Positions 1 to 64,000 of a DNA stretch of 64,000 nt are shown here, one piece after another (positions within the stretch are counted from its first letter, which is position 1; each line of letters begins with the position of its first letter). The position numbers were made by a program, and so were the translations under genes. The notes beneath the pieces were generated by a model. It did not search any database, was not told where the DNA came from, and was given only the letters and a program-made list of their open reading frames with translations. Where the stretch lies: the IMG/VR virus record IMGVR_UViG_3300008267_000006, positions 1 through 64,000 of that record; one strand, written 5' to 3'. Source of the stretch: a virus.

Positions 1-742
1 TATTAATTCCTTTTTCTGATGTTACTGCTTTGTAAAAAGATTTAAATATTCTATCTATTGAATTTATTAAAGGAATTCTTTGTTTTTTAGCCACAAAGAT
101 TGCTTGTTGCGCGTATGTTTCAATTTCATCTTTTTGATAACGCAAATATTTATCAATAAATTCTTTTTCTTTTTTTGGTAATTCATCATATTTTAATTTT
201 CTATTTGAATAATTAAATTTATATTTTTTAGTAAATCTTAGAAAATGTATTATTTCGTGATATAAAATAGCTTTTATTCTAAAAATAATTTTTTGATAAG
301 AAATTTTAAGTTGATGAAAATTAAAAATTTTATCTTTTAATTTTAAAATAATGAATACTTGTTTTTTTGAAGGCTTATAAAACCCATAAATAGAAGAGGC
401 ATCTGCATCTTTTTTAATCATTACTTTTATTAAACTTAAATCTTTCAATGCCTCGTTATCTTTTGCAGATGGCAAGCTGCTAATCGGAATATCAAAAGAG
501 TTCTCGCTAGAAACTAACTGTGGATTGCTTTTCAAATGATTAAATATTATATTAGAAGCTTCTTTGCTAACTGTTTGAACAAAGCTCCACTTTGATACCT
601 CCTCTTCAAGATGAGATTGTAATGGTATTTCATCTGGATGAAGTTGCTTTGATGCCTCATAGGGAAAACTATATTCTTTATTTTTTCTTTGAATAATTTT
701 TTGTACTTCTCTATTAGACTCTTTTATTCTTATTTTTAACAT
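1..742 (-). CDS. Partial HEXXH zinc-metalloprotein-like protein (C-terminus outside window)
   Basis: An open frame starts at the ATG at 740-742 and runs leftward off the window with no stop, about 247 codons. Residues near 155-165 read ILYHEIIHFLRF, a match to the HEXXH zinc-metallopeptidase motif, and about 40 residues on comes DEIETYAQQA, which could supply the third ligand. No signal peptide is seen. The start has no Shine-Dalgarno sequence; instead the element ACTATTTAT lies 3 bases upstream. Metal binding is inferred from the motif; it could be a protease or an inactive relative. The motif is seen directly, the family is not identified. Confidence 0.6.
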   Translation of the reverse strand, partial: MLKIRIKESNREVQKIIQRKNKEYSFPYEASKQLHPDEIPLQSHLEEEVSKWSFVQTVSKEASNIIFNHLKSNPQLVSSENSFDIPISSLPSAKDNEALKDLSLIKVMIKKDADASSIYGFYKPSKKQVFIILKLKDKIFNFHQLKISYQKIIFRIKAILYHEIIHFLRFTKKYKFNYSNRKLKYDELPKKEKEFIDKYLRYQKDEIETYAQQAIFVAKKQRIPLINSIDRIFKSFYKAVTSEKGIN

Positions 743-744
743 AC

Positions 745-754
745 CATAAATAGT
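745..754 (-). promoter_or_regulatory. Putative late promoter element ACTATTTATG
   Basis: The minus strand reads ACTATTTATG ending 3 bases before the ATG of the leftmost gene. It belongs to the recurrent intergenic set described for 9159, 13121, 32288, 50205, 55953 and others. It abuts a perfect 12-base palindrome GTTTATATAAAC at 753-764. Confidence 0.5.
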
Positions 755-770
755 TTATATAAACAGAAAC

Positions 771-790
771 GGGAGGCATTTCTGCCTCCC
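771..790 (-). terminator. Rho-independent terminator after hsp20
   Basis: An 8-bp GC-rich stem (GGGAGGCA / TGCCTCCC) with a 4-base loop lies 20 bases past the hsp20 stop. On the minus strand it is followed by GTTTCTGTTT, a modest T-rich tail. Confidence 0.7.
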
Positions 791-810
791 GCTATTAATA
801 CTTTAATTTA

Positions 811-1182
811 TTAATTAACTGAAACTGAGACTGATTTTTTAGGTAGTTTAACCCTACTCAGACGAACATTAAGAATTCCATTCTCAAGTTTAGCATCTAC
901 AGAATCAAGATCTATATCTTTTGACAAGCGCCAACTTAATTTAATTGGTTTTGAAAATACTGATTTAGATTTTGGCTCAATAGCAACTGTTAAAATATTT
1001 TCTTGAATATCTACTTTAACATCTTCCTTAGTAGCACCACATGCATACACTTCATATTTTATTTCATTTTCGTTATTTGTTGATGAGTAATGCAGAGTGT
1101 TTGGAATTGATGAGTATGAATAAACTGAATCAAACATCTCGTTTAGTGCCTTGTCTAGCTCTCTAATTGTTATCATTGACAT
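811..1182 (-). CDS. Small heat shock protein, Hsp20/alpha-crystallin family
   Basis: This 123-residue protein is an ATP-independent holdase chaperone of the Hsp20 family. The alpha-crystallin core spans about residues 38-115, with YEVYACGATKEDVKVDIQ and the typical C-terminal strand pattern LENGILNVRLSR (the G-x-L motif). Unlike many bacterial members it has almost no C-terminal tail with an IxI motif; it ends KKSVSVSVN. The start has a strong AAAGGAG site. Hsp20 genes are known from T4-like cyanophages, so it fits a T4-superfamily genome. It is followed by its own terminator and sits about 2.2 kb from groEL, with which it may cooperate in folding virion proteins (inference). Confidence 0.92.
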   Translation of the reverse strand: MSMITIRELDKALNEMFDSVYSYSSIPNTLHYSSTNNENEIKYEVYACGATKEDVKVDIQENILTVAIEPKSKSVFSKPIKLSWRLSKDIDLDSVDAKLENGILNVRLSRVKLPKKSVSVSVN

Positions 1183-1203
1183 ACTTTTCTCCTTTATAAT
1201 AAG

Positions 1204-1217
1204 GTGGCAATCGCCAC
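1204..1217 (-). terminator. Short hairpin, weak terminator candidate
   Basis: GTGGC / GCCAC stem with a 4-base loop lies between the 131-residue protein gene and hsp20. Only CTTATTAT follows on the minus strand, so termination is uncertain. Confidence 0.35.
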
Positions 1218-1254
1218 GACAATACTATAAACACTCAAAAATATATGTCAAGAG

Positions 1255-1650
1255 TTAATTTACTTCTGTGCTTAAATTATGTACTTCATACAGTATTCTT
1301 CTTTTTTCTTCCATCATTATATAAAATTTCTGCATTGCTTTCAGTTCTTCTTCGTCAAAAAGAACATCTTTAATGTTATTTTCTGTAGTAAACTTTATTT
1401 CTTCATCTGAAGGATTGTTTATCTTTTCATCTAAAAAAATTCTATACGAGTCAACTAATACAAAAGAATCCATGAGATCTGGTAGTGGACTTTCAGACCA
1501 AGAGTCAATTGGTATTTCTTTTGTTAGATCTTTAATTCTATCTGAAAGATAGAAATGAAAAGAATTAACTTCTCCGAGCACTTCTAGATATTTTTCAAAT
1601 ACAATTGTATAATATTGTACTTTTTTCTTTTGTTGTTTTTTTGGGGCCAT
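1255..1650 (-). CDS. Hypothetical protein, basic N-terminus
   Basis: I do not recognise this 131-residue protein. It begins with a lysine-rich stretch (MAPKKQQKKK) and continues as an acidic, mostly helical-looking sequence. An AAAGGA site precedes the ATG, and the upstream gene's stop touches this start, so the two genes are likely translated together. Confidence 0.7.
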   Translation of the reverse strand: MAPKKQQKKKVQYYTIVFEKYLEVLGEVNSFHFYLSDRIKDLTKEIPIDSWSESPLPDLMDSFVLVDSYRIFLDEKINNPSDEEIKFTTENNIKDVLFDEEELKAMQKFYIMMEEKRRILYEVHNLSTEVN

Positions 1651-2193
1651 TTACATCCTTTCACCTTCACCCCAAAAATTTTCATTAGTTCTCTCGTTTG
1701 TAGCTAACTCTACAACAGCAACTTCTTCACCGTCTTTTTGTATAAACTTAATTTCATTACTTACAAGAGTTAAGAATCCATATTTTGGAGTTGGTTCTTT
1801 TTTTTGATATTTTTTACGATCTTCTGAATTGTTTAGATATTTCACACACCCTTGAATAATCTCGACATCACTTTTCTTTAGTACTCTGTGCTCGTTAAAG
1901 TTGGCTTTCAGATAAGCAAGTACAACCCATTGTTTTGTACCAAGTCCTCTTATATTTGCTGGGGAAGTAGAATATCTACCATCACGATATTCATTTGATT
2001 TAACATGAGAATACTGCGGGATTCTAATAAATGAACACTCGATTTCACCAAAATCAGGTTTTCTAACCTCTTCTTTTATGTCTGTCTCTACTACAGATTG
2101 TGGCTCAGATATAATAAATACTGTTCCAGTTGATTCTTTGTTTTTTGGTGGTCTTCCAAGTCGCTTTCCATTTTTTGATAGCTTAATGTTCAT
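1651..2193 (-). CDS. Hypothetical protein with AT-hook-like motif
   Basis: This 180-residue protein is unrecognised. Residues 10-18 read KRLGRPPKN, close to the GRP core of AT-hook minor-groove DNA-binding motifs, so DNA binding is possible (inference). The rest shows no motif I know. The ATG follows a strong GGAGG site, and TAATG coupling links it to the preceding gene ending at 2193. Confidence 0.7.
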   Translation of the reverse strand: MNIKLSKNGKRLGRPPKNKESTGTVFIISEPQSVVETDIKEEVRKPDFGEIECSFIRIPQYSHVKSNEYRDGRYSTSPANIRGLGTKQWVVLAYLKANFNEHRVLKKSDVEIIQGCVKYLNNSEDRKKYQKKEPTPKYGFLTLVSNEIKFIQKDGEEVAVVELATNERTNENFWGEGERM

Positions 2194-2423
2194 TATTCCT
2201 CCAATTTTCTATATACATATTCTAATGATCCAATGATCGACATATCTTCGTTTATATTTCCACTAGAAAGTGTTATTAACGTAAATTTTTGTTCTTGTGG
2301 AAATCCTCTTGGCAGTCTACCAGAAATAAGCATTTCCAACATTTTAAGATCTTCTTTGAACTTTACTATAAAGTTCTTATTTACATAAATATCACAAATA
2401 TAAAACTCATTTTTTGGCTTCAT
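2193..2423 (-). CDS. Small hypothetical protein
   Basis: The open frame extends up to 2531, but that would overlap the upstream gene by 125 bases. The internal ATG at 2421-2423 (MKPKNEFYIC) leaves a 17-base overlap; ATGs at 2480 and 2489 are alternatives and none has a good ribosome site. The product (76 residues from 2423) has no recognised domain and its stop overlaps the next start as TAATG. Confidence 0.55.
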   Translation of the reverse strand: MKPKNEFYICDIYVNKNFIVKFKEDLKMLEMLISGRLPRGFPQEQKFTLITLSSGNINEDMSIIGSLEYVYRKLEE

Positions 2424-2697
2424 ACTGTTGTATGAGCTTGTTTGCTCCGCGATAGATACAAATTTTATTATTTTGCTCATATTCTGCATCTCTGATATTT
2501 GAATGATGAGTATATCTAATTTTATCTTCAAATATTACTTTAGAGTAATCTTCATCAAGTTCAAGCTGCTCTAAATAAATAGCTATCAAAGATTTAGAAA
2601 TCCTATCTCTAAATATAAGATTTTTTTCTTGGAGTTCAAATAACTCCGCATCTTGGGCTAATCTTATTGTATTACCCTTGTTCATCTGTTGCGTCAT
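2407..2697 (-). CDS. Hypothetical protein
   Basis: A 96-residue mixed-charge protein with no recognised domain. It overlaps the genes on both sides by a few to about 26 bases, typical of a tightly packed early phage operon. Confidence 0.6.
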   Translation of the reverse strand: MTQQMNKGNTIRLAQDAELFELQEKNLIFRDRISKSLIAIYLEQLELDEDYSKVIFEDKIRYTHHSNIRDAEYEQNNKICIYRGANKLIQQYEAKK

Positions 2698-2983
2698 TTA
2701 TCTGCTTCTCTTCTTTCTTTTCCATGCTATATTGGAAGCTTATGTACCCTTTAAGAGTACTATAGCAGTCTTCGATATTTAAGTCAACAAGTGACAATTT
2801 TTGTCTAATTTCATCAAGTTTTTCGAGTTGATAAAGCAGATCATTTTTAGCCGCGACATCTCTAGAGCAATAGTCTAAATCTTCAGATAAAGAATTTAGT
2901 ACATTAGAATTTTCAGATAGGATGTCTCTAATTCTTTCTGGAATGGAATTGATTGGAACCGTGATCATCATTTTTGCGTTCAT
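2672..2983 (-). CDS. Hypothetical helical protein
   Basis: The start is placed at the ATG at 2981-2983 (MNAKMMITVP) because it follows GGAGGGTAT; the frame opens further upstream in a terminator and is not used. The 103-residue product is rich in Leu, Glu and Asp and probably forms a helical coil around residues 20-75. Function unknown. Confidence 0.65.
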   Translation of the reverse strand: MNAKMMITVPINSIPERIRDILSENSNVLNSLSEDLDYCSRDVAAKNDLLYQLEKLDEIRQKLSLVDLNIEDCYSTLKGYISFQYSMEKKEEKQINDATDEQG

Positions 2984-2993
2984 ATACCCTCCA

Positions 2994-3019
2994 AATAAAA
3001 TGGGACGCATAGCGTCCCA
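2994..3019 (-). terminator. Terminator overlapping the next ribosome site
   Basis: Stem TGGGACGC / GCGTCCCA with a 3-base loop, followed on the minus strand by TTTTATTTGGAGGG. The U-tract runs straight into the Shine-Dalgarno of the 103-residue protein gene, so termination and translation signals are merged. Confidence 0.75.
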
Positions 3020-3044
3020 TAGTATAACACAGATTCTATGTGCT

Positions 3045-3371
3045 TTAATTGCTAATTAATTTATAAATTGCTTGAACTATTAAACCAGAAGTTATAGTAA
3101 CCATAGTCCATAATATTCTAGAGCTTGACTCTTGATGCCTTTTTAATAAAACTATATCTGTTAGTAAATCTTGTGGTATTTTTTGTTCAAGTATGGTAAT
3201 TCTTTTTTCTTGATTACCAAGATTATTCGTTAATGATTCAACTGTTTTTTCTAACTTTTCCATACTATCCTGTATTTGATCCATTTTATACACAATAGTT
3301 TGCGAATTAACTTTTAATTCATTTAATGAATCATTTAATTCTTTTGCGGCGTCATCTGATAGTTGAATCAT
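3045..3371 (-). CDS. Coiled-coil protein with C-terminal membrane anchor
   Basis: A 108-residue protein with a long heptad-like segment (about residues 8-70, SLNELKVNSQ ... KRITILEQKI) and one hydrophobic C-terminal helix (about 87-106, WTMVTITSGLIVQAIYKLI). This architecture resembles XhlA-type holin-associated proteins and other phage membrane coiled coils, but there is no lysis gene next to it, so the role is open. A good AAAGGAT site precedes the ATG and a terminator follows. Confidence 0.65.
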   Translation of the reverse strand: MIQLSDDAAKELNDSLNELKVNSQTIVYKMDQIQDSMEKLEKTVESLTNNLGNQEKRITILEQKIPQDLLTDIVLLKRHQESSSRILWTMVTITSGLIVQAIYKLISN

Positions 3372-3382
3372 ATCCTTTTTTA

Positions 3383-3430
3383 CCTATGCTAATATATATA
3401 ATTAGTTTTAATTTTCAATAATAGCATAGG
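3383..3430 (-). repeat. Inverted repeat spanning the groEL 3' end
   Basis: CCTATGCTA at 3383-3391 pairs with TAGCATAGG at 3422-3430, with a smaller palindrome between. It covers the groEL stop codon but has no U-tract, so it may be a 3' mRNA structure rather than a terminator. Confidence 0.35.
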
Positions 3431-4976
3431 AAGTAGTTAATAAAGTTGACGCTGCGGAAACTGCATTTTGCAATGCACATCTGGTGACCTTTGCGGGATC
3501 AACAATACCCTCTTCGTACATATTTACATATTTACCCGTAGCAAAATTATAGCCTTGTTCTTGTGTACAATTCACTATAATTTCGTTGATAATCATATCT
3601 GGCTTGTCTCCACAATTTTCTGACAGTTTTCTAATTGGCTCCAGACAGGCTTTTTTAATAATTTCAGCACCAAACATCTGATCTTCATTTTCAGTTTCTA
3701 CATCTAGATCTTGAACAATTCTTAGCAATCCAATTCCACCACCTGGTAGGATTCCTTCTTGCTGGGCACTTTTAACAGCTTCAAGTGCATCTTCTATGCG
3801 GTGCTTTCGCTCAATCATATCTACTTCAGTAGAGCCACCAACTCTTATGATGGCAACACCAGATGCAAGTCTGGTTATTCTCTCTTGGATTCTTTCACAT
3901 TCTGCTAAATCTTCAGTTTGTGTTATTTCAACTTTAAGTTGATCTATGTGTTTTTGAACGCTTTCGTAGTTTGAAGAACCACCAACGATAGTTGTTATGT
4001 TTTTTAGTGATTCAACTGTTTTTGCAAGACCTAGTTGATCTCTTTTTACTTGTTCAAGAGTCATACCGTTATCACGGCTAATAAAAGTTGCACCAACAGA
4101 AAGAGCTAGATCTTTTAATATATTTCTACGCTCCTCTCCATATCTTGGCGCTCTTACAGCAGCTACTTTCATGCTACCTCTAACAGCGTTAAGAATAATA
4201 GCAGCGAGCGCTTGTCCTTCAACACTATCAGCAAATATAATAAGAGGCTTATTTTCTCTAGCAACTATAGATAGGATAGGCATAATGCTATCGACAGAAC
4301 TAATGTTATGATCGGTAACAAGAACTAAGGCACCATCATGGCGCATACAATTGCGCCTGTCATCAGTAATAAACTCTGGCGAAACATAGCCGGAATCAAT
4401 CTGGAAGCCCTCGACAATATCAAGAGAAGTATCAACAGATCTACCGTTCTCAATAGTGATAGCCCCGTCTTTGCCAACTCTGTCAACGGCTGTTGCAATG
4501 AGTTTTGCAATGTTTTTATCTCCATTGGAAGATATCAAAGCAACGTGTTCAATATCTTCTAAGCTTGTAATTGGTTTAGATATCTTTTCTATCTCTCCAA
4601 CTATTTGTTCGCAAGCTTTATCCATGCCTCTTTTAAGTTCTACTGGACTTGCACCTGCAACTATATATTTCTGTGCTTGATTTACAATTGCTCTCGCTAG
4701 AACTGTTGCAGTTGTTGTACCATCTCCAGCTTGTGTTGCAGTCACAGCTGAAACTTGTTTAATAATTTGAGCACCAGCGTTCTCAAATGGATCATCTAAT
4801 TCTACAAAAGATGCAACAGTTACTCCGTCTTTAGTTACAAAAGGCGCTCGCCCTTTTGGGTGAATAATAACATTACGCCCTTTTGGACCAAGAGTTGTGC
4901 TTACAGCATCGGCTAATTTATTTACTCCATTAATAATTTTTGAATTAAGAGAATTACCGTTATCATAAACTTTCAC
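3408..4976 (-). CDS. groEL: Chaperonin GroEL (Hsp60)
   Basis: This 522-residue group I chaperonin would form the ATP-driven folding ring. ATP-site residues are kept: D50 (VTKDGV), AGDGTTT with D85, and D396 (RIEDAL), matching E. coli D52, D87 and D398. The apical hydrophobic groove is mostly kept, but at the place of E. coli Tyr203 it has Glu201 (GYVSPEF). The Gly-Gly-Met tail is missing and the protein ends at STLLTTSYAIIEN. Translation appears to start at a GTG after GGTGG. No groES lies next to it; a divergent candidate is at 24094-24381. Family assignment is certain; use for virion proteins is inferred from other phage chaperonins. Confidence 0.97.
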   Translation of the reverse strand: MKVYDNGNSLNSKIINGVNKLADAVSTTLGPKGRNVIIHPKGRAPFVTKDGVTVASFVELDDPFENAGAQIIKQVSAVTATQAGDGTTTATVLARAIVNQAQKYIVAGASPVELKRGMDKACEQIVGEIEKISKPITSLEDIEHVALISSNGDKNIAKLIATAVDRVGKDGAITIENGRSVDTSLDIVEGFQIDSGYVSPEFITDDRRNCMRHDGALVLVTDHNISSVDSIMPILSIVARENKPLIIFADSVEGQALAAIILNAVRGSMKVAAVRAPRYGEERRNILKDLALSVGATFISRDNGMTLEQVKRDQLGLAKTVESLKNITTIVGGSSNYESVQKHIDQLKVEITQTEDLAECERIQERITRLASGVAIIRVGGSTEVDMIERKHRIEDALEAVKSAQQEGILPGGGIGLLRIVQDLDVETENEDQMFGAEIIKKACLEPIRKLSENCGDKPDMIINEIIVNCTQEQGYNFATGKYVNMYEEGIVDPAKVTRCALQNAVSAASTLLTTSYAIIEN

Positions 4977-4993
4977 GAAACCACCAAACCTTT

Positions 4994-6229
4994 CTATCTT
5001 GTTTTAATTTTTAAATCTTCACGATTGGATGATAACATATTTGAATGAAACTTTAAACCATGAATAGTTAGTTCATCCATTCCTGGAATCTCTATTATGA
5101 TTCTTGCACCGTCTGTTTTGACCAGATCTTTTTTAGATATACCAGAAAGTTTTATTTTTTGTATGTCTGGTTTTTCTTCACTTTTTTCTTCTAATCTAAT
5201 ACCATCTACATCAGAAGTTAAAACTAAAAGCTTTTCATAATTTTCTTCTTCTTTGGTTCCATTGTGAGCTTCATTCACCATCGCAACTAACTGTTTAAGT
5301 TTCATTTTACGAAGATTATCGACAAACACTTGTCGTAGTTTTGCATATACTTCTTCCATTGCTTCTTTGTAAATGTCACTTTTGCTTTCTTTTGCTTTTG
5401 TCATCCATCCAGGTGGCTCTAAATCTTCTACGGATCCATTAAAAGATCTACCCAATTTCTTAGCAAATATTTGTCTACCAATTAGCCACCAAGGTCTTCC
5501 GTTTGGACTATTAACAAGTGTGTCCTCTTGTTCATCTCCGTAGCCAAGATTTTTATTATAAGTAAATCTTACTTCTCGGCCTTTTTCTGTTACAAGCTTT
5601 ATAGAAAGTCCATATGTGTGTCCGTCGAGTGTAGTTAGAATAAGGTCAGCTTTAGAGTTACGACTACCTTCTGACCTTGCTTTTATAATTTTACCTATTT
5701 TATTATCTATAAGTTTTTTACCTTTTAGAGCAGTTAACAATACACTAGAGAAATCAGTTTTTAACTTTTGTTTAATTTGTTTAACAGATGCTTCTGGAGG
5801 AAGATCTAATCTATTTTTTAATTCTGGTGTTACTTTTTTTGTTAAGAGTAACGCCATGATGTGCTCTAGAGCCAAACCCTCTCTAGAGCCTATATCATAT
5901 TTATATACAATATATACGCGGCCAGATCCATCTTTATATTCTACAACTGTGCATTCAATAGAAGAGTCAAATTTTGGTATTAATTTATCTACAATCGTTA
6001 CTGATGAATTTTTTAAAGATGATTTAACTTTTTTTCTAGCCGATTCTATATTTTCTTTATCTTCACATCTTACAACTATTGCTCTATCTAATTTATTAGA
6101 CGGCGTTACAGAAATTATTCCGTTTTTAGATACAAGTTTAGAAGTTCTTGTTTTAACATAAGATATTAATTTATCTTCATTGTCTAGTTGTTCTTCTACT
6201 TGTTTTTTTATAAATTCTAAAATACTCAT
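4994..6229 (-). CDS. Putative PD-(D/E)XK nuclease-like protein
   Basis: A 411-residue protein. Its middle holds a pattern like the PD-(D/E)XK nuclease fold: a helix with E122 (ALEHIMALLL), then D195 in KADLILTT, then GLSIK with K211. The C-terminal part (about 345-400) looks like a separate beta-rich domain. The N-terminal 90 residues also look like an independent domain. Nuclease activity is inferred from the spacing of these residues alone. It lies between clpP and groEL and has only a weak ribosome site. It could instead be a structural or DNA-end-binding protein. Confidence 0.5.
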   Translation of the reverse strand: MSILEFIKKQVEEQLDNEDKLISYVKTRTSKLVSKNGIISVTPSNKLDRAIVVRCEDKENIESARKKVKSSLKNSSVTIVDKLIPKFDSSIECTVVEYKDGSGRVYIVYKYDIGSREGLALEHIMALLLTKKVTPELKNRLDLPPEASVKQIKQKLKTDFSSVLLTALKGKKLIDNKIGKIIKARSEGSRNSKADLILTTLDGHTYGLSIKLVTEKGREVRFTYNKNLGYGDEQEDTLVNSPNGRPWWLIGRQIFAKKLGRSFNGSVEDLEPPGWMTKAKESKSDIYKEAMEEVYAKLRQVFVDNLRKMKLKQLVAMVNEAHNGTKEEENYEKLLVLTSDVDGIRLEEKSEEKPDIQKIKLSGISKKDLVKTDGARIIIEIPGMDELTIHGLKFHSNMLSSNREDLKIKTR

Positions 6230-6279
6230 TTTATATTAATTTGTTTGTCTGTTTATATCGATATATCTACTATTATAGT

Positions 6280-6939
6280 TTAAATTACCTCATCTGCAAT
6301 TCCATACTTAACAGCCTCTTCCGCTGATAAATAGATGTTAACATGCTTTTCAAGCAATTTATTCATGGTGGCTTTAGTTAATTTTGTTTCAGCAATAAGT
6401 GAATTAACGTATGTCTCTTGTGTCCAACGAATTTCACTCATTTCGTTTTCAAGGCTGTGGATTGGACCTTGATTACCGCCAATAACTGAATGGATCATAA
6501 CACGACAATTGCGACCAATCTTACGCTTACCTTTAGTACCAGCGGCAAGTAAAAGAACACCAGCGCTCATAACTTTTCCTACCCCGATTGTGCTAATTTC
6601 ACAATCTTTACGAATCATACGCATCACATCATAAATCGCAAACATATCTGAAGCTGATCCACCATGTGTACTAAGATAAAATTCGAGAGGTTCATATTCA
6701 GGTAATTTAGTACCCTTCTTAGGCTTTTTAGCTTGTTCATCGCCATGTTCAATTTTTCCATATTGTCGTAATGTAATCATACCTTGAATTACTTGTGCAG
6801 CCTTTTCTTCATCTACGTCGCCTATTAGGCCAATTGTTCTAAGAGGAGCAACTTGTGGCTCTTGAGGAAGCATAATAATTTGTGGTGATAGTTCTTCCTC
6901 TTCGTTGAGTTCTTGTGGTTTAAAATTATTCTTTCGCAT
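6280..6939 (-). CDS. clpP: ClpP-family serine protease (S14)
   Basis: This 219-residue protein has the ClpP core after a phage-specific N-terminal extension of about 30 residues and a Lys-rich insert near 60-80. The nucleophile is S125 in GKVMSAGVLLLAAG and the base is H150 in RVMIHSVIGG. At the usual third residue (E. coli Asp171) the aligned residue is E197 in KLLEKHVNIYLSA. ClpP normally forms a tetradecamer fed by Clp ATPases; no ClpX or ClpA is in this window, so it would need host partners or act alone. Some phages use ClpP-like proteins as prohead proteases, but this gene is 46 kb from the capsid genes. Confidence 0.93.
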   Translation of the reverse strand: MRKNNFKPQELNEEEELSPQIIMLPQEPQVAPLRTIGLIGDVDEEKAAQVIQGMITLRQYGKIEHGDEQAKKPKKGTKLPEYEPLEFYLSTHGGSASDMFAIYDVMRMIRKDCEISTIGVGKVMSAGVLLLAAGTKGKRKIGRNCRVMIHSVIGGNQGPIHSLENEMSEIRWTQETYVNSLIAETKLTKATMNKLLEKHVNIYLSAEEAVKYGIADEVI

Positions 6940-7252
6940 AAGTTGTCCTTTTCTTTCTTGTTTTACAAGAATGTTGTATTACTTTCTGCTTTCCAGCTCT
7001 ATACTTGTATTCTAGCAGCTTCACTGGGCATTTTTTAGCCCATTCTTTCCATTCTTTTTCTGAATCAAACCTTTTATTTAAAATCAATAATTTTGAATCA
7101 GACTTTATATTCCAGCCATGTGAAACAATTTTCCAATCATCAAATAATTTAGAAATAACACCATTATCTCCATGTTTTATATTTGATATCTGCACTACAT
7201 AAACATATTCTTCGTGTTGGTCACTTCTCCAGGCAGATAAATTTAGATTCAT
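6926..7252 (-). CDS. Hypothetical protein
   Basis: A 108-residue protein with many Trp and Lys residues and a basic C-terminus (CKTRKKRTTY). No family recognised. It has a GAGG site, overlaps clpP by 14 bases and is coupled by ATGA to the gene upstream. Confidence 0.65.
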   Translation of the reverse strand: MNLNLSAWRSDQHEEYVYVVQISNIKHGDNGVISKLFDDWKIVSHGWNIKSDSKLLILNKRFDSEKEWKEWAKKCPVKLLEYKYRAGKQKVIQHSCKTRKKRTTYAKE

Positions 7253-7485
7253 TTTTTACCTCTTGTTATCTTTACCACACCCTTCTCCCAATATAAAGTT
7301 ATTTCTGAATTTATGTGTCTTTTTACTAGGTCGAGGTAATAAGCAAGAACTTCTCTTTCCTTATAGTGTACATATGCCCAATTTAAAACGGATATTCCTA
7401 CAAAAAATCTCTCTGAAAGTATAAGATTATCTTTTACTTTTATATATTCTTCTAATAACTTTCTAATCTCTCTTTCTGGATTCAT
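7249..7485 (-). CDS. Small hypothetical protein
   Basis: A 78-residue helical protein without a ribosome site of its own; the start lies 23 bases inside the upstream gene, so translation is probably coupled. No domain recognised. Confidence 0.6.
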   Translation of the reverse strand: MNPEREIRKLLEEYIKVKDNLILSERFFVGISVLNWAYVHYKEREVLAYYLDLVKRHINSEITLYWEKGVVKITRGKK

Positions 7486-7852
7486 GTTGTTTTTTTAGTA
7501 GATTTGCTGTTGTTTCTACTCTTTTAATTAGTTCGCTCCAAGAACTATAAGACAAACTATATCCAAGTGTTTTTGTTAAATTTTTAACCCATTCATCGCC
7601 AAAACTATTAAACTTTTCTTCTAGCTTCTCTTTGACTTGTTTATATTCTTCCATATATTTTGGATCTTCTTCGGAAGCTCTTTCATAAACTATTTCTAGC
7701 ATTTGCAACATATGATGCTTTAATTGTTCAAAGTGAATAGCACCTTCAATAAATTGAATCTCCAGATCTCTAGATTTTTTTCTAAAAATTACAGACACAA
7801 CAAAATTAAAAACAAAATAACCAACAAAAAATAGTATGACAGCTTTCAACAT
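7463..7852 (-). CDS. Membrane-anchored helical protein
   Basis: A 129-residue protein with an N-terminal transmembrane helix (about residues 3-22, LKAVILFFVGYFVFNFVVSV), a short basic stretch (RKKSR) and a long charged helical domain. The topology suggests an inner-membrane protein with a cytoplasmic helix bundle. AGAGG site before the ATG. Function unknown. Confidence 0.65.
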   Translation of the reverse strand: MLKAVILFFVGYFVFNFVVSVIFRKKSRDLEIQFIEGAIHFEQLKHHMLQMLEIVYERASEEDPKYMEEYKQVKEKLEEKFNSFGDEWVKNLTKTLGYSLSYSSWSELIKRVETTANLLKKQHESRKRD

Positions 7853-7887
7853 TCATCACCTCTGAGAGTATAGTACCAAAAATAAAA

Positions 7888-7923
7888 TTCCCCGTCAAGC
7901 GTTTTTAAATGCCTGACGGGGAA
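7888..7923 (-). terminator. Terminator after the 88-residue LTKKQLK protein
   Basis: A 10-bp stem (TTCCCCGTCA / TGACGGGGAA) with a 16-base loop just past the stop at 7943, followed by TTTTATTTTT on the minus strand. Confidence 0.8.
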
Positions 7924-7942
7924 TTAAATTATAAGAAATTTA

Positions 7943-8209
7943 TTATTCTTCTAGAGCTTCTTTTAATACACTAGAAATCTTCTCTTCTGGAAGATTATTC
8001 ATAAATGCCTCAAAAGCAATTTTTGGAATTTTATTTTCTTCCATCACTTCAAGAAAATCAACAATTGCTTGTTTTGAAACATATTCTTCATCTTCTTCAT
8101 AAGCGGATGAATAATTTTCTAATAGAGTTTCAATTTCATCTTTCTCGCTAGCAACGTTTTCAATCTCTTCAAGAATAATTTCTTTTAGCTGCTTTTTCGT
8201 TAGTTGCAT
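7943..8209 (-). CDS. Small acidic protein with LTKKQLKEIILEE N-terminal motif
   Basis: The start is placed at MQLTKKQLKE (8207-8209); a TTG six codons upstream is less likely. The 88-residue product is acidic and helical. Its first 15 residues match the N-terminus of the protein at 12697-13077 (MNITKKRLKQIIIEEL), suggesting a shared short targeting or interaction tag. The rest is unrecognised. Confidence 0.65.
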   Translation of the reverse strand: MQLTKKQLKEIILEEIENVASEKDEIETLLENYSSAYEEDEEYVSKQAIVDFLEVMEENKIPKIAFEAFMNNLPEEKISSVLKEALEE

Positions 8210-8257
8210 TTTTTTATCTCGCTCCAAATAAGAGTTTTGCTCTTGTTAGGAGATATT

Positions 8258-9121
8258 TTATTTGTGCTTATTACCACCCATGGTTGCAAGATTTTTCTTG
8301 CCATGAGTAGTGGTGTGTTCTGTTGAAGCTGATACTTCTTCCATTTTGTCACCACGCTTTGAAGTACCTTTTTCCCAAGAGTGGTCTTTCATTTTCTCTT
8401 TAACGCCCCAATTACCTTTGGTAGCGGAACCGGCACCTTTTTTCTCACCATTTGAGTTGGTTGATTTTGGAGCGGGAGCGTTGGCTTCTTCTAGCTTTTT
8501 CTTTTTATCTTTAGCATCTTTTAGACGATCTTTTAGGGATTTTTTCTTTTTATCGTCTTTTTTCTTGTCACCTTTCTTTTTAGCTTCGGCAACAAGTCTT
8601 GCGGTAACTCTTGCAAGAACGGCTTGAACGATTTGTTCTTGTAGCTCTGCTTCGCTTTCTTCATCTTCTTCAGCTTCGCCTTCGCCTTCGCCTTCTTCTG
8701 ATTCTTCGCCTTCTTCACCACCGGCATCATCTAGTTCTATTTCTTCTTCACCGCCAGCATCGCCAGCATCTTCAGAACCCTCTCCATCGAATTGGATATC
8801 AACATCGGCAATATCTGCAATTAGATCGATTAGTTGTTTAACTTTATCTTCTTTAGAACCACCAGCAGCATCCATAGAATCTTCTTCGCCACCTAGTTCA
8901 TCGCCCATTGGTTCTTCGGCTCCCATGCTATCATCACCTCCCATCTCTGGGCCAGCTGATTGCATTGGATCTTCTTCTACTTCTTGTTGTAGTTCATATT
9001 CGCCTTCACCTTCACCAGAACCCATAGCGCCACCAACGTTTTCGTTAATTGCTGGGATGTTTGCTAGCGCCATGAAGCGACGAATTTCAGATTCTGACAG
9101 TAGCTGTTTCTTATTGCTCAT
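8258..9121 (-). CDS. Acidic low-complexity protein with basic C-terminus
   Basis: A 287-residue protein. The N-terminus (LLSESEIRRFMALANIPAINEN) looks like a structured tag. Residues 30-165 are extremely rich in Glu, Asp and Gly, with imperfect EGEGE and GGEE repeats. After a helical segment, residues 180-287 are Lys-rich. This charge split resembles prohead core or internal head proteins of large T4-like phages, but no homologue can be named. It is preceded by two copies of the ACTATTTAT element, suggesting strong late expression. Confidence 0.7.
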   Translation of the reverse strand: MSNKKQLLSESEIRRFMALANIPAINENVGGAMGSGEGEGEYELQQEVEEDPMQSAGPEMGGDDSMGAEEPMGDELGGEEDSMDAAGGSKEDKVKQLIDLIADIADVDIQFDGEGSEDAGDAGGEEEIELDDAGGEEGEESEEGEGEGEAEEDEESEAELQEQIVQAVLARVTARLVAEAKKKGDKKKDDKKKKSLKDRLKDAKDKKKKLEEANAPAPKSTNSNGEKKGAGSATKGNWGVKEKMKDHSWEKGTSKRGDKMEEVSASTEHTTTHGKKNLATMGGNKHK

Positions 9122-9158
9122 ATTTTATCTCCTAAAAATTGGGTTTTACTAATTTAAA

Positions 9159-9168
9159 AATAAATAGT
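9159..9168 (-). promoter_or_regulatory. Putative late promoter element ACTATTTATT
   Basis: Minus strand ACTATTTATT lies about 38 bases before the start of the acidic protein at 8258-9121. It is one of two copies in this 75-base intergenic gap. Confidence 0.55.
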
Positions 9169-9196
9169 AGTATGAATTATAAAAGGAATAATTGTA

Positions 9197-9454
9197 CTAT
9201 AAATAGTTTTTATTTTGTATCTGACTCTTTAGTTTTTTCATTACTTCTTCTTCAATTTGCTTTACACGAACAAAACTGCACCCTAATCTAGAAGATATTT
9301 CTCGTAATGTAAGAGGACCATTTCTTTCTGCACATATTTTAGCACAATTAAGATCTTCTTCGTAATTCATCCAGTTCCTACAATCCTTGTTTGGACAAGA
9401 AACATCTAGTTTGGTGCAAGCCTCAACGCATGTTTTAAATTTAAACTGACTCAT
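9197..9454 (-). CDS. Sigma-70 region-4-like HTH protein with Cys-rich N-terminus
   Basis: From the ATG at 9452-9454 (MSQFKFKTC) the protein has 85 residues. The second half, LTLREISSRLGCSFVRVKQIEEEVMKKL, matches the helix-turn-helix of sigma factor region 4 (LTLxEIgxxLGVSxxRVxQIExxAL). The first half has six Cys in pairs (CVEAC, SCPNKDC, NCAKIC) that could bind zinc. It lacks regions 2 and 3. It could be a promoter-specificity or late transcription factor acting with host RNA polymerase (inference). The N-terminal 18 codons of the longer frame are rejected because they overlap the upstream gene. Confidence 0.75.
   Translation of the reverse strand: MSQFKFKTCVEACTKLDVSCPNKDCRNWMNYEEDLNCAKICAERNGPLTLREISSRLGCSFVRVKQIEEEVMKKLKSQIQNKNYL
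9198..9207 (-). promoter_or_regulatory. Putative late promoter element ACTATTTATA
   Basis: Second copy in the same gap, overlapping the stop codon of the sigma-like gene and pointing at the acidic protein gene. Confidence 0.55.
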
Positions 9455-9881
9455 CTTCATAGCTCTCTTTCTCAAGATCGTGAAAAATTCCTTCAATATC
9501 GCTATCATCTAGACCAAAATCTCTTACATTCTTTTTTCTTAGTTTAATTTCTTTCTTTATTGTAACTTTTTTTCTATTTGGAAGATTTGATTGAATCTGA
9601 TCAATAAATCCTCTGATATGCTCATTATCCTCTAGATAGCCTTTAATAAATTCTTTCATTAATCGTTTTTGCGTCAAATGATCAAATCTTAATTTAGCTA
9701 AAAAATTAGCATGAGATCCATCATTGATTATAATTTTAAGATTTTTCCAGAGTTTTCCGTAATTATATTTATCTGAGGATATGCGTCCAGCTTTCGTATT
9801 GTCCTGCGCTTGTCTGTTGGACAAATCTTGCTCTTGATTGGAATTCTGAGATATTTCTTGCTCCGGTGTATGAGAAGCCAC
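9441..9881 (-). CDS. Hypothetical protein whose start overprints the IMPDH 3' end
   Basis: The start is a GTG with an excellent GGAGGAATAAAAA spacing. The 146-residue product begins with a Gln/Asn/Ser-rich stretch (residues 2-32), then a Lys-rich helical domain and an acidic tail. Its first 37 codons overlap, in another frame, the conserved C-terminus of the IMPDH-like protein. No family recognised. The coupled downstream gene is the sigma-like factor, so a role in transcription is possible but not shown. Confidence 0.65.
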   Translation of the reverse strand: MASHTPEQEISQNSNQEQDLSNRQAQDNTKAGRISSDKYNYGKLWKNLKIIINDGSHANFLAKLRFDHLTQKRLMKEFIKGYLEDNEHIRGFIDQIQSNLPNRKKVTIKKEIKLRKKNVRDFGLDDSDIEGIFHDLEKESYEDESV

Positions 9882-10800
9882 TTTTTATTCCTCCAATTAA
9901 ATCGGAAAATATAGATTCCAGTGTCCCTTTATATGGAATTGTAGTAGAAATACCTTCTGGTGCAGAGGATTTTCCTCTCCATTCGTTTTGAGCTTCTCTA
10001 CTTGCCATTCCTCTATAAACTTTTCTGTTACCATTAGGCGTATTAATTAGTTCTCCCGGCGATTCTTTCGTTCCAGCTAGTAAAGAACCTAGCATAACAA
10101 AATCTGCACCAACTGCAAGAGCTTTAACAATATCACCGCTATTTTTAATTCCACCGTCAGCAATAATTTTTGCTGGGTACAGCAGAGCTTGCGATGCTTT
10201 TAAACATTCCATAATAGCCGTTACACTTGGTATTCCATGACCAGTATTAATCCTTGTACTGCAAATCGAACCATTACCAATTCCAACCTTAACAGAATCG
10301 GCACCCCAATTCGATAAGTCTACATACCCTTGTGCCGTTGCAACATTACCGGCCATTATGTGCGTAGTTGTTATCTTCTGTTTTAATTTAGATAGAGCTT
10401 TCCTCATGTTAATGTGGTGACCATGAGCAACATCAACACATATAATATTAGCTCCGCAAGCAACTAATTGCTGCGCTCTTTCTAGATAATCTCCAACAAC
10501 ACCAACAGCTGCCCCAACAACTTTTGCACCGTTCTTTTTTGCGTTAACAACCATACTACACTGCTCTTCAATCGAATTATATCTATGAATAATTCCAAGA
10601 CCACCAAGTTTAGACATTTCAGTAGCCATCTCAATACCAGTTACAGTATCCATTGGACTAGATATGATAGGATATTTAAGATTAATATAGGAATCTAAAT
10701 CATTTTTAAGATTCACTTCTTCGCGTGACTCAATTTCAGAAAATTGTGGAACAAGTAATATGTCATCATATGTTATTGCAATTTTATTTTGACAGCTCAT
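9769..10800 (-). CDS. IMP dehydrogenase / GMP reductase family protein
   Basis: A 343-residue TIM-barrel enzyme of purine nucleotide interconversion. Seen motifs are [16 protein letters not shown], the active-site loop [17 protein letters not shown] with its catalytic Cys, [22 protein letters not shown] and the C-terminal PYKGTLESI. There is no CBS domain pair, so the length is like GMP reductase, while APEG and the C-terminal [10 protein letters not shown] look more like IMP dehydrogenase. Which reaction it runs cannot be decided here. The ATG at 10798-10800 follows AAGGAAAG and is chosen over an upstream ATG. Confidence 0.9.
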
Positions 10801-11017
10801 TTTGTCTTTCCTTCTGACATTCTGGGCAATAAAGATCAACTCTTTTTAATGAGTTGAATACTTCTACATACCAAGTCTTTGCCATTTCTTTGTTGAGTTT
10901 ATCATACGGCTTTTTGCATGTCAAGCACTCATTTGCTAAACTTAGCATTAAATCGACAGTCGATGTAGCATCTTTGCCTAGTTGCTTTCCCATAGTCTTT
11001 CTCATTTTTCTGTTCAT
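10784..11017 (-). CDS. Small zinc-ribbon-like protein
   Basis: A 77-residue basic protein with two Cys pairs, CLTC near residue 31 and CPEC near residue 65, which would form a four-Cys zinc site. AGGAAAAAAT precedes the ATG. Its end overlaps the start of the IMPDH-like gene by 17 bases. Function unknown. Confidence 0.65.
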   Translation of the reverse strand: MNRKMRKTMGKQLGKDATSTVDLMLSLANECLTCKKPYDKLNKEMAKTWYVEVFNSLKRVDLYCPECQKERQNELSK

Positions 11018-11025
11018 ATTTTTTC

Positions 11026-11724
11026 CTATGTTAAGTCAAAACCAGTTATTTTAACGTTTTCATCTAAAATACATAATTTCTTATATAGATGTTTATCATC
11101 TGACCACTCATATCCTTTCCACCATTCAAAACCTGGATATGACGCTTTGTAAATAGAGCACTTTTCATAACCGGCAGAAAGATACATATATTTGCACCTA
11201 TGTTTTTTTGCAAACATAGATTCCAAAAAGATACTTACGTGTCCCATTGATAATTTTGGATTTTCATAATCCCAAGCAAACTCAACACTTAAATAATTTC
11301 CAGATATTATCTTGTAAAACGAAAAAGCAATTATATCTTTACCACTCATGTAATATATACAACCGTGACTATTTGCAATCATGTCATCAACGGTGATACT
11401 ATTTCCTACATTAAATCCTTTTTTTAGCATATATTTATTATATATTTTTTGTAAAATATTTTTTTTCTCTTCTGTAAGTGTTAAGTGGGGAAAATATTTT
11501 ATATTTTTAGATAGTTTTAAAATCTTCTTTTCTGGGCTATATTTTGCTAAATCTATTCTTGTTGATCTACATTGAAACCATAGCGAATTGTTTATTGGGA
11601 TCCAACCTGTTTCAAATGCTTCATTGTATTCACTTGGTTCAAAAATAGCGGCAAAAGGAAAATACAGCATAGTTTCTTGCTGCATTTTCCCAAAGCCCAT
11701 TTCGTGATTAAAAATTAATCTCAT
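11026..11724 (-). CDS. Arginyl/leucyl-tRNA-protein transferase-like (ATE/Bpt superfamily)
   Basis: A 232-residue protein resembling ATE/Bpt aminoacyl-tRNA-protein transferases, which add Arg or Leu to protein N-termini. The N-terminal part has ETGWIPINNSLWFQCRSTRIDL, lining up with the GFRRSGNxIYKPxCxxC...RI region of Bpt. The C-terminal part has AWDYENPKLSMGHVSIF, MYLSAGYEKCSIYKASYPG and KGYEW, matching the GNAT-fold half (SLGTxxxL, YLGYxIxxCPxMNYKxRF). The N-terminal CxxC pair of ATE is reduced to one Cys. This is recognised by pattern, not by search; another GNAT enzyme remains possible. ClpP is 4 kb downstream. Confidence 0.6.
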   Translation of the reverse strand: MRLIFNHEMGFGKMQQETMLYFPFAAIFEPSEYNEAFETGWIPINNSLWFQCRSTRIDLAKYSPEKKILKLSKNIKYFPHLTLTEEKKNILQKIYNKYMLKKGFNVGNSITVDDMIANSHGCIYYMSGKDIIAFSFYKIISGNYLSVEFAWDYENPKLSMGHVSIFLESMFAKKHRCKYMYLSAGYEKCSIYKASYPGFEWWKGYEWSDDKHLYKKLCILDENVKITGFDLT

Positions 11725-11729
11725 ATACC

Positions 11730-12167
11730 CTATCCGGTACTGCCAAATCCATTACTACCACGCTTATTTCCAGTTACATTAAATTCTTCAACCTCTTTTA
11801 GTTGTGAATTATAAACTTTTTGAACTGTAAATTGTGCAATCTTATCATGGTGATTAAATTGAAGGATAGCATTTGTTGCATTGTATACAACAATACCCCA
11901 AGGACCAGTATAATATGAATCAATCAACCCAAGAATAACAAATCTACCTTTGCTATTTAGTCCACTACGTCCACGGAGATCGCATGACCAACCCTCTGGT
12001 GGCATAATAGCTAAACCTGTTGGAATAACTTTTGTCTCCCCAGGCATCATTTGAATACCGTCTGGACAATCGCAGAATAAGTCCCATGCTGCATCTTCAT
12101 GATGTGCTTTTAGTGGACCTTTAGCGGTTTTTGTTAGTTTTTTCCATTGTAGTGTTACGTCTGACAT
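11730..12167 (-). CDS. dut: dUTP diphosphatase (trimeric dUTPase)
   Basis: This 145-residue enzyme hydrolyses dUTP to dUMP, protecting phage DNA from uracil and feeding ThyX. The five dUTPase motifs are visible: DAAWDLFC, RGRSGLNSKG, GLIDSYYTGPWGIVVYN, the IAQF region, and the C-terminal RGSNGFGSTG. The start at 12165-12167 (MSDVTLQW) follows AAAGGA; an upstream in-frame ATG is less likely. Confidence 0.94.
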   Translation of the reverse strand: MSDVTLQWKKLTKTAKGPLKAHHEDAAWDLFCDCPDGIQMMPGETKVIPTGLAIMPPEGWSCDLRGRSGLNSKGRFVILGLIDSYYTGPWGIVVYNATNAILQFNHHDKIAQFTVQKVYNSQLKEVEEFNVTGNKRGSNGFGSTG

Positions 12168-12169
12168 TA

Positions 12170-12571
12170 TTAATCCTTTCGGCCTAGAAGCCATGATGAA
12201 CTTTGAATTTTATTACCTAAACCATCAATAATTGCAATTCCTAAATCTCTACAAATTTTTGACTCTGGTATTTCATACGTATAGCGATCACCGCCTTTTG
12301 CAAAAATATCTGGTCTTATGACCTCAAGTGATCTACAAACGGTTGGATCTCTATCCACTGCTAGTATAGCCATATCTACACACTTTAGTGATCTAACTAT
12401 CGTTAGTCTTTCTTGCTCATCCATAAATTCTTTAGAGCCTTTTATTTTTACTTGAAAATCATTATTTACAATAACAATAAGCTTGTCTCCAAGTTGTTTA
12501 GCTTTTTCAAGGTATTCTACGTGACCTTTGTGTAGTGGATTAAAATAACCACTTGCTGCTACTATTCGCAT
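12170..12571 (-). CDS. Cytidylyltransferase-like nucleotidyltransferase (HxGH)
   Basis: A 133-residue protein of the HxGH nucleotidyltransferase superfamily. It has GYFNPLHKGHVEYLEKAK at the N-terminus and ends with IQSSSWLL in the place of the ISSTxxI motif. It looks most like the adenylyltransferase domain of HldE/RfaE or a TagD-like cytidylyltransferase; substrate unknown. The start follows a perfect AAAGGAG, and a small hairpin sits directly upstream of that site. The mannose-phosphate cupin gene is close, so a sugar-nucleotide pathway is plausible. Confidence 0.82.
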   Translation of the reverse strand: MRIVAASGYFNPLHKGHVEYLEKAKQLGDKLIVIVNNDFQVKIKGSKEFMDEQERLTIVRSLKCVDMAILAVDRDPTVCRSLEVIRPDIFAKGGDRYTYEIPESKICRDLGIAIIDGLGNKIQSSSWLLGRKD

Positions 12572-12582
12572 ATAGTCTCCTT

Positions 12583-12596
12583 TGACCAAGAGGTCA
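12583..12596 (-). promoter_or_regulatory. Hairpin next to the nucleotidyltransferase ribosome site
   Basis: TGACC / GGTCA stem with a 4-base loop touches AAAGGAG of the nucleotidyltransferase gene. It could limit ribosome access or stabilise a processed 5' end. Confidence 0.35.
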
Positions 12597-12606
12597 GAAA
12601 TGATAA

Positions 12607-12680
12607 AAGCGCCACTTCATGTTTTGTTCCTATTGCCCAAACATTAGGCTAAGGGAACTATATCACATGAAGTGGCGCTT
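12607..12680 (-). ncRNA. Long three-tier hairpin, structured terminator or small RNA
   Basis: A perfect 15-bp outer stem (AAGCGCCACTTCATG / CATGAAGTGGCGCTT) encloses a 5-bp stem (GTTCC/GGAAC) and a 6-bp inner stem with one GU pair. It lies 16 bases past the stop of the LTKKRLK protein gene. On the minus strand TTTTATCATTT follows, so it could be a terminator, but its size and nesting are far beyond the others in this window. Confidence 0.5.
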
Positions 12681-12696
12681 GTCTAGCTAGCTTTAA

Positions 12697-13077
12697 TTAA
12701 AAATCTTCCTTATCTGCTCTATCTGCGGCTCTATCTGCTGCCCAATCATCCCAAGCAGCATCGCTAGCGGATTTTTTATGCGCTTGTAATCCTATTTCAA
12801 AGTTATTTATGTCATGCTTGGTCATAAACTTCATGTCTTCTTCGAAAGGAGTTTCTGCTGCAATGGCATCAATAAACTCTTTTGCATCCTGTACATTTAT
12901 ACTATTTATACGTATTTTTGAATTATCAGTGTCAGACTCTGATACGTTTACTCTAATTAAGTTACCCCTTAGTAGAGTACCTAGATCCATGTCAATCTCG
13001 AAACCATCTCGCTGCTCTTTAATGGATTTTAATTCCTCAATAATTATTTGTTTTAGACGTTTTTTTGTTATATTCAT
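12697..13077 (-). CDS. Small protein with NITKKRLKQIIIEEL N-terminal motif
   Basis: A 126-residue acidic protein. The N-terminal 16 residues match those of the protein at 7943-8209. The C-terminus has an Ala/Asp repeat (DWAADRAADRADKEDF). The start at 13075-13077 is preferred because the motif then begins at residue 2. An ACTATTTAT element lies about 45 bases upstream, so it is probably a late, perhaps virion-associated, protein (inference). Confidence 0.65.
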   Translation of the reverse strand: MNITKKRLKQIIIEELKSIKEQRDGFEIDMDLGTLLRGNLIRVNVSESDTDNSKIRINSINVQDAKEFIDAIAAETPFEEDMKFMTKHDINNFEIGLQAHKKSASDAAWDDWAADRAADRADKEDF

Positions 13078-13120
13078 TTTATTTTCTCGCATTATTCAGT
13101 CTTTAAGACTGTTTTGATAT

Positions 13121-13130
13121 TATAAATAGT
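13121..13130 (-). promoter_or_regulatory. Putative late promoter element ACTATTTATA
   Basis: Minus strand ACTATTTATA between the cupin gene end and the 126-residue protein gene start at 13077. Confidence 0.55.
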
Positions 13131-13480
13131 TACACCCTACCATAATCGTCAGAATATCTTATAATATCATCTTCACCGTAGTATACACCAATTTGCACTT
13201 CTGTAAATACTAGCGGAACTAAATCGTGATCATTTATAATTCTATGTTTTCTTCCAGCTTCAATAACGATAACAGCGCCAGGCATTACTTGTTTTTCGTG
13301 GTCATCAATAATAGCTGTTCCTGTGCCTTGTTGTACTACCCAAACTTCACTACGTTTTTCGTGTGATTGATAACTAAGTCTTTGTTTTGGGTTCACATGG
13401 ATACGTTTAACTTTTCCATAGCCTTCGTCATCTAAAATAATAAAATGTCCCCAAGGTCGTGCTTCATATTTTTCACTCAT
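13130..13480 (-). CDS. Mannose-6-phosphate isomerase type II-like cupin
   Basis: This 116-residue cupin matches the C-terminal domain of bifunctional mannose-phosphate isomerase/GDP-mannose pyrophosphorylases. Seen are RPWGHF, VKRIHVNPKQRLSYQSHEKRSEVW with metal ligands Gln/His/Glu, GAVIVIEAGRKHRI with the second His, and GEDDIIRYSDDYGR. Stand-alone forms isomerise fructose-6-P and mannose-6-P. The phosphomannomutase-like gene at 21827 would be the next step of that pathway. Confidence 0.88.
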   Translation of the reverse strand: MSEKYEARPWGHFIILDDEGYGKVKRIHVNPKQRLSYQSHEKRSEVWVVQQGTGTAIIDDHEKQVMPGAVIVIEAGRKHRIINDHDLVPLVFTEVQIGVYYGEDDIIRYSDDYGRV

Positions 13481-13483
13481 TTT

Positions 13484-16400
13484 TTATCCTAATAATCTAA
13501 TATGATCTTTAAAGTTTTTAATAGAAAACCCAAATGAATCTTTTGCAATTTGTGCCATATATGGCCTATTCATATGAATAATATCGTTATTTCTAATACT
13601 CCAGCACTTAATTTCAGTTATTGTATTGCTTGTATCTGTTACTTGTAGAATCCAATATGGTTTACCTTTTTTTGTAGTCTTAATTTCACGTTTTCTTGGG
13701 ATAAACCAAACTAATGGAGAACAACCTTCCATATATGAACCAATAGGAGAAACCTCTTTATCTGATAATCTTTTAAGTATATCTTTAGACATAACAAGAT
13801 GAATCGGATATACACCAGAAAGAGATGTCATATTTTCAATTTTTTCTTCATCGTTGAAGTCTCCTTCTGGCTTATATTTCTCTATATTCTCTTCAAACTT
13901 CTTTTTGGTCTTTGGACGATCAACTGCAACGGCAGACCAAAAGTGCTTTACTCCAGTAAATCTACTATCCACTAATGAATTCATTGCCTCTGTTCTGATT
14001 AATACATCAAGAGCTTTCTTATTAAATTTATTATATTTAATATTTTCATTGAAAATGACATCTTCAATTGTTTTAAATGGTCTGTTAGCAATAATTTCAT
14101 TAATAGCTGCTTCTCCAAGTCCTTTAATAGACGTTAAAGGTTGAACAAGCGTATTATTACTGTCATTGTCAATATCCCATTTTACACTTGATTTATTAAT
14201 ATCAAGCTTTCTTGTATTAAATCCAATGCTTTTAACCAATGCAATTGCTTCCTCTTTACGATCCTCTGGTTCTTTATCAAGAAACGCACAACACCATTCC
14301 GCTGGATAATAATTCAATAACCAAGCACATTGGTAGGATAGAATTGAATAACAAATAGCATGTGAAAGATTAAAGCCATATCCTGAGAAGAATTCCATAG
14401 TCTTCCATAGATCATTTGCATCCTTTTCACTAATGCCTTTATCTGTACATCCACCGATAAACTTGCTAAATAGTTTATTCTTAACCTCTGCTTCCTTACC
14501 AGTTCCCTTCTTAGTAAGAACCTTGCGAAGCTCGTTTCCTTCATCTAGAGAAATATCACGTCCAAGTTTATGAGCAAGCAAACTAAGTTGTTCTTGGAAG
14601 ATAATAAATCCAAACGTATCCTTTGTGACTTCTTCGACAAGAGGATGAATATATTTAATATCCCAAGGCGCACTTTTAGCTTCTACATATTTTTTATCTA
14701 CATTAGCTGATAATGGACCGGGACGATAAATTGAAGTAATGGCAGCAATATCTACGATATTTTTAGGAGCAGCTAATTTACAGAAATTTTGTGCTCCATC
14801 GTTAGTAAACTGGAATGTACCAACGAATTTTCCTTTCTGGAAAATATTCTCATAAACATTTTTATCATCTAGGTCGATTTTTCCTGGATGGAGATTTTCA
14901 TGGTAGTATTTTTTAATATCCGTAAATGTTGGTTTTTGGATACCATAATGAATTCTTAGAATATGCTCAATACAAGTTTCAATCATACGCAATGAAGCTA
15001 ATCCAAGAATATCAAACTTAATAAAACCAAGAGGCTCTAAGTGACGAACAGTTTGTCCTTCGGTCCAAGGAGTTTGAGTTACTCCACCACTATTAATAAG
15101 CGGCATAACATTATCCAGATTATCTGCAAATAGTACACCGCCCGCATGGCGTGAAATACTACGAATCTGACCTTGTAATGTTTCAACGTGAGTTGCTACA
15201 TCTGGATACTCTCGTAGATAATCATTAAGTGATGGAGAATGTTTCTTTAACTCTTCCCAAGTAGGATTATATACACCAGCAGTAATACCATGTTCTTTCT
15301 TACAAGCAGGAATTGCTTCATTGAGCATTTTACTTGTTACTTCATTTACTTTTTGAAAGTCAACGCCATATAGCTTACTGATATCTTTTACAAGTGAACG
15401 AATTTGTAGAGTATTATAATTTGAAATAGGAACAACAGTGTTTTCACCAAACTCCTTGATCATCATATCCTTGATTTCCATTGGATCACTTACATCAAAA
15501 TCAATATCTGGATAATCTTTAGCATTACGTCGAATAAAGCGTGAAAATTGTAGCTTATACTTAATTGGATCAATTTCAGTAATATTCAAAAGATAAGAAA
15601 CTAATGAGCCAGCACCAGAACCTCGTCCAGCTCCACAGATTTGGTTATCTTTTGATCTATCAGTAATAGTTTTCATCGTTAGGAAATACTTTGAAAAACC
15701 ACGATCCTTGATCGTATGTAGTTCCTCTTTCAGGCGATCTACGTATTCACTGTTTTTATATAGACCGCTATTCTTAAGATTTGTAACAGCTAGTTTAGCA
15801 AGAGCACTATCAGCGCTTTCACCTTCTGGAACAACAAAGTCTGGAAGTTTAATACTTGTGTCTGGAGTGTAGTTTTCGACACGATTTTTTAAAATGTCAG
15901 ATGTGCGAGCAATACTTTCTTCTACCAATTTATCATCATAAATAAATCCAAGATTTGCTGAAAAGCTCTTATATGATGCATAGAGTTCATCACCATTCTT
16001 TGGATAAAGTTGGTACTCCATTTCCTCAAGCTTTGACGGCAGTATTCCAAGATTAATTTCATCTTTCCGTTTATTCATCCAGCCAAGCATCTTATAGATT
16101 TCACGATCTTTCCATAGATCTGGACTTGGAAAATGTGCATCGCAAGTGCTAATTAGTTGAAATCCATACACTTTGCTGAGTTGGATAATATATTGATTAA
16201 TGATATGTTGTTCACGATAATTAGCCCACTGGAGTTCGCCATAAAAACGATCTCCAAAGATGCTCATCATTTGTTCAATAGTTTTCTCCATAGCGTTGAG
16301 AACAGCGGTTTCACCCACATCGCGGTTACGCCAGTAATCATTACCCAAAATACCACCGATACAAGCAGAGGAGGCGATGATCCCTTCTGAGTGTCTAGAA

Positions 16401-16915
16401 AGCATAGAGTAGTCAATACGGGGGAAGCGATAAAAGTTGTCACCACGATAACTTGTAGAAACCAGCTTAAAAATGTTGTTGAGGCCAGTCTGATTAAGGG
16501 CGTTGAGTACAAGGTGACTACGTTGGTTGAGAATGCTCTTGATACCTTTTTTTGTTTCGCTTTCATCTTCAACGACCAATCCAATATCTTCATCAACTTG
16601 TTTTGCGAGTTTAGCATCTTCTTTTATTTTCTCCTTATCTATTTTCCATTGATTTAGGTCAGAGTGAACGTAAGCTTCGACTCCAAAAAAAACCTTAAAA
16701 TCGCCACGACCTTCTTCTTTCATTTTTTTTGACTTCATAAATGCATGAGAAAAAGAATTCATATTACCATGTTCCGTCATGGACATACCAGACAATCCAT
16801 TAGAGTAAGCAAAATCAAAAAATTGATCGGGATATCCTAGTCCATCGAACACAGAATATGTCGAGTGATTATGAAGTGATGCAAACGGAATAGAAACTTT
16901 CTTTTTGTCTGACAT
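13484..16915 (-). CDS. dnaE: DNA polymerase III alpha subunit (DnaE, family C)
   Basis: A 1143-residue replicative polymerase of near full bacterial length. It opens with a PHP domain ([24 protein letters not shown]). The palm has [23 protein letters not shown] and the catalytic pair in YPDIDFD near residue 470; the third Asp is in IKFDILGL near 632. Fingers motifs YRPGPL near 731 and [18 protein letters not shown] near 848 are present, and the C-terminus carries an OB-like region. The start ([10 protein letters not shown]) follows CAGGAG and overlaps the stop of the GIY-YIG gene. T4-superfamily phages normally use a family B polymerase, so this is a notable replacement. Confidence 0.97.
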   Translation of the reverse strand: [1143 protein letters not shown]

Positions 16916-17622
16916 TATTGCTCCTGTTTTTCTTTCCATGTTTTGTTAGTTACTATATTATGAACGGCTTTTTTACTTATGTTATAAGCTTTAGAGATTC
17001 GCTTCAAACTTCCATGTTGTTTATGTTCTTCTCTTATTTTTCTTATTTGCTCCCAAGTTAATTTTGCATTTCCGCTGTATTCTCCAGCGTTTTTTCCTCT
17101 CATTTTTTCTATTGATTCTGGTTTATGTTTTTTTCCATACCAACAACTTTTTTCACCACTATGGTCCGGTTGATTTTTACCTATTTTTGCTCTAACATCT
17201 AGAGATCTTTGCTTACCATAATTTGGTGAATCCAAGCCTTTTTTACCATACATAGGATTTAATTCTCCAGAGACATCAGCATGATTTTCTCTCATTTTTT
17301 TTCTAGTTTCTTCTGAAACAATTCTTCCCAGAGAAGATCCTGCTGTTTTACATATATTGTATTCTGGATTTTCTAAATCTATATATTTTTGTTCTAATTG
17401 AAGTAAAATCTCTTTTGTAAAACTTTCAAGCACCTCTAACACTTCAAAAATTAAATTATCTTTACCATACTTAAGATATGCTCTTTGAAGTGGTTGGTTG
17501 TGATGGTTGCTATTTTTTAATTGTCTAAAGTGCAAGTCTTTTCTTACTTCTAAATCAATCGAACTTCCAATGTATTTTTTTCCATTTACTATGTTAGTTA
17601 TTTTATATATTCCTGCCGCCAT
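16915..17622 (-). CDS. GIY-YIG homing endonuclease with NUMOD3 repeats and C-terminal HTH
   Basis: A 235-residue site-specific endonuclease. The GIY-YIG domain is at residues 1-95 (AAGIYKITNIVNGKKYIGSS). Then follow NUMOD3-type DNA-binding repeats (NPMYGKKG, SPNYGKQR, SCWYGKKH) and a C-terminal helix-turn-helix (LTWEQIRKIREEH ... ISKAYNISKKAVHNIV). It starts at an ATG after AAAGGAGG. It lies between ligase and dnaE and is a free-standing mobile gene. The C-terminal domain is shared with the HNH endonuclease at 23270. Confidence 0.93.
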   Translation of the reverse strand: MAAGIYKITNIVNGKKYIGSSIDLEVRKDLHFRQLKNSNHHNQPLQRAYLKYGKDNLIFEVLEVLESFTKEILLQLEQKYIDLENPEYNICKTAGSSLGRIVSEETRKKMRENHADVSGELNPMYGKKGLDSPNYGKQRSLDVRAKIGKNQPDHSGEKSCWYGKKHKPESIEKMRGKNAGEYSGNAKLTWEQIRKIREEHKQHGSLKRISKAYNISKKAVHNIVTNKTWKEKQEQ

Positions 17623-17658
17623 AACTACCTCCTTTGCTAAGTAGTATGGCATATATGA

Positions 17659-17706
17659 TTATGTACACTTATTTGGAAAAACGCTTGGCTTTTTACGTTC
17701 AGTCAT
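17659..17706 (-). pseudogene. 15-codon reading frame, possible truncated dnaE 5' copy
   Basis: An ATG coupled by TAATG to the ligase stop opens a 15-codon frame, MTERKKPSVFPNKCT, ending just before the GIY-YIG ribosome site. Its start resembles the DnaE N-terminus ([10 protein letters not shown]). This may be what remains of the original dnaE 5' end, as with thyX at 24024. The match is short and could be chance. Confidence 0.35.
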
Positions 17707-18815
17707 TATTCATAATCCTCTCTTGAGATGTTAATAACATACGGGAATCTTGGAATTCCCGCTGGCGTTAAATTAAAATATTTCACAGTTGCTGACTTAC
17801 CAATCAGCTTATGGCGGTTTTTAAGAATGTCAACGCCTTCTTCAAAAGTGCATTTAATGTTGCTATTAAACTGCTGACCATTACGCTCAAAAACCATATA
17901 GCCAGCAGTCCCGGTACGATTACCCACACCTTCACAGATGTCCAAAATGGTGAATTCTTCATCAGTAAATGTTTTCCTCTTTAAGAGGTATTTGCTACGC
18001 TTATTTTCATATCGAGCAGATGAAATGCGTAACATTTGACCTTCATATCCATTAGCGAGATATTGTTCATATAGAACATCCATGTCGTTTTGGTTATAAA
18101 CAAGCGTTGTCTCGACTTGCTTGCAATAATCCAATCCTTGATAATCCTCAAATATATTTTGAAGATAATAATATCTATTATGATAATCCTCTCTGTAGCT
18201 TGGAACATCATAAATATGATACTGAATAATATTACGACTTTCTTCTAAGTCTTTAGTAGAAGGTTTCGTTTTACGAACGAGAGAAATGATACGATTAAAA
18301 TTATCGGCAAGAGAATCAGCATAAAGCTCGCCGTCAAGAATAAGATCGGGGTTATCATCGAATAGATTACAAATCGATTCAAAAATGTGCGGCGCAGATA
18401 GTATCTTTTTTCCATTACGGCTAAACATCCCTTCCTTGGTTACGATACAGCGTACACCATCAAGTTTTGGCTGCGAATAGACTGGGAATTTAATTTCGTC
18501 CTTACGATCATCCCAATTTTCAGCAAGCATTGGCTCAAAATACTGCTTCTGCTCAATACTATTGATATCTTCAAAATAGCCATGTTCTAGTTTTTTCTTA
18601 CGAAGAGCTTCTGCTTCTTTGATAGCTTGTTGCTCTGCTGTGGTTGCGTTTGCACGATCTATGTTTTTAGATTCACAGTAGGTAAATTCGCTTGTTTGCT
18701 TTTTACCGTCAATTTGGCCTGAAATTGTTCTATATCCATTTCCTTCAATTTGTATTGTCCACTCTTGTACTTTGTCGCCCTTAGTTTTCTTATAAATTGT
18801 AGGAAGAGTAATCAT
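17706..18815 (-). CDS. ATP-dependent DNA ligase
   Basis: A 369-residue ligase sealing nicks during replication and repair. The nucleotidyl-acceptor lysine is K117 in motif I, QPKLDGVR. Motif III is in LILDGELY, motif IV in GYEGQMLR and motif V in YLLKRKTF. A C-terminal OB-fold follows (KSATVKYFNLTPAGIPRFP). The first 90 residues are an added N-terminal domain. The start at 18813-18815 (MITLPTIYKK) follows GGAG. Confidence 0.93.
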   Translation of the reverse strand: MITLPTIYKKTKGDKVQEWTIQIEGNGYRTISGQIDGKKQTSEFTYCESKNIDRANATTAEQQAIKEAEALRKKKLEHGYFEDINSIEQKQYFEPMLAENWDDRKDEIKFPVYSQPKLDGVRCIVTKEGMFSRNGKKILSAPHIFESICNLFDDNPDLILDGELYADSLADNFNRIISLVRKTKPSTKDLEESRNIIQYHIYDVPSYREDYHNRYYYLQNIFEDYQGLDYCKQVETTLVYNQNDMDVLYEQYLANGYEGQMLRISSARYENKRSKYLLKRKTFTDEEFTILDICEGVGNRTGTAGYMVFERNGQQFNSNIKCTFEEGVDILKNRHKLIGKSATVKYFNLTPAGIPRFPYVINISREDYE

Positions 18816-18835
18816 CATTTCTCCATAAAATAATA

Positions 18836-18865
18836 GCACCCGCTAGATTGTACTCTAGCAGGCGC
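18836..18865 (-). terminator. Terminator upstream of the ligase gene
   Basis: A 12-bp stem with two GU pairs and a 6-base loop (TCTAGC / GCTAGA core) after the stop at 18885, followed on the minus strand by TATTATTTT. Confidence 0.7.
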
Positions 18866-18884
18866 ATAAATAACTGTCAAGCGG

Positions 18885-19190
18885 TTATTTATTTGTTGAC
18901 GGCTTATCTACCGTTCCTTTAGAAAAGTATGTATTTCTGTCTCTTACAGCTAATTCTACTAGATCGGGACTTATATGTCCAAAATCATTTTTTTTATATG
19001 GATTTTCATTAACATAAAATTTAACATACTTTCCTTGACGCGGCCAGCTTTTTAGTAAGCTTACAAAATTTTTAAATACCGATTTCCACAATATTCTATA
19101 GTATTTTCTCTGCGCTCTAAATACTTCTAATTTATTGTCTATAACAACAACTTCCTTGTAACCAAACAATTGTTTAAGAAATTTCCACAT
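18885..19190 (-). CDS. Hypothetical basic protein
   Basis: A 101-residue Lys/Arg-rich protein with no recognised family. AAGGAT precedes the ATG, which is coupled to the upstream stop (TAAATG). Confidence 0.6.
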   Translation of the reverse strand: MWKFLKQLFGYKEVVVIDNKLEVFRAQRKYYRILWKSVFKNFVSLLKSWPRQGKYVKFYVNENPYKKNDFGHISPDLVELAVRDRNTYFSKGTVDKPSTNK

Positions 19191-19424
19191 TTAATTATCC
19201 TTTTCTAAGGCGGGTTTATTAAGCGCTTCTGCCATTCGTTCAAGATCTAACTCAAGATCCTTAAGAGTTAGCCCACATGGTGCTTCAAAATAGTATGTCT
19301 CATCGTCATCATAACGTATGATATTTCCAGCGGAACCATCTTCTTTTAGATCAACTTTAACAAAACCATAATTTCCATGTTCACTTAAAACGCGATACTG
19401 CCAATCTTTTCCATATTTACGCAT
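19191..19424 (-). CDS. Hypothetical protein
   Basis: A 77-residue protein from MRKYGKDWQY; the longer frame up to 19484 overlaps the upstream gene too far. It contains NYGFVKVDLKEDGS and a DDDETYYFEAP stretch. Unrecognised. Confidence 0.55.
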   Translation of the reverse strand: MRKYGKDWQYRVLSEHGNYGFVKVDLKEDGSAGNIIRYDDDETYYFEAPCGLTLKDLELDLERMAEALNKPALEKDN

Positions 19425-19614
19425 CTTTTTTCGCTTTCTGGTAGCATGCTTGTGAGCAATAATTTCCTTCTTCACCACAAACAATAAATGTATTTGGTAT
19501 TACTCCAAAACATTCACCACCATTTTCAATTATGAGTTCCTCTTCAAGAAATCCACATGAGCAATTATGCCAGTCTTTCCACCAAGTACAGTTATTATTG
19601 TGTTGATTTCTCAT
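19417..19614 (-). CDS. Small Cys-rich zinc-finger protein
   Basis: A 65-residue protein with CSC near residue 18, Cys 35 and the C-terminal pattern CGEEGNYCSQAC, resembling treble-clef or MYM-type zinc fingers. Weak ribosome site; overlaps both neighbours slightly. Role unknown. Confidence 0.6.
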   Translation of the reverse strand: MRNQHNNNCTWWKDWHNCSCGFLEEELIIENGGECFGVIPNTFIVCGEEGNYCSQACYQKAKKDA

Positions 19615-19861
19615 TGTTTTCTTCGATATTCATATCATATGGGTCACATAAATTATTTATGTTTTTATTATCAACTACCGACTTCCAGTTTTTGTACTCT
19701 TGAACGGCCCTTGTTAGCTCTCTTATCTCTTCGCCCATGAAAGGACCATTATACCCTATTTTTATAAGGCTGTCAAGCTCTTTATATACCCTTAATAGGT
19801 ATTCTCTTTCCGTTTTAATTATTTCAAGTTTATTGTATAACTCTAATTCTTCTTTATTCAT
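19595..19861 (-). CDS. Hypothetical helical protein
   Basis: An 88-residue charged helical protein after an AGAGG site; ATGA coupling with the gene upstream. Unrecognised. Confidence 0.6.
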   Translation of the reverse strand: MNKEELELYNKLEIIKTEREYLLRVYKELDSLIKIGYNGPFMGEEIRELTRAVQEYKNWKSVVDNKNINNLCDPYDMNIEENNEKSTQ

Positions 19862-20784
19862 TCTGAGCCTCTTCCATTATCTTGTGATATATCTTCTACT
19901 GAATCATTGTCTATAATTTTAAACGTTTTCATCTCATCGGCTGAACCAAACAATTTTCTTTTCTTTTTTAAGAAAGATCCTTTATTCTTCACAAGAAGAT
20001 TTGATTCTTCTGAACTGAGAAATGCTTTATATCTTTCCCAACTTGAAATATCGTAATGCCAAGGAAGATCTATTACTTCGTGTTCCTCAAATGATAAATT
20101 TTTAAAAATTTCTTGTAGGCTATGTCTGATCTGTTTATTGTGATCTCTAAAATCCCACTCATCTTCGTGGTTTTTGCTAAATCTTCTTTTAGCTATTTTA
20201 TAATCTTGTTCATCAAAAGTAAAGCTTATTTGCAGACCATCTTTTACAGTTTTATTATTATGTCTAAATACTGTTTTTTCAGTAGAAGATATTTTCATCC
20301 TATTTTTCCATATAGTTTTTTCTTCACTTATACCATATGGGAATGCACAATAAAACTTTTCTGGTATTATCCATTTACTTAAAAATGCCGATACTCTAAA
20401 TGCTGTATCTGCTCCATATAATATACTCCATGCAATAGAATCTTTTGTGACTTTATCACCCGGTCTGATAGGACAATATAGAATACTTATATCTTTTCTT
20501 TTAAGAGAGGGATTTAGTCCAGTTGTAAGCGAAACTGGATCTGCGATATAATCGCCAAGCCTAGTTCTTATAATCGGCTCTGCATTATAGTGTGCTACAA
20601 CCCAAATTGTTTCACAGCCAGCTAATGCACATTCGTAAACAGCTCTTTCGATAGCAACATAATTCTGTCCTACTGGCATAAGGCAGTCACTCCACGGCAT
20701 ACCAAAATCAAGTGGAGGGCAAGCAACAGGAACTATTCCTGCCATATGAATTATTCTTGTTTTATCTCTTATTTTTTTTAACAT
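19858..20784 (-). CDS. Putative nucleotidyltransferase/glycosyltransferase-like protein (GT-A fold)
   Basis: A 308-residue protein. The first 120 residues look like the start of a sugar nucleotidyltransferase: IIHMAGIVPVACPPLDFGMPWSDCLMPVG, then a helix AIERAVYECALAGCETIWVVAH and PIIRTRLGDYIADP. The GxGTRL signature of true NTP transferases is not present, so activity is uncertain. The C-terminal half is charged and unrecognised. It lies in the stretch with the phosphomannomutase-like gene. Confidence 0.5.
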   Translation of the reverse strand: MLKKIRDKTRIIHMAGIVPVACPPLDFGMPWSDCLMPVGQNYVAIERAVYECALAGCETIWVVAHYNAEPIIRTRLGDYIADPVSLTTGLNPSLKRKDISILYCPIRPGDKVTKDSIAWSILYGADTAFRVSAFLSKWIIPEKFYCAFPYGISEEKTIWKNRMKISSTEKTVFRHNNKTVKDGLQISFTFDEQDYKIAKRRFSKNHEDEWDFRDHNKQIRHSLQEIFKNLSFEEHEVIDLPWHYDISSWERYKAFLSSEESNLLVKNKGSFLKKKRKLFGSADEMKTFKIIDNDSVEDISQDNGRGSE

Positions 20785-21494
20785 AATGTTTTTATATTTG
20801 GAGGTAAATCTGTGTAAATATTTTTTCCTAGTGGAAAAACTTTTCTTTCAACAGACTCCACAGTTATGATTTTAAAATGTTTATTTGTTTTATCCCATCT
20901 ACCTTTAAAACCATTTTGGATAAGAAGTTTTTTTAGTTTTATTTTAACAGCGGTTTGTGACCACTCAAATAGATCTAAATCTTTGTCATCAATTATTGAT
21001 GTTGAAACATGATAAATACGTGGTTTTATTTTGTGTATAAAATAAGACCTCAATAGATCATCTTTTGTTTTTAGAAATTTTGTTTTTGTTTTAGCGTGAA
21101 CAACTTTAAAATAATCGTTAACTATATTTTTTGTTGATGTTTTATCAGTTGGAGGAATCAATCCTTCTACTTTATAATCATCACTTAGAAATAATTCATT
21201 AAATTTTATTGTAACAGATAGATTGTTTTTAGTTATTGCTTTGAGTGTATTATCATCTTCAAATCTTATTGTTTTTATTAAATTTGAAAAAGGTGAAAGA
21301 TTTTTTAATATAACATTAAAAAATAAATTATTGTAATTATCTATCTGTTCTTTTCCAAACTCTATATTAAATAATAGTGGCTGTTTTGTTCTGAGGAAAA
21401 TAATAGGAATATTATTATCTAAAGAAAAACGCAGCGCACTTTCATCCGCTCCTATGATTATTTTATCATATGATAACTCTAAAGTGCGCTGCAT
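20778..21494 (-). CDS. Hypothetical protein, Rossmann-like N-terminus
   Basis: A 238-residue protein with an N-terminal stretch YDKIIIGADESALRFSLD that resembles a dinucleotide-binding turn without the usual triple glycine. The remainder is Lys-rich and unrecognised. AGTAGGAAAA precedes the ATG. Confidence 0.6.
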   Translation of the reverse strand: MQRTLELSYDKIIIGADESALRFSLDNNIPIIFLRTKQPLLFNIEFGKEQIDNYNNLFFNVILKNLSPFSNLIKTIRFEDDNTLKAITKNNLSVTIKFNELFLSDDYKVEGLIPPTDKTSTKNIVNDYFKVVHAKTKTKFLKTKDDLLRSYFIHKIKPRIYHVSTSIIDDKDLDLFEWSQTAVKIKLKKLLIQNGFKGRWDKTNKHFKIITVESVERKVFPLGKNIYTDLPPNIKTLC

Positions 21495-21502
21495 TTATTT
21501 TC

Positions 21503-21817
21503 CTACTTAACTCCACCTAGCTTAAACGCCATTTGTACTGCTTCTTTTTCTGTTAGCGTTTCACCTGAAACACTCCAGGTCCACTTTGACTCTTTTTTCT
21601 TGTCATCGTGAGATAATACTAAAGTTATTCCATTTTTAAGAGTAGTATATTTTTCTCCAAATTCTTTATCTACTTCCCATTCAACAATAATAGGTTCTTG
21701 TTTTGGAGGTGGAGGAGGTTCTGGATCCTTTTTTACACTAAAACCAACAAGAACAGCAATAATGAGCGCAAAACCGCCCCACTTTAGATAAGTTGTTAGA
21801 TTAGAAATTTTAAACAT
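21503..21817 (-). CDS. Membrane-anchored proline-rich protein
   Basis: A 104-residue protein with one transmembrane helix at residues 13-27 (WGGFALIIAVLVGFS), a Pro-rich linker (DPEPPPPPKQEP) and a small periplasmic-type domain. The arrangement resembles a TonB-like or inner-membrane spanin-like protein, but sequence does not decide. Confidence 0.6.
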   Translation of the reverse strand: MFKISNLTTYLKWGGFALIIAVLVGFSVKKDPEPPPPPKQEPIIVEWEVDKEFGEKYTTLKNGITLVLSHDDKKKESKWTWSVSGETLTEKEAVQMAFKLGGVK

Positions 21818-21826
21818 GATTTCTCC

Positions 21827-22537
21827 TTATTGTAATGTTTCTAATACATTTTTAATATGGTTAGGATCTATTACATTTGTCCAAATACCATCTTTATTTA
21901 TACTTAAATCATTTACGATATCAAAATCATTTCCACCAGCTTCGCATCTATCTCCAAAAAAATGCATAGTTTCATGAATGTTTTCTCTTATCCACTTAGA
22001 AGCTTGCTTTTTATTTTTTCCTTTTGCCTGAATATCTATGCTAATCTGTCCACCAATACACGCCTCGTAATCTTTACCAAATTTATTATTTATAAAATCA
22101 GCTATAGATTTTCTTTCTAATTTTTTTAGATCCCACTTAAAATAATCTTCTCTTTGTTGATCAGTTGCGTTTCTACCAACAATAGAAAAATTTAACATTC
22201 CTGATCTATTTTCAAAATGCTTGCCTGTTTTTGTATGATACTCGCTGGCCTCAAGATATTGTTCTAACCATGAATATAGTGCTTCTGGTATTCTTAAAGA
22301 ATTTTTATATTTTAATTCTCCATTAATATATAATTCATTTGCCATAGAACAAAAAATACCATTACATCTATCTAATATTCTTTCGCTCAGTTGTTCTTTA
22401 ACTTTAGATAAGTCACTACCTGTAACAAAAAATACTTTCTTATCTTTCATCCAATTATAGAAAAATTCTTCAAAATCTACAGATATTTTTTGTCTTGGAA
22501 GAGTTAAAGTTCCATCAATATCAAATAAGTAAATCAT
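21827..22537 (-). CDS. Phosphomannomutase, eukaryotic-type HAD family
   Basis: A 236-residue HAD-superfamily protein that follows eukaryotic phosphomannomutase (PMM2-like) along its length. It has the nucleophile and acid D6/D8 in FDIDGTLTLPRQKI, VTGSDLSKVKEQL, the cap-domain signature ENRSGMLNFSIVGR, GGQISIDIQAKGKNK and FFGDRCEAGGNDFDIV. This enzyme class converts mannose-6-P to mannose-1-P. Typical bacterial phosphomannomutases belong to another superfamily, so the type is unusual. The mannose isomerase-like cupin at 13130 would feed it. Confidence 0.85.
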   Translation of the reverse strand: MIYLFDIDGTLTLPRQKISVDFEEFFYNWMKDKKVFFVTGSDLSKVKEQLSERILDRCNGIFCSMANELYINGELKYKNSLRIPEALYSWLEQYLEASEYHTKTGKHFENRSGMLNFSIVGRNATDQQREDYFKWDLKKLERKSIADFINNKFGKDYEACIGGQISIDIQAKGKNKKQASKWIRENIHETMHFFGDRCEAGGNDFDIVNDLSINKDGIWTNVIDPNHIKNVLETLQ

Positions 22538-22538
22538 T

Positions 22539-23267
22539 TTATCCTCTTACTTCGTAATACGCTTTAATTGTCTCGGGATATAGTCCCTCAAGGATACGTA
22601 GCATCGCTTCCGCGACGACTTGTATCTCGTATTGCGCGCCATCGTGACTCCTTAGATCAATAAACTTAAGAATATTATTTAGATTTGCACTTGCATAATA
22701 TTCTGTATATAAATTTTGTGGAAGTACACCGCGAGCTTGTTCACGACAAACGCCTGCTTCCATTAAATTATTATATAATTTGACCGAATTTTCATGCCAG
22801 TTTTTAACTACTTTTGATGCTGAAAGTAACATACCCATTGAGCCATCTCCAAAATCTAGAATGGGATCAATTTGCTCGTCGTTATTACTTGCTTGTCGGT
22901 TATTAGAATGCTGAGTTCTAAAAGTTTTAGGTTCGTAGAACTCAAGACTCTCTGCTGTATAACGGCGACTGATTTCGTTATAACTCCAGGTACGATGACG
23001 ATGATGTTGTGATCTGATAAACAGTGGCACCACACATTTAAAAGTTACGTTGCAGTGCTCTAATGTACTTGTATGTCTGTGTTTTATTAGATAACGAATT
23101 AATTTTTTATCTTTATCAGATAAAAGATCTCCACTTTCATCTTTTCCAAAGCTAACTCTTGCTGCTCGCACTATTGTAGCGTCTGAACCCATTGATTGTA
23201 CAAGTTGTACTCTTCCGATACCATCACCGTATAGATCAATACTGATATTTTTATCTTCGTGATTCAC
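22539..23267 (-). CDS. thyX: Flavin-dependent thymidylate synthase ThyX
   Basis: A 242-residue FAD-dependent enzyme making dTMP from dUMP. The signature RHRx7S is at residues 90-100 (RHRTWSYNEIS), followed by RRY. Other conserved parts are DLYGDGIGRV, SFGKDESG and GVCREQARGVLPQNLYTEYY. It starts at a GTG after GGAAGGAATAAAA, overlapping the HNH gene's stop. A truncated copy of its 5' end lies upstream at 24024-24101, across the HNH gene. Confidence 0.96.
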   Translation of the reverse strand: MNHEDKNISIDLYGDGIGRVQLVQSMGSDATIVRAARVSFGKDESGDLLSDKDKKLIRYLIKHRHTSTLEHCNVTFKCVVPLFIRSQHHRHRTWSYNEISRRYTAESLEFYEPKTFRTQHSNNRQASNNDEQIDPILDFGDGSMGMLLSASKVVKNWHENSVKLYNNLMEAGVCREQARGVLPQNLYTEYYASANLNNILKFIDLRSHDGAQYEIQVVAEAMLRILEGLYPETIKAYYEVRG

Positions 23268-23269
23268 TT

Positions 23270-23983
23270 TTATTCCTTCCAGGTTATACCTTTAACTATT
23301 TTTCTTATTGTAGCTGTACTAACATTATATTTTTTTGATAGCTCTACGTATTTACCTCTGGTGTCATCAAAAATATTTTTAATTTCTTTTACTTGCTCTA
23401 ATGTTAGTTTAGAGCTTGGATTTTTTTCACCATTTATATCTGAATTGTTATATTTTAATCCTTTATTCCAGGCCGGCTCTCTAATAACCGTTTTTGTCTC
23501 TATTGCTTTTATTTCTGGTGTAACCCAATTTTTCATCCATTGAAGGATTTTTTCAAAATCATCTATTGATCCATTGCTTTTTAAATTATTCATTTTTCTA
23601 GAGATCCAAGAAACATTTCCTTTCGTGTATCCAAGTTCTGGATTAAATCTGTCCAGTTCGGCTACATTCTCAGAACTTCTATCTTCATGCGAAGAAGACC
23701 ATTCTAATTTTATTCCGCTTATAGGACAAAATTCTGTCCATATTTGTTCTAGATAAACCTCATCAAGATCATAAGGAATCTTTCTTTGCTTACAAGAAGC
23801 TTTCATTTTTACATGCCTGGCAAGAAATGGATTATTTTTTTTATATTTATAATAATTTTTTCTTTGATTTTTATTTTTACATTCTTTGCAAGTTTTTCTA
23901 TATTTTCCTGCATTTTTAGAATCCTTGCGGAATGAAAAATCAGCTTCTTGTTTTTCTAGTTTACATGAGTTACATCTTATCAT
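23270..23983 (-). CDS. HNH homing endonuclease
   Basis: A 237-residue endonuclease. The N-terminus is a zinc finger (CNSC ... CKEC), the middle has the HNH-type block CPISGIKLEW, ELDRFNPELGYTKGNVSWIS and N..K, and the C-terminus is a helix-turn-helix (LTLEQVKEIKNIF ... STATIRKIV) that matches the end of the GIY-YIG enzyme. It stands between a truncated thyX 5' fragment and intact thyX. An ACTATTTAT element overlaps its leader just upstream of AGGAG. Confidence 0.92.
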   Translation of the reverse strand: MIRCNSCKLEKQEADFSFRKDSKNAGKYRKTCKECKNKNQRKNYYKYKKNNPFLARHVKMKASCKQRKIPYDLDEVYLEQIWTEFCPISGIKLEWSSSHEDRSSENVAELDRFNPELGYTKGNVSWISRKMNNLKSNGSIDDFEKILQWMKNWVTPEIKAIETKTVIREPAWNKGLKYNNSDINGEKNPSSKLTLEQVKEIKNIFDDTRGKYVELSKKYNVSTATIRKIVKGITWKE

Positions 23984-23996
23984 AATTTTCTCCTAT

Positions 23997-24006
23997 AATA
24001 AATAGT
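23997..24006 (-). promoter_or_regulatory. Putative late promoter element ACTATTTATT
   Basis: Minus strand ACTATTTATT ends 13 bases before the HNH start and runs almost into its AGGAG site. Confidence 0.5.
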
Positions 24007-24023
24007 AACCCAAGCATTATTTG

Positions 24024-24101
24024 CTAATAATAATCACTTCCGACGTGATCAACAAGTTCCACTTTTCCGATTCCATCACCATAAATATCTATTTTATTCA
24101 T
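24024..24101 (-). pseudogene. Truncated thyX 5' fragment (25 codons)
   Basis: The frame reads MNKIDIYGDGIGKVELVDHVGSDYY and then stops. It matches residues 9-28 of the intact ThyX (SIDLYGDGIGRVQLVQSMGS) with conservative changes, but the codons differ, so it is a diverged copy rather than a recent duplication. Its ATG overlaps the end of the GroES-like gene. It is best read as the original thyX start cut off by the endonuclease insertion. Confidence 0.75.
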
Positions 24102-24381
24102 TTTTCACCAAAATTCCATACACAGCATTTTCTGGTACAATACAGATTTTTAAATCATTATACTCAAAACTTTCTATCATATGAACTGGAACTAATAGTA
24201 ATTTTCCGTTTTCTTCAAAAAATTGTGAATCATCGGGTGCTTTTAAAAGCTTAACTATTTTTAGAACACTATTTTTTGGATTATAATCACTTGGTAATAC
24301 AAATCCTTCTAAACTATCATTTGATTTTTTTGTTTCTAAAATCTCTACGTGCAGAAACTTATTTCTTGGAAAAAAATCCAT
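24094..24381 (-). CDS. GroES/gp31-like co-chaperonin candidate
   Basis: A 95-residue protein whose size and layout match GroES. It opens with PRNKFLHVEILE (compare IRPLHDRVIVKR), then a flexible stretch with the hydrophobic tripeptide in LEGFVLPS at the place of the GroES mobile loop GGIVLTG, a middle beta segment (NSVLKIVKLLKAP), and ends NAVYGILVKN (compare ESDILAIVEA). Overall identity is low, as for T4 gp31. It would cap the phage GroEL encoded at 3408-4976. Assignment rests on pattern and needs a profile or structure check. The ATG at 24379-24381 is chosen over a GTG three codons earlier. Confidence 0.6.
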   Translation of the reverse strand: MDFFPRNKFLHVEILETKKSNDSLEGFVLPSDYNPKNSVLKIVKLLKAPDDSQFFEENGKLLLVPVHMIESFEYNDLKICIVPENAVYGILVKNE

Positions 24382-24382
24382 A

Positions 24383-24640
24383 TTACCCACCCGTTACTTT
24401 TTTATACATACTCTCAAGTTCAGCAAAATCTGTTTCATCTTTCATAAGACGATAAGCTTTAATCACATTTTTCATTTCACTTTTTGAAAGCCAGTCATTT
24501 TCAACGTAGTTTTTCTTTAGATCTGATCTCTGTTCCTTAAATGGCTGCATCGCTTGCTCAATCGCTTGCATAGCTTTAACGAATTCACGAACTCTTTCCT
24601 CTTTTGTTTTCTTGTCTGCTTCTACTGAATGAATGATCAT
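24383..24640 (-). CDS. Small helical protein
   Basis: An 85-residue helical protein (REFVKAMQAIEQAMQPFKEQ ... NVIKAYRLMKDETDFAEL). The pattern faintly recalls GapR/DUF2312 DNA-binding proteins, which I cannot confirm. ATGA coupling with the upstream gene. Confidence 0.6.
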   Translation of the reverse strand: MIIHSVEADKKTKEERVREFVKAMQAIEQAMQPFKEQRSDLKKNYVENDWLSKSEMKNVIKAYRLMKDETDFAELESMYKKVTGG

Positions 24641-24876
24641 AATATCTCCTTTATTTTCTCGGCCAGTCGAGCTAGCTCATGGTTCAATCTACCACGCTTG
24701 TCGTACTCTGTCAAGTCATAAAAATCTACTTCTATACCAGTTTCTTCTTCATCAACTAGAAATTTAGCAAATGAACTAAATTGTTCATCTATATAAAAAG
24801 ACTTTCTTTTAACGGTTATATCTTTGCCAACTAGTTTACTTAAGCGATCTTCTAAAAAACGAATATTTGAATACAT
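24637..24876 (-). CDS. Small hypothetical protein
   Basis: A 79-residue protein from MYSNIRFLED after GGAGATAAT; the longer frame runs into the RNR terminator and is rejected. Acidic, unrecognised. Confidence 0.6.
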   Translation of the reverse strand: MYSNIRFLEDRLSKLVGKDITVKRKSFYIDEQFSSFAKFLVDEEETGIEVDFYDLTEYDKRGRLNHELARLAEKIKEIL

Positions 24877-24886
24877 ATTATCTCCA

Positions 24887-24926
24887 CAAAAAAGACACCC
24901 TACGGAAAACATACCATAGGGTGTCT
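24887..24926 (-). terminator. Terminator after the ribonucleotide reductase gene
   Basis: A stem of at least 10 bp (AGACACCCTA / TAGGGTGTCT) followed by TTTTTT on the minus strand. Confidence 0.9.
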
Positions 24927-24951
24927 AGAATGTAAAGAGTTTACTAATTTA

Positions 24952-26811
24952 TTAACGAACTGGACAAGCTCCTCCTTCGCACTCCATTGAGCTTTCCAAA
25001 TTTCCTTCACCAACGTCAGTATCAGCAATTGGTTTAATTTTAGCTGATAGACGCTCGTATTGCTCCTTGGTTATTGTTTCTTTTGGAGCTTGTTTGAAGC
25101 CGTGTTCACTGTGGCATAGGAATGAGATAGTCTTTAGATATTTAAGATTCTCACCTAACCATGTTTTTAACCCTTCTATATCTTCGCGTTTATAATAAAC
25201 AGTTACTGAAACAGATTGATCGGCCCAGTGTTTTTGAGCCATCTTAACAACGTCTAATTGCTTCCACGTTGTCCAGTCTTCATCTGCTACTGGCGCACCT
25301 TCTGGTGCTGCTACATAAAAATCTACAACAAGCGTGTTGTGATCTAACGAGCCATCAAATCTTACTACTGGCTCCATGTAATGACCAGCTTCCTTTAATA
25401 GAGGAATCAGCGCATCGTTTGCAGAAAAGCGTACACGTTGAATAATGTAACGAGAGTAGCCTGGATGTACTCCTTCAAAACAATCAAAAACTTTTGAAAT
25501 AGTTCCAGATGGTTTAATTACAGTAGTACGAATACTTTCTGGAATTCCTAATTCTTTAGAATATTCCCGATTTTCATCTTGAATAGCAGCATAGGCACGA
25601 TCTAGAGTTTCTGGTTTAAACAGAGGAGATTGTAGACATCCAGTAATGCCTGTTCCAATACGACGATTACGTTTAACTACAGCGTCACATTTTGGTTGGT
25701 GGTATTTCTCCATAGTTACGCGTTTACCCCAGCGATGCATAAGGCGAGCAGCTTCTATAAATTCTGCCTCGTTAGCAAGATTTGGCAAAGCAATTTCTTG
25801 TAGGTTGCAAGGTTCACCATCTTCAAGAGTAGCCTCTGCACATGGATTTACACCAACTGCACTATCGGCTTTTAGTTCTCCCATGCGTGCATATTTTTGA
25901 ATATTAGTTCGGTTAACGATACCGAATGGTTCGCCTTCTTCGTAGGTCTTCCAGAATAGTGGATGTAGATCTTCTACGTCATCCACGACAACTGAAAAAT
26001 TAGCCATCGCACGTTGAGTTGGGATATTGCCAAGATCCCAACGTTTAGCCTTTAAGTATTCTTTATCCCAAGGATCGCCAAGAATAATAATAGCTGAACG
26101 ACGCACATTACCGGCAACGACCATTTCAGCAATCGAACACAAGATATCAGCAGCGTCAAGAGGTTTAACGTGCTTTCCGCCTCTAGTATTGAGGATTCCG
26201 CATAGTTTTTCCGCAAACGCAATAAGAGGTTTTGGACCTGATGAAGTACCTCCAAAACCGCGTATAGGCTCACCAGCAGGACGAACGCATACAGTAGAAT
26301 AGCTAAAAGATTTACCAGTAACAAAATAACTCTCCAAAATACGACGAGTCAATTCGTTCCATCCTTCTCGACTATCAGATACTATAAAATCAGCATCTTT
26401 ACTGTCACGATTTACGATATGCACGTCGCGTTTGACTTTAGGAAGCTTGCTGACAAATCTGTGTTCAACAGACATACCAACACCACCACCTAACATAAGT
26501 AGGTCTTGAGCAAGAATAAAGTTGGTCCAATCGTCACTAGCAACAAACCAGCAGTTGTTTAATGCTACACCGCCAAGACGTTTATGCGATGGAGCACCAG
26601 AATACCACCAACCACGACCAGCAGGACCGGCTTTACGTTCCGTTAAATAATATTTTAGTTTATTAATTTCACCCTCAGAAACATTATGTCCTACTGTATT
26701 TCCACGAATAATTCTATCAACTGTATCTTCCCAGTTTTCTAGCAAACCAGTGTCATTACGTGCATAGGTTCGCTTATAAACAACTTTAGCTAGATTGGAC
26801 CAATTTGACAT
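24952..26811 (-). CDS. nrdJ: Class II (B12-dependent) ribonucleotide reductase
   Basis: A 619-residue ribonucleotide reductase making deoxynucleotides. Redox cysteines are C87 (NNCWFV) and C335 (EPCNL); the radical-site trio N322-C324-E326 lies in NPCAEATLEDGE; the C-terminal shuttle pair is C611/C616 in CEGGACPVR. The length, the absence of an R2 gene and the residues SGPKPLIAFAEKL and IKPSGTISKVFDCFEG fit the monomeric adenosylcobalamin enzyme of the Lactobacillus RTPR type. It needs B12 from the host. Thioredoxin directly upstream is the likely reductant. A strong terminator follows. Confidence 0.93.
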   Translation of the reverse strand: MSNWSNLAKVVYKRTYARNDTGLLENWEDTVDRIIRGNTVGHNVSEGEINKLKYYLTERKAGPAGRGWWYSGAPSHKRLGGVALNNCWFVASDDWTNFILAQDLLMLGGGVGMSVEHRFVSKLPKVKRDVHIVNRDSKDADFIVSDSREGWNELTRRILESYFVTGKSFSYSTVCVRPAGEPIRGFGGTSSGPKPLIAFAEKLCGILNTRGGKHVKPLDAADILCSIAEMVVAGNVRRSAIIILGDPWDKEYLKAKRWDLGNIPTQRAMANFSVVVDDVEDLHPLFWKTYEEGEPFGIVNRTNIQKYARMGELKADSAVGVNPCAEATLEDGEPCNLQEIALPNLANEAEFIEAARLMHRWGKRVTMEKYHQPKCDAVVKRNRRIGTGITGCLQSPLFKPETLDRAYAAIQDENREYSKELGIPESIRTTVIKPSGTISKVFDCFEGVHPGYSRYIIQRVRFSANDALIPLLKEAGHYMEPVVRFDGSLDHNTLVVDFYVAAPEGAPVADEDWTTWKQLDVVKMAQKHWADQSVSVTVYYKREDIEGLKTWLGENLKYLKTISFLCHSEHGFKQAPKETITKEQYERLSAKIKPIADTDVGEGNLESSMECEGGACPVR

Positions 26812-26823
26812 TTCAATATTCTC

Positions 26824-27072
26824 CTATAAAATTTCTTTTAATTGTAAAACAGTTTTACCACCAACTAATCTTTGCTTTTCTACTTCGTCTTCTAAAATTA
26901 CAAAAGTAGGAACACCAGAAATACTAAAATTAGTTGCCATAACTGGGTTTTCATCAATATCCACAACCTCAAATTGAACATTTTTAACTGTGTCTTTTAG
27001 ATCATTAAAGATTGGTTTTGCTTGACGACAAGGACCGCACCAACTAGCTGAAAACATAACGACTTTTTTCAT
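26824..27072 (-). CDS. Thioredoxin
   Basis: An 82-residue thioredoxin with the WCGPC active site at residues 11-15 and the cis-Pro loop SGVPTFVIL. It is shorter than bacterial TrxA. It stands directly upstream of the RNR gene in the same operon and probably recycles the C-terminal cysteines of RNR. Confidence 0.95.
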   Translation of the reverse strand: MKKVVMFSASWCGPCRQAKPIFNDLKDTVKNVQFEVVDIDENPVMATNFSISGVPTFVILEDEVEKQRLVGGKTVLQLKEIL

Positions 27073-27081
27073 TTTATTCTC

Positions 27082-28464
27082 CTAAGAAGCTCTTTGTTCT
27101 TTTCTAAATGATTTATATTTCTGTTTTAGATTCTCTTCTTGCTTTTTCATTGCACTTTCCAGTATTTCGCTAGCAGTTTCTGCACTTTGCGATAGTACTT
27201 TAATCTTTACATTGCTTGTATCCATAAATATTGGAAAAACAAGACCGTCTGGTCCATTTCTATTTTTTGCCACAAAGATTCTTCCTTCGTTAACGTTTTT
27301 ATCTTTTATTGTTCTTGATACAGTAAAAATAAGATCAGCTACGAAACATTTGTTAAAGGCTTCAGAAATACTCTCCATTGTAATAACTTCTGCGTTTAGA
27401 CCACTTCTATTTGTTTGAGAAGCTGTCCACAACGTACAGCCATACATCTGTGAAATACCTCTGAGTTCTTCATAGATGCTCTCAAGCTCATTTCGTTTCT
27501 CCTTTTGTGAGGAGATAGGCTTAAGTAGATCGCCATAGTCAACAATGACCATATCAATACGAAAATCTTTACGTTTTAATTTTTCAAGATGATTTTTTAT
27601 TGTATTTGTTGTTGCTGACTTTGTTGGATATTCTTTAACAATAAGCTTTCCTGGGATATCTTTAATCCCTTCCCAAACCATATCTTTTTGCTCTTTTACA
27701 TCTGCAAGATGAATCCCCGTTAAACAAGAATCATACCGTAGAGCAACTACTTTATCTTGTAGCTCTAGTGTATAATGAACAACATTCAAACCAGCTTGCA
27801 ATGCCATGGCTCCAAGATGAACAAGTGCCATGCTTTTACCAGCGCCAGTTGGCGCGATAACTACACCAAGTTCTCCTCTTCCTAATCCGCCTTTTGTAAT
27901 TCCATCAATCAGTTCCCAGCCGGTAGAAATTGGATTTCTTGCTTTTAATTCAAAACGTTTTTCAAAATCTAGAAAGAAGTCATATCCGTGATCATTATCG
28001 GTACCAAGTTTTAGAGCATCATTAATAATTTTGCTAATTTCATCGTATGATGAATTTTGAATAAGACCAACGCTCTTAATCATTGCCTCTTTTAGCTTCT
28101 GCTTTTTACAGAAGTCAAGAGAAACATCTTTAATATGCTGTTCGCCTTCTATTGAAAAATCATTAGATTGCACTCTTGCATAATACTCTCTTACTTGTTT
28201 TTGTAAAAGTTCACTTTCTTTATCCAGATCAGATCTAAGAATAGTCGTAATTGTATCTCTTGAAGGATGAGTTCCGTATTTTTTACGGAAATCCATTATT
28301 TTTTCAACAAATACGCGTAAATATTTTAATTCTAGAAAGTTAATATCAAATACTTCTGTTAGCTGATCGCAGAAAGTTCTGTCGTCAAGCATAATTTGCA
28401 CTAAATTTTCTTGAAACTTAGTTCCGAATTTTTCAAATGATGTTTTTTCATTTATAAATGACAT
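27082..28464 (-). CDS. DnaB/gp41-like replicative helicase
   Basis: A 460-residue hexameric 5'-3' helicase of the replication fork. Walker A is APTGAGKS at residues 204-211 and Walker B is in MVIVDYGDLL; a RecA-like core with VVHYTLEL and the ASQTNRSG sensor follows. The N-terminal domain (1-160) is helical as in T4 gp41. GGAGCAATAA precedes the ATG. Confidence 0.93.
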   Translation of the reverse strand: MSFINEKTSFEKFGTKFQENLVQIMLDDRTFCDQLTEVFDINFLELKYLRVFVEKIMDFRKKYGTHPSRDTITTILRSDLDKESELLQKQVREYYARVQSNDFSIEGEQHIKDVSLDFCKKQKLKEAMIKSVGLIQNSSYDEISKIINDALKLGTDNDHGYDFFLDFEKRFELKARNPISTGWELIDGITKGGLGRGELGVVIAPTGAGKSMALVHLGAMALQAGLNVVHYTLELQDKVVALRYDSCLTGIHLADVKEQKDMVWEGIKDIPGKLIVKEYPTKSATTNTIKNHLEKLKRKDFRIDMVIVDYGDLLKPISSQKEKRNELESIYEELRGISQMYGCTLWTASQTNRSGLNAEVITMESISEAFNKCFVADLIFTVSRTIKDKNVNEGRIFVAKNRNGPDGLVFPIFMDTSNVKIKVLSQSAETASEILESAMKKQEENLKQKYKSFRKEQRAS

Positions 28465-28497
28465 TTATTGCTCCATTTATACATCTTACCAGCAATA

Positions 28498-29463
28498 TTA
28501 ACAGTTTTCAAGCACTATTTTATTCATCCGAATAAAAAGTTCGTCTAAGTTTAGACTTGGGAACCCATCCATTATCATCATCTTTATAAAATCAGTTTTT
28601 CTAAACGTGCATTCACTATTTTGAAGTGTATAAGCTATTTTTTGTGAATCTTGGACAGATATATTTGGTACTGCTAACTGCATTATCTTATAATTTTCTA
28701 TTACTCTATCTTGTTGTTCTAAAATTGTTTTATAAGCTTTTATGTTAGCGTCGGTTTTTTGAGAGAATTCTATAATTTCATCAATAGTGTAACATTTTTC
28801 TTCAGATAAGAAAGGAAATCTCTTAGCTACTGTTGCAAGTCCGACCCCATCAACTCCATCAATGTTATCTGATTTATCTCCAGATAAAGCTCTAGCTAAA
28901 CAGAAATTATTTGGATGAATTCCATATTGTTCAACAATTTTTTTTCTATTTAAAATCTCGTTTTGTACTGGTCTATATAAAATTGTAGAGCTATTACAGA
29001 GCTGTATAAAATCTTTGTCAGATGATACAATAACTTTATTGTAGTCAATAAGTGAATGATGATTGACAATCGCAGAAATTACATCATCTGCTTCTACGCC
29101 ATCTAATAATAGTTGGACGATAGGTAAATTATTTATATATTCAGCAAGCCTTGTCATCTGCCATATTTTATTCTCTATCTCTTCATTTGAGGAGAGGTTA
29201 TGAATGTTTCTATTTAGACGTATTGGCTTGCGTCCATCTTTATAATTTTTATTTAGAATTCTTCTCTTGGAAGAACCACCATTGCCATCCCAACATATAA
29301 CAACTTTATTTGGATTTGTTTCTCTGATCAATTTTTGTAGAATTTTTAAAAAACCAGTTATGCCACCAATAGGCTGACCATTGGTGGAGATACTTGGATC
29401 TACGATGTATGCTCTAAAATAGTTATTATTACCGTCTATTACTAATACTTTTTTTCTGTCCAC
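28498..29463 (-). CDS. 5'-3' exonuclease / flap endonuclease (PIN-FEN family)
   Basis: A 321-residue enzyme like the 5' nuclease domain of bacterial Pol I and T4 RNase H. Metal-binding acids are visible in VLVIDGNNNYFRAY, VVICWDGNGG, GVEADDVISA and VSSDKDFIQL; the helix-hairpin-helix reads SGDKSDNIDGVDGVGLATVAKRF in part. It would remove Okazaki primers. The chosen start is a GTG (MDRKKVLVID) after GAGG. The polymerase partner is a separate gene at 35541. Confidence 0.92.
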   Translation of the reverse strand: MDRKKVLVIDGNNNYFRAYIVDPSISTNGQPIGGITGFLKILQKLIRETNPNKVVICWDGNGGSSKRRILNKNYKDGRKPIRLNRNIHNLSSNEEIENKIWQMTRLAEYINNLPIVQLLLDGVEADDVISAIVNHHSLIDYNKVIVSSDKDFIQLCNSSTILYRPVQNEILNRKKIVEQYGIHPNNFCLARALSGDKSDNIDGVDGVGLATVAKRFPFLSEEKCYTIDEIIEFSQKTDANIKAYKTILEQQDRVIENYKIMQLAVPNISVQDSQKIAYTLQNSECTFRKTDFIKMMIMDGFPSLNLDELFIRMNKIVLENC

Positions 29464-29465
29464 AT

Positions 29466-29609
29466 TTACCTCATACACTCGTTTCGGTGTATGTCTCTTT
29501 GAAGAGTATTTTTACAAACAGCAGATTCCTTAATCTCTTCTCTTTCTTTATGATCATGAACAGTTGTAGCACATGAAAAAAGTGTAGTTAATAACATAAA
29601 TTTAAACAT
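29466..29609 (-). CDS. Small lipoprotein (47 residues)
   Basis: A short frame MFKFMLLTTLFSCATT with a hydrophobic signal and a lipobox LFSC at residues 10-13, then a charged tail with two more Cys. GAGGATAAAG precedes the ATG, which overlaps the previous stop by 8 bases. It could be an outer-membrane spanin-like or exclusion lipoprotein, but this cannot be decided. Confidence 0.65.
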   Translation of the reverse strand: MFKFMLLTTLFSCATTVHDHKEREEIKESAVCKNTLQRDIHRNECMR

Positions 29610-29799
29610 CTTTATCCTCTACAACTTTCCAATATATTGGCATATCTCTAATATCTTCAGCTAATATTGCATTTTTCTCATGAGCTTCTCTATCTGCGTG
29701 TGCTTTATTTATAAATCTAAGAGGGCGCTTATCAAAGCCAACCTCCTTTTCAATTATATTCCCAGTGTATCTAGAAACTAGTACTAAATTATAAATCAT
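29602..29799 (-). CDS. Small hypothetical protein
   Basis: A 65-residue protein from MIYNLVLVSR after AGGAGAAAAAGAG. The longer frame reads into the deaminase gene and is rejected. It contains RFINKAHADREAHEKNA and looks alpha/beta. Unrecognised. Confidence 0.6.
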   Translation of the reverse strand: MIYNLVLVSRYTGNIIEKEVGFDKRPLRFINKAHADREAHEKNAILAEDIRDMPIYWKVVEDKDV

Positions 29800-29812
29800 T
29801 ACTCTTTTTCTC

Positions 29813-30257
29813 CTAATTAATCTTGTAATATCCAATGCAACTATCATCAATAGTATAGTAGACCTTCTTAACCCCCTGTGCCTCAAGAACAGCATGACAC
29901 ATTGCACAAGGCTTACTCATTCTTTCTTCACCGCTTCCCTTAGCTGCACGGGCTACATAAATAGTCGCGCCACGGGTAACGTGTCGAGGGAGATTCAAGA
30001 GAGAAGCTATCTCCGCATGATATGTGCTATGTCCCTTGCTGTCGGGACGGTACTTTGCACCAACAGAACAATACTTTTCATTATTCACGCCAAGCCCAAG
30101 AATAGAACTTCCGCCACCAACCAAAACGGCTCCGTGGCGGAAGTTACCATAAGTAGAAGAAAGTGCAAGCTTCTTAGCTAACTGAAAGATACCTCCGAAT
30201 CTTCTTAGAAATATCGTTCTTAGAAAGAATCATATCCTGCGGGCCATCGTTATCCAT
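29813..30257 (-). CDS. dCMP/cytidine deaminase-like protein, needs a +1 frameshift
   Basis: The zinc-dependent deaminase signature is clear: HAEIASLL and KPCAMCHAVL, with RHGAVLVGGGSS upstream. No usable start exists in that frame. A well-placed ATG at 30255-30257 (AGGAGAAAACT before it) opens frame MDNDGPQDMILSKNDISKKI-RRYLSVS, which stops at 30174-30176. A +1 shift near CTT-TCA joins it to (Q/S)LAKKLALSSTYGNFRHGAV, giving one continuous 147-residue protein. The joint reads CGGAGG-TAT-CTT-TCA-G, like the bacterial prfB site. It is either programmed, a one-base mutation or an assembly error. Confidence 0.75.
30174..30197 (-). promoter_or_regulatory. prfB-like +1 frameshift site in the deaminase gene
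   Basis: The minus strand reads CGG AGG TAT CTT TCA GTT AGC TAA in zero frame. The Shine-Dalgarno-like GGAGG and the TAT CTT spacing copy the release factor 2 site (AGG GGG TAT CTT TGA C), with TCA in place of TGA. Confidence 0.5.
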
Positions 30258-30269
30258 AGTTTTCTCCTG

Positions 30270-30782
30270 TTATGGTGCTACTGTAACATCCTTCATTTTC
30301 ACAGTCAAGCGATTTTTTGCCTCTTCCTCTAGTTTCTTATATTTTTCATTTTTTTGATTTCTACATTCAGGACAAAGAGTTGTAACCCAGCCATCACCAT
30401 TTGGTGAACCATTATTGCTACAGTTCTCACAAATGCTATATGACATAGCCTCTGCCATAGAGATTAAACCATCAATATATTCATCACTATTGTCAACATA
30501 AAATCTTAGACCACCGTATTTTTCTTTTACTTGTGTTGCCTCTAGTTGAGGGTATCGTGGAGTATCTTTTGGAAGATCACCACGATCTATTTTAAACTTA
30601 ATAGAATTATTTTTATTGTTTATATATGACTGTATTTGTTCACATAATTTATAAATAAGATCATACCAGCCATCTCCGCAATCAAACCCCCAACACATAC
30701 ACGTATGAGTCATTGGTAGACTTCTTTGTGCAAAGATTTCTGGGAAATGTAGATATAGTTTTTCTTGAAGTTCTTCACGCAT
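30270..30782 (-). CDS. Conserved phage hypothetical with zinc-binding cysteines
   Basis: A 170-residue protein with MTHTCMCWGFDCGDGWYDLIYKL, the block QVKEKYGGLRFY, AMSYSICENC and TLCPEC. The last two Cys pairs form a likely zinc ribbon. The set CWGFxCGDGW / KEKYGGLRFY recurs, as I recall it, in many phage genomes without known function. AAAGGAAA precedes the ATG. Confidence 0.75.
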   Translation of the reverse strand: MREELQEKLYLHFPEIFAQRSLPMTHTCMCWGFDCGDGWYDLIYKLCEQIQSYINNKNNSIKFKIDRGDLPKDTPRYPQLEATQVKEKYGGLRFYVDNSDEYIDGLISMAEAMSYSICENCSNNGSPNGDGWVTTLCPECRNQKNEKYKKLEEEAKNRLTVKMKDVTVAP

Positions 30783-31098
30783 TCTTTTTCCTTTCAGAAA
30801 GAATTTTAATTACTGCAATTAATATGTGTCCAATATCAGACATGCCATTCTTTTTTAGTTTATTTCGTTTATTTTCTTTAAAGCATTTATTGCATGGAAC
30901 ATAATTCCATTTTTGCAATTTTTTTTGATCGCTTTCATCTAGACTATTGAGGACACTTGCGTATGTCCGTCCAGAAATATAACCATCTATACAACAAAAT
31001 GGAATATTTGAATATTCTCCTTCAATTCTATCAATCGCTTCTTGAATAGATTCTATTGCATAATATAGATTTTCTTTTTTTTCTTTAGACTTCGACAT
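30775..31098 (-). CDS. Hypothetical protein with CxxC
   Basis: A 107-residue protein with PCNKC near residue 68 and FCC near 34, basic overall. AGAGGAG precedes the ATG, 14 bases inside the uvsE gene end. Unrecognised. Confidence 0.6.
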   Translation of the reverse strand: MSKSKEKKENLYYAIESIQEAIDRIEGEYSNIPFCCIDGYISGRTYASVLNSLDESDQKKLQKWNYVPCNKCFKENKRNKLKKNGMSDIGHILIAVIKILSERKKNA

Positions 31099-32014
31099 TA
31101 AACTCCTCTCTTAACTTTAAGACAGCAAGATTTTTAGCTTTTGCTTCAATATCTACATCAACAGAATCATCTTTTATTACAGACAATTGTTGATGTGGAA
31201 TTTGATGAATATATTGTGAGTGTGCTCTACGTTGTGTATAGGAAGCGTTCTCTAAACCAATCTCTGTGTTCGATAGATGCTGTAGTGGTTTAATGTCTCC
31301 CCATGTTTTTATCGATTCCACCATCGCTTGATCCAATCCCATATCACTAGAATCAAAAGACCAATGATGGGTATCGAGCACAAGAGGGCATTTGGTGGCT
31401 CTGCATACACTGAGGAGGGTTGCAACATTATAGCATTTCTCGTCGTTTTCGAGAGTTAATCTTGATTTGACGTTTTCTGGTAAAGTATTTATTACATTAA
31501 TTAGTTGTTCTGATCTGTTTCCTTTTCCTCCATGAATATTGATTGCATAATAAGGCGTATGATCAAAGCCCATTTGGTCAAAAATCCACGCATGATATTC
31601 CAATTCTTTTATAGAATTATTTACAACTGATTGTTTGTCGCTTGAGAGTACTGTGAATTGCCCTGGATGCGTTGTAACCCGAATATCATTGTTTTTAAAC
31701 ATGTCTCCCAAGTCTCTGAGTCGTTTTTTAAGTTCTTGATCGTTTCTTGCATCATCTCCACAGAACTCATAAAGCGGGAGTAAGCTGCTTGACAATCGGA
31801 AAGACTTGATGCGTGCTTTAACGAGGTAAGGTAGAATTCGCACATGTTCTTCGACATTGTTTCGATACGTTTCAATAATTCTTTCTCTTGAGTACTTACC
31901 ATTTTTATATGCCCCTAGTTGAAGTGACCTCTCATCAATAATGTTTTCTAGCACAATTTCGCCATTTTGTTTAGTTCGTGGATTTAACCACTGGCAACAT
32001 ACACCTAAACTCAT
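31085..32014 (-). CDS. uvsE: UV damage endonuclease UvsE/UvdE
   Basis: A 309-residue TIM-barrel enzyme that nicks DNA 5' of UV photoproducts. Typical features are GVCCQWL near the start, FRLSSSLLPL, THPGQFTVLSS, NIHGGKGNRSEQL, TLENDEK and VLDTHHWS, holding the His/Glu/Asp metal ligands. AAGGAT precedes the ATG. T4 uses the unrelated DenV for this task. Confidence 0.93.
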   Translation of the reverse strand: MSLGVCCQWLNPRTKQNGEIVLENIIDERSLQLGAYKNGKYSRERIIETYRNNVEEHVRILPYLVKARIKSFRLSSSLLPLYEFCGDDARNDQELKKRLRDLGDMFKNNDIRVTTHPGQFTVLSSDKQSVVNNSIKELEYHAWIFDQMGFDHTPYYAINIHGGKGNRSEQLINVINTLPENVKSRLTLENDEKCYNVATLLSVCRATKCPLVLDTHHWSFDSSDMGLDQAMVESIKTWGDIKPLQHLSNTEIGLENASYTQRRAHSQYIHQIPHQQLSVIKDDSVDVDIEAKAKNLAVLKLREEFNVEV

Positions 32015-32038
32015 ATTTAATCCTTGTTAAATAAAACT

Positions 32039-32066
32039 CCCACTCTGGTTAGAGTACCAGAGTGGG
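32039..32066 (-). terminator. Terminator after the 55-residue membrane protein
   Basis: A 10-bp stem (CCCACTCTGG / CCAGAGTGGG) with an 8-base loop, followed by GTTTTATTT on the minus strand. Confidence 0.85.
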
Positions 32067-32097
32067 ATAAATCTGTCAAGAGGCTTATATTTTGGAA

Positions 32098-32265
32098 TTA
32101 TTTACTAGCTTTTTTTTCTTTTATTTTTGATTTTATTTTTTGTACTTTTTCTCTTGTTTTTTTCTTACTAAACTCTTCTGCTATTTTTTTAGATTCATAG
32201 CGATTATACAGATATAAACCAGCTATAGCAACAATTGAACTAATAGCTAACAAAAATATTTTCAT
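32098..32265 (-). CDS. Small single-pass membrane protein (55 residues)
   Basis: The frame MKIFLLAISSIVAIAGLYLYN gives an N-terminal membrane helix, followed by a strongly Lys-rich tail (KKKTREKVQKIKSKIKEKKASK in part). A GGAG site precedes the ATG, an ACTATTTAT element lies upstream and a terminator follows, so it is a complete single-gene unit. Function unknown; a holin-like or membrane-targeting role is possible. Confidence 0.7.
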   Translation of the reverse strand: MKIFLLAISSIVAIAGLYLYNRYESKKIAEEFSKKKTREKVQKIKSKIKEKKASK

Positions 32266-32287
32266 TATTTTATCTCCATTAAAATAT

Positions 32288-32297
32288 TATAAATAGT
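32288..32297 (-). promoter_or_regulatory. Putative late promoter element ACTATTTATA
   Basis: Minus strand ACTATTTATA about 23 bases upstream of the 55-residue membrane protein gene. Confidence 0.55.
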
Positions 32298-32328
32298 TAT
32301 AAAATAATTTTTTTGTTATTATGTAATA

Positions 32329-32625
32329 TTAGGCATTGTTTACTTTTTGTAGCAGTGAGCCGTTAAATATACCAAGTTGTGCCATCAAACTAATATATTT
32401 CTCTTGAAATGCATTCATCTCTTCTGATGTCTTTCCTTCTTTTTGCACCATCTCAAAAGATCTATAAATCATAGATTCCATAACTGATGCAATTAGATAT
32501 TTTTCTGAATTGGTGGTCGCTTCTTGAAACATACCTGTTTCTTCCCATTTCTTGATTAGACCATTATTGTCTAGATACTCTTGAACTTTTTCTTCTGTCA
32601 TTTGTTCTTGTACTTCATTATCCAT
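32329..32625 (-). CDS. Hypothetical acidic helical protein
   Basis: A 98-residue acidic protein coupled to uvsX by an 8-base overlap; GGGAGAACAAA before the ATG. It sits where T4-like phages may carry small recombination accessory genes, but has no visible similarity to UvsY. Confidence 0.6.
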   Translation of the reverse strand: MDNEVQEQMTEEKVQEYLDNNGLIKKWEETGMFQEATTNSEKYLIASVMESMIYRSFEMVQKEGKTSEEMNAFQEKYISLMAQLGIFNGSLLQKVNNA

Positions 32626-33772
32626 TTTGTTCTCCCGGGACCATTTGGTCCTCTAGTAATTCACCTTCTAAATTGTAGTAATTTTTTGCATCGCCTTGTC
32701 GTGTATCAAATTTAACAATTACTTCTTCTTCCATTAATTTAAGGACTGCTTTCTTAAATTCTTCTTCTTTCATTAGTTCATTCCAACTTGGACTTTGGAA
32801 TTTTCTTGGTTTTCCAGCCACATCAATTTCGTACCAAGCTCCCATTTGTTTTATAAATGGTTTAATTGAAAGAAAAATACTTTCTTCATCCATAATACCA
32901 ACTTCTGGTGCTCCCCAAAGAATCTTAAAGAAACATTCACGACCTTGAGTTCCAAATCGTGATTTTTCTAGGCGTGCTTTAACTTCTGAGCCAATTCTAT
33001 ATCCACGTTCATCATTTATATAGCTATCATTTTTTCTAACACCAGTCAACCAAATGCGTAGACTATAAGAATATGCAAGTGCTTTTCCGCCTGGAGTTGT
33101 GTATCTTTCTGAATCTGTTAGATACTTGATATTACCTTGTGGGTTAAGGTTTGTTTTAAGTTGGTTTAGGACCAGTAAGGTTGCTTGCTTATTTGCAATA
33201 GGTTGAATTAGCTTTGATAAACCTTTTGATAAAATTCTTGGCTTTACTGCCATAGAAGAGTTTGGATCAAAATCTCCCTCAAGATCATTTTTACTTGGCG
33301 TTAAGGCAACCGAATCCCAAACAAACAAAAACTTATCATCCGTACTCTTTAATAGATCTTCAATAGTTTCAAGAACAAACTCTACGGAGTCAGCTTGAAG
33401 ATAAAGCAAATTTTGTACATCACATCCAGCTTTTTGTAGGAAGTCTGGATCTATGGCACTTTCACTGTCAAAATAAACAACTGATATGCCCATTTTTTGG
33501 GCATTAGCAGCTATTTGCGCTGCCATATAGCTTTTTCCGCTTGCTGTTTCGCCAGCAAGTTCACAAATTTTACCAACAGGAATACCAGCTAGTTTTCCTC
33601 TACAAATAATAGAATCAAGCCAGCGAGAACCAGTAGGAATCCATTCAGTTACTTCTGTTGGATTTGTTTCTTCAAGATCAAAAGCAACTTCTCTTCCTGC
33701 TTTTTTATTAATCAATGCTCTCATGTCGGAGATAGATATTTTTCCAACAGGTGCTACATTTTTTTTAGCCAT
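32618..33772 (-). CDS. uvsX: UvsX/RecA recombinase
   Basis: A 384-residue strand-exchange protein. Walker A is GETASGKS at residues 74-81, Walker B is in FLFVWDSVAL, the loop-1 and loop-2 regions follow (NSSMAVKPRIL, LNQLKTNLNP, TTPGGKALAYSYSLRI). It acts in recombination-dependent replication and repair with gp32. AGGAGTAATA precedes the ATG. The gp32 terminator lies directly upstream, so uvsX may be read by readthrough or its own promoter. Confidence 0.95.
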   Translation of the reverse strand: MAKKNVAPVGKISISDMRALINKKAGREVAFDLEETNPTEVTEWIPTGSRWLDSIICRGKLAGIPVGKICELAGETASGKSYMAAQIAANAQKMGISVVYFDSESAIDPDFLQKAGCDVQNLLYLQADSVEFVLETIEDLLKSTDDKFLFVWDSVALTPSKNDLEGDFDPNSSMAVKPRILSKGLSKLIQPIANKQATLLVLNQLKTNLNPQGNIKYLTDSERYTTPGGKALAYSYSLRIWLTGVRKNDSYINDERGYRIGSEVKARLEKSRFGTQGRECFFKILWGAPEVGIMDEESIFLSIKPFIKQMGAWYEIDVAGKPRKFQSPSWNELMKEEEFKKAVLKLMEEEVIVKFDTRQGDAKNYYNLEGELLEDQMVPGEQNG

Positions 33773-33783
33773 TATTACTCCTA

Positions 33784-33823
33784 TAAAAAACTGGAAACAA
33801 GCAATGTTCAGCTTGTTTCCAGT
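33784..33823 (-). terminator. Strong terminator after the gp32-like gene
   Basis: A perfect 13-bp stem (ACTGGAAACAAGC / GCTTGTTTCCAGT) with an 8-base loop, followed by TTTTTT on the minus strand. Confidence 0.93.
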
Positions 33824-33846
33824 TATACTATACTGGTGTCTAGTTG

Positions 33847-34629
33847 TTAAGAGTCAAGTCCAAGTTCTGCAAACGCATCATCTACTGGATTTGATTTCTT
33901 TGAAGATTTCTCTGCTGGTTTTGCACCAAACTTAACAGTCTCTTCTGAGACTGTCTCTACTTCTTCATCCGTATGATCACCAGCTAGGTATTCGTCTAGA
34001 ATAGACATAACTTCTTGACTGGTCTTGCGTGTATGAACCGTGTTTAGATCTGGTACAGAATCCATGATTTCTTTGCATTGCTGTTCGGAATCACATAGTT
34101 TTGTACTTTTAACGCGTGGGGTGATCTTTGGAACAGCATAAGTTTGACCTTTAGCTTTATTTGCCACAATAGTTAGATCACGACCACCAGAGGCATCAGT
34201 AATATCTTCGTAATCTGGGTTTAGCACATAACCAATTAGATCTTGGTATGCGTTCTTTCCATACCCCCAAACTTTTGCTCCTTCGCCTTCTTCTCCACGA
34301 ACAACAATTGCAGAAAAGAAGCGTTGGCGTGGATTAAACTTTTTAGCCATTTTGGCGCTTTCTTCAGTTTTTTCCTTGTAAAGCTTGCTAGCAAAATCAC
34401 AAGCCGCGCATTGCTCACCAAAGTTCTTCTTTGGGCAAAGGAATCCGCCTTGCTTACTTAGTTCATAGTGAAACCAAAATTCCTTAAATGGATCACCATC
34501 TGGTGATGGTAGAACACGGATATTATGGGTAATTCCCTCTTTAGGACTCCAGAATACAGTAGCCTTCTTAGAAGTTTTCTCAGTTAGAGCTTTTAGTTTT
34601 GCTTGCATTTTTGATACGTCGATAGCCAT
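33847..34629 (-). CDS. gp32: gp32-like single-stranded DNA-binding protein
   Basis: A 260-residue SSB. The zinc site H54-x10-C65-x8-C74-x2-C77 matches the T4 gp32 arrangement (H-x12-C-x9-C-x2-C). The N-terminal basic B-domain (MQAKLKALTEKTSKK) and an acidic C-terminal tail ending DDAFAELGLDS are present, as in T4-like proteins that recruit other replication factors. A 9-bp hairpin lies just upstream of its ribosome site. It is the upstream partner of uvsX. Confidence 0.93.
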   Translation of the reverse strand: MAIDVSKMQAKLKALTEKTSKKATVFWSPKEGITHNIRVLPSPDGDPFKEFWFHYELSKQGGFLCPKKNFGEQCAACDFASKLYKEKTEESAKMAKKFNPRQRFFSAIVVRGEEGEGAKVWGYGKNAYQDLIGYVLNPDYEDITDASGGRDLTIVANKAKGQTYAVPKITPRVKSTKLCDSEQQCKEIMDSVPDLNTVHTRKTSQEVMSILDEYLAGDHTDEEVETVSEETVKFGAKPAEKSSKKSNPVDDAFAELGLDS

Positions 34630-34643
34630 TTTATTTTCTCCTT

Positions 34644-34667
34644 GTTGAACGAGAGCCGCTCGTCAAC
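34644..34667 (-). promoter_or_regulatory. Hairpin in the gp32 leader
   Basis: GTTGACGAG pairs with CTCGTTCAAC with one bulged base and a 5-base loop, ending next to AAGGAG. T4 gene 32 is autoregulated by a leader pseudoknot, so this may be a functional analogue. Confidence 0.45.
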
Positions 34668-34714
34668 TGTTGTTAGACTTCTACCACGGTGTGTAGCAGA
34701 AGTAAAGTGCAAAA

Positions 34715-35539
34715 TTATTCCTGAACTACTTTTGTGTGTGCGACAACATAACAATAATTGTGTTCAGATGTTGTGCCAAATATTTTATACGATACTTTTG
34801 TATTAGAGTTAAGTTTTTCTTTCATTTTTTCTTTTATAGTTTTAAAAATCTTGCCATCTGTTTTTAAGATATTTTCATTTATTACAAAATAATAACACTT
34901 ATCGTCTATATGATTAAAGTCGTAGAACATCTTTTCTGAGTCTTCGTTTATTTCATAAATACCATAAGTAATAATTCTACTAACATCTTTTGGAGGAGTT
35001 GAGTTATCTATTATTGGTTTTTTATTTTTTAAAAAGTCTATGCTTGTATACGTAGAATAAATTAATTTATTTAATGTTTCATAATAACTTAATATTGGAA
35101 TATCGCCAACAATATTTTCTAAATTTTCATTAGAAATAATACAAACATCCTTAAAGACACCTGACCGAGCATATTGCTGAAAAACATTAAATGTGAGCCT
35201 ATCTTGCATTTCTGCAATATTGCTTAATAAGTCTTTTTCTGGTCTTATGTATAATATGGAAATTTGTGTATCTCTATAGTGTTGTAGAATTTTTAAACTT
35301 GCTCCACTTATTTTACCAGATCCACCAATGATAAAAAGAGTTTCTTTTTCGTCACTATATAAGAAGCTTGATAAGTCAGGTAGCTTATTTTCATAATCTT
35401 CTGGGTTAGAATAAACTGGTAGTGAATAGCAATTTTCTCCCTCAATATTGCTATCAATTAGTTTTACTTTACAGTTTTCAACGCCTTCAAACATTTCCGC
35501 TATATTACAACCAGCAGATCCTAACCCAATTATATTCAT
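34715..35539 (-). CDS. Tubulin/FtsZ-superfamily-like protein
   Basis: A 274-residue protein. The start MNIIGLGSAGCNIAEMFE resembles the first strand and loop of FtsZ/TubZ (VIGVGGGGGNAVNRM). Residues 66-81, ETLFIIGGSGKISGAS, stand where the tubulin signature GGGTGTG would be, followed by a helix and ISILYIRPEKDLLS like the next strand of FtsZ. The threonines of the signature are not kept, so GTP binding is uncertain. Another Rossmann-type fold is possible. AAAGG precedes the ATG. Confidence 0.45.
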   Translation of the reverse strand: MNIIGLGSAGCNIAEMFEGVENCKVKLIDSNIEGENCYSLPVYSNPEDYENKLPDLSSFLYSDEKETLFIIGGSGKISGASLKILQHYRDTQISILYIRPEKDLLSNIAEMQDRLTFNVFQQYARSGVFKDVCIISNENLENIVGDIPILSYYETLNKLIYSTYTSIDFLKNKKPIIDNSTPPKDVSRIITYGIYEINEDSEKMFYDFNHIDDKCYYFVINENILKTDGKIFKTIKEKMKEKLNSNTKVSYKIFGTTSEHNYCYVVAHTKVVQE

Positions 35540-35540
35540 A

Positions 35541-36749
35541 TCATACCTTTAGTTTCAATTTTTTCATATTACCAAAATCTTTTCCAGCTTTTACATTAAC
35601 TAAAAATTTACCATATTGTGTATCTTGAAGAATATTAATTATATCTATAATATCTTTTTTTTCACTATCTTTTACATCAAGCACAAACTCATCATGTAAC
35701 AAAAATGATACAAAAGAATTTTTATTTTTTAAATATTCTTTCACTTTTAACACTTGTCTATGAAAAAGATCAATAAAAGTACTTTGATTTAAATGAGAAA
35801 TTGCATTATGTGAATCGCTTTCTATCTTTCTATGGAAAGGAGTATATACGTACTGTCCATCCCAATATTTGTTTAATAGTTTTTCTTTCTCAAATAATTT
35901 ATTTAATTCATTTTTATATAGCAGAGCTTTTGGATTATTTGAATTATACAGCCAAGAAGTAACTATTGCCTTTGTTTCGCTTCTCGACAACGAAGAAGAA
36001 AAAACATCACGCCTTATTTTTTCATGCAAATCTTCATCCGCTTGCAAATTTCCATTTAAAGCAAGAGATGTTCTCAACTCTGCTGCATTCATATCGAACG
36101 ATACAAACCAATCATTTGTTGGTTTTAGCATGTCTCTAAAAACTCTAGGAAACGTCTGTATTGGAAAACTATTTTTTTCTGTTGTAAGTCTGCCAGTAAC
36201 TGATCCGAACATATTATAATCAATACTCTTTTTAAGTTTTAAAAGTTTTCTATAGTATTCTAAAGCTCTTGGTTCACCAAATTTAAGCTTTAAACGTTCC
36301 ATATCTAGATTTAATTCTTGTTCGCTTATATCTCCCAGCAACTCAATAAAGTTTTTATAAAAGTCATATTCTTTTGGTTTTTCAAAATTTTGGAAAACAT
36401 GTTCCGAGATTTTGTTTTTTAAATCATAATATCTACAAAGAAAAGTTTGTGGTGTTAAATCAAAAAAACAATTTTCTTCAAGAGAAACTTTTGATTCAAT
36501 GAAAGACGAAACAAAAGCTTTCATTTTTTTATTAATATGACTCCAATCACTCTTTAAATAATCAGGACAAACTTCTTCTAATGATTTTCCATTACAGTAA
36601 ATCTCTGCATATTCAATATTTTTATCTTTTAAGTGGGCTGAATAAGACCATGTTTTTGTTAAATTAACTGGTATATTCGCAAAATAGAGCTTTCCATCTG
36701 CAAAGATACCAGCGCAATCTTTTTTGGAATCTAATGTCTGGAATAGCAT
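35541..36749 (-). CDS. Small family A DNA polymerase (polymerase domain only)
   Basis: A 402-residue protein with all core family A motifs: TGRLTTEKNSFPIQTFPRVF, motif A SFDMNAAELR (D219, E224), motif B R256-SET-K260, a QSTFIDLFHRQV helix, and motif C LLHDE (D353, E354). Motif B lacks the usual Tyr and Gly residues (T7 YGFLYG is TSWLYN here). No 3'-5' or 5' exonuclease domain is present; the 5' exonuclease is a separate gene at 28498. It coexists with DnaE and could act in primer replacement or repair (inference). Confidence 0.85.
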   Translation of the reverse strand: MLFQTLDSKKDCAGIFADGKLYFANIPVNLTKTWSYSAHLKDKNIEYAEIYCNGKSLEEVCPDYLKSDWSHINKKMKAFVSSFIESKVSLEENCFFDLTPQTFLCRYYDLKNKISEHVFQNFEKPKEYDFYKNFIELLGDISEQELNLDMERLKLKFGEPRALEYYRKLLKLKKSIDYNMFGSVTGRLTTEKNSFPIQTFPRVFRDMLKPTNDWFVSFDMNAAELRTSLALNGNLQADEDLHEKIRRDVFSSSLSRSETKAIVTSWLYNSNNPKALLYKNELNKLFEKEKLLNKYWDGQYVYTPFHRKIESDSHNAISHLNQSTFIDLFHRQVLKVKEYLKNKNSFVSFLLHDEFVLDVKDSEKKDIIDIINILQDTQYGKFLVNVKAGKDFGNMKKLKLKV

Positions 36750-38096
36750 TTAGCCTCTAAAAATTAGTGAATTGGTTGGCTTGATAAGATTTTCTTGTTG
36801 CTCTAGTGGTAGCTCATCAAACACCGCAGTCTGTTGTACAGCGGCCATATTTGTTTGTAAAGCATCAATTTGTTTGTTAATTAAAAAGTGATTAAATAAT
36901 TCATTTAAATATTTTAATAACAGATCTTTTCTATTCATTGCAAAATAAGATAAAACTCTTTTAATTAAAACATCATAATTTACTTGCGATAAGTTATAGC
37001 CAGTTTCAAAATTTTTTAAATAGATATATAAAGAATACCAAAATGGCTCTTTAAATTTGGATAAAAAAACTTCTAACGTGGGACTTTCTCTTGTTTTATA
37101 TTTTTGTTGTCGTGCGTCAGATATGCACATATTATGTACATGATCTTGGTATAGTGTATTATTTTCTAAAAATGTTTTGTAGCTAATAAAGAAAAATTTT
37201 TTTAACTCTTCAATATCTTCTACATAAACTTTTTTATATTTTTTATTAAATAAATCCTTAACGTCTTTAATATCATTTTTTTGAAAAACTGGCTTCATCG
37301 CTGGAGAACCAAGATCTGCAAAAATGAACTGTGGGTTGGTTTTATCTATTGCAAATCCAAATTTCATACAAGCGTCACAGAAAGTCAAGAATGAATTATC
37401 TAGAAATATTTTCTCAAAATTCTTCTCGTCGTCACCTGTTTTTTCTGTGGATATCGAAAATGTTAATCCATTAAGAAAATATTTAGAATTTAAAAATAAA
37501 GCCATTGAAGATTTTGTTACTGGTGAGAAATCTATATTTCTAACAAGATAATAAATATAATTTTCAATAAATGTTTTTTCATCAATTATTTTAGAATCAA
37601 GTTCTTTATTATTTAAAGCAAGTTTTTTAAATTTTTGTGCTGTATTTTCTGCAAAATATCCATAAAATGTATCAAGACCGACAAATCCAGACGTTATATC
37701 AACATTATAGAAGAAAGAATTTTTATTAATCTTATTTTTAAACTCTAGATCTTTTAAATAAGACTTCATATTTTTAAAAGAATCAGCAACAAATTTTTGA
37801 ATTTTTATATTATATCCTTTTCTATCTTTTTTTATTGTAGTAAAATTATCAGAATTCTCTATTGGACAAACAATATCTCCATCAATATCTATGATTCCAT
37901 ATAAATAATTTTTTCCCTTTAAATCTCCAAAAGGAATTTTGTATGTTTGAAAATCTGGGAAAGGTATATTTAAAAATTCGTTTCTTATAACATAATCTAT
38001 TGTTTGCTGTTGATAAAATTTTCTAGCCTCAAAGATAGATAATGAAGACTCGTTGCTATTTTTACTATAATAAGGATAAAAAAGTTTACTGCTCAT
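36750..38096 (-). CDS. Unknown 448-residue protein
   Basis: I do not recognise this protein. It is rich in Phe, Tyr, Lys and Asn, has no membrane segment, and ends with a Gln-rich stretch (LQTNMAAVQQTAVF). It lies between the baseplate protein gene and the family A polymerase, with the next start touching its stop. It may be a structural protein or a polymerase partner. Confidence 0.65.
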   Translation of the reverse strand: MSSKLFYPYYSKNSNESSLSIFEARKFYQQQTIDYVIRNEFLNIPFPDFQTYKIPFGDLKGKNYLYGIIDIDGDIVCPIENSDNFTTIKKDRKGYNIKIQKFVADSFKNMKSYLKDLEFKNKINKNSFFYNVDITSGFVGLDTFYGYFAENTAQKFKKLALNNKELDSKIIDEKTFIENYIYYLVRNIDFSPVTKSSMALFLNSKYFLNGLTFSISTEKTGDDEKNFEKIFLDNSFLTFCDACMKFGFAIDKTNPQFIFADLGSPAMKPVFQKNDIKDVKDLFNKKYKKVYVEDIEELKKFFFISYKTFLENNTLYQDHVHNMCISDARQQKYKTRESPTLEVFLSKFKEPFWYSLYIYLKNFETGYNLSQVNYDVLIKRVLSYFAMNRKDLLLKYLNELFNHFLINKQIDALQTNMAAVQQTAVFDELPLEQQENLIKPTNSLIFRG

Positions 38097-38098
38097 TG

Positions 38099-40609
38099 TT
38101 ATTTACCTTTACTTCCGTCGTTTCGAATTAATTCTTTATTTTCATCTACGTACGCATATAATACAGCGGAAAGAGATGTATCATATGTATTTTCATTAAA
38201 TTTAGTATATACATCTATAATTTGATAATATCCACCAAGTCCTAATTTTAACTGTAGATTAACAGCAGTATCTCCAGTAAAAAATAATGGCTCTATATAT
38301 ATGTAATCGCCTGGTCTATATATATTATTTCCAAACATAGATATATCTGCGTCGTATACTTCTCTTAATCTTAAGAGGCTTTGGTTTCCATTAGAACCTT
38401 GAGCTTTCGCTTCTTTATAAAAAGGAGTATCTGTTTTTTTAAATGTAATTTTTTTTATTAATCCCCTATCTGATCCTATACAAAAATGATAAATACCATC
38501 TTCTTTATCTTTTTCTATATTTCCTCCGTTATCAGATATTAAATTAGGTAATTGATTAGAGCAATAAAATATACAATAGTTTCCAAAAGGCTCTGTATCT
38601 GAAATAGATTTTGCTGATGCCAGTTTATCCGTTAATTTTTCTATTGTGCCACCAAAATTTTCTGTAATATTTTTTTCAGTAAATGCATCTTTTTCTGTTT
38701 GAAATGGAACAGAAACTGTCGTAGAAGACATTCTTATTTTTTTATTTAAAACAGATTTTGCTCCAAATACAGATGGAGATAAAGCTGGTCCGACAACATC
38801 TGATAGAATATCATACATAAAAGCTAATAATGGATATGTATCTTTTCTTGGTTTTACTATTTTTTCAATAAAAAAATTATGCAACATATCAACTGTGATC
38901 GGTATGTCAGCTAAGTTCATAGAAACTCTTTCAAACTGAACATTATCTTGATTTTTTGGATCAATACTGTTTGGAATTTCAATATCAAAAGGAGTTAAAA
39001 TTAATCTTGGTCTATCTATTGGATTTAAAACTTCTTTTTTTATTACACTAGAAAAAATATCAAAAATATCTCCAAGAAACACAAATTTTATTAAATAACC
39101 ACCTGCTGCTGATACAGCTTCAGTTCTTACATTTTCAGCTGCCGCTTCAGCCGCTGCATTTTTTGCTTTATCTGCTTGGTTACCTCCACCAACTCCTATA
39201 GCATTTTTAAGTGAGTCATAAGTACTGCGTTCCTTATCTGTTTGTGTCGCAGTATCAAGTGCTGATTTTGAAGGTGTATCAACTTTATATTTTTCAAGTT
39301 TTTTGGCTTTTAAAATTGCATCTAACCTTTTTTTGTGATCTGACGAGTCATCCGTACTGATTTCACCATCACCGTTTAATCCTATTGCTTCACCAGTGAC
39401 TATAGCACTATAAATTTTTCTTCCATTATTATCTAAGCCAATAAGTTGTCTCCACACCTCAGAATATAGTCTATTTCTTGCATTCTCTATAATTACCTGA
39501 TTTGGATCTTCATTATATTTTTTATCAAGTTCATCTTTAAGTTTTTGTTTTTCTTCATTATTTTTACTTGAGTCATCTTCAATTTCTTTTTTTTTATTTT
39601 TCAACTCTTCTTGTTTATCTTCTTGAGTTTTTTTTAATTTTTCTAGATCATTTTTGATTGCATCGCTTGCTATAGACAAAATATCTAAAGAAGCTAGTAT
39701 GGAAGCAGTTGATGCAATATATTTTATATTTATAGTTACTGCTCCGCTTTCTTCAAATGTTATATCATGATTATGTGGAGTCAAATAAAAAATTACTTTT
39801 GAAGTTGATATAGCTTCAATTATATCGTCAGCTTCTTCATCAGAAAAATTTCCTACATTTTTAATAAATTCTTTTTCAATTTTAGAATAACCTGCAATAA
39901 TTTTTATTCTAAAATATTCTTTATTCCAATTTCCATCTTTATCTTTTCTGGTTGAATCAGCAACTAAATCCGCATAAGAAAAATTAAATTTAGAACCAGC
40001 GTTCCCTTCAAAATTAGTATCATTTTCTGCAACGTTTATTTCTTTGACTAAATCTCTAACATCTTGAAAATATAATGATAGATCAGCCGAAATATTTGTA
40101 TTAACTTCTGCTGGGTTTGTGCCTTCATATTTATATGAAAAAGATTTTATTCCAACAGCGTGCATCCTTCCAGTACCAGCTATCAGTTCATCTAAAGAAC
40201 TGTTTACAAATTGAGAAGTTTTTGTATAATTTGATTCAAATTTAAAATTAGAATCATCAAAAGGTATTCTCCATTGGATTCCCTTTGATTCTTTGGTTGG
40301 AAATATAACTTTGTATATTTTAATTGATGGTTGAAGAATGCTTAAAATACTACTTGGAAGCTTATTTGAAAGATATTCAATATTATCATTTCTAAATAAA
40401 GCTTTAGTTAACGCTATATGACCACCAGATGCACTATCTTTTATATTAGTTGTTGTTCTAAAAATAGCAAAATTTTGATATGTTTTTACATTTCTAGCCT
40501 CTTTTTCTGGTTCTGGTTGTTTTGTAAGTAATTCTTGGATATTTAACATTAGCGCGGCTTGCTCGCCTAATCTAAGTTTACTTGCTTTTATATCTTTATC
40601 TTCAGCCAT
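38099..40609 (-). CDS. Large baseplate structural protein
   Basis: An 836-residue protein placed right after gp53-like and tail genes. It has a long charged coiled coil around residues 310-370 (KKTQEDKQEELKNKKKEIED in part), an Ala-rich stretch near 480, and a beta-rich C-terminus with IYRPGDYIYIEPLFF and GLGGYYQIIDVYTKF typical of baseplate hub or wedge proteins. I cannot match it to one T4 gene. Confidence 0.6.
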   Translation of the reverse strand: MAEDKDIKASKLRLGEQAALMLNIQELLTKQPEPEKEARNVKTYQNFAIFRTTTNIKDSASGGHIALTKALFRNDNIEYLSNKLPSSILSILQPSIKIYKVIFPTKESKGIQWRIPFDDSNFKFESNYTKTSQFVNSSLDELIAGTGRMHAVGIKSFSYKYEGTNPAEVNTNISADLSLYFQDVRDLVKEINVAENDTNFEGNAGSKFNFSYADLVADSTRKDKDGNWNKEYFRIKIIAGYSKIEKEFIKNVGNFSDEEADDIIEAISTSKVIFYLTPHNHDITFEESGAVTINIKYIASTASILASLDILSIASDAIKNDLEKLKKTQEDKQEELKNKKKEIEDDSSKNNEEKQKLKDELDKKYNEDPNQVIIENARNRLYSEVWRQLIGLDNNGRKIYSAIVTGEAIGLNGDGEISTDDSSDHKKRLDAILKAKKLEKYKVDTPSKSALDTATQTDKERSTYDSLKNAIGVGGGNQADKAKNAAAEAAAENVRTEAVSAAGGYLIKFVFLGDIFDIFSSVIKKEVLNPIDRPRLILTPFDIEIPNSIDPKNQDNVQFERVSMNLADIPITVDMLHNFFIEKIVKPRKDTYPLLAFMYDILSDVVGPALSPSVFGAKSVLNKKIRMSSTTVSVPFQTEKDAFTEKNITENFGGTIEKLTDKLASAKSISDTEPFGNYCIFYCSNQLPNLISDNGGNIEKDKEDGIYHFCIGSDRGLIKKITFKKTDTPFYKEAKAQGSNGNQSLLRLREVYDADISMFGNNIYRPGDYIYIEPLFFTGDTAVNLQLKLGLGGYYQIIDVYTKFNENTYDTSLSAVLYAYVDENKELIRNDGSKGK

Positions 40610-40614
40610 AATTT

Positions 40615-40953
40615 CTAGCCTTTCGTTGTATTAAGAAATTGTTGTATGTTTTTTGGTATTAAAATAACTTCTCCAAGACTTACATGAGATTCTGTTGGTT
40701 TATTATTAAATTTTGCTATTATCCACCAATCCCTAACATCACCATAATATTTTTGTGCTAGCTTATAGAATCTATCACCAAGAGTCCAAACGTGTTCATC
40801 ATAATCTATATTTTCCATCTGTTCACCGGTTGGATATTTAAAATATGGAGTCGAATAATAATCTATATGTTTAAGATTTTTTTCTTTCAAAATGTATTCA
40901 TATAAACTTGAATTTAATTTATATACTGATCTATAGTCATACCTATTTATCAT
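40615..40953 (-). CDS. gp53: gp53-like baseplate wedge protein with LysM-like fold
   Basis: A 112-residue protein. The C-terminal half HVWTLGDRFYKLAQKYYGDVRDWWIIAKFNN and the closing LGEVILIP have the LysM-like pattern known for phage baseplate gp53 and tail-tip proteins. Order and size fit a baseplate wedge subunit. It shares a base with the upstream gene. Confidence 0.75.
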   Translation of the reverse strand: MINRYDYRSVYKLNSSLYEYILKEKNLKHIDYYSTPYFKYPTGEQMENIDYDEHVWTLGDRFYKLAQKYYGDVRDWWIIAKFNNKPTESHVSLGEVILIPKNIQQFLNTTKG

Positions 40954-41654
40954 TATTTTGTTCCTGTACTAGACGGCACATTTCCATTTCTAGTGTTAGC
41001 AGATGTTTGCGGAGTTGTATTTTGTGTATTTTGAGTAACCGGAGCAGCTGGCTCTCCTAATCCATAAGGAAAACCAGTGATCCCGTGTCTTTGTACTCGA
41101 TTACCATCTACTTTTTCTGCTTTCCAACCAAGTGGATGATCATGTATAACATTAAAATTAAAACTAACTTTAAATAATTTTGGATAAATATTTTCATCAT
41201 CAGCAAAAAAACCTTTTTCAATATCTGGCTTGTATGAGTATCCGTCTATCCAACCTAATAAAGAAGCTTGGTTTGTAATACTTTTTATTAAATTTTTAAA
41301 CTTAATTTTAAAAAGAGGAGGAGAGGAGATGACCGCTCCACCAGCAGCACCTGGGTGTTCTTGATACATCGGATATAATCCCCTTATCAAGGAACTTATA
41401 CTTGCTACATTTGATTTTGCAGATTCAAGGTTTCCAGCTGGAACATCAAAACCAAGACTTATTTTTCGAATTGTATTTTTATATGTATATACTGGGTCCA
41501 TTCTACCATAAATTTCTTGAGTATTCCAATTACTTTTATATTCATCAGAAAAATCTGTTATAAACGCACCAAAAATAATATTAGCACCAGAAGTTAATGA
41601 GGTAATTGTAATTATATTTTTTCCATAATCTTCACAAGTTTTGGTATCAGCCAT
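40953..41654 (-). CDS. Tail tube-end/baseplate protein
   Basis: A 233-residue protein with FGAFITDFSDEYKSNWNTQEIYGRMDP, a pattern I associate with tube-cap proteins (gp48/gp54 region), and a Thr/Asn/Gln-rich C-terminal tail. It follows the tape measure gene, as tube-initiation proteins do. Good GGAG site before the ATG. Confidence 0.6.
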   Translation of the reverse strand: MADTKTCEDYGKNIITITSLTSGANIIFGAFITDFSDEYKSNWNTQEIYGRMDPVYTYKNTIRKISLGFDVPAGNLESAKSNVASISSLIRGLYPMYQEHPGAAGGAVISSPPLFKIKFKNLIKSITNQASLLGWIDGYSYKPDIEKGFFADDENIYPKLFKVSFNFNVIHDHPLGWKAEKVDGNRVQRHGITGFPYGLGEPAAPVTQNTQNTTPQTSANTRNGNVPSSTGTK

Positions 41655-41655
41655 A

Positions 41656-44600
41656 TTACATCGCTCCCATCGTCATCTTTGCATCAACAAGTGTATCGCC
41701 TGTCTTTAATGCTCTAGCTAACTCATTTCCAGTTATAATTAGTTTAACTTTCTGTTCTGCCTTTGCTGCTTGTGAGCTTGTCATTGCTTGCCTTAATGCT
41801 GCAACAAGAGCATCTTTTTCTATATCTTTTGATCTTGATTGCGCTTCATAATAATCTTTAACAGCGACAACAAATTTCTTTGTTGGTTGTATATCCTCTT
41901 CAGTAAGTGACTTAACAGTTGTTAATGTTTCATTTAATGCTGTAAGTGTAACTGCTTTGTTTTCTGGTATTGAATTTATTGCTGCACCTAGAGCCGTTAT
42001 CGCAAGAACCATCATCGATATACCAGCAGCAATAGCAATAAATCCTAAACCTCCACCTAAAAGCCCAACAACACCCATTGTCATAAAAGAGAACATAAGA
42101 TCTGAAATACCCGTGGCTAATTCAGAAAAAATAGCTCCAGATCCTTTTAATTTACCTATGTTTTCTGCTATTAATTTAATACCCTCTCCTAGCATTTTTG
42201 CACCCATGCCGACAATACTAGTAGAAATAGCTATGGAAAGAAGAGGCCCAGAAACTAATCCAAAAAGAAATACATTTCTAGCTAATGTTATTAAATTTTT
42301 AGTAAAATTTGAAATACCACTTGACACTTCTTCACTGGCTAAAGAAGAGAATCCATCAGACATCGCAGTAATCTTTTCACCTAGACCAGTAAGTGAAATA
42401 TTTATTAAACCAAACGCAACGCCTAATCCAATAAGAGTTGGTATAGCAAAAGAAAATATAGTTAATGGATATACTAAAATTAGTAATGCTGCTGCTAATT
42501 TTAAAGCACCAGTTATTGTGTCTGAATTAGATAGTTTATTCAAACCATCTGCAACTAAACCTAGGGAATCTCCTATTATTTTTATAGAGGTTGATGCAAT
42601 AGCAGTTGCTATTCCTAGCATTATAAACGCTCCAGCAACAAGCAATAAACCAGGCCCGGCAAGAGCTAATAAGTATAACATAGGAGCTGCAATAAGTAAT
42701 GCAGAGGATAACATTAACAGACCTATTGATAATTTATAAATACCGTCTGAAGTCTCTTCAGATGCAAGAAGAGGCAGACCTTCAGATAGCAACTTAACCC
42801 CAGCTCCTGCAAGAGTCAACCCAGTGCCGAGTAATAAAAACGCTAAACCAACACCAATTAGAGGTATAGAAAATAAGCTAAGAGCAAACAATACAGGGGT
42901 TAATAAATATAAACCAGCAGCTAAAGAAGCAATACCAAGGAAAATTTTTGGATCAGTTAACGAAGTCATTGACTTAACAATCAATGAAAGGCCAAGACCA
43001 GCTAATGCAACTCCAGCACCTAAAAATAAAAATGCAATACCAAGAAATATTAATCCTGGTGAAAGAGGAGCAGTTGACGTAACTAGAAACCAAACAGCAG
43101 CCGCAAAGCCACCAAGAAGTAATATAACGACTGCAAGTGCAGCTGCCATTTGTGGCCCAGTTAAGTCCTTAAAAGAACCAACAAGTAATGCTAGACCGCC
43201 AGCAGCTACTCCAACACCAATTCCTATCATTAAAACAGCCTTTCCAAGTGCTTCAAGTCCTTCTTCGGCCTGTTCTGCTGCTTCTCCTATTGCTATTATA
43301 ATAAATGGTAACATTATTAACGCAAGATAGAGAATTGGTGAGTGTGGAACCATTAATACATCGTGCAACATCTGAAATGCACTAACTAACATCATTATGA
43401 TCGATATCCAGCCAAATATTCCAACACCAGCAAAAGCTGCTTTTAGTGAATTCATAACTCCTGTTGTCGTCATTGCTTTTAATGATAATGCAGATAAATC
43501 AATTCCGACCATCTTTAATGCACCAGAGAACAAAAAACTAGCCTTTGAACCAAAAGCTATAGCGCCAGCTAATAGCCAGATTGTTCCACCTAATCCACCA
43601 AACCAATCATTTATATTAGCAATAACAGTTGTAAAAAAAACAAAAAGTTCAACAAGTGGTTTTATAATAATCATTAATTGATTAAACATTTGCGATAATC
43701 GTTCAGTTACCTTTGCTGCTTCACGCTGAACTTTCTCCAACTCCTCTTGTTTTGCAGCTTGCTTTTCCATGTCAGCGGTCAAATCACCAGTTGAGTTACC
43801 AAATAATCTGCTTGCTTCATCTAAATCTTTAATACCAAGAGTTGCTGCGATTGCTTTTTTCTCGTATTTACCAAGAGAATCGAAATTTTTTCCAGACTCA
43901 TCAAAAGATTTTTTTAATAAAACAATTCTTTCGGACTCAGTTGCATTTAACATTTCTACTGAGTTGAGGTAGTTTCCTCCTAACACCGCATTCAACTTTC
44001 CAGCAGCCCTAGCAGAACCCTCAAATGTATCAAATTGATCACCAATTATAGCAGTTAATTGTTGCACTTGTAATCCAAGACTTTTTGCTTGCTTTTCTAA
44101 AGCAACAAATACATCTATACCTTGTTTACCATATGCAGATAATTTACCCATATTTTGAGCAAATTCTCCAACCATTTTTGAAGGTGCAATACCAGCGCCT
44201 ATAGCAGCTCTCGCAATTTCTTCATTTGTTCGTTTTGCCTCAGTCGCTGACATTCTTAAATTTTTAGTTAATAGGTCATAATTTTTTGCAGACGTAGCAG
44301 CAGATATACCTAAGTTTTCAAGTTTAGCAGTAGATTCTGCTAGGTCTTTTTGAATATCTTTATTTAGAGCAGAATATGCTGACATGTCTGTAAATAATGT
44401 AGCATTTGCTTTACTTAATTTCTCAAATCCTATACCATAATTTGAAAGACCAGCACCAAACATAAGTGAATTATTGGCAATTTGTCCAGTTGCCGCAGCG
44501 AATTCAGAGTTTGCATCAGCAATTTTTGCAAAAGATTGCGCTGCAAATACAACTGCTTCTGAAAATGCTACTTTCCATATACCGGCCATACCAGCACCAG

Positions 44601-45081
44601 CAGCAAATTGAGAAGTTAATTTTTGAGTAATATTGCTAAGTCCTAGAGAATTTGCAAGGGTTTCTGTTGCTTCTTTTGCTGTATCTTTTGATAGATTTTT
44701 AGCTTTTTGTAAATGCTCTAAATGTTGATCTTCAAGTTTTTTTCTATCTTTTAGATCTTTTAATTCTTGTTCCCTTTTTTTTCTTTCTTCTCCGGTTAGT
44801 TTTCCTTGTGCAATTAATAAGTCTCGTTCAGCAATTAAATTTTTTATCTGTGCGTCTGTAACATCCGCTGCTGTTTCGGCAGTTTTTAATCTTTTTTCTT
44901 CTAAGTCTGCAATTTGCTCACTCAATGCACGGCTTTGTTTAGCTGATTCTAAATTTTCTTTTGCAATGTTTGCTCGTCTTTGCAGTTTTTGTAAAGAATC
45001 ATCTTCTAAACTATTTAATAATTCGCGTTGTTTTATTTCTTGTTCTAAATTATCATTAGGTTTTTCTTTTTTATCGGCCAT
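41656..45081 (-). CDS. Tail tape measure protein
   Basis: An 1141-residue protein. Residues 1-135 form a charged coiled coil, 150-450 are Ala/Ser-rich helices, and from about 470 to 1060 there are many hydrophobic segments (AAALAVVILLLGGFAAAVWF is one), typical of tape measure proteins that also insert in the host membrane. It ends with a helical domain. It follows the chaperone pair and precedes baseplate genes, the standard tail order. Confidence 0.88.
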   Translation of the reverse strand: MADKKEKPNDNLEQEIKQRELLNSLEDDSLQKLQRRANIAKENLESAKQSRALSEQIADLEEKRLKTAETAADVTDAQIKNLIAERDLLIAQGKLTGEERKKREQELKDLKDRKKLEDQHLEHLQKAKNLSKDTAKEATETLANSLGLSNITQKLTSQFAAGAGMAGIWKVAFSEAVVFAAQSFAKIADANSEFAAATGQIANNSLMFGAGLSNYGIGFEKLSKANATLFTDMSAYSALNKDIQKDLAESTAKLENLGISAATSAKNYDLLTKNLRMSATEAKRTNEEIARAAIGAGIAPSKMVGEFAQNMGKLSAYGKQGIDVFVALEKQAKSLGLQVQQLTAIIGDQFDTFEGSARAAGKLNAVLGGNYLNSVEMLNATESERIVLLKKSFDESGKNFDSLGKYEKKAIAATLGIKDLDEASRLFGNSTGDLTADMEKQAAKQEELEKVQREAAKVTERLSQMFNQLMIIIKPLVELFVFFTTVIANINDWFGGLGGTIWLLAGAIAFGSKASFLFSGALKMVGIDLSALSLKAMTTTGVMNSLKAAFAGVGIFGWISIIMMLVSAFQMLHDVLMVPHSPILYLALIMLPFIIIAIGEAAEQAEEGLEALGKAVLMIGIGVGVAAGGLALLVGSFKDLTGPQMAAALAVVILLLGGFAAAVWFLVTSTAPLSPGLIFLGIAFLFLGAGVALAGLGLSLIVKSMTSLTDPKIFLGIASLAAGLYLLTPVLFALSLFSIPLIGVGLAFLLLGTGLTLAGAGVKLLSEGLPLLASEETSDGIYKLSIGLLMLSSALLIAAPMLYLLALAGPGLLLVAGAFIMLGIATAIASTSIKIIGDSLGLVADGLNKLSNSDTITGALKLAAALLILVYPLTIFSFAIPTLIGLGVAFGLINISLTGLGEKITAMSDGFSSLASEEVSSGISNFTKNLITLARNVFLFGLVSGPLLSIAISTSIVGMGAKMLGEGIKLIAENIGKLKGSGAIFSELATGISDLMFSFMTMGVVGLLGGGLGFIAIAAGISMMVLAITALGAAINSIPENKAVTLTALNETLTTVKSLTEEDIQPTKKFVVAVKDYYEAQSRSKDIEKDALVAALRQAMTSSQAAKAEQKVKLIITGNELARALKTGDTLVDAKMTMGAM

Positions 45082-45123
45082 CTATTTTTACCTATTTTTA
45101 CTATACAAATAATTAGATGAACA

Positions 45124-45154
45124 ATAAAAAAAGTGGGCCGTTTTAGCAGCCCAC
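45124..45154 (-). terminator. Terminator between tail chaperone and tape measure genes
   Basis: GTGGGC / GCCCAC stem with a 10-base loop and a TTTTTTT tract on the minus strand, directly past the stop at 45161. Confidence 0.85.
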
Positions 45155-45160
45155 CTTTGT

Positions 45161-45391
45161 TTATTTGCCTGATGCTTTTTTCATTGCATCACTTTCTTGC
45201 TTTAATTGATCTGTTAACTTCTCTATAAACCATTTTCTTAATTGAACTGGTAGATTGTAGCTTTCAAAAAGCGAGAACCCGCCATAATATTTTAGATAAA
45301 AGAATTGTTCATAGACGTTTTGCTGATAGGTATCACTTAAACCAAAAAAAGTCCGCAGTAATCGGAACCTCCATTTCAGCTTCGGAGTCAC
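45161..45391 (-). CDS. Tail assembly chaperone extension, probably made by frameshift
   Basis: A frame of up to 76 residues overlaps the 3' end of the gp26-like gene by 59 bases. It has no good start: only a GTG at 45389-45391 without ribosome site, or a CTG 9 bases after GGAGG. The core (FFGLSDTYQQNVYEQFFYLKYYG) begins exactly at the overlap. A +1 (or -2) shift on the run of seven T at 45344-45350 would fuse it to the upstream protein, as in G/GT tail chaperones that precede tape measure genes. Confidence 0.6.
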   Translation of the reverse strand: MTPKLKWRFRLLRTFFGLSDTYQQNVYEQFFYLKYYGGFSLFESYNLPVQLRKWFIEKLTDQLKQESDAMKKASGK

Positions 45392-46190
45392 ATGAACTAC
45401 AAACGAAATTCTGTCTTAAATCTATTGATTTAACAGTTTGTTGATATTTTTTTCTAATATATCTAGAGTCTGCTGCTGGTAGCATGACCACCGCTTTTTC
45501 AATAGCTGTTCTGTCGACAACATCTTGAATTTTAACAATTGTTAGTTTTAATTGATCAATAAGAGTTGAATCATTAGTTGATTTTTTCTTCATTTCCGAG
45601 ATTCTTAAAAGAGTCTTCTCGTCGCTTCCAAATAGCGCTCTGCAATGTACTCTCCATTTAGTTACAGGCAGTAGAATTGAAAAAGTTCCATCAGATGAAA
45701 CTTGTGCAGCTTCATCGTTTTCTTCTTCATCAGCTTTTGGTAATTTTTCTATTAAGTTAAAAGAATATTTAGATTTAGTGGAGCATGAAGGACAGACAAC
45801 AGTTGTTGTATATTCTGGTCCATATCCGCTAATTCTTGCTTGAACAACAATTGCGTTTCTATCTTCACTAGTAAGAGTCTCAGCATTAATGCTTTTATCA
45901 ACAATAAGAGATTGAATTAACTTATCAAGAGCTACACCTTTTTTCAATAAACTTTTTGATGTAAGAATATCCTCCTCTTTTGCTGTCATTTGGCGTATTT
46001 CAATTACTTCTTTGCCATTTAATGGATGACCATCTGTATAAAATTTACCTTTTGATGGAAGTTCTACAAATTCTGTTGGGATAACAAAATTTAAATTTAA
46101 ACCTCCTCCCTGTTGTTCTAATACTTGTGGTGGTATACTTGAGTCGTGTAGTTCTTGTTCTGATCCTAATCTTTCTTCATTGTTCCTCAT
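45333..46190 (-). CDS. gp26: gp26-like baseplate/tail assembly protein
   Basis: A 285-residue protein with the T4 baseplate gp26-like region (FVELPSKGKFYTDGHPLNGK, IEIRQMTAKEEDILTS) and two Cys pairs, CPSC near residue 135 and CSSC near 264, that could form a zinc site. The position between the tube proteins and the tape measure is that of a tail assembly chaperone. AAAGG precedes the ATG. Confidence 0.8.
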   Translation of the reverse strand: MRNNEERLGSEQELHDSSIPPQVLEQQGGGLNLNFVIPTEFVELPSKGKFYTDGHPLNGKEVIEIRQMTAKEEDILTSKSLLKKGVALDKLIQSLIVDKSINAETLTSEDRNAIVVQARISGYGPEYTTTVVCPSCSTKSKYSFNLIEKLPKADEEENDEAAQVSSDGTFSILLPVTKWRVHCRALFGSDEKTLLRISEMKKKSTNDSTLIDQLKLTIVKIQDVVDRTAIEKAVVMLPAADSRYIRKKYQQTVKSIDLRQNFVCSSCDSEAEMEVPITADFFWFK

Positions 46191-46201
46191 TTGTTACCTT
46201 T

Positions 46202-46768
46202 CTATATTGGAAATCCTGGTGATACATCTTTTGTTCTACTTGTCGATTCTTTTACCAACTCCGCCCAGTCATATTGAATAGTAAGCGATACATCAACAAA
46301 GCCTTCATTTTCATAACTTAAAGTTCCATAATTAACATTTGTAATCATTGGATTATTTACTTTCCAAGTTTCTAATGTTTGACCATTTTCATCTATTTGT
46401 TTTAAATCAAAGCTTTTTCCACAATCTTTTTGTATTTGTTGTAGTTTTCCATCTTTTGGTGGTTGATAGCCAAGTTGTAGAATATATTGATGAATTAAAT
46501 TTGGTAAATAATTACCCTTATCATCAGCAGCAGAAACAAATTTTATATCAATAGGTTTCCACTTTAAATTACCTGGAAATTTTATTGGCTGACCTAATAA
46601 CTTATATTCATTAACATCTATATCATAGCTTGGTTTTGAACATTCTTTAAGCGCATAAACAAAAGAATCGGCGTTTTGGACAGATGAACTTAAATAAGTT
46701 CCAAAATCAATAAACCATCTATTTTGTCTTAATGGTTCTTTTAATATTTTTTCTGTCCAAAACGCCAT
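46202..46768 (-). CDS. gp19: Tail tube protein gp19-like, copy 2
   Basis: A 188-residue tail tube protein. EPLRQNRWFIDF near the start, KFPGNLKWKPIDI, and a C-terminal SLTIQYDWAEL / PGFP match the neighbour at 46781 position by position. Tube proteins stack as hexamers inside the sheath. The weak ribosome site suggests coupling to the upstream copy. Confidence 0.85.
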   Translation of the reverse strand: MAFWTEKILKEPLRQNRWFIDFGTYLSSSVQNADSFVYALKECSKPSYDIDVNEYKLLGQPIKFPGNLKWKPIDIKFVSAADDKGNYLPNLIHQYILQLGYQPPKDGKLQQIQKDCGKSFDLKQIDENGQTLETWKVNNPMITNVNYGTLSYENEGFVDVSLTIQYDWAELVKESTSRTKDVSPGFPI

Positions 46769-46780
46769 TTAAAAGCCTTA

Positions 46781-47347
46781 TTATTTTTCAGGGAAACCTG
46801 GACTATCACCAGGTACTAGATCAATGGATTCATCAAAATCGTTCAATTTAGCCCAATCATATTTTAATGTACAAGTAATTTCAACTATTTCTTCACTACC
46901 ATAATCAAGAGCACCAAATTGAACTGATGTAAATAATGGTTTATAAATTTGCCATTTTTCTCTGGTATTGCCGTCTGGATCTATTTGAATAAGATCAATT
47001 GTACCTATTGCACTATTCATCTTATTTTTTCCAATGGTTGATTTATCAGTTTCAGTATTTTTGCCAGATGGAACTCCATAACCAGATTTGGTTAAAATAT
47101 CAAAAAGTATTTTTGAGCCATTTGGTTCTGCTACTGCTGCGAATGTAACGTTTATATCTTCCCACTCAAGACGACCTGGATAATTAAAATAATGATTTAT
47201 ATATTTATGTTGAATTGTAGATATTTTTGCTTTTGGCTTATCAGCTTTTTTTAATGCATATGATATTTTTCCTAAATCTGTAGAAAAATTCATATACCAT
47301 CTAAACTGCCTTAAAGGCTCTTCTGTTTGTACGCTCCAAAATGACAT
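46781..47347 (-). CDS. gp19: Tail tube protein gp19-like, copy 1
   Basis: Also 188 residues, with EEPLRQFRWYMNF, NYPGRLEWEDINVTF and CTLKYDWAKL ... PGFP. It is a diverged tandem paralogue of the next gene. The strong AGGAG site suggests it is the main tube subunit; the other may be a minor or initiator form (inference). Confidence 0.88.
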   Translation of the reverse strand: MSFWSVQTEEPLRQFRWYMNFSTDLGKISYALKKADKPKAKISTIQHKYINHYFNYPGRLEWEDINVTFAAVAEPNGSKILFDILTKSGYGVPSGKNTETDKSTIGKNKMNSAIGTIDLIQIDPDGNTREKWQIYKPLFTSVQFGALDYGSEEIVEITCTLKYDWAKLNDFDESIDLVPGDSPGFPEK

Positions 47348-47382
47348 TCTATTTTCTCCTATAATTACTTATAATATTTAGT

Positions 47383-50163
47383 TTAATCTTCAAAAGATGC
47401 ACCACTATTTGTGATAACAAAGTCTAGACCTATAAATTCTATTGCTCTAGTTGGCTTTAGTAGAATCTTAGCATAAACGATGTTACGATCAACAAGATCT
47501 GGTGTTGTAGTGGTTTTATCTAAAATTACTTTAAAATCATCTAATCCAAATCTTGATTTAACACTTGCAAGGAATGGATTAGCAAGATCTGTAAATCTTT
47601 TCCAAGTAATTTCAACATTTGGATCAAATAGAACAGTCGAAGCCATACGGCTGATTTCTTTCTTAACGTAGATCATTAGACGACGAACGTTAATTCTATC
47701 AAGAGCACTTGGTGTTGCTTGTAGAGTCTTTTGACCAAATACAACAATTCCTTCGCTTGGGAAAGTTGCAATTGGGTTTACGTTTGCTGCATAGAGTAGA
47801 TCTCTATCTTTTGATGTTAATCTAGTGGCGGTTTGAACAACTGGTAGACCAGCAGCACCGTCGCTTAATCCACCACGATTAAATCCAGCTGGAGCAAACC
47901 ATAATTCAGTCTTGGCTTGTGAGCTAGAGAAAGTACCTAAAGCAGCAATAGATGGTGGTAACCATACTAGAGCACCATTTGAAGCATCTCTTGCTTGAAC
48001 CCATGGGAAAAATGCACATCCGTAGCTTGTATTTAATGAACGAAGTTTTAGTTTATTTAATACATTGCTAATATTTGGTTTACGGACAGAGGCATCTTCT
48101 GTATTTGAAGCTTTTGCTTCTTCTGGTACATAATCACCAACTAGATCAACAATTGCTAGAGCATCTCCTCTTTGTTCACAAATATCTAACATAGTAGAAG
48201 TTAGTGATTCGTTTTCAATACTTGGAACAGCTAAAATATTCATTTCAAGTGATTCTGGATCTGATACTGATTGAAGCGCCACTTTAACACTGTTAAAAGC
48301 AACATTGTTAAATTCAGTTTTTCCATCTAATAAATTTTTGCTAAAAGGAGTTCTTACAGTAATATCAAGACCGTCAAAGCCACCTTCTAATGGAAGAGTA
48401 AACTTATTAAAGTTTGCTAATAGTATTGATCTACCATCAGATGAAGTTACGTTTGCAGCAGTTAAAGATTTACCAGCTGCTCTGTTTCCAGCGGCCCAAG
48501 TTGGAGTAACAGATTGAACAATTGATCCGCTTGAATATGAAGCAGAAACATCATCTAGAGAGAAGAAAACTGAAGCAGTGGTTGCAGTATTATATTTTGA
48601 TTCAACTCTTACTAAATCTAATATATCTTGATTAAATCTTTTTGTTTGAGAAACGTTTGTTTGTAGACCAAAATAGACTGATTGTAGATTTGAGCCATAA
48701 GAGTTTGCTGCTGAAGTTAGCATAGGTAATTGTGGATATGCAAAGCTAGCAGTATATACTTGATTACCAGTTATTGCAGTGCCGTTAACAAATGGTAAAG
48801 TTGCTGCTGGTATATTTCCGTTGGTTGCATTAACAGTTTGTGGAGCGTATCTGTTTGCAGTATAAAAACCAAATGGTAATAATGTTGCATCAGTAATACC
48901 TAAATCAACATCTTGATTCATTTTTACTCTGATGTATTTTGAATTATTTGGATTGTTTCCATATTCAATAAATTGCTTTTTTGTATAATCCCACTTTGAA
49001 TATTTGTCACCAATAATTTTTGCAATATAATTTGGTGAAGTTGGATCAAGAGTTAAGTTTGCAAAGACTTCAAGGTATTGTGGTGCTACATCCGAATCAT
49101 TCATTGCTCTAACTGCAACGGTAAAAGTTCCGTATCTAACGTTAACATTGTTTGATTCATTGATATCTTGAATAGAAATTTTAATATTTGAGTTAGTCCA
49201 AGAATTTTCTGTTAGTCCATAAAATTTAAATAATTTTTGTACTGGATATTCGCCATTTGTAGCAACGAAGGAGCCGGTATCTAAGTTGGTGTGTTGAGAA
49301 ACAACCCAGCCAGATTCTGCATCTTGGGCTTGTAGTTCAAAATTTGATAATGCACCCTGTGTTGAAGCTAGAGGAACAAGAACCGCAGCAAAATTAGTTC
49401 CATTTACGCTATTTTTATCTAGCCAAGTTTTAAATGTTGGTCCAAGGAAATATTTCTCTGTTCTATCAGAATAATTTGAATTTGATGTTAATACTGGGCT
49501 GGTATTTAAAACTGTGCGAATATATTTTTTGCTTCCATCGTCAAAATTAACAATTTTTGTTTTTCCATCTAATACAATTTTAAATTCTGGTGAAGTGCTA
49601 CCGGCAACGTTACGAACAAAAGCCCCAGTTGCAGCTGATCCTTCTGTGGATCCACTTAGTGGTTTTCCTATTAAACCAACAGTGCCGATTCCAGAATCAG
49701 TATATATAACAGCTGCAAGAGATGCGGTTGCACCACCGGCTGCTGTTGTATACACATCAGTTGAGCTTGCCGAGATTGGCATAACAAAAAGTCCGTATGC
49801 CTTATCTTTAGACCATCCTGGTGTTCCAGAAGAAGCATTTTCATTTAGATAACCAGCTAACTTTATAAAGGTTAGTGGACCAGAATTTTTTAAGTATGCT
49901 TGTGCAGCATAAGCACCATATGTTGGAGCGGTTGGCATACCACTTCTCCAAACATCTCCATTAACAATACCAGGTGATGGTTGTCCAAAGATTTGAACGA
50001 ATTCTTCATAATCTCGTACTTTTACAGCTCTCATGGATGGACCACGAACTGATGTACCAACAACAACTGGTCCAATTCCTTCTGGTTGTTTGCGTACTCC
50101 TGATTCGTCTACTTCATTGGTGAAAACACCGGGACTTACAAACTTAAATTTATCAACTGACAT
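47383..50163 (-). CDS. gp18: Tail sheath protein gp18-like
   Basis: A 926-residue contractile sheath protein. It opens with FVSPGVFTNEVDESGV and closes with sheath motifs ERINVRRLMIYVKKEI, VLFDPNVEITWKRF and AIEFIGLDFVITNSG. The middle 550 residues are an enlarged beta-rich surface region, making it longer than T4 gp18 (659 residues). It is preceded by AAGGAG and an ACTATTTATA element. Confidence 0.93.
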   Translation of the reverse strand: MSVDKFKFVSPGVFTNEVDESGVRKQPEGIGPVVVGTSVRGPSMRAVKVRDYEEFVQIFGQPSPGIVNGDVWRSGMPTAPTYGAYAAQAYLKNSGPLTFIKLAGYLNENASSGTPGWSKDKAYGLFVMPISASSTDVYTTAAGGATASLAAVIYTDSGIGTVGLIGKPLSGSTEGSAATGAFVRNVAGSTSPEFKIVLDGKTKIVNFDDGSKKYIRTVLNTSPVLTSNSNYSDRTEKYFLGPTFKTWLDKNSVNGTNFAAVLVPLASTQGALSNFELQAQDAESGWVVSQHTNLDTGSFVATNGEYPVQKLFKFYGLTENSWTNSNIKISIQDINESNNVNVRYGTFTVAVRAMNDSDVAPQYLEVFANLTLDPTSPNYIAKIIGDKYSKWDYTKKQFIEYGNNPNNSKYIRVKMNQDVDLGITDATLLPFGFYTANRYAPQTVNATNGNIPAATLPFVNGTAITGNQVYTASFAYPQLPMLTSAANSYGSNLQSVYFGLQTNVSQTKRFNQDILDLVRVESKYNTATTASVFFSLDDVSASYSSGSIVQSVTPTWAAGNRAAGKSLTAANVTSSDGRSILLANFNKFTLPLEGGFDGLDITVRTPFSKNLLDGKTEFNNVAFNSVKVALQSVSDPESLEMNILAVPSIENESLTSTMLDICEQRGDALAIVDLVGDYVPEEAKASNTEDASVRKPNISNVLNKLKLRSLNTSYGCAFFPWVQARDASNGALVWLPPSIAALGTFSSSQAKTELWFAPAGFNRGGLSDGAAGLPVVQTATRLTSKDRDLLYAANVNPIATFPSEGIVVFGQKTLQATPSALDRINVRRLMIYVKKEISRMASTVLFDPNVEITWKRFTDLANPFLASVKSRFGLDDFKVILDKTTTTPDLVDRNIVYAKILLKPTRAIEFIGLDFVITNSGASFED

Positions 50164-50204
50164 TATTATGTCTCCTTAATTTCATGGGAATTACTTTTAT
50201 TTAT

Positions 50205-50214
50205 TATAAATAGT
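50205..50214 (-). promoter_or_regulatory. Putative late promoter of the tail sheath gene
   Basis: Minus strand ACTATTTATA about 42 bases upstream of the sheath start in the 70-base gap. Confidence 0.65.
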
Positions 50215-50237
50215 AGACTAGTGCTACAAAGTTCTTT

Positions 50238-50744
50238 TTACTTTGAATTAAATACACTTTCTCTTGCTTTAATACATTTGGCTAAAATTTCAAATTTATG
50301 ATCTATTTGCCCAAATAATCTTTTTGATTCATTTAAGGATACTATTTCATAAAACGTATCACCATACAAAACATAATCACCCTCTCTTACATATAATTCT
50401 TGATCTTCGATTAATCTACGTCTATGAAATTTAACAACTATAGAGGTTAAACGATCTATTCCATATGCTTCTGCTGTTGTTTTGCTTCCTTCCCATTCAA
50501 TAAGAGCATTTATTTTTATTGGGGAAAGAAATGTTTTTTTAACTGCCTCTCCATATATTGGATGATAATTTGTATGTTCTCTGCTAATTGGATAATATAT
50601 AACAGTTTGTCCAATCACTCTTTCTATTAATTCATCATTTACTTGCTTAACAAGATTTCTCTCCTTTTCTCCAAGAAAAAGAGGAGGTGGAGGTGATTCT
50701 TGTGGAATCTCTGCTATATTTTCTGTTTTCTTTTTTCTTGCCAT
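50238..50744 (-). CDS. Putative neck/tail completion protein
   Basis: A 168-residue protein with a Pro-rich N-terminus (QESPPPPLF) and beta-rich core (YVREGDYVLYGDTFYEIVSL), positioned between the gp13-like neck gene and the sheath. That place suggests a gp14/gp15-like joining protein. The start MARKKKTEN is preferred over an ATG five codons earlier. Confidence 0.55.
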   Translation of the reverse strand: MARKKKTENIAEIPQESPPPPLFLGEKERNLVKQVNDELIERVIGQTVIYYPISREHTNYHPIYGEAVKKTFLSPIKINALIEWEGSKTTAEAYGIDRLTSIVVKFHRRRLIEDQELYVREGDYVLYGDTFYEIVSLNESKRLFGQIDHKFEILAKCIKARESVFNSK

Positions 50745-50748
50745 AATA

Positions 50749-52020
50749 TTATCCAACAAATATCAAGTTAGGAATAAAGCTTTGAGCTTTTGATGCTTCT
50801 TCCATCATTTTAGCACTTGTCTCGCTTACCTTAGAATAAGTCATCTCTTCTAGCTGAGTCTTTAATTCTTCTCTTAGATCTTTTTGTTCTTCCTTACCTT
50901 CAGAAATAAGTTTATCACCGTTAAGTGTAACTTGTTCTCCTGGAATAGGTATATTTGCAAATTTACTTCTTACTTGCCCAAGCATTTCTTTGCAAATTGC
51001 TAATGCAAATCTACGAATCCATTGTTTACCTATTGAATTAATTTTATCATATGGTAAATTTTGGAATGGCATAGTATTCATATTATTTATTCCATTTATA
51101 GTTGATTTAACTGTTGGATCTGAATTTTTCCAAGCATCAGATGGAATAGAGTATTCAAAAAAGAATTTAGTTGGAGTAGCTGCATTTGGAACAGGAAATA
51201 TTCTTAAAATATTATTTCTTAATTGAAACGACCAATCAGAAACTCTTGTTTTAATAGCATCTTCGTATGCCATTGCTTGTAGTTTATTTTGCCATGTCGG
51301 AACAATTTCAAATGTACTATCATCAGCATATTGTCCATATGTACTTAAATTTCCAACAACATTTAGACCACCAAAATAACCATAAAAATTCCAGCTTGCA
51401 CCAATTGTTTTATAAAATACTTTTTTAATTAATACTTTTTTATTATCAAGAGCAATATTATTAGCAGCGGCTGAAGAACTGACAGCTTTTTGTAAATCAT
51501 AATCTTGTTGTCCAACAACAGTATCTATAGATGCTGAATATGTTGGCTCGTTACCATTTAAAGATACCTCGTCATTAACTGAATTTGCTATGCCTTTTAT
51601 ATATGTAAAACTCATTTTAGGAAATGCAAGATTTGCATTTATATTATCTAATGATCCAGTTATTTGTCCGTCACTGTTAAAAGAACTTGTTGATTGACCA
51701 AGAACAAATGGTAGTGCATTTTTTGATTGATGTAGGTTTATTAAATAGGAATATTCAAGACATGCTTCTTCGTATGCTGCGTGTACTTGATTTTCAACTA
51801 ATTCAATATCTAGTACATCTCCACCAAGTTTTTTATATACATACGAAACTTGCTCTACTGAGCCTGTTTTATATTCATTGATTTGTTCATTTGTCCAATA
51901 ACTTTCATTAACATATACACCAAAAGGTAAATTAAAATTATTTACATTTATTATGTTCCCTGTTATTGGTAAAATAACTTTGCTCATTTGTGATAATGGT
52001 GAAAGTACTGGTAGGGACAT
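50749..52020 (-). CDS. Neck protein gp13-like
   Basis: A 423-residue protein with VYKKLGGDVLDIELVENQVHAAYEEA near the start and a C-terminal helical block IRRFALAICKEMLGQVRSKF and GEQVTLNGDKLISEG, patterns seen in T4-like neck (head completion) proteins. It lies between capsid and sheath genes. GAGG precedes the ATG and an ACTATTTATT element lies 27 bases upstream. Confidence 0.7.
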   Translation of the reverse strand: MSLPVLSPLSQMSKVILPITGNIINVNNFNLPFGVYVNESYWTNEQINEYKTGSVEQVSYVYKKLGGDVLDIELVENQVHAAYEEACLEYSYLINLHQSKNALPFVLGQSTSSFNSDGQITGSLDNINANLAFPKMSFTYIKGIANSVNDEVSLNGNEPTYSASIDTVVGQQDYDLQKAVSSSAAANNIALDNKKVLIKKVFYKTIGASWNFYGYFGGLNVVGNLSTYGQYADDSTFEIVPTWQNKLQAMAYEDAIKTRVSDWSFQLRNNILRIFPVPNAATPTKFFFEYSIPSDAWKNSDPTVKSTINGINNMNTMPFQNLPYDKINSIGKQWIRRFALAICKEMLGQVRSKFANIPIPGEQVTLNGDKLISEGKEEQKDLREELKTQLEEMTYSKVSETSAKMMEEASKAQSFIPNLIFVG

Positions 52021-52046
52021 TATTTTTCCTCAAATAAAATATCATA

Positions 52047-52056
52047 AATAAATAGT
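52047..52056 (-). promoter_or_regulatory. Putative late promoter of the neck gene
   Basis: Minus strand ACTATTTATT in the divergent gap, pointing at the gp13-like gene. Confidence 0.6.
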
Positions 52057-52105
52057 TTTTATAATCTTTTAAAGCAATAAAACATTCCTTAACTTTATAA
52101 AGCTT

Positions 52106-52115
52106 CTATTTATAG
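52106..52115 (+). promoter_or_regulatory. Putative late promoter of the only plus-strand gene
   Basis: Plus strand CTATTTATAG; the core CTATTTAT ends 6 bases before the ATG at 52120. It is in sense with that gene, opposite to all other copies, which supports a directional promoter. Confidence 0.65.
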
Positions 52116-52119
52116 TACC

Positions 52120-52677
52120 ATGAAAATAAAAATAAATGAAAAAAAGAAATCAGCAGGTAGAGAAAAATTCTGCAAAAGTAAAGCAACAAGAGAATATGGT
52201 AAAAAAACAAGCCTATATCGCTCAATGGCGCTTTCAAAATGTAGAAAAGGCAAGATCTGGAAAGAAGCCATAGAAGCTGGTGTTCAAAGTTCAATTCTAG
52301 AAGAACAATTATTATTTGAACTAGAATCTATTAAAGATTTAGGCGACGACACAGCAACTCTTGATGATGGCACACATGTTTGCGAGGCGTGTCTATATGA
52401 GACTTTAACTACTCTTGATGAGAATGTATTAGAGGAAGCTGAATATCATGGTCGCAAGGTTACACTAAATAAACCAATGCGTGGCGATGTTAAAAAGTTC
52501 AAAGTGTTCGTCAAGGATCCCAAAACAGGTAATGTTAAAAAAGTTAATTTTGGTGATCCTAATATGCGTATAAAGAAAAGCAATCCAAAACGTCGTAAAT
52601 CATTTCGTGCTCGTCATCATTGTGAAAACCCTGGTCCTAAAACAAAAAGTAGGTACTGGAGCTGTCGCAAGTGGTAG
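52120..52677 (+). CDS. DUF5872-like conserved phage protein, only plus-strand gene
   Basis: A 185-residue basic protein. The C-terminal half (from about residue 108) reads HGRKVTLNKPMRGD, KKFKVFVKDPKTGNVKKVNF, GDPNMRIKKSNPKRRKSFRA and RHHCENPGPKTKSRYWSCRKW in part, matching the conserved block I recall as DUF5872 in aquatic phages and large viruses. Cys/His residues suggest metal binding. There is no ribosome site, so the mRNA may be leaderless. It stands inverted between capsid and neck genes, suggesting it is a late, perhaps virion, protein. Confidence 0.82.
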   Translation: MKIKINEKKKSAGREKFCKSKATREYGKKTSLYRSMALSKCRKGKIWKEAIEAGVQSSILEEQLLFELESIKDLGDDTATLDDGTHVCEACLYETLTTLDENVLEEAEYHGRKVTLNKPMRGDVKKFKVFVKDPKTGNVKKVNFGDPNMRIKKSNPKRRKSFRARHHCENPGPKTKSRYWSCRKW

Positions 52678-52720
52678 TAGTATTATAATTTAAACACACT
52701 ACATATAGTAGATAAAAGAA

Positions 52721-52760
52721 ACCCGCCTGACTCGATAAAGAGGGGCGGGTTTATTATTTG
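52721..52760 (+). terminator. Terminator of the plus-strand gene
   Basis: ACCCGCC / GGCGGGT stem with a 16-base loop, followed by TTATTATTT on the plus strand. Confidence 0.85.
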
Positions 52761-52807
52761 TAAAGGGTGTTATGACACATTTTCTTCTTGGCAGTTCTTA
52801 TTTAGAA

Positions 52808-52839
52808 CAAAAAAGAACCCCCGGCATTTCTGCCGGGGG
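52808..52839 (-). terminator. Terminator of the major capsid gene
   Basis: A 9-bp GC-rich stem (CCCCCGGCA / TGCCGGGGG) with a 4-base loop and TTCTTTTTT on the minus strand. Together with the previous terminator it separates convergent transcripts; the 57 bases between show nothing else. Confidence 0.93.
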
Positions 52840-52872
52840 CCTTTATTAGCAAACCGCTTGTTTTAAGCTAGT

Positions 52873-54648
52873 TTAGCCTAGTAGATCTTGAATTACTACA
52901 AGACCATACATATCTGGGCGAACCATCGTCTTACCATAACGAGTCATTACAGCCTTACGTGGAACGAAGGTGTTAGGATCGAAAATGGTTGGGGTGCTTT
53001 GTAGTGGTACGTATGGGGCATATACGTAACCGCTTTCTAGGAAGCTACCACCTTTACGACCTACTAGGATTACGTTACGTAGGAAGTATGGGTGAACAAT
53101 GATATCCCATTTCTTGTTTAGATCACCAACACGAACAGCACCTACTGAACCTTTTTCATCGGTTGCAGTTACTGATGCGCGGAAACCGCTGGTGAATTCA
53201 AGAATGTTAGCAACTTCTGGACCACATACAAGGAAGTTAGCTCCACCGCGTAGAGTTTTACGATGGATTAGAGCTGAACAATCATTGATGGTTTCAACTA
53301 GGGTTTCATACCACATTTGAACGTTACCAGTGAAATCTGGAGGAGCAGCATAACCACCTGATAGGGTTGAACCTAGATCAGCGCCAGTATCGCGGTTAAC
53401 AAATTTACCTGGACGACGTGACCAGTATTTGACACCGGCAGTTGCGCCCTTGACTAGATCGTTCATGATTTCTTGATCAATTTCTAGACCAATTTGTTCT
53501 GATAACATTGAAGTTAGTTCTACTTCAGCATCTAGATTGTGATAAGCATTTAGATCTTGACCTAGTTCTGGAGTCCATGAAGCTTTTAGCTTACGTGAAC
53601 GAGCAGTGATTGAGTATGAATCGACTTTTAGTTCGATTTCTGGAATTGCTGAAGAACCTTCCATTGTCCATGGGGTTGCACCAACAACAGCACCTAATGC
53701 GCTATCACCAACAGCAACAACATTGTCCTTGACTGGGTATGATAGTAATACGTGTGAAGCGGTTACAACTGCGGCTAGAGCAGCATCACCCTTAGCAGCA
53801 ACTACAACTTCTAGTGATTTCGCACCAGTTGAAGGATCAACAAATACTCTTGATAGACGACGAACTAGTTTAGCACTATTTGCTAGTGAAGAACCAGCAG
53901 CATCTTGTTCACCAGCGGCTACCGCACCAGCATTTTGTGCAAATGATACTGAGAATACGTCATTTTCAGCTAGTAGTTGGCTGTTTGCAATATTAGCAAA
54001 TGGTACGCGTAGTACTGAAGCTGAAACGTAGTTTGAATCAGTTAGTAGATCTGCATCCCAACGTACTGCTTTTTTATCAGCATCAGAAGCGGTTGCTAGA
54101 CCAAACTTGGCTACTTCAACAACGTTTGAAGCAGTGGTTGAAGAGTGATAGCGAGCGGTGTGATAACCGTTTGCCATGTTGTAGAAACCTTTTTCAGCAT
54201 TATCTACACCTTCGATACGAACACCGCCGGTGATTTGTACACCTAGACGATCACCGAAGAATGATTCACCTTTGTTGAATACCTTGTCACCAGTGTTACC
54301 GATATCGCTTCCACGGCGGAAATCCATGAAGAATACTAGACCTGATGGTAGGCTCATTGGTTGTACTGATACTAGATCGTTAGCGATTAGACCAGCGAAT
54401 ACACGACGAACGATTGGGAACGCTACTGAGGCAAAGCCTTGTACGTCACCATTTGACATAGTGTTGGTTTCTTTTAGTAGTTCTTTTGCTTGATTCTCTA
54501 GTAGAATGGACATGGTGCTTTTTTGACGAGCATCCTTTAGACCTTCTAGTAGACCGCTCTTTTCCCATTTAGAAACTAGAGCAGCAGTTTCTTTGAGAGT
54601 ATTACGTTCAACGATACCCTCGGTTAATTTTTCTAATACGTTACCCAT
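52873..54648 (-). CDS. gp23: Major capsid protein gp23-like
   Basis: A 591-residue capsid protein of the T4 gp23 type: PIVRRVFAGLIANDLVSVQPM, GLVFFMDFR, ARSRKLKASWTPELGQDLNAYHNLDAE in part, and FVPRKAVMTRYGKTMVRPDMYG. The N-terminal about 65 residues form the propeptide-like helical region. Leucine is coded almost only by CTA and the gene looks more GC-rich than its neighbours, as expected for a highly expressed gene. Strong AGGAG site and strong terminator. Confidence 0.96.
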   Translation of the reverse strand: MGNVLEKLTEGIVERNTLKETAALVSKWEKSGLLEGLKDARQKSTMSILLENQAKELLKETNTMSNGDVQGFASVAFPIVRRVFAGLIANDLVSVQPMSLPSGLVFFMDFRRGSDIGNTGDKVFNKGESFFGDRLGVQITGGVRIEGVDNAEKGFYNMANGYHTARYHSSTTASNVVEVAKFGLATASDADKKAVRWDADLLTDSNYVSASVLRVPFANIANSQLLAENDVFSVSFAQNAGAVAAGEQDAAGSSLANSAKLVRRLSRVFVDPSTGAKSLEVVVAAKGDAALAAVVTASHVLLSYPVKDNVVAVGDSALGAVVGATPWTMEGSSAIPEIELKVDSYSITARSRKLKASWTPELGQDLNAYHNLDAEVELTSMLSEQIGLEIDQEIMNDLVKGATAGVKYWSRRPGKFVNRDTGADLGSTLSGGYAAPPDFTGNVQMWYETLVETINDCSALIHRKTLRGGANFLVCGPEVANILEFTSGFRASVTATDEKGSVGAVRVGDLNKKWDIIVHPYFLRNVILVGRKGGSFLESGYVYAPYVPLQSTPTIFDPNTFVPRKAVMTRYGKTMVRPDMYGLVVIQDLLG

Positions 54649-54671
54649 TTTATTCTCCTGTAGAATATTTG

Positions 54672-55913
54672 TTATTTTATACCTGCTAAAATTTTCATAC
54701 GTTCTGATTCATATGCATCTACCGATACATTTTTTGGTCTAGAGATAAAGCCAGAACTACCACGATTTAATGCTTCGCTTAGTGATTCTTTTGGTTTCTT
54801 ATTAGAAATACCTTGCACTGCGCTTTGAAGAGTACCGTAAATTGTTTTTGCTTCTAGAACCGTTTTTGCATTGGAAATGTTTTCAACAATATTTTCTTTT
54901 TGTCGCTCATTCAGGGAGTTATTTCCAAATACTTTATTAATATATAGTAATTTAGCGTTTGAAAGACTTAATTTTTCTGTATGTTCTTTAAGAGTTATTA
55001 AATTATCTTTTAATTCTTCTACGAGAACAGACATTCTTTTATTATCTTTTATTGATTCTTCTAGTTTACATTCTAGATCTTTTACTTTTTCTTCTTCCTC
55101 TTTACGTCTTTTTTCTTCTTCTTCATCTCTAGCAGCAGCAAATTCAACATTTCTATCAATTTCTTTTTCTGCGCTAGTTTGACCTTTCCAGCCTCTTAAT
55201 TGGTGTTTTGGATTTAGGTCAACTTTTAGTTCTTCTTCTAGTTCGTTAATTTCTTCTTCAGATAATTCGAACTCTTCCTCTAAGCTAGCTGCATCATCTT
55301 TTAATTCAGATACAGCATCTGGAGAGACAGTTTCTTCTACTGGGTCTGTTGTTTCGTCTAGTTCAAATTCCATTTCTTCATCAAGCTCTTCTTGCTCTTC
55401 AGTTTCTTCTTGGGAGCAATCACTTTCTTCCATTTCCTCTTTTTCTTCAAAAAGTTCTTCATCAAGCTCTAGTTCTTCTGCGATTGGAGCAGCTGGAGCT
55501 AATTCTGGAGCGGCTTGTTGTTGTTCTGGGGATGAAAGGATAGGAGAACCACCAATTTCACTAGAAAGTTGCTTTTTTAATTTATCAAAGTCTATAGTTA
55601 TTAATTCATCATCGTCACCATCAAGAAATGATGATGGTACATCTTCAAATGCCTCATCTTCTTCTGGCTGTTGTGTTTGAGCAGCTGCATCAGGTACTGG
55701 TGGTGCAGCTTGTGCATCTGGAACAGCAGCAGCGGCATCTTCTGGAGTTGTTTCTGGTGTATCTGATGATTGTGGTTCATCTTGCTCTAATAATTTTAGA
55801 GTTTGAGTAAACTCATCCTTATATTTCTCTATTAAGGCTGCTTCTGCGCTTTTTAGTGCTGTTTCTCTGAGTGCAGTTGCATCTGCAATGGCTTCTTCTA
55901 GCAAATTTGACAT
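54672..55913 (-). CDS. gp22: Prohead scaffold protein gp22-like
   Basis: A 413-residue scaffold. Residues 40-230 are very acidic with Ala/Pro-rich segments; 230-330 form a long coiled coil; the C-terminal block LYINKVFGNNSLNERQKENI and VLEAKTIYGTLQSA resembles scaffold core domains of large T4-like phages. It lies directly before the capsid gene, as gene 22 precedes gene 23 in T4. An ACTATTTATA element lies upstream. Confidence 0.85.
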   Translation of the reverse strand: MSNLLEEAIADATALRETALKSAEAALIEKYKDEFTQTLKLLEQDEPQSSDTPETTPEDAAAAVPDAQAAPPVPDAAAQTQQPEEDEAFEDVPSSFLDGDDDELITIDFDKLKKQLSSEIGGSPILSSPEQQQAAPELAPAAPIAEELELDEELFEEKEEMEESDCSQEETEEQEELDEEMEFELDETTDPVEETVSPDAVSELKDDAASLEEEFELSEEEINELEEELKVDLNPKHQLRGWKGQTSAEKEIDRNVEFAAARDEEEEKRRKEEEEKVKDLECKLEESIKDNKRMSVLVEELKDNLITLKEHTEKLSLSNAKLLYINKVFGNNSLNERQKENIVENISNAKTVLEAKTIYGTLQSAVQGISNKKPKESLSEALNRGSSGFISRPKNVSVDAYESERMKILAGIK

Positions 55914-55952
55914 TAATTAGTCTCCTATCAACGACTAAAAACAGTTTTTTTA

Positions 55953-55962
55953 TATAAATAGT
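55953..55962 (-). promoter_or_regulatory. Putative late promoter of the scaffold-capsid operon
   Basis: Minus strand ACTATTTATA about 40 bases upstream of the scaffold start; it would also drive the capsid gene. Confidence 0.65.
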
Positions 55963-55993
55963 GCTTTAATACATCAATTGACTATTATAATAG

Positions 55994-56296
55994 CTATTGA
56001 CGATTATTTATATTTTTATTTATTGTTTTTTTCTTCTTTTTTGATTTTTCTTCTACTTCTGACATTAAATCTTTGTTATGTTTTTGAGCGTTTCTCTTAT
56101 ATCTCTCTCTTTTTTCACGCTCTTTGACACTTTTCTTCACAAATCTTCTATTCCAAGCACAATTATCATATAAATATTGAACTAAAGACTCTTTGCTACA
56201 AGCTTTAATAAATTTCTTAATTAACTGATCTGTGCTTTCTTCAGTTGGTCTTACATGATCTGGAAGTTTTACTTCTAAATGTACTGCTCTACCCAT
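55994..56296 (-). CDS. rpsU: Ribosomal protein bS21-like
   Basis: A 100-residue basic protein. Residues 23-75 follow the bS21 pattern: a first helix DQLIKKFIKACSKESLVQYL (compare ALRRFKRSCEKAGVLAEV), a break with DNCAWNRRFVKK at the place of RREFYEKPT, and a Lys/Arg-rich helix (EREKRERYKRNAQKHNK, compare KRAKASAVKRHAKK). A 20-residue N-terminal extension and a Lys-rich tail are added. bS21 homologues are known in some aquatic phages and would join host ribosomes. Assigned by pattern only. AGGA site before the ATG. Confidence 0.7.
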   Translation of the reverse strand: MGRAVHLEVKLPDHVRPTEESTDQLIKKFIKACSKESLVQYLYDNCAWNRRFVKKSVKEREKRERYKRNAQKHNKDLMSEVEEKSKKKKKTINKNINNRQ

Positions 56297-56302
56297 ATTG
56301 TC

Positions 56303-56752
56303 CTATTCTTTCTTGCTATTTCCCATAGCACTGTTTAATAAATTCCAAGATTGTTTATTTACATTCATTAATCTGGATATATCCACACCAGATCCTTGAA
56401 TTCCTTCATAAATTTTATTTTTATCTGTTTCTTCGTGCATTTCTGCTGATTCTTGTTCTTCGGCAGTTAAATCAACACCAGAAAACGGATCAAATCCAGG
56501 CATACGAATTTCTTCTAAAAGTTTATTTTTTCTTTCTTGAATAGAAATTTGCGGAGTTGGCGTGTTTTTTTGAATAAATTGACGCTCTTTTAATTCATAA
56601 TTTTGTTTTGCTGGAGATGTATCTCTAATTGGCGCGGTATTTTGTACGTTTTCCTGTACGATCCTCATCAAACCTTCTTCATATAGAATTTCTTTTATAC
56701 ATTCTTTAATGATTGGTTTCATAACTTTTTTTAATTCTTGTACTTTTGACAT
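56303..56752 (-). CDS. Conserved head-module hypothetical protein
   Basis: A 149-residue helical protein starting KVQELKKVMKPIIKECIKEILYEEG, a pattern I recall near head genes of aquatic T4-like phages. The rest is Gln/Asn-rich with PGFDPFSGVDL. It may be a minor head or scaffold protein. GAGG precedes the ATG. Confidence 0.65.
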   Translation of the reverse strand: MSKVQELKKVMKPIIKECIKEILYEEGLMRIVQENVQNTAPIRDTSPAKQNYELKERQFIQKNTPTPQISIQERKNKLLEEIRMPGFDPFSGVDLTAEEQESAEMHEETDKNKIYEGIQGSGVDISRLMNVNKQSWNLLNSAMGNSKKE

Positions 56753-56768
56753 CTTAACCTCGTTTTGT

Positions 56769-56778
56769 TTTAAATAGT
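56769..56778 (-). promoter_or_regulatory. Variant late promoter element ACTATTTAAA
   Basis: Minus strand ACTATTTAAA about 16 bases upstream of the 149-residue head-module gene; differs from the others at the ninth base. Confidence 0.4.
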
Positions 56779-56798
56779 TTTATATTATACAATATCCT

Positions 56799-57194
56799 TT
56801 AATATGCAGTAAAATAATAACCATATAAAGTTAATTCAAATACAAGATTTGTAGAATCAGTTGAAGCAGTTGTATTTTTCATATAGATACTTGTACCGCG
56901 AGAAACAATAAGACTATCAGAACATTCATCTCTTCCATATCCATTTACTGTAGTTGGATATGTAATAGAAGCAATATTATTATACGTATTAGCAACTGTT
57001 CCAAGTGTCATAATTAAACCGGTGGATATAGTGCCTGATATATGTTTTAATGTAGCATAATAAGGCATAAATGCTGATATTCCGGTAGACGGAGGTGTAT
57101 AAAATATTTCTGATCTATTTAGAGTTGACATAGTGGTTACTATTCTTGAATAGCTAAATAAATTTTTATGAGTTAGACCTGCTAAATAAGCCAT
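56799..57194 (-). CDS. Small beta-rich virion protein
   Basis: A 131-residue Ser/Thr/Tyr-rich protein with no charged coil, looking like a compact beta structure. It is the last of three similar-sized genes after the long fibre and may form a fibre tip or adhesin. Unrecognised. Confidence 0.6.
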   Translation of the reverse strand: MAYLAGLTHKNLFSYSRIVTTMSTLNRSEIFYTPPSTGISAFMPYYATLKHISGTISTGLIMTLGTVANTYNNIASITYPTTVNGYGRDECSDSLIVSRGTSIYMKNTTASTDSTNLVFELTLYGYYFTAY

Positions 57195-57631
57195 TATAAA
57201 TCCTCAAAAAATCCATGAATAATAAACGAACCAGTAATTTTACTAGTTCCTATAGTAAATAGAGAAATTATTAAATCTGTATTATTTGGAAGAGCAGAAT
57301 TAGTTATAAATGTAGTAAAATTTTCTATTATATTTGTTTTAACACCCGTACTACCATTTTGTGTTAAACTACCAGATGAAATATATGCATTTAGATTACC
57401 AGCATATCCTAGATGGAATCTTGGTGCAGTAGCTGCTGTACCATCAGCTGTATTATAATGAAAAGTTGTTTTTGTTGGTATAAAATTTCCAAAATCATCA
57501 CTACCAGAAAATATAGTATAAGTTCCAGCAGTAGAATTATTAATAATCTGTGACTTTAAATAAGCAAGTCTTGGTGGCGCAAAAGATGATGTTAGCGAGC
57601 CAGAAATAAAAATAGAATTATTATTATACAT
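57194..57631 (-). CDS. Small beta-rich virion protein
   Basis: A 145-residue Ser/Thr/Asn-rich protein. The segment DDFGNFIPTKTTFHYNTADG parallels DRGRFIPTRVVHCLLSA of the next gene upstream, so these two are probably paralogues. Likely tail-fibre associated. Confidence 0.6.
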   Translation of the reverse strand: MYNNNSIFISGSLTSSFAPPRLAYLKSQIINNSTAGTYTIFSGSDDFGNFIPTKTTFHYNTADGTAATAPRFHLGYAGNLNAYISSGSLTQNGSTGVKTNIIENFTTFITNSALPNNTDLIISLFTIGTSKITGSFIIHGFFEDL

Positions 57632-57639
57632 TCATTGTC

Positions 57640-58089
57640 CTATACATATATTCCAAACATCCATGTTCTAACCGATACTGTGTTTGTAGTAGATCCTATA
57701 GAATAATCTAAACCAATAGATGCTCCAGCTGAAATACTTGATGTGCCAGCGGCTGTTATTAAAGTAGCCATAACATAAGAACCTGGCAAAATAGTAGTGC
57801 TGCTTATTACAACAGAAGAATTAGATATTGTTGAATCTACTGCTATGCTTGGAGTAGTAGTATATAATCCAACATTTGTTATATTTGCTGTTGCTGTAGT
57901 TGTTGCAGATAATAAACAATGAACTACTCTTGTTGGTATGAATCTTCCGCGATCACTTTTTAAATTAAATAAAAATATTGGATATATTGAAGAAGCATTT
58001 GTTGTTTTTGTCCAATCAGCTACATAGCAATCAAATGTACTTTCTAATAAGGATAAATATTTTGCGCTTATTATGGATGAATTTATCAT
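57640..58089 (-). CDS. Small beta-rich virion protein
   Basis: A 149-residue Thr/Ser/Ile-rich protein with DRGRFIPTRVV in the middle. Its start touches the stop of the long fibre gene. Likely a fibre-associated or tip protein; unrecognised. Confidence 0.6.
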   Translation of the reverse strand: MINSSIISAKYLSLLESTFDCYVADWTKTTNASSIYPIFLFNLKSDRGRFIPTRVVHCLLSATTTATANITNVGLYTTTPSIAVDSTISNSSVVISSTTILPGSYVMATLITAAGTSSISAGASIGLDYSIGSTTNTVSVRTWMFGIYV

Positions 58090-61000
58090 TAAAATACCAA
58101 CCAGTTAGTTCCATCAGATATAAAATTATATGATGTATATTGAGTATAGATTGTTAAACCGGTAGCTTGACCATCAATTGTCGCAGCTGAAGATGTAACA
58201 AATAAAGAAGAAGTATGTAAATTTTTGATAACAAACGCGCTTCCTTGAATACCAGCTGCGTTAGGCAATGTTCCAGTCAACGAGCTACCACTAAATGCTA
58301 TAATATAATCAGTAGAAGCTGTTAAGTTATAATTAGAAGTTTTTGTTGATATTGCTAACTTAACTCCACCGCCAACTTGTAATCCATCTGATGTAATTAG
58401 ACTTCCAGAAACAACAACGCTTCCAGTGTATACTTCTAATATGTTGCTTCTTGCAGCATTTGAAGTTCCATTACCAACAAGCATAAGTGCTGTTGAGCTT
58501 GTCGCATTATATTTACCTTCAACATGTTGATAAGAAGCAGAAGCAATTGTCCATAAACCTTCTGCATGTGAATAATCACCAGAAGCTGTTACCCATTGAC
58601 CTTCTGCGTGCGATCCAATACCAGATGCTAAAGTTCCACTGCCCTCCGAATGCGCATAAGCGCCAGAAGTTACTGTTGAAATTCCTTCTGCGTGTGATCC
58701 TCTGTTGTTTGCAACGTTGCTGTTTCCATGAACAAGTATATATGCTTCAAGTGCTTTATTAGCATTTCCTAATGCAACAGAAGAGTTTCCACCTTGCGCC
58801 ATATTGTTAGAACCAACAATTAATGAATAGGTGCTGCTGATTGAATTACCGCCGGTTATCGAACCAATAACAACTCTACCATCAGCAAAAATAGCTTGTC
58901 CCGTTCCTCTTTGTGTTATTTTTAATGCTTGCGTAGAATTATTGACTTCTATACTTGATGTAGCAGAACCTGTAATATTTAAGGATCCACTGATGTTAAC
59001 TGACGCGGAAATATTTTGATTAGATGTAAATGTATTTATTGCAGCTAATCTAGCGAATGAAGAGGTAACATCAGCAGATTTAGCATAATCAGTTAAATCT
59101 ACAGTACCAGCAGATGCTGTTATAATACCTGTGTTATAATCTATTGAAATATTTTGTCCTGCAATAAATTGATTTCTTGCGTCTGTCGTAAAATTATCTA
59201 TATTTGAAGCAGTAATATTTGTTATGTTTGTTCCAATACCATTAAATGAACCAGTTACGCCACCACTAGAAGAAATATTAGAAGTAACTGTTAAAGAGCC
59301 TGTTATTATTTGATTGGCAGTAAAAGAGTTTTCATTTGATAATTTTGCATAAGGTTGTAGCGCGCTAGTTATTGCTCCAGATACTTGAACTGGGGTCGAA
59401 AACGAAGAAGAAACTCCGTCTAATGTTGCATAATTAGATAATATTAATCCACTTCCATCTCCATAGAATCCACCAGAAGATGAAATAGCGGCGGATGACG
59501 TTAAACTACCAGAAACTTTTAATCCTGGAAATATTTCTATATAATCTGTTACAAGATCGATTGGCGCATTGCCTTTTCTATACACTATATGAGCTACAGA
59601 GTTTTGTTCGCCAGTTGTAATATCAGTACTTCCACTTCCATATAATAACCCTGCTCCATCTAAGAGTTCATGAGTATTACTTCCACTCATTATGGTTATA
59701 TACTTATCACCAACAATTAATGATTGTTGATTTAATGTATTCAATAAAGCTATACTAGCAGTACCATTTACGATTATATCATTGCTGAATATGTTAGTTT
59801 GAGCAGCAAATGTATTAGCAGATCCTAATCTTGCATACGATGCAGTCAAATCTGTTTTTAGCCCAAAAGAACTGGAAACATCAGAAGACTTAGCATATGG
59901 GTTAAGAGCACCAGTTATAGCGCCAGATACTTCAGATCTAATTGGAAAATCATTTATCGCTGATGTTATTGCGCTTGAAACTTGTGTTGGGATAACAAAT
60001 GATGCAGAAACACCAGCTAATGTTGCGTAAGTTGTATTTGCTGTTGAAATTTCTAAATATGGAGTTAAAGCACCAGTTATTGCACCCGATACTTCACTTC
60101 TATTTGGTAAATTATTGATAGAGCTATTTATTGCACCAGTTACGCTTGCAGTTGTTGCATAAATTAATAATCTTTCATCAATAGCGCCAGTAACTTCTGA
60201 TCTGATTGGATATTGCACTAATGAATCATTTATAGCTCCAGTTACACTAGATGTTGTTGCGTAAGGAACAAGAGCGTCATTAATTGCTCCAGTTACTTCA
60301 GATCTAATTGGAAAAGCAACTTGAGAAGCAGTTATAGCACCAGAAACTTGCATTTCAGTTGTAAATGAAGCAGAAACACCAACTAATGTAGCGTATGTAG
60401 ACTGTGCATTAGTTATCGTTAAATATGGAGTTAGCGCTCCAGTTATTGCCCCAGATACTTCGGTTCTTACTGTATAATTTTCTAATGAAGCTGTTATGGC
60501 CCCAGAAACTTGAACCGGTGTTGTGAAAGATGCAGAAACATTATCTGATATTGCATACGAATATAAACTTGATGTTATCGCTCCAGAAATTTCACTTCTT
60601 ACTGCATAATTTTCCAGTGAAGCGGTTATAGCCCCAGAAGTTTGAGTGTGGGTTGTAAACGATGAAGATAGATCGGTCTTTGTAACATAATTAATTAATG
60701 AATCATTTATTGCACCAGTTACGCTAGATGTAAGAGCATACGGAATAAGTGATTCGCTAATAGCACCAGTAATTTCTGTTCTAAGCTGATTATTAGAAGA
60801 CGTAATCGTTGCACTTATTTGAGTAGGTGTTGTATAGGTTGTTTGTGCGTTTGATATAGTTAGATAAGGAGTTAAAGCACCAGTTATTGCTCCAGATACT
60901 TCAGATCTATTTGAAAAATCTCCAATAGCGGATGTTATTGCGCTAGAGACTTGGGTTGGAATAACGAACGAAGATGAAACTCCGTCTAAAGTTGCGTAAA

Positions 61001-63959
61001 TTATTTGTGCATTATTTATAGTTAAATATGGTGTTAATGCACCCGTTATAGCACCGGATACCTCTAATCTATTTCCAAACGAAGAAGATATTTCATCTCT
61101 TGTTGCAAAATTTATTATTGCAAAGTTTATCGCCCCAGTTACACTAGATGTTGTTGCATAAGGTACTAATGCATCGTTTATAGCTCCAGTTGTTTCTATT
61201 CTGGTTGGGAAATTACTAATTGCTGAGTTTATGGCTCCAGTAACGCTTGATGTTGTTGCATATGGAGATAAATCAATATTATAATAAGACGCAGTAAGAG
61301 CAAAACTTGAAGTTCCGGCAAAACTACTTACTGTGCTTGATGTGTATTCATTAAAACTTGAAGTTAATAAGTAATTTGTTTTTTCAAATCCTTCTAGATT
61401 TGAAGAAGTAAGAGAATTCGTTGCAAAGCTTGAAGTAAGCGGATATCCATTAACCCATTTTGTTCCATTATATACTAATGCTTCACCTGGTTGTTGTGAT
61501 TGTAAAAGAACGTCGGTTAGGCTACCTAAATTTGTAATTAATGGTGTGCCAGATGAACCTCCACCGGCTCCAGAAGCTCCTCTAAATAAACCAGCTTGAT
61601 AAATTCTAGCTATTGTATTATTTGTGAAGTTAGCAGCATTTCCTCTCATAACTGCATATCCAACTAATATGGCGCTGGTTGCAGTATTAGCTCCTTCTGT
61701 AAATTTTTCTGTATTTATGCTTGCTATCGCATCATCTAAGCTTGCATATTTTGCTTGACCATAATATGCAAATAAAGCACCATTTACAGCTCTTGGGAAC
61801 CAATAAATTCTTTGAACTGTATATTCGCTATTACCTACAGAGGATAATACAGATCCGTTTTGATATTGAGTTGGATCAAGTGAAGTATATCCAGCATTTA
61901 AAACTCCAGTATCTATTTTTGGAGTTGAGCCGCTCATATATTGACGGTAAATCTTAGATACAGTTACCGCTTGATCATTTTCAGATGTAATTATGTTAGG
62001 AATATTTGGATTATTTGAATAATTTCTTCCTTCAACATATGAATCGCCATTTGTTTTTGTAAGAGATAAACTGGTTGATCCGCTTGCTTCTAATACGTGA
62101 CCACTAATTTTTAATGGACCAAATGCTCTTATAAAATCAAGAGTATTAGAGCCTATTCCATAAGCACTTGGTGAAGTATTAAAAGCGCCATTTGTAATAG
62201 AACCGCTTTGATGTAAAACTCTTCCTAAATAAATTCTATCTTTAAATTCAGTAAAAGAAGGAGGATTAGTTGATTGTATTATTCCACCATTAGAGCCAAT
62301 GGATACATATGTTATTTCATCCGTTAAAATGTGATCAAGAGATACACCAGTTGATGTAGGCCAAGAAACAAAATTAACAGTAGGATAAGGATCGGATGAA
62401 GTTGATGCATTAAAAGAAACAATTAATCCAGAACCAGATAAAACATTAAACGTAGTGCTTCCATTTGTTGTAGATAGGATACCACCATGTAATAGTCCTG
62501 TATTAAGTAAACCTTCTAGCCACCTCAATCTAATTGTATTTGTATATGGACCCTGGTATTGAGTAAAATATACATCGTTTGTTGAACCCGATGTATAAAT
62601 ATATGAAGCTGTTGTATTAGTCGGTATGCTTGTTACTGTTACTGGTAGTAACTGTAAGTACGTATTTATTGATGCTTTATCTGTTGCAAAGAATGTTGAA
62701 GCGGTTAAGTTTGTAAAATTTCCAGTCGTGCCGCTAATAGTTGTTGCGATAACTGATGATAAAGAAATGTTATCTTTTAATCCAATTGGATCAGATAATT
62801 TGCCGCTTCCGGTTATATTTCCATTTGTTGCAGCACCAGTTATATAATTTGTTAAAGCTCCAGTAATAGCTCCAGAAACTTGTTGAGGCACAACAAAGGT
62901 TCCAGAAACTCCGGTTAAAGTAGCAAAAGAAGAGGAGACATTATCAGATATTGCATATGGATGTAGAGCAGCTGTTATAGCACCAGATACTTGAAAGCGA
63001 TCTGCAAATGAAGCAGATAGATTTTCTATAGTTACAAAAGTTCCAGATACACCACTTAGTGTAGCATATGAAGCAGTGACGCCATTTAGTGTAGCAAAAG
63101 TGCCAGAAACTCCAGATAATGTTGCATATGTTGATTGTGCGTTTGTTATCAATAAATATGGAGTTAATGCTCCAGTTATTGCTCCAGATACTTCGGTTCT
63201 TACTGTATAATTTTCTAATGATGAAGTTATCGCCCCAGATACTTCTACTCTCTCAGCAAAATTAATTGTTGATGAAGTTATTGCACCGGAAACTTGATTT
63301 GGTGTAGCAAAAGAGCTTGAGATATTATCTGAAATTGCATAAATTTGTAATGCACCAGTTATCGCACCACTTACTTCTGATCTACTTGAAAAATTAATTA
63401 TAGAAGCAGTTATAGCACCAGAAACTTGAACTGGGGTTGTGAATGAACTTGAAACATTATCTGAAACAGCATAAATCTGCAAGCTTGAAGTTATTGCACC
63501 GGAAACTTCATTTCTCGTTGAAAAATCTTGTATTGAAGAAGTAATAGCACCAGAAACACTTGATGGAATAACAAAAGTACCAGATACGCCTGTTAAAGTA
63601 GCATAATTAACTAAATTATTTACAGCTGATTCTGGAATATTATATAATCCAGCGCCATCTCCAACAAAAGATGCGGAAACACCAGAAGCACTTATATTTG
63701 TGGATACGCTTAATGTTCCATTTATTTGTGCAGCCGATGCAGTTAATTTTTGAATACTTATATCGTCTAATAATGTAACAGGATTTCCAGAAGTTCCGCT
63801 TCCGGTTATATTTCCTGATGTTTTTACTGTTATTGAACCACCAGCACCAACATCTCCAGCAATCCATGATTGTTTTGGTTCGGACCAAACAAGAGCTTGA
63901 CCATCAGAACCAGTTACATAGGGTATACCATATACTGAAAATCCGTCATTAAAAGACAT
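58089..63959 (-). CDS. Long repetitive tail fibre protein
   Basis: A 1956-residue fibre. Two repeat blocks (about residues 110-380 and 895-1370) contain dozens of imperfect units around VSGAITSSL / VTGAINDAL, joined by SSSFxTPxQ or TYATLxGVS links, predicting a long trimeric shaft. Between them lies a 500-residue non-repeat region. Residues 1735-1815 hold SHAEG repeats (GSHAEG, YAHSEG, YSHAEG) like the YadA-type beta-roll head of trimeric autotransporters. The C-terminus is a small beta domain ending DGTNWLVF. AAGGAAAAA precedes the ATG. Confidence 0.88.
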   Translation of the reverse strand: MSFNDGFSVYGIPYVTGSDGQALVWSEPKQSWIAGDVGAGGSITVKTSGNITGSGTSGNPVTLLDDISIQKLTASAAQINGTLSVSTNISASGVSASFVGDGAGLYNIPESAVNNLVNYATLTGVSGTFVIPSSVSGAITSSIQDFSTRNEVSGAITSSLQIYAVSDNVSSSFTTPVQVSGAITASIINFSSRSEVSGAITGALQIYAISDNISSSFATPNQVSGAITSSTINFAERVEVSGAITSSLENYTVRTEVSGAITGALTPYLLITNAQSTYATLSGVSGTFATLNGVTASYATLSGVSGTFVTIENLSASFADRFQVSGAITAALHPYAISDNVSSSFATLTGVSGTFVVPQQVSGAITGALTNYITGAATNGNITGSGKLSDPIGLKDNISLSSVIATTISGTTGNFTNLTASTFFATDKASINTYLQLLPVTVTSIPTNTTASYIYTSGSTNDVYFTQYQGPYTNTIRLRWLEGLLNTGLLHGGILSTTNGSTTFNVLSGSGLIVSFNASTSSDPYPTVNFVSWPTSTGVSLDHILTDEITYVSIGSNGGIIQSTNPPSFTEFKDRIYLGRVLHQSGSITNGAFNTSPSAYGIGSNTLDFIRAFGPLKISGHVLEASGSTSLSLTKTNGDSYVEGRNYSNNPNIPNIITSENDQAVTVSKIYRQYMSGSTPKIDTGVLNAGYTSLDPTQYQNGSVLSSVGNSEYTVQRIYWFPRAVNGALFAYYGQAKYASLDDAIASINTEKFTEGANTATSAILVGYAVMRGNAANFTNNTIARIYQAGLFRGASGAGGGSSGTPLITNLGSLTDVLLQSQQPGEALVYNGTKWVNGYPLTSSFATNSLTSSNLEGFEKTNYLLTSSFNEYTSSTVSSFAGTSSFALTASYYNIDLSPYATTSSVTGAINSAISNFPTRIETTGAINDALVPYATTSSVTGAINFAIINFATRDEISSSFGNRLEVSGAITGALTPYLTINNAQIIYATLDGVSSSFVIPTQVSSAITSAIGDFSNRSEVSGAITGALTPYLTISNAQTTYTTPTQISATITSSNNQLRTEITGAISESLIPYALTSSVTGAINDSLINYVTKTDLSSSFTTHTQTSGAITASLENYAVRSEISGAITSSLYSYAISDNVSASFTTPVQVSGAITASLENYTVRTEVSGAITGALTPYLTITNAQSTYATLVGVSASFTTEMQVSGAITASQVAFPIRSEVTGAINDALVPYATTSSVTGAINDSLVQYPIRSEVTGAIDERLLIYATTASVTGAINSSINNLPNRSEVSGAITGALTPYLEISTANTTYATLAGVSASFVIPTQVSSAITSAINDFPIRSEVSGAITGALNPYAKSSDVSSSFGLKTDLTASYARLGSANTFAAQTNIFSNDIIVNGTASIALLNTLNQQSLIVGDKYITIMSGSNTHELLDGAGLLYGSGSTDITTGEQNSVAHIVYRKGNAPIDLVTDYIEIFPGLKVSGSLTSSAAISSSGGFYGDGSGLILSNYATLDGVSSSFSTPVQVSGAITSALQPYAKLSNENSFTANQIITGSLTVTSNISSSGGVTGSFNGIGTNITNITASNIDNFTTDARNQFIAGQNISIDYNTGIITASAGTVDLTDYAKSADVTSSFARLAAINTFTSNQNISASVNISGSLNITGSATSSIEVNNSTQALKITQRGTGQAIFADGRVVIGSITGGNSISSTYSLIVGSNNMAQGGNSSVALGNANKALEAYILVHGNSNVANNRGSHAEGISTVTSGAYAHSEGSGTLASGIGSHAEGQWVTASGDYSHAEGLWTIASASYQHVEGKYNATSSTALMLVGNGTSNAARSNILEVYTGSVVVSGSLITSDGLQVGGGVKLAISTKTSNYNLTASTDYIIAFSGSSLTGTLPNAAGIQGSAFVIKNLHTSSLFVTSSAATIDGQATGLTIYTQYTSYNFISDGTNWLVF
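58490..58770 (-). repeat. HAEG beta-roll repeats in the fibre
   Basis: Tandem units of about 14-16 residues built on SHAEG (seen in GSHAEG, YAHSEG, YSHAEG and QHVEG), like YadA/Hia head repeats. Confidence 0.8.
59840..61280 (-). repeat. VSGAIT repeat block B of the fibre
   Basis: Imperfect tandem units with the core VSGAIT or VTGAIN spaced about 15-35 residues. DNA copies have diverged at third positions, so the block is old and under protein selection. Confidence 0.8.
62830..63625 (-). repeat. VSGAIT repeat block A of the fibre
   Basis: Second tandem block near the N-terminus with the same core and links (ISDNVSSSFTTPVQ and related). Confidence 0.8.
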
Positions 63960-63977
63960 TCTTTATTTTTCCTTGTA

Positions 63978-64000
63978 TTAACCAACTCCAGCAGAGCCAG
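63978..64000 (-). CDS. 3' end of a further upstream gene
   Basis: The last 23 bases read GSAGVG and a TAA on the minus strand, suggesting the end of another virion gene beyond the window. Too short to classify. Confidence 0.35.

Follow-up and report, generated by a model that had tools for sequence, protein, structure and literature searches.

The 64-kb stretch of phage DNA analyzed here (the window) belongs to a 111-kb virus record and carries on its minus strand a deaminase gene of the dCMP/cytidine family that is divided between two reading frames. Comparison with related sequences makes it highly probable that the two parts are expressed as one deaminase by programmed +1 ribosomal frameshifting. 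Frameshifting of this type is known; the novel aspect would be its occurrence in a new gene, with a stimulator and slip codon of the known kind but devoid of a stop codon.

Organization and conservation of the split gene

The initial annotation had described a deaminase core with no start codon in its own frame and a 27-codon ATG frame, preceded by a ribosome site, that leads into it. Both descriptions proved accurate (Table 1). The core frame extends only 15 open codons beyond the joint in the upstream direction, from which ATG, GTG and TTG are all absent, and the earliest possible start in this frame is a TTG at 30124 within the conserved HGAVLV motif. The first 24 codons of ORF1 (MDNDGPQDMILSKNDISKKIRRYL) specify the N-terminus of the deaminase. 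The joint on the minus strand reads CGG AGG TAT CTT T CAG TTA GCT, in which skipping of T30185 fuses ...SKKIRRYL with QLAKKLALSSTYGNFRHGAV... to give a joined protein of 147 aa. The one-base skip envisaged at the outset does join the frames, but the fusion as first written lacked a glutamine and is correctly KKIRRYL-Q-LAKKLALSSTYGNFRHGAV.

Table 1. Sequence features of the split deaminase gene, with positions in the window.
Feature	Position	Strand	Details
ORF1 ribosome-binding site AGGAGA	30268-30263	minus	predicted from sequence; purine-rich site at the same place in relatives
ORF1	30257-30174	minus	frame 0; ATG, 27 codons plus TAA; peptide MDNDGPQDMILSKNDISKKIRRYLSVS
Putative internal Shine-Dalgarno (SD) CGGAGG	30197-30192	minus	invariant in 23/23 distinct shift members
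First Arg codon of site, CGG	30197-30195	minus	
Second Arg codon of site, AGG	30194-30192	minus	
Spacer codon TAT	30191-30189	minus	TAT 19/23, TTA 3, TTT 1; matches the usual prfB spacer UAU
Putative slip site CTT-T	30188-30185	minus	CTT 30188-30186, skipped T 30185; mechanism proposed from prfB
Frame-0 A-site codon TCA	30185-30183	minus	
First +1 codon CAG	30184-30182	minus	
Deaminase core	30184-29813	minus	+1 frame; CAG to stop, 123 aa; QLAKKLALSSTYGNFRHGAV...HAE...SKPCAMC...

The same split is present in 23 distinct deaminase genes, that of the window included, on phage contigs of 20 other metagenomes. The relatives were gathered by a search of viral contigs with the core (L002-L013), by a scan for CGGAGGTATCTTNCA and by alignment searches, and the cores of split members share 62-88% identity with that of the window. 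In all 23 a frame-0 ORF that opens with ATG closes with a variant of SKKxRRYL, after which the core follows in the +1 frame. The codons after CGG-AGG are TAT-CTT in 19 of the 23, TTT-CTT in one and TTA-CTC in three, and the spacing is constant: SD, 3 nt, CTY (23/23) and a skipped pyrimidine. The slip sequence is CTTT in the window and seven others, CTTC in 12 and CTCC in three, with the skipped base T or C, and the A-site position is occupied by TCA, CCA or CAA followed by G and never by a stop codon. A DNA alignment (A4) in which one row (L034) is misplaced was used just to read the site.

Conservation at the joint extends to the nucleotide level. The 19 members with TATCTT show an average divergence of 41% at third positions of the initial 22 core codons and zero differences in the 12-base site; CGG and AGG account for 1% and 6%, respectively, of Arg codons in genes of the window. 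Before the site, substitutions fall mostly in position 3 of frame-0 codons (304 vs 143 and 123; in the other group, 186 vs 123 and 112), and after the site mostly in position 3 of +1-frame codons (129 vs 26 and 31; 208 vs 33 and 20). Thus, each part evidently is translated in a frame of its own. ORF1, the N-terminal part of which is loosely conserved, shows the weaker bias. Exact matches to CGGAGGTATCTTNCA numbered 119 in viral contigs, including 20 in deaminase genes, and a strict frame-transition test, which demands that ATG, GTG and TTG be absent from the core frame anywhere upstream, was passed by nine of the 119, all of them deaminase genes. A conserved frame transition and nucleotide-level conservation of the shift site, by which programmed frameshifting is recognized, therefore are found together. 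These comparisons indicate that the split gene is genuine and due neither to chance nor to sequencing error. Programmed frameshifting in a nucleotide metabolism gene had been proposed initially, with uninterrupted relatives that lack GGAGG-TATCTT named beforehand as evidence to the contrary. Close relatives instead retain both the split and the site, which supports the proposal at the level of sequence.

Some members depart from the common arrangement. TTA-CTC-C replaces TAT-CTT-Y in L135, L136/L137 and L007/L157 (site CGGAGGTTACTCC). Re-pairing from CUC to UCC in these three members would produce a middle mismatch, which the slip model leaves unexplained; the conserved Tyr would be regained (RRYS) if slippage took place at AGG, two codons before. 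The basal member L007 (L007:2889-2918) also possesses, ~10 codons upstream, GTG and ATG codons that are in frame with the core, and so could start the core directly and may be an intermediate.

Identity of the enzyme and genome context

The joined protein scores 49.4 bits against PF00383 (cut-off 25), includes HAE and PCxxC, and matches PHROG 174 dCMP deaminase. Structure prediction was performed with the homologue L160, in which the same protein is encoded by a single frame. The predicted fold (mean pLDDT 92.3) has its first helix at residues 18-33, which span the joint (L24/S25), and the end of ORF1 therefore is most likely part of the enzyme core instead of a separate leader. The best solved structures in Foldseek comparisons with this fold were the human, T4, S-TIM5 and Streptococcus dCMP deaminases (moderate TM-scores of ~0.56), with E ~1e-5 for the human and T4 enzymes and ~20% identity among structural matches. 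A sequence-profile search of solved structures produced no match. The protein resembles the dCMP deaminases of phage T4 and cyanophage S-TIM5 in fold and in the HAE and PCxxC zinc motifs; neither of those genes is known to be split.

The window genome also encodes ThyX (22539-23267) and ribonucleotide reductase (24952-26811), and of 20 contigs from relatives, several of them short, 14 carry ThyX. A function in the supply of dTMP from dCMP via dUMP fits this context, with dCMP suggested as substrate by the predicted fold together with the ThyX and ribonucleotide reductase genes. Elsewhere on the minus strand, 21827-22537 matches a eukaryotic-type phosphomannomutase (PF03332, E 1.6e-30), which is unusual for a phage, and 52873-54648 encodes a large (591 aa) T4-type major capsid protein that is nearest to those of Flavobacterium phage immuto, uncultured phages, Microcystis phage Mel-JY01 and Rhodothermus phage RM378.

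Unsplit homologues and alternative explanations

The single frame in L160 encodes MDNDGPQEQLISKSEISKKNRRYLSLAKKMAECSTYGNFRHGAV... and its site reads CGA-AGG-TAT-CTT-TCG, with one base fewer and the SD broken. Thus, the one uninterrupted close relative is also without the internal SD, which is what a role of the SD in frameshifting would predict. The predicted pairing energy with the anti-SD is -10.8 kcal/mol for the split site compared to -3.9 for L160 and -10.2 for the prfB sequence AGGGGGUAU; the weight of these predictions would depend on anti-SD use in the host. L160 is nested within the shift members in the tree, with modest support, and so looks like a secondary loss of the frameshift and the SD together. 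The next homologues (L195-L249) lie below an identity gap (61% vs at most 53%). Among 33 distinct, distant homologues that are unsplit, an in-frame start precedes the core by 5-80 codons in 30; the contig ends before a start is reached in two, and one is without a listed ATG, GTG or TTG. Some unsplit homologues carry the same helix, including L241 (ASKRIQRYLDLAKRMA) which reads AGG-TAT-CTT-GAC in frame (RYLD). This suggests that the frameshift site may have arisen when codons that already specified RYL acquired the SD and one additional base. A nucleotide search of 50,697 phage records gave no match and a protein search of the same records matched distant Streptomyces phages only. Bacterial and archaeal genomes (84,980) were scanned twice; one scan yielded nothing and the other a sole relative, L249, a distant and unsplit homologue on the Opitutia MAG contig PBSV01000107.1.

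It is improbable that the GGAGG acts instead as the ribosome-binding site of a separate deaminase with a non-standard start located 7 nt (CAG) or 10 nt (TTA/CTG) downstream, with ORF1 as a leader peptide. The GGAGG is well spaced from CAG/AAG, and all TATCTT members (19/19) have CAG as their first +1 codon even though CAA constitutes 86% of Gln codons in the window. However, ATG, GTG and TTG are absent at this location in most members, and the candidate codon varies between CAG and AAG and, at the following position, among TTA, CTG, CTA, CTC and TTG. Internal initiation also leaves the fixed spacer TATCTT unexplained, and is difficult to reconcile with the fusion of ORF1 to the core in L160 and with the SKKxRRYL helix residues that end ORF1 and are present in unsplit homologues.

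The conservation of the site also bears on two further possibilities. The preservation of the shift and the 6-base SD in 23 distinct sequences from 20 other metagenomes, with either T or C as the extra base, and strong purifying selection on a core that retains HAE and PCxxC, leave almost no room for an error in sequencing or assembly, or for a pseudogene of recent origin, even though the extra base sits in a short T run. Slippage by RNA polymerase would likewise join the frames, but requires long A or T runs where here there are T3, or TTCC/CTCC, and both the SD and the codon phase are conserved at the site, so that transcriptional slippage is exceedingly unlikely. Ribosomal +1 frameshifting accordingly is the preferred explanation for the joining of ORF1 and the deaminase core.

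Proposed mechanism and comparison with known frameshift sites

In the proposed mechanism, translation would begin at the ORF1 ATG and CGG-AGG-TAT-CTT would be decoded in frame 0. The internal GGAGG, 3 bases upstream of the P-site CTT, would pair with the 16S anti-SD and loosen the P-site tRNA, whereupon Leu-tRNA would leave CUU and re-pair with UUU, which overlaps it (in relatives, UUC). One base would thereby be skipped and the deaminase core would be read from CAG onward. Non-slipping ribosomes would translate three more codons, reach TAA and release a 27-aa peptide. The parts assigned to the CUU-decoding tRNA and the SD are modelled on prfB; standard third-position pairing presumably is kept in the UUC slip of CTTC members. 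Downstream RNA structure was not evident (mean z -0.09 over 75 nt; none conserved), and the listed genes of the window contain no second site in which GGAGG or GGGGG is combined with a slip codon.

The prfB cassette comprises the SD-like AGGGGG, 3 bases, and CTTTGA then C, with TGA in >99% of cases (PMC12421855). The spacer codon is UAU or UCU, tRNA-Leu(GAG) slips from CUU to UUU, and expression drops sharply when the SD or CUU is changed (PMC13245932). The internal SD is variable, with CGGGGG in Pseudomonas fluorescens and sometimes GG_AGG in addition to AGGGGG (PMC12421855, PMC13245932, PMC5009743). The prfB likeness recognized in the initial annotation holds for an SD-like purine run located 3 nt before the slip codon (23/23), for the UAU spacer codon and for the CUU-Y slip codon, which has the prfB form CTTT in the window and seven others. 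As in prfB, where ORF1 is ~25 codons, the phage ORF1 is short and most of the protein is in the +1 frame. The replacement of the prfB TGA by TCA also was noted correctly: the A site of the phage genes is UCA, CCA or CAA, then G, and there is no UGA or UAA and no release factor 2 (RF2) feedback. Further differences are that the skipped base often is C and that the gene specifies a phage deaminase and not a release factor; no RF-1 domain was found in the 111-kb record.

The cps and tsh genes of Listeria phage PSA likewise are phage genes with a +1 shift, and the A-site codon of cps also is a sense codon (CCC_UCC; PMC5009743). In contrast to the deaminase site, the PSA sites lie in structural genes, generate two products that share an N-terminus, and employ a proline slip codon with a pseudoknot or stop as stimulator and no SD/CUU cassette. 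The cytidine deaminase gene (cdd) of Bacillus is another pyrimidine deaminase gene with frameshifting, but the shift is -1 at CGA_AAG, yields an extended product and is regarded as incidental (PMC5009743), whereas the phage deaminase would need its +1 shift for production of the enzyme. The open-paper literature, from which subscription journals are largely missing, described neither a prfB-like cassette in any gene but prfB itself nor a phage dCMP deaminase expressed by frameshifting.

The A-site codons are common in genes of the window (TCA, 31% of Ser codons; CCA, 68% of Pro codons), and +1 shifting usually requires a slow A site (PMC5009743). A stop-less site therefore should shift less, and frameshift efficiency may be low. 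The likely outcome is that a fraction of ribosomes makes the enzyme and the remainder releases the 27-aa peptide, which would establish a set-point for the enzyme level. The A-site codon (UCA or CCA) is a common sense codon, which favors a fixed set-point over the sensing of one particular tRNA or of RF2. A single tRNA is unlikely to be sensed since the codon is not constant across relatives, and because the slip site lacks a stop, RF2 sensing or autoregulation is excluded. Two related models also were considered. A rare-codon (hungry codon) model is unsupported since the A-site codons are common, and a phage tRNA model was rejected as the 111-kb record has no tRNA, though some relatives have many. 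It is doubtful, but conceivable, that deaminase yield tracks A-site filling, and hence a general shortage of aminoacyl-tRNA or elongation capacity in infection, as a stop-less regulatory frameshift. A 2016 review knew of no starvation-responsive trans-frame protein of this type (PMC5009743). If yield does track A-site filling, the phage would couple dTMP supply to the state of translation.

In the searchable literature the combination of SD and CUU is confined to release factor 2, in which the stop codon makes the cassette a sensor. Its conserved, stop-less counterpart in a phage enzyme gene suggests either reuse or independent evolution for another purpose. The natural series of CTTT, CTTC and CTCC sites, together with the in-frame revertant, lends itself to testing the contribution that the internal SD makes by itself to +1 shifting. 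Moreover, ordinary gene callers will miss or truncate the deaminase in such phages.
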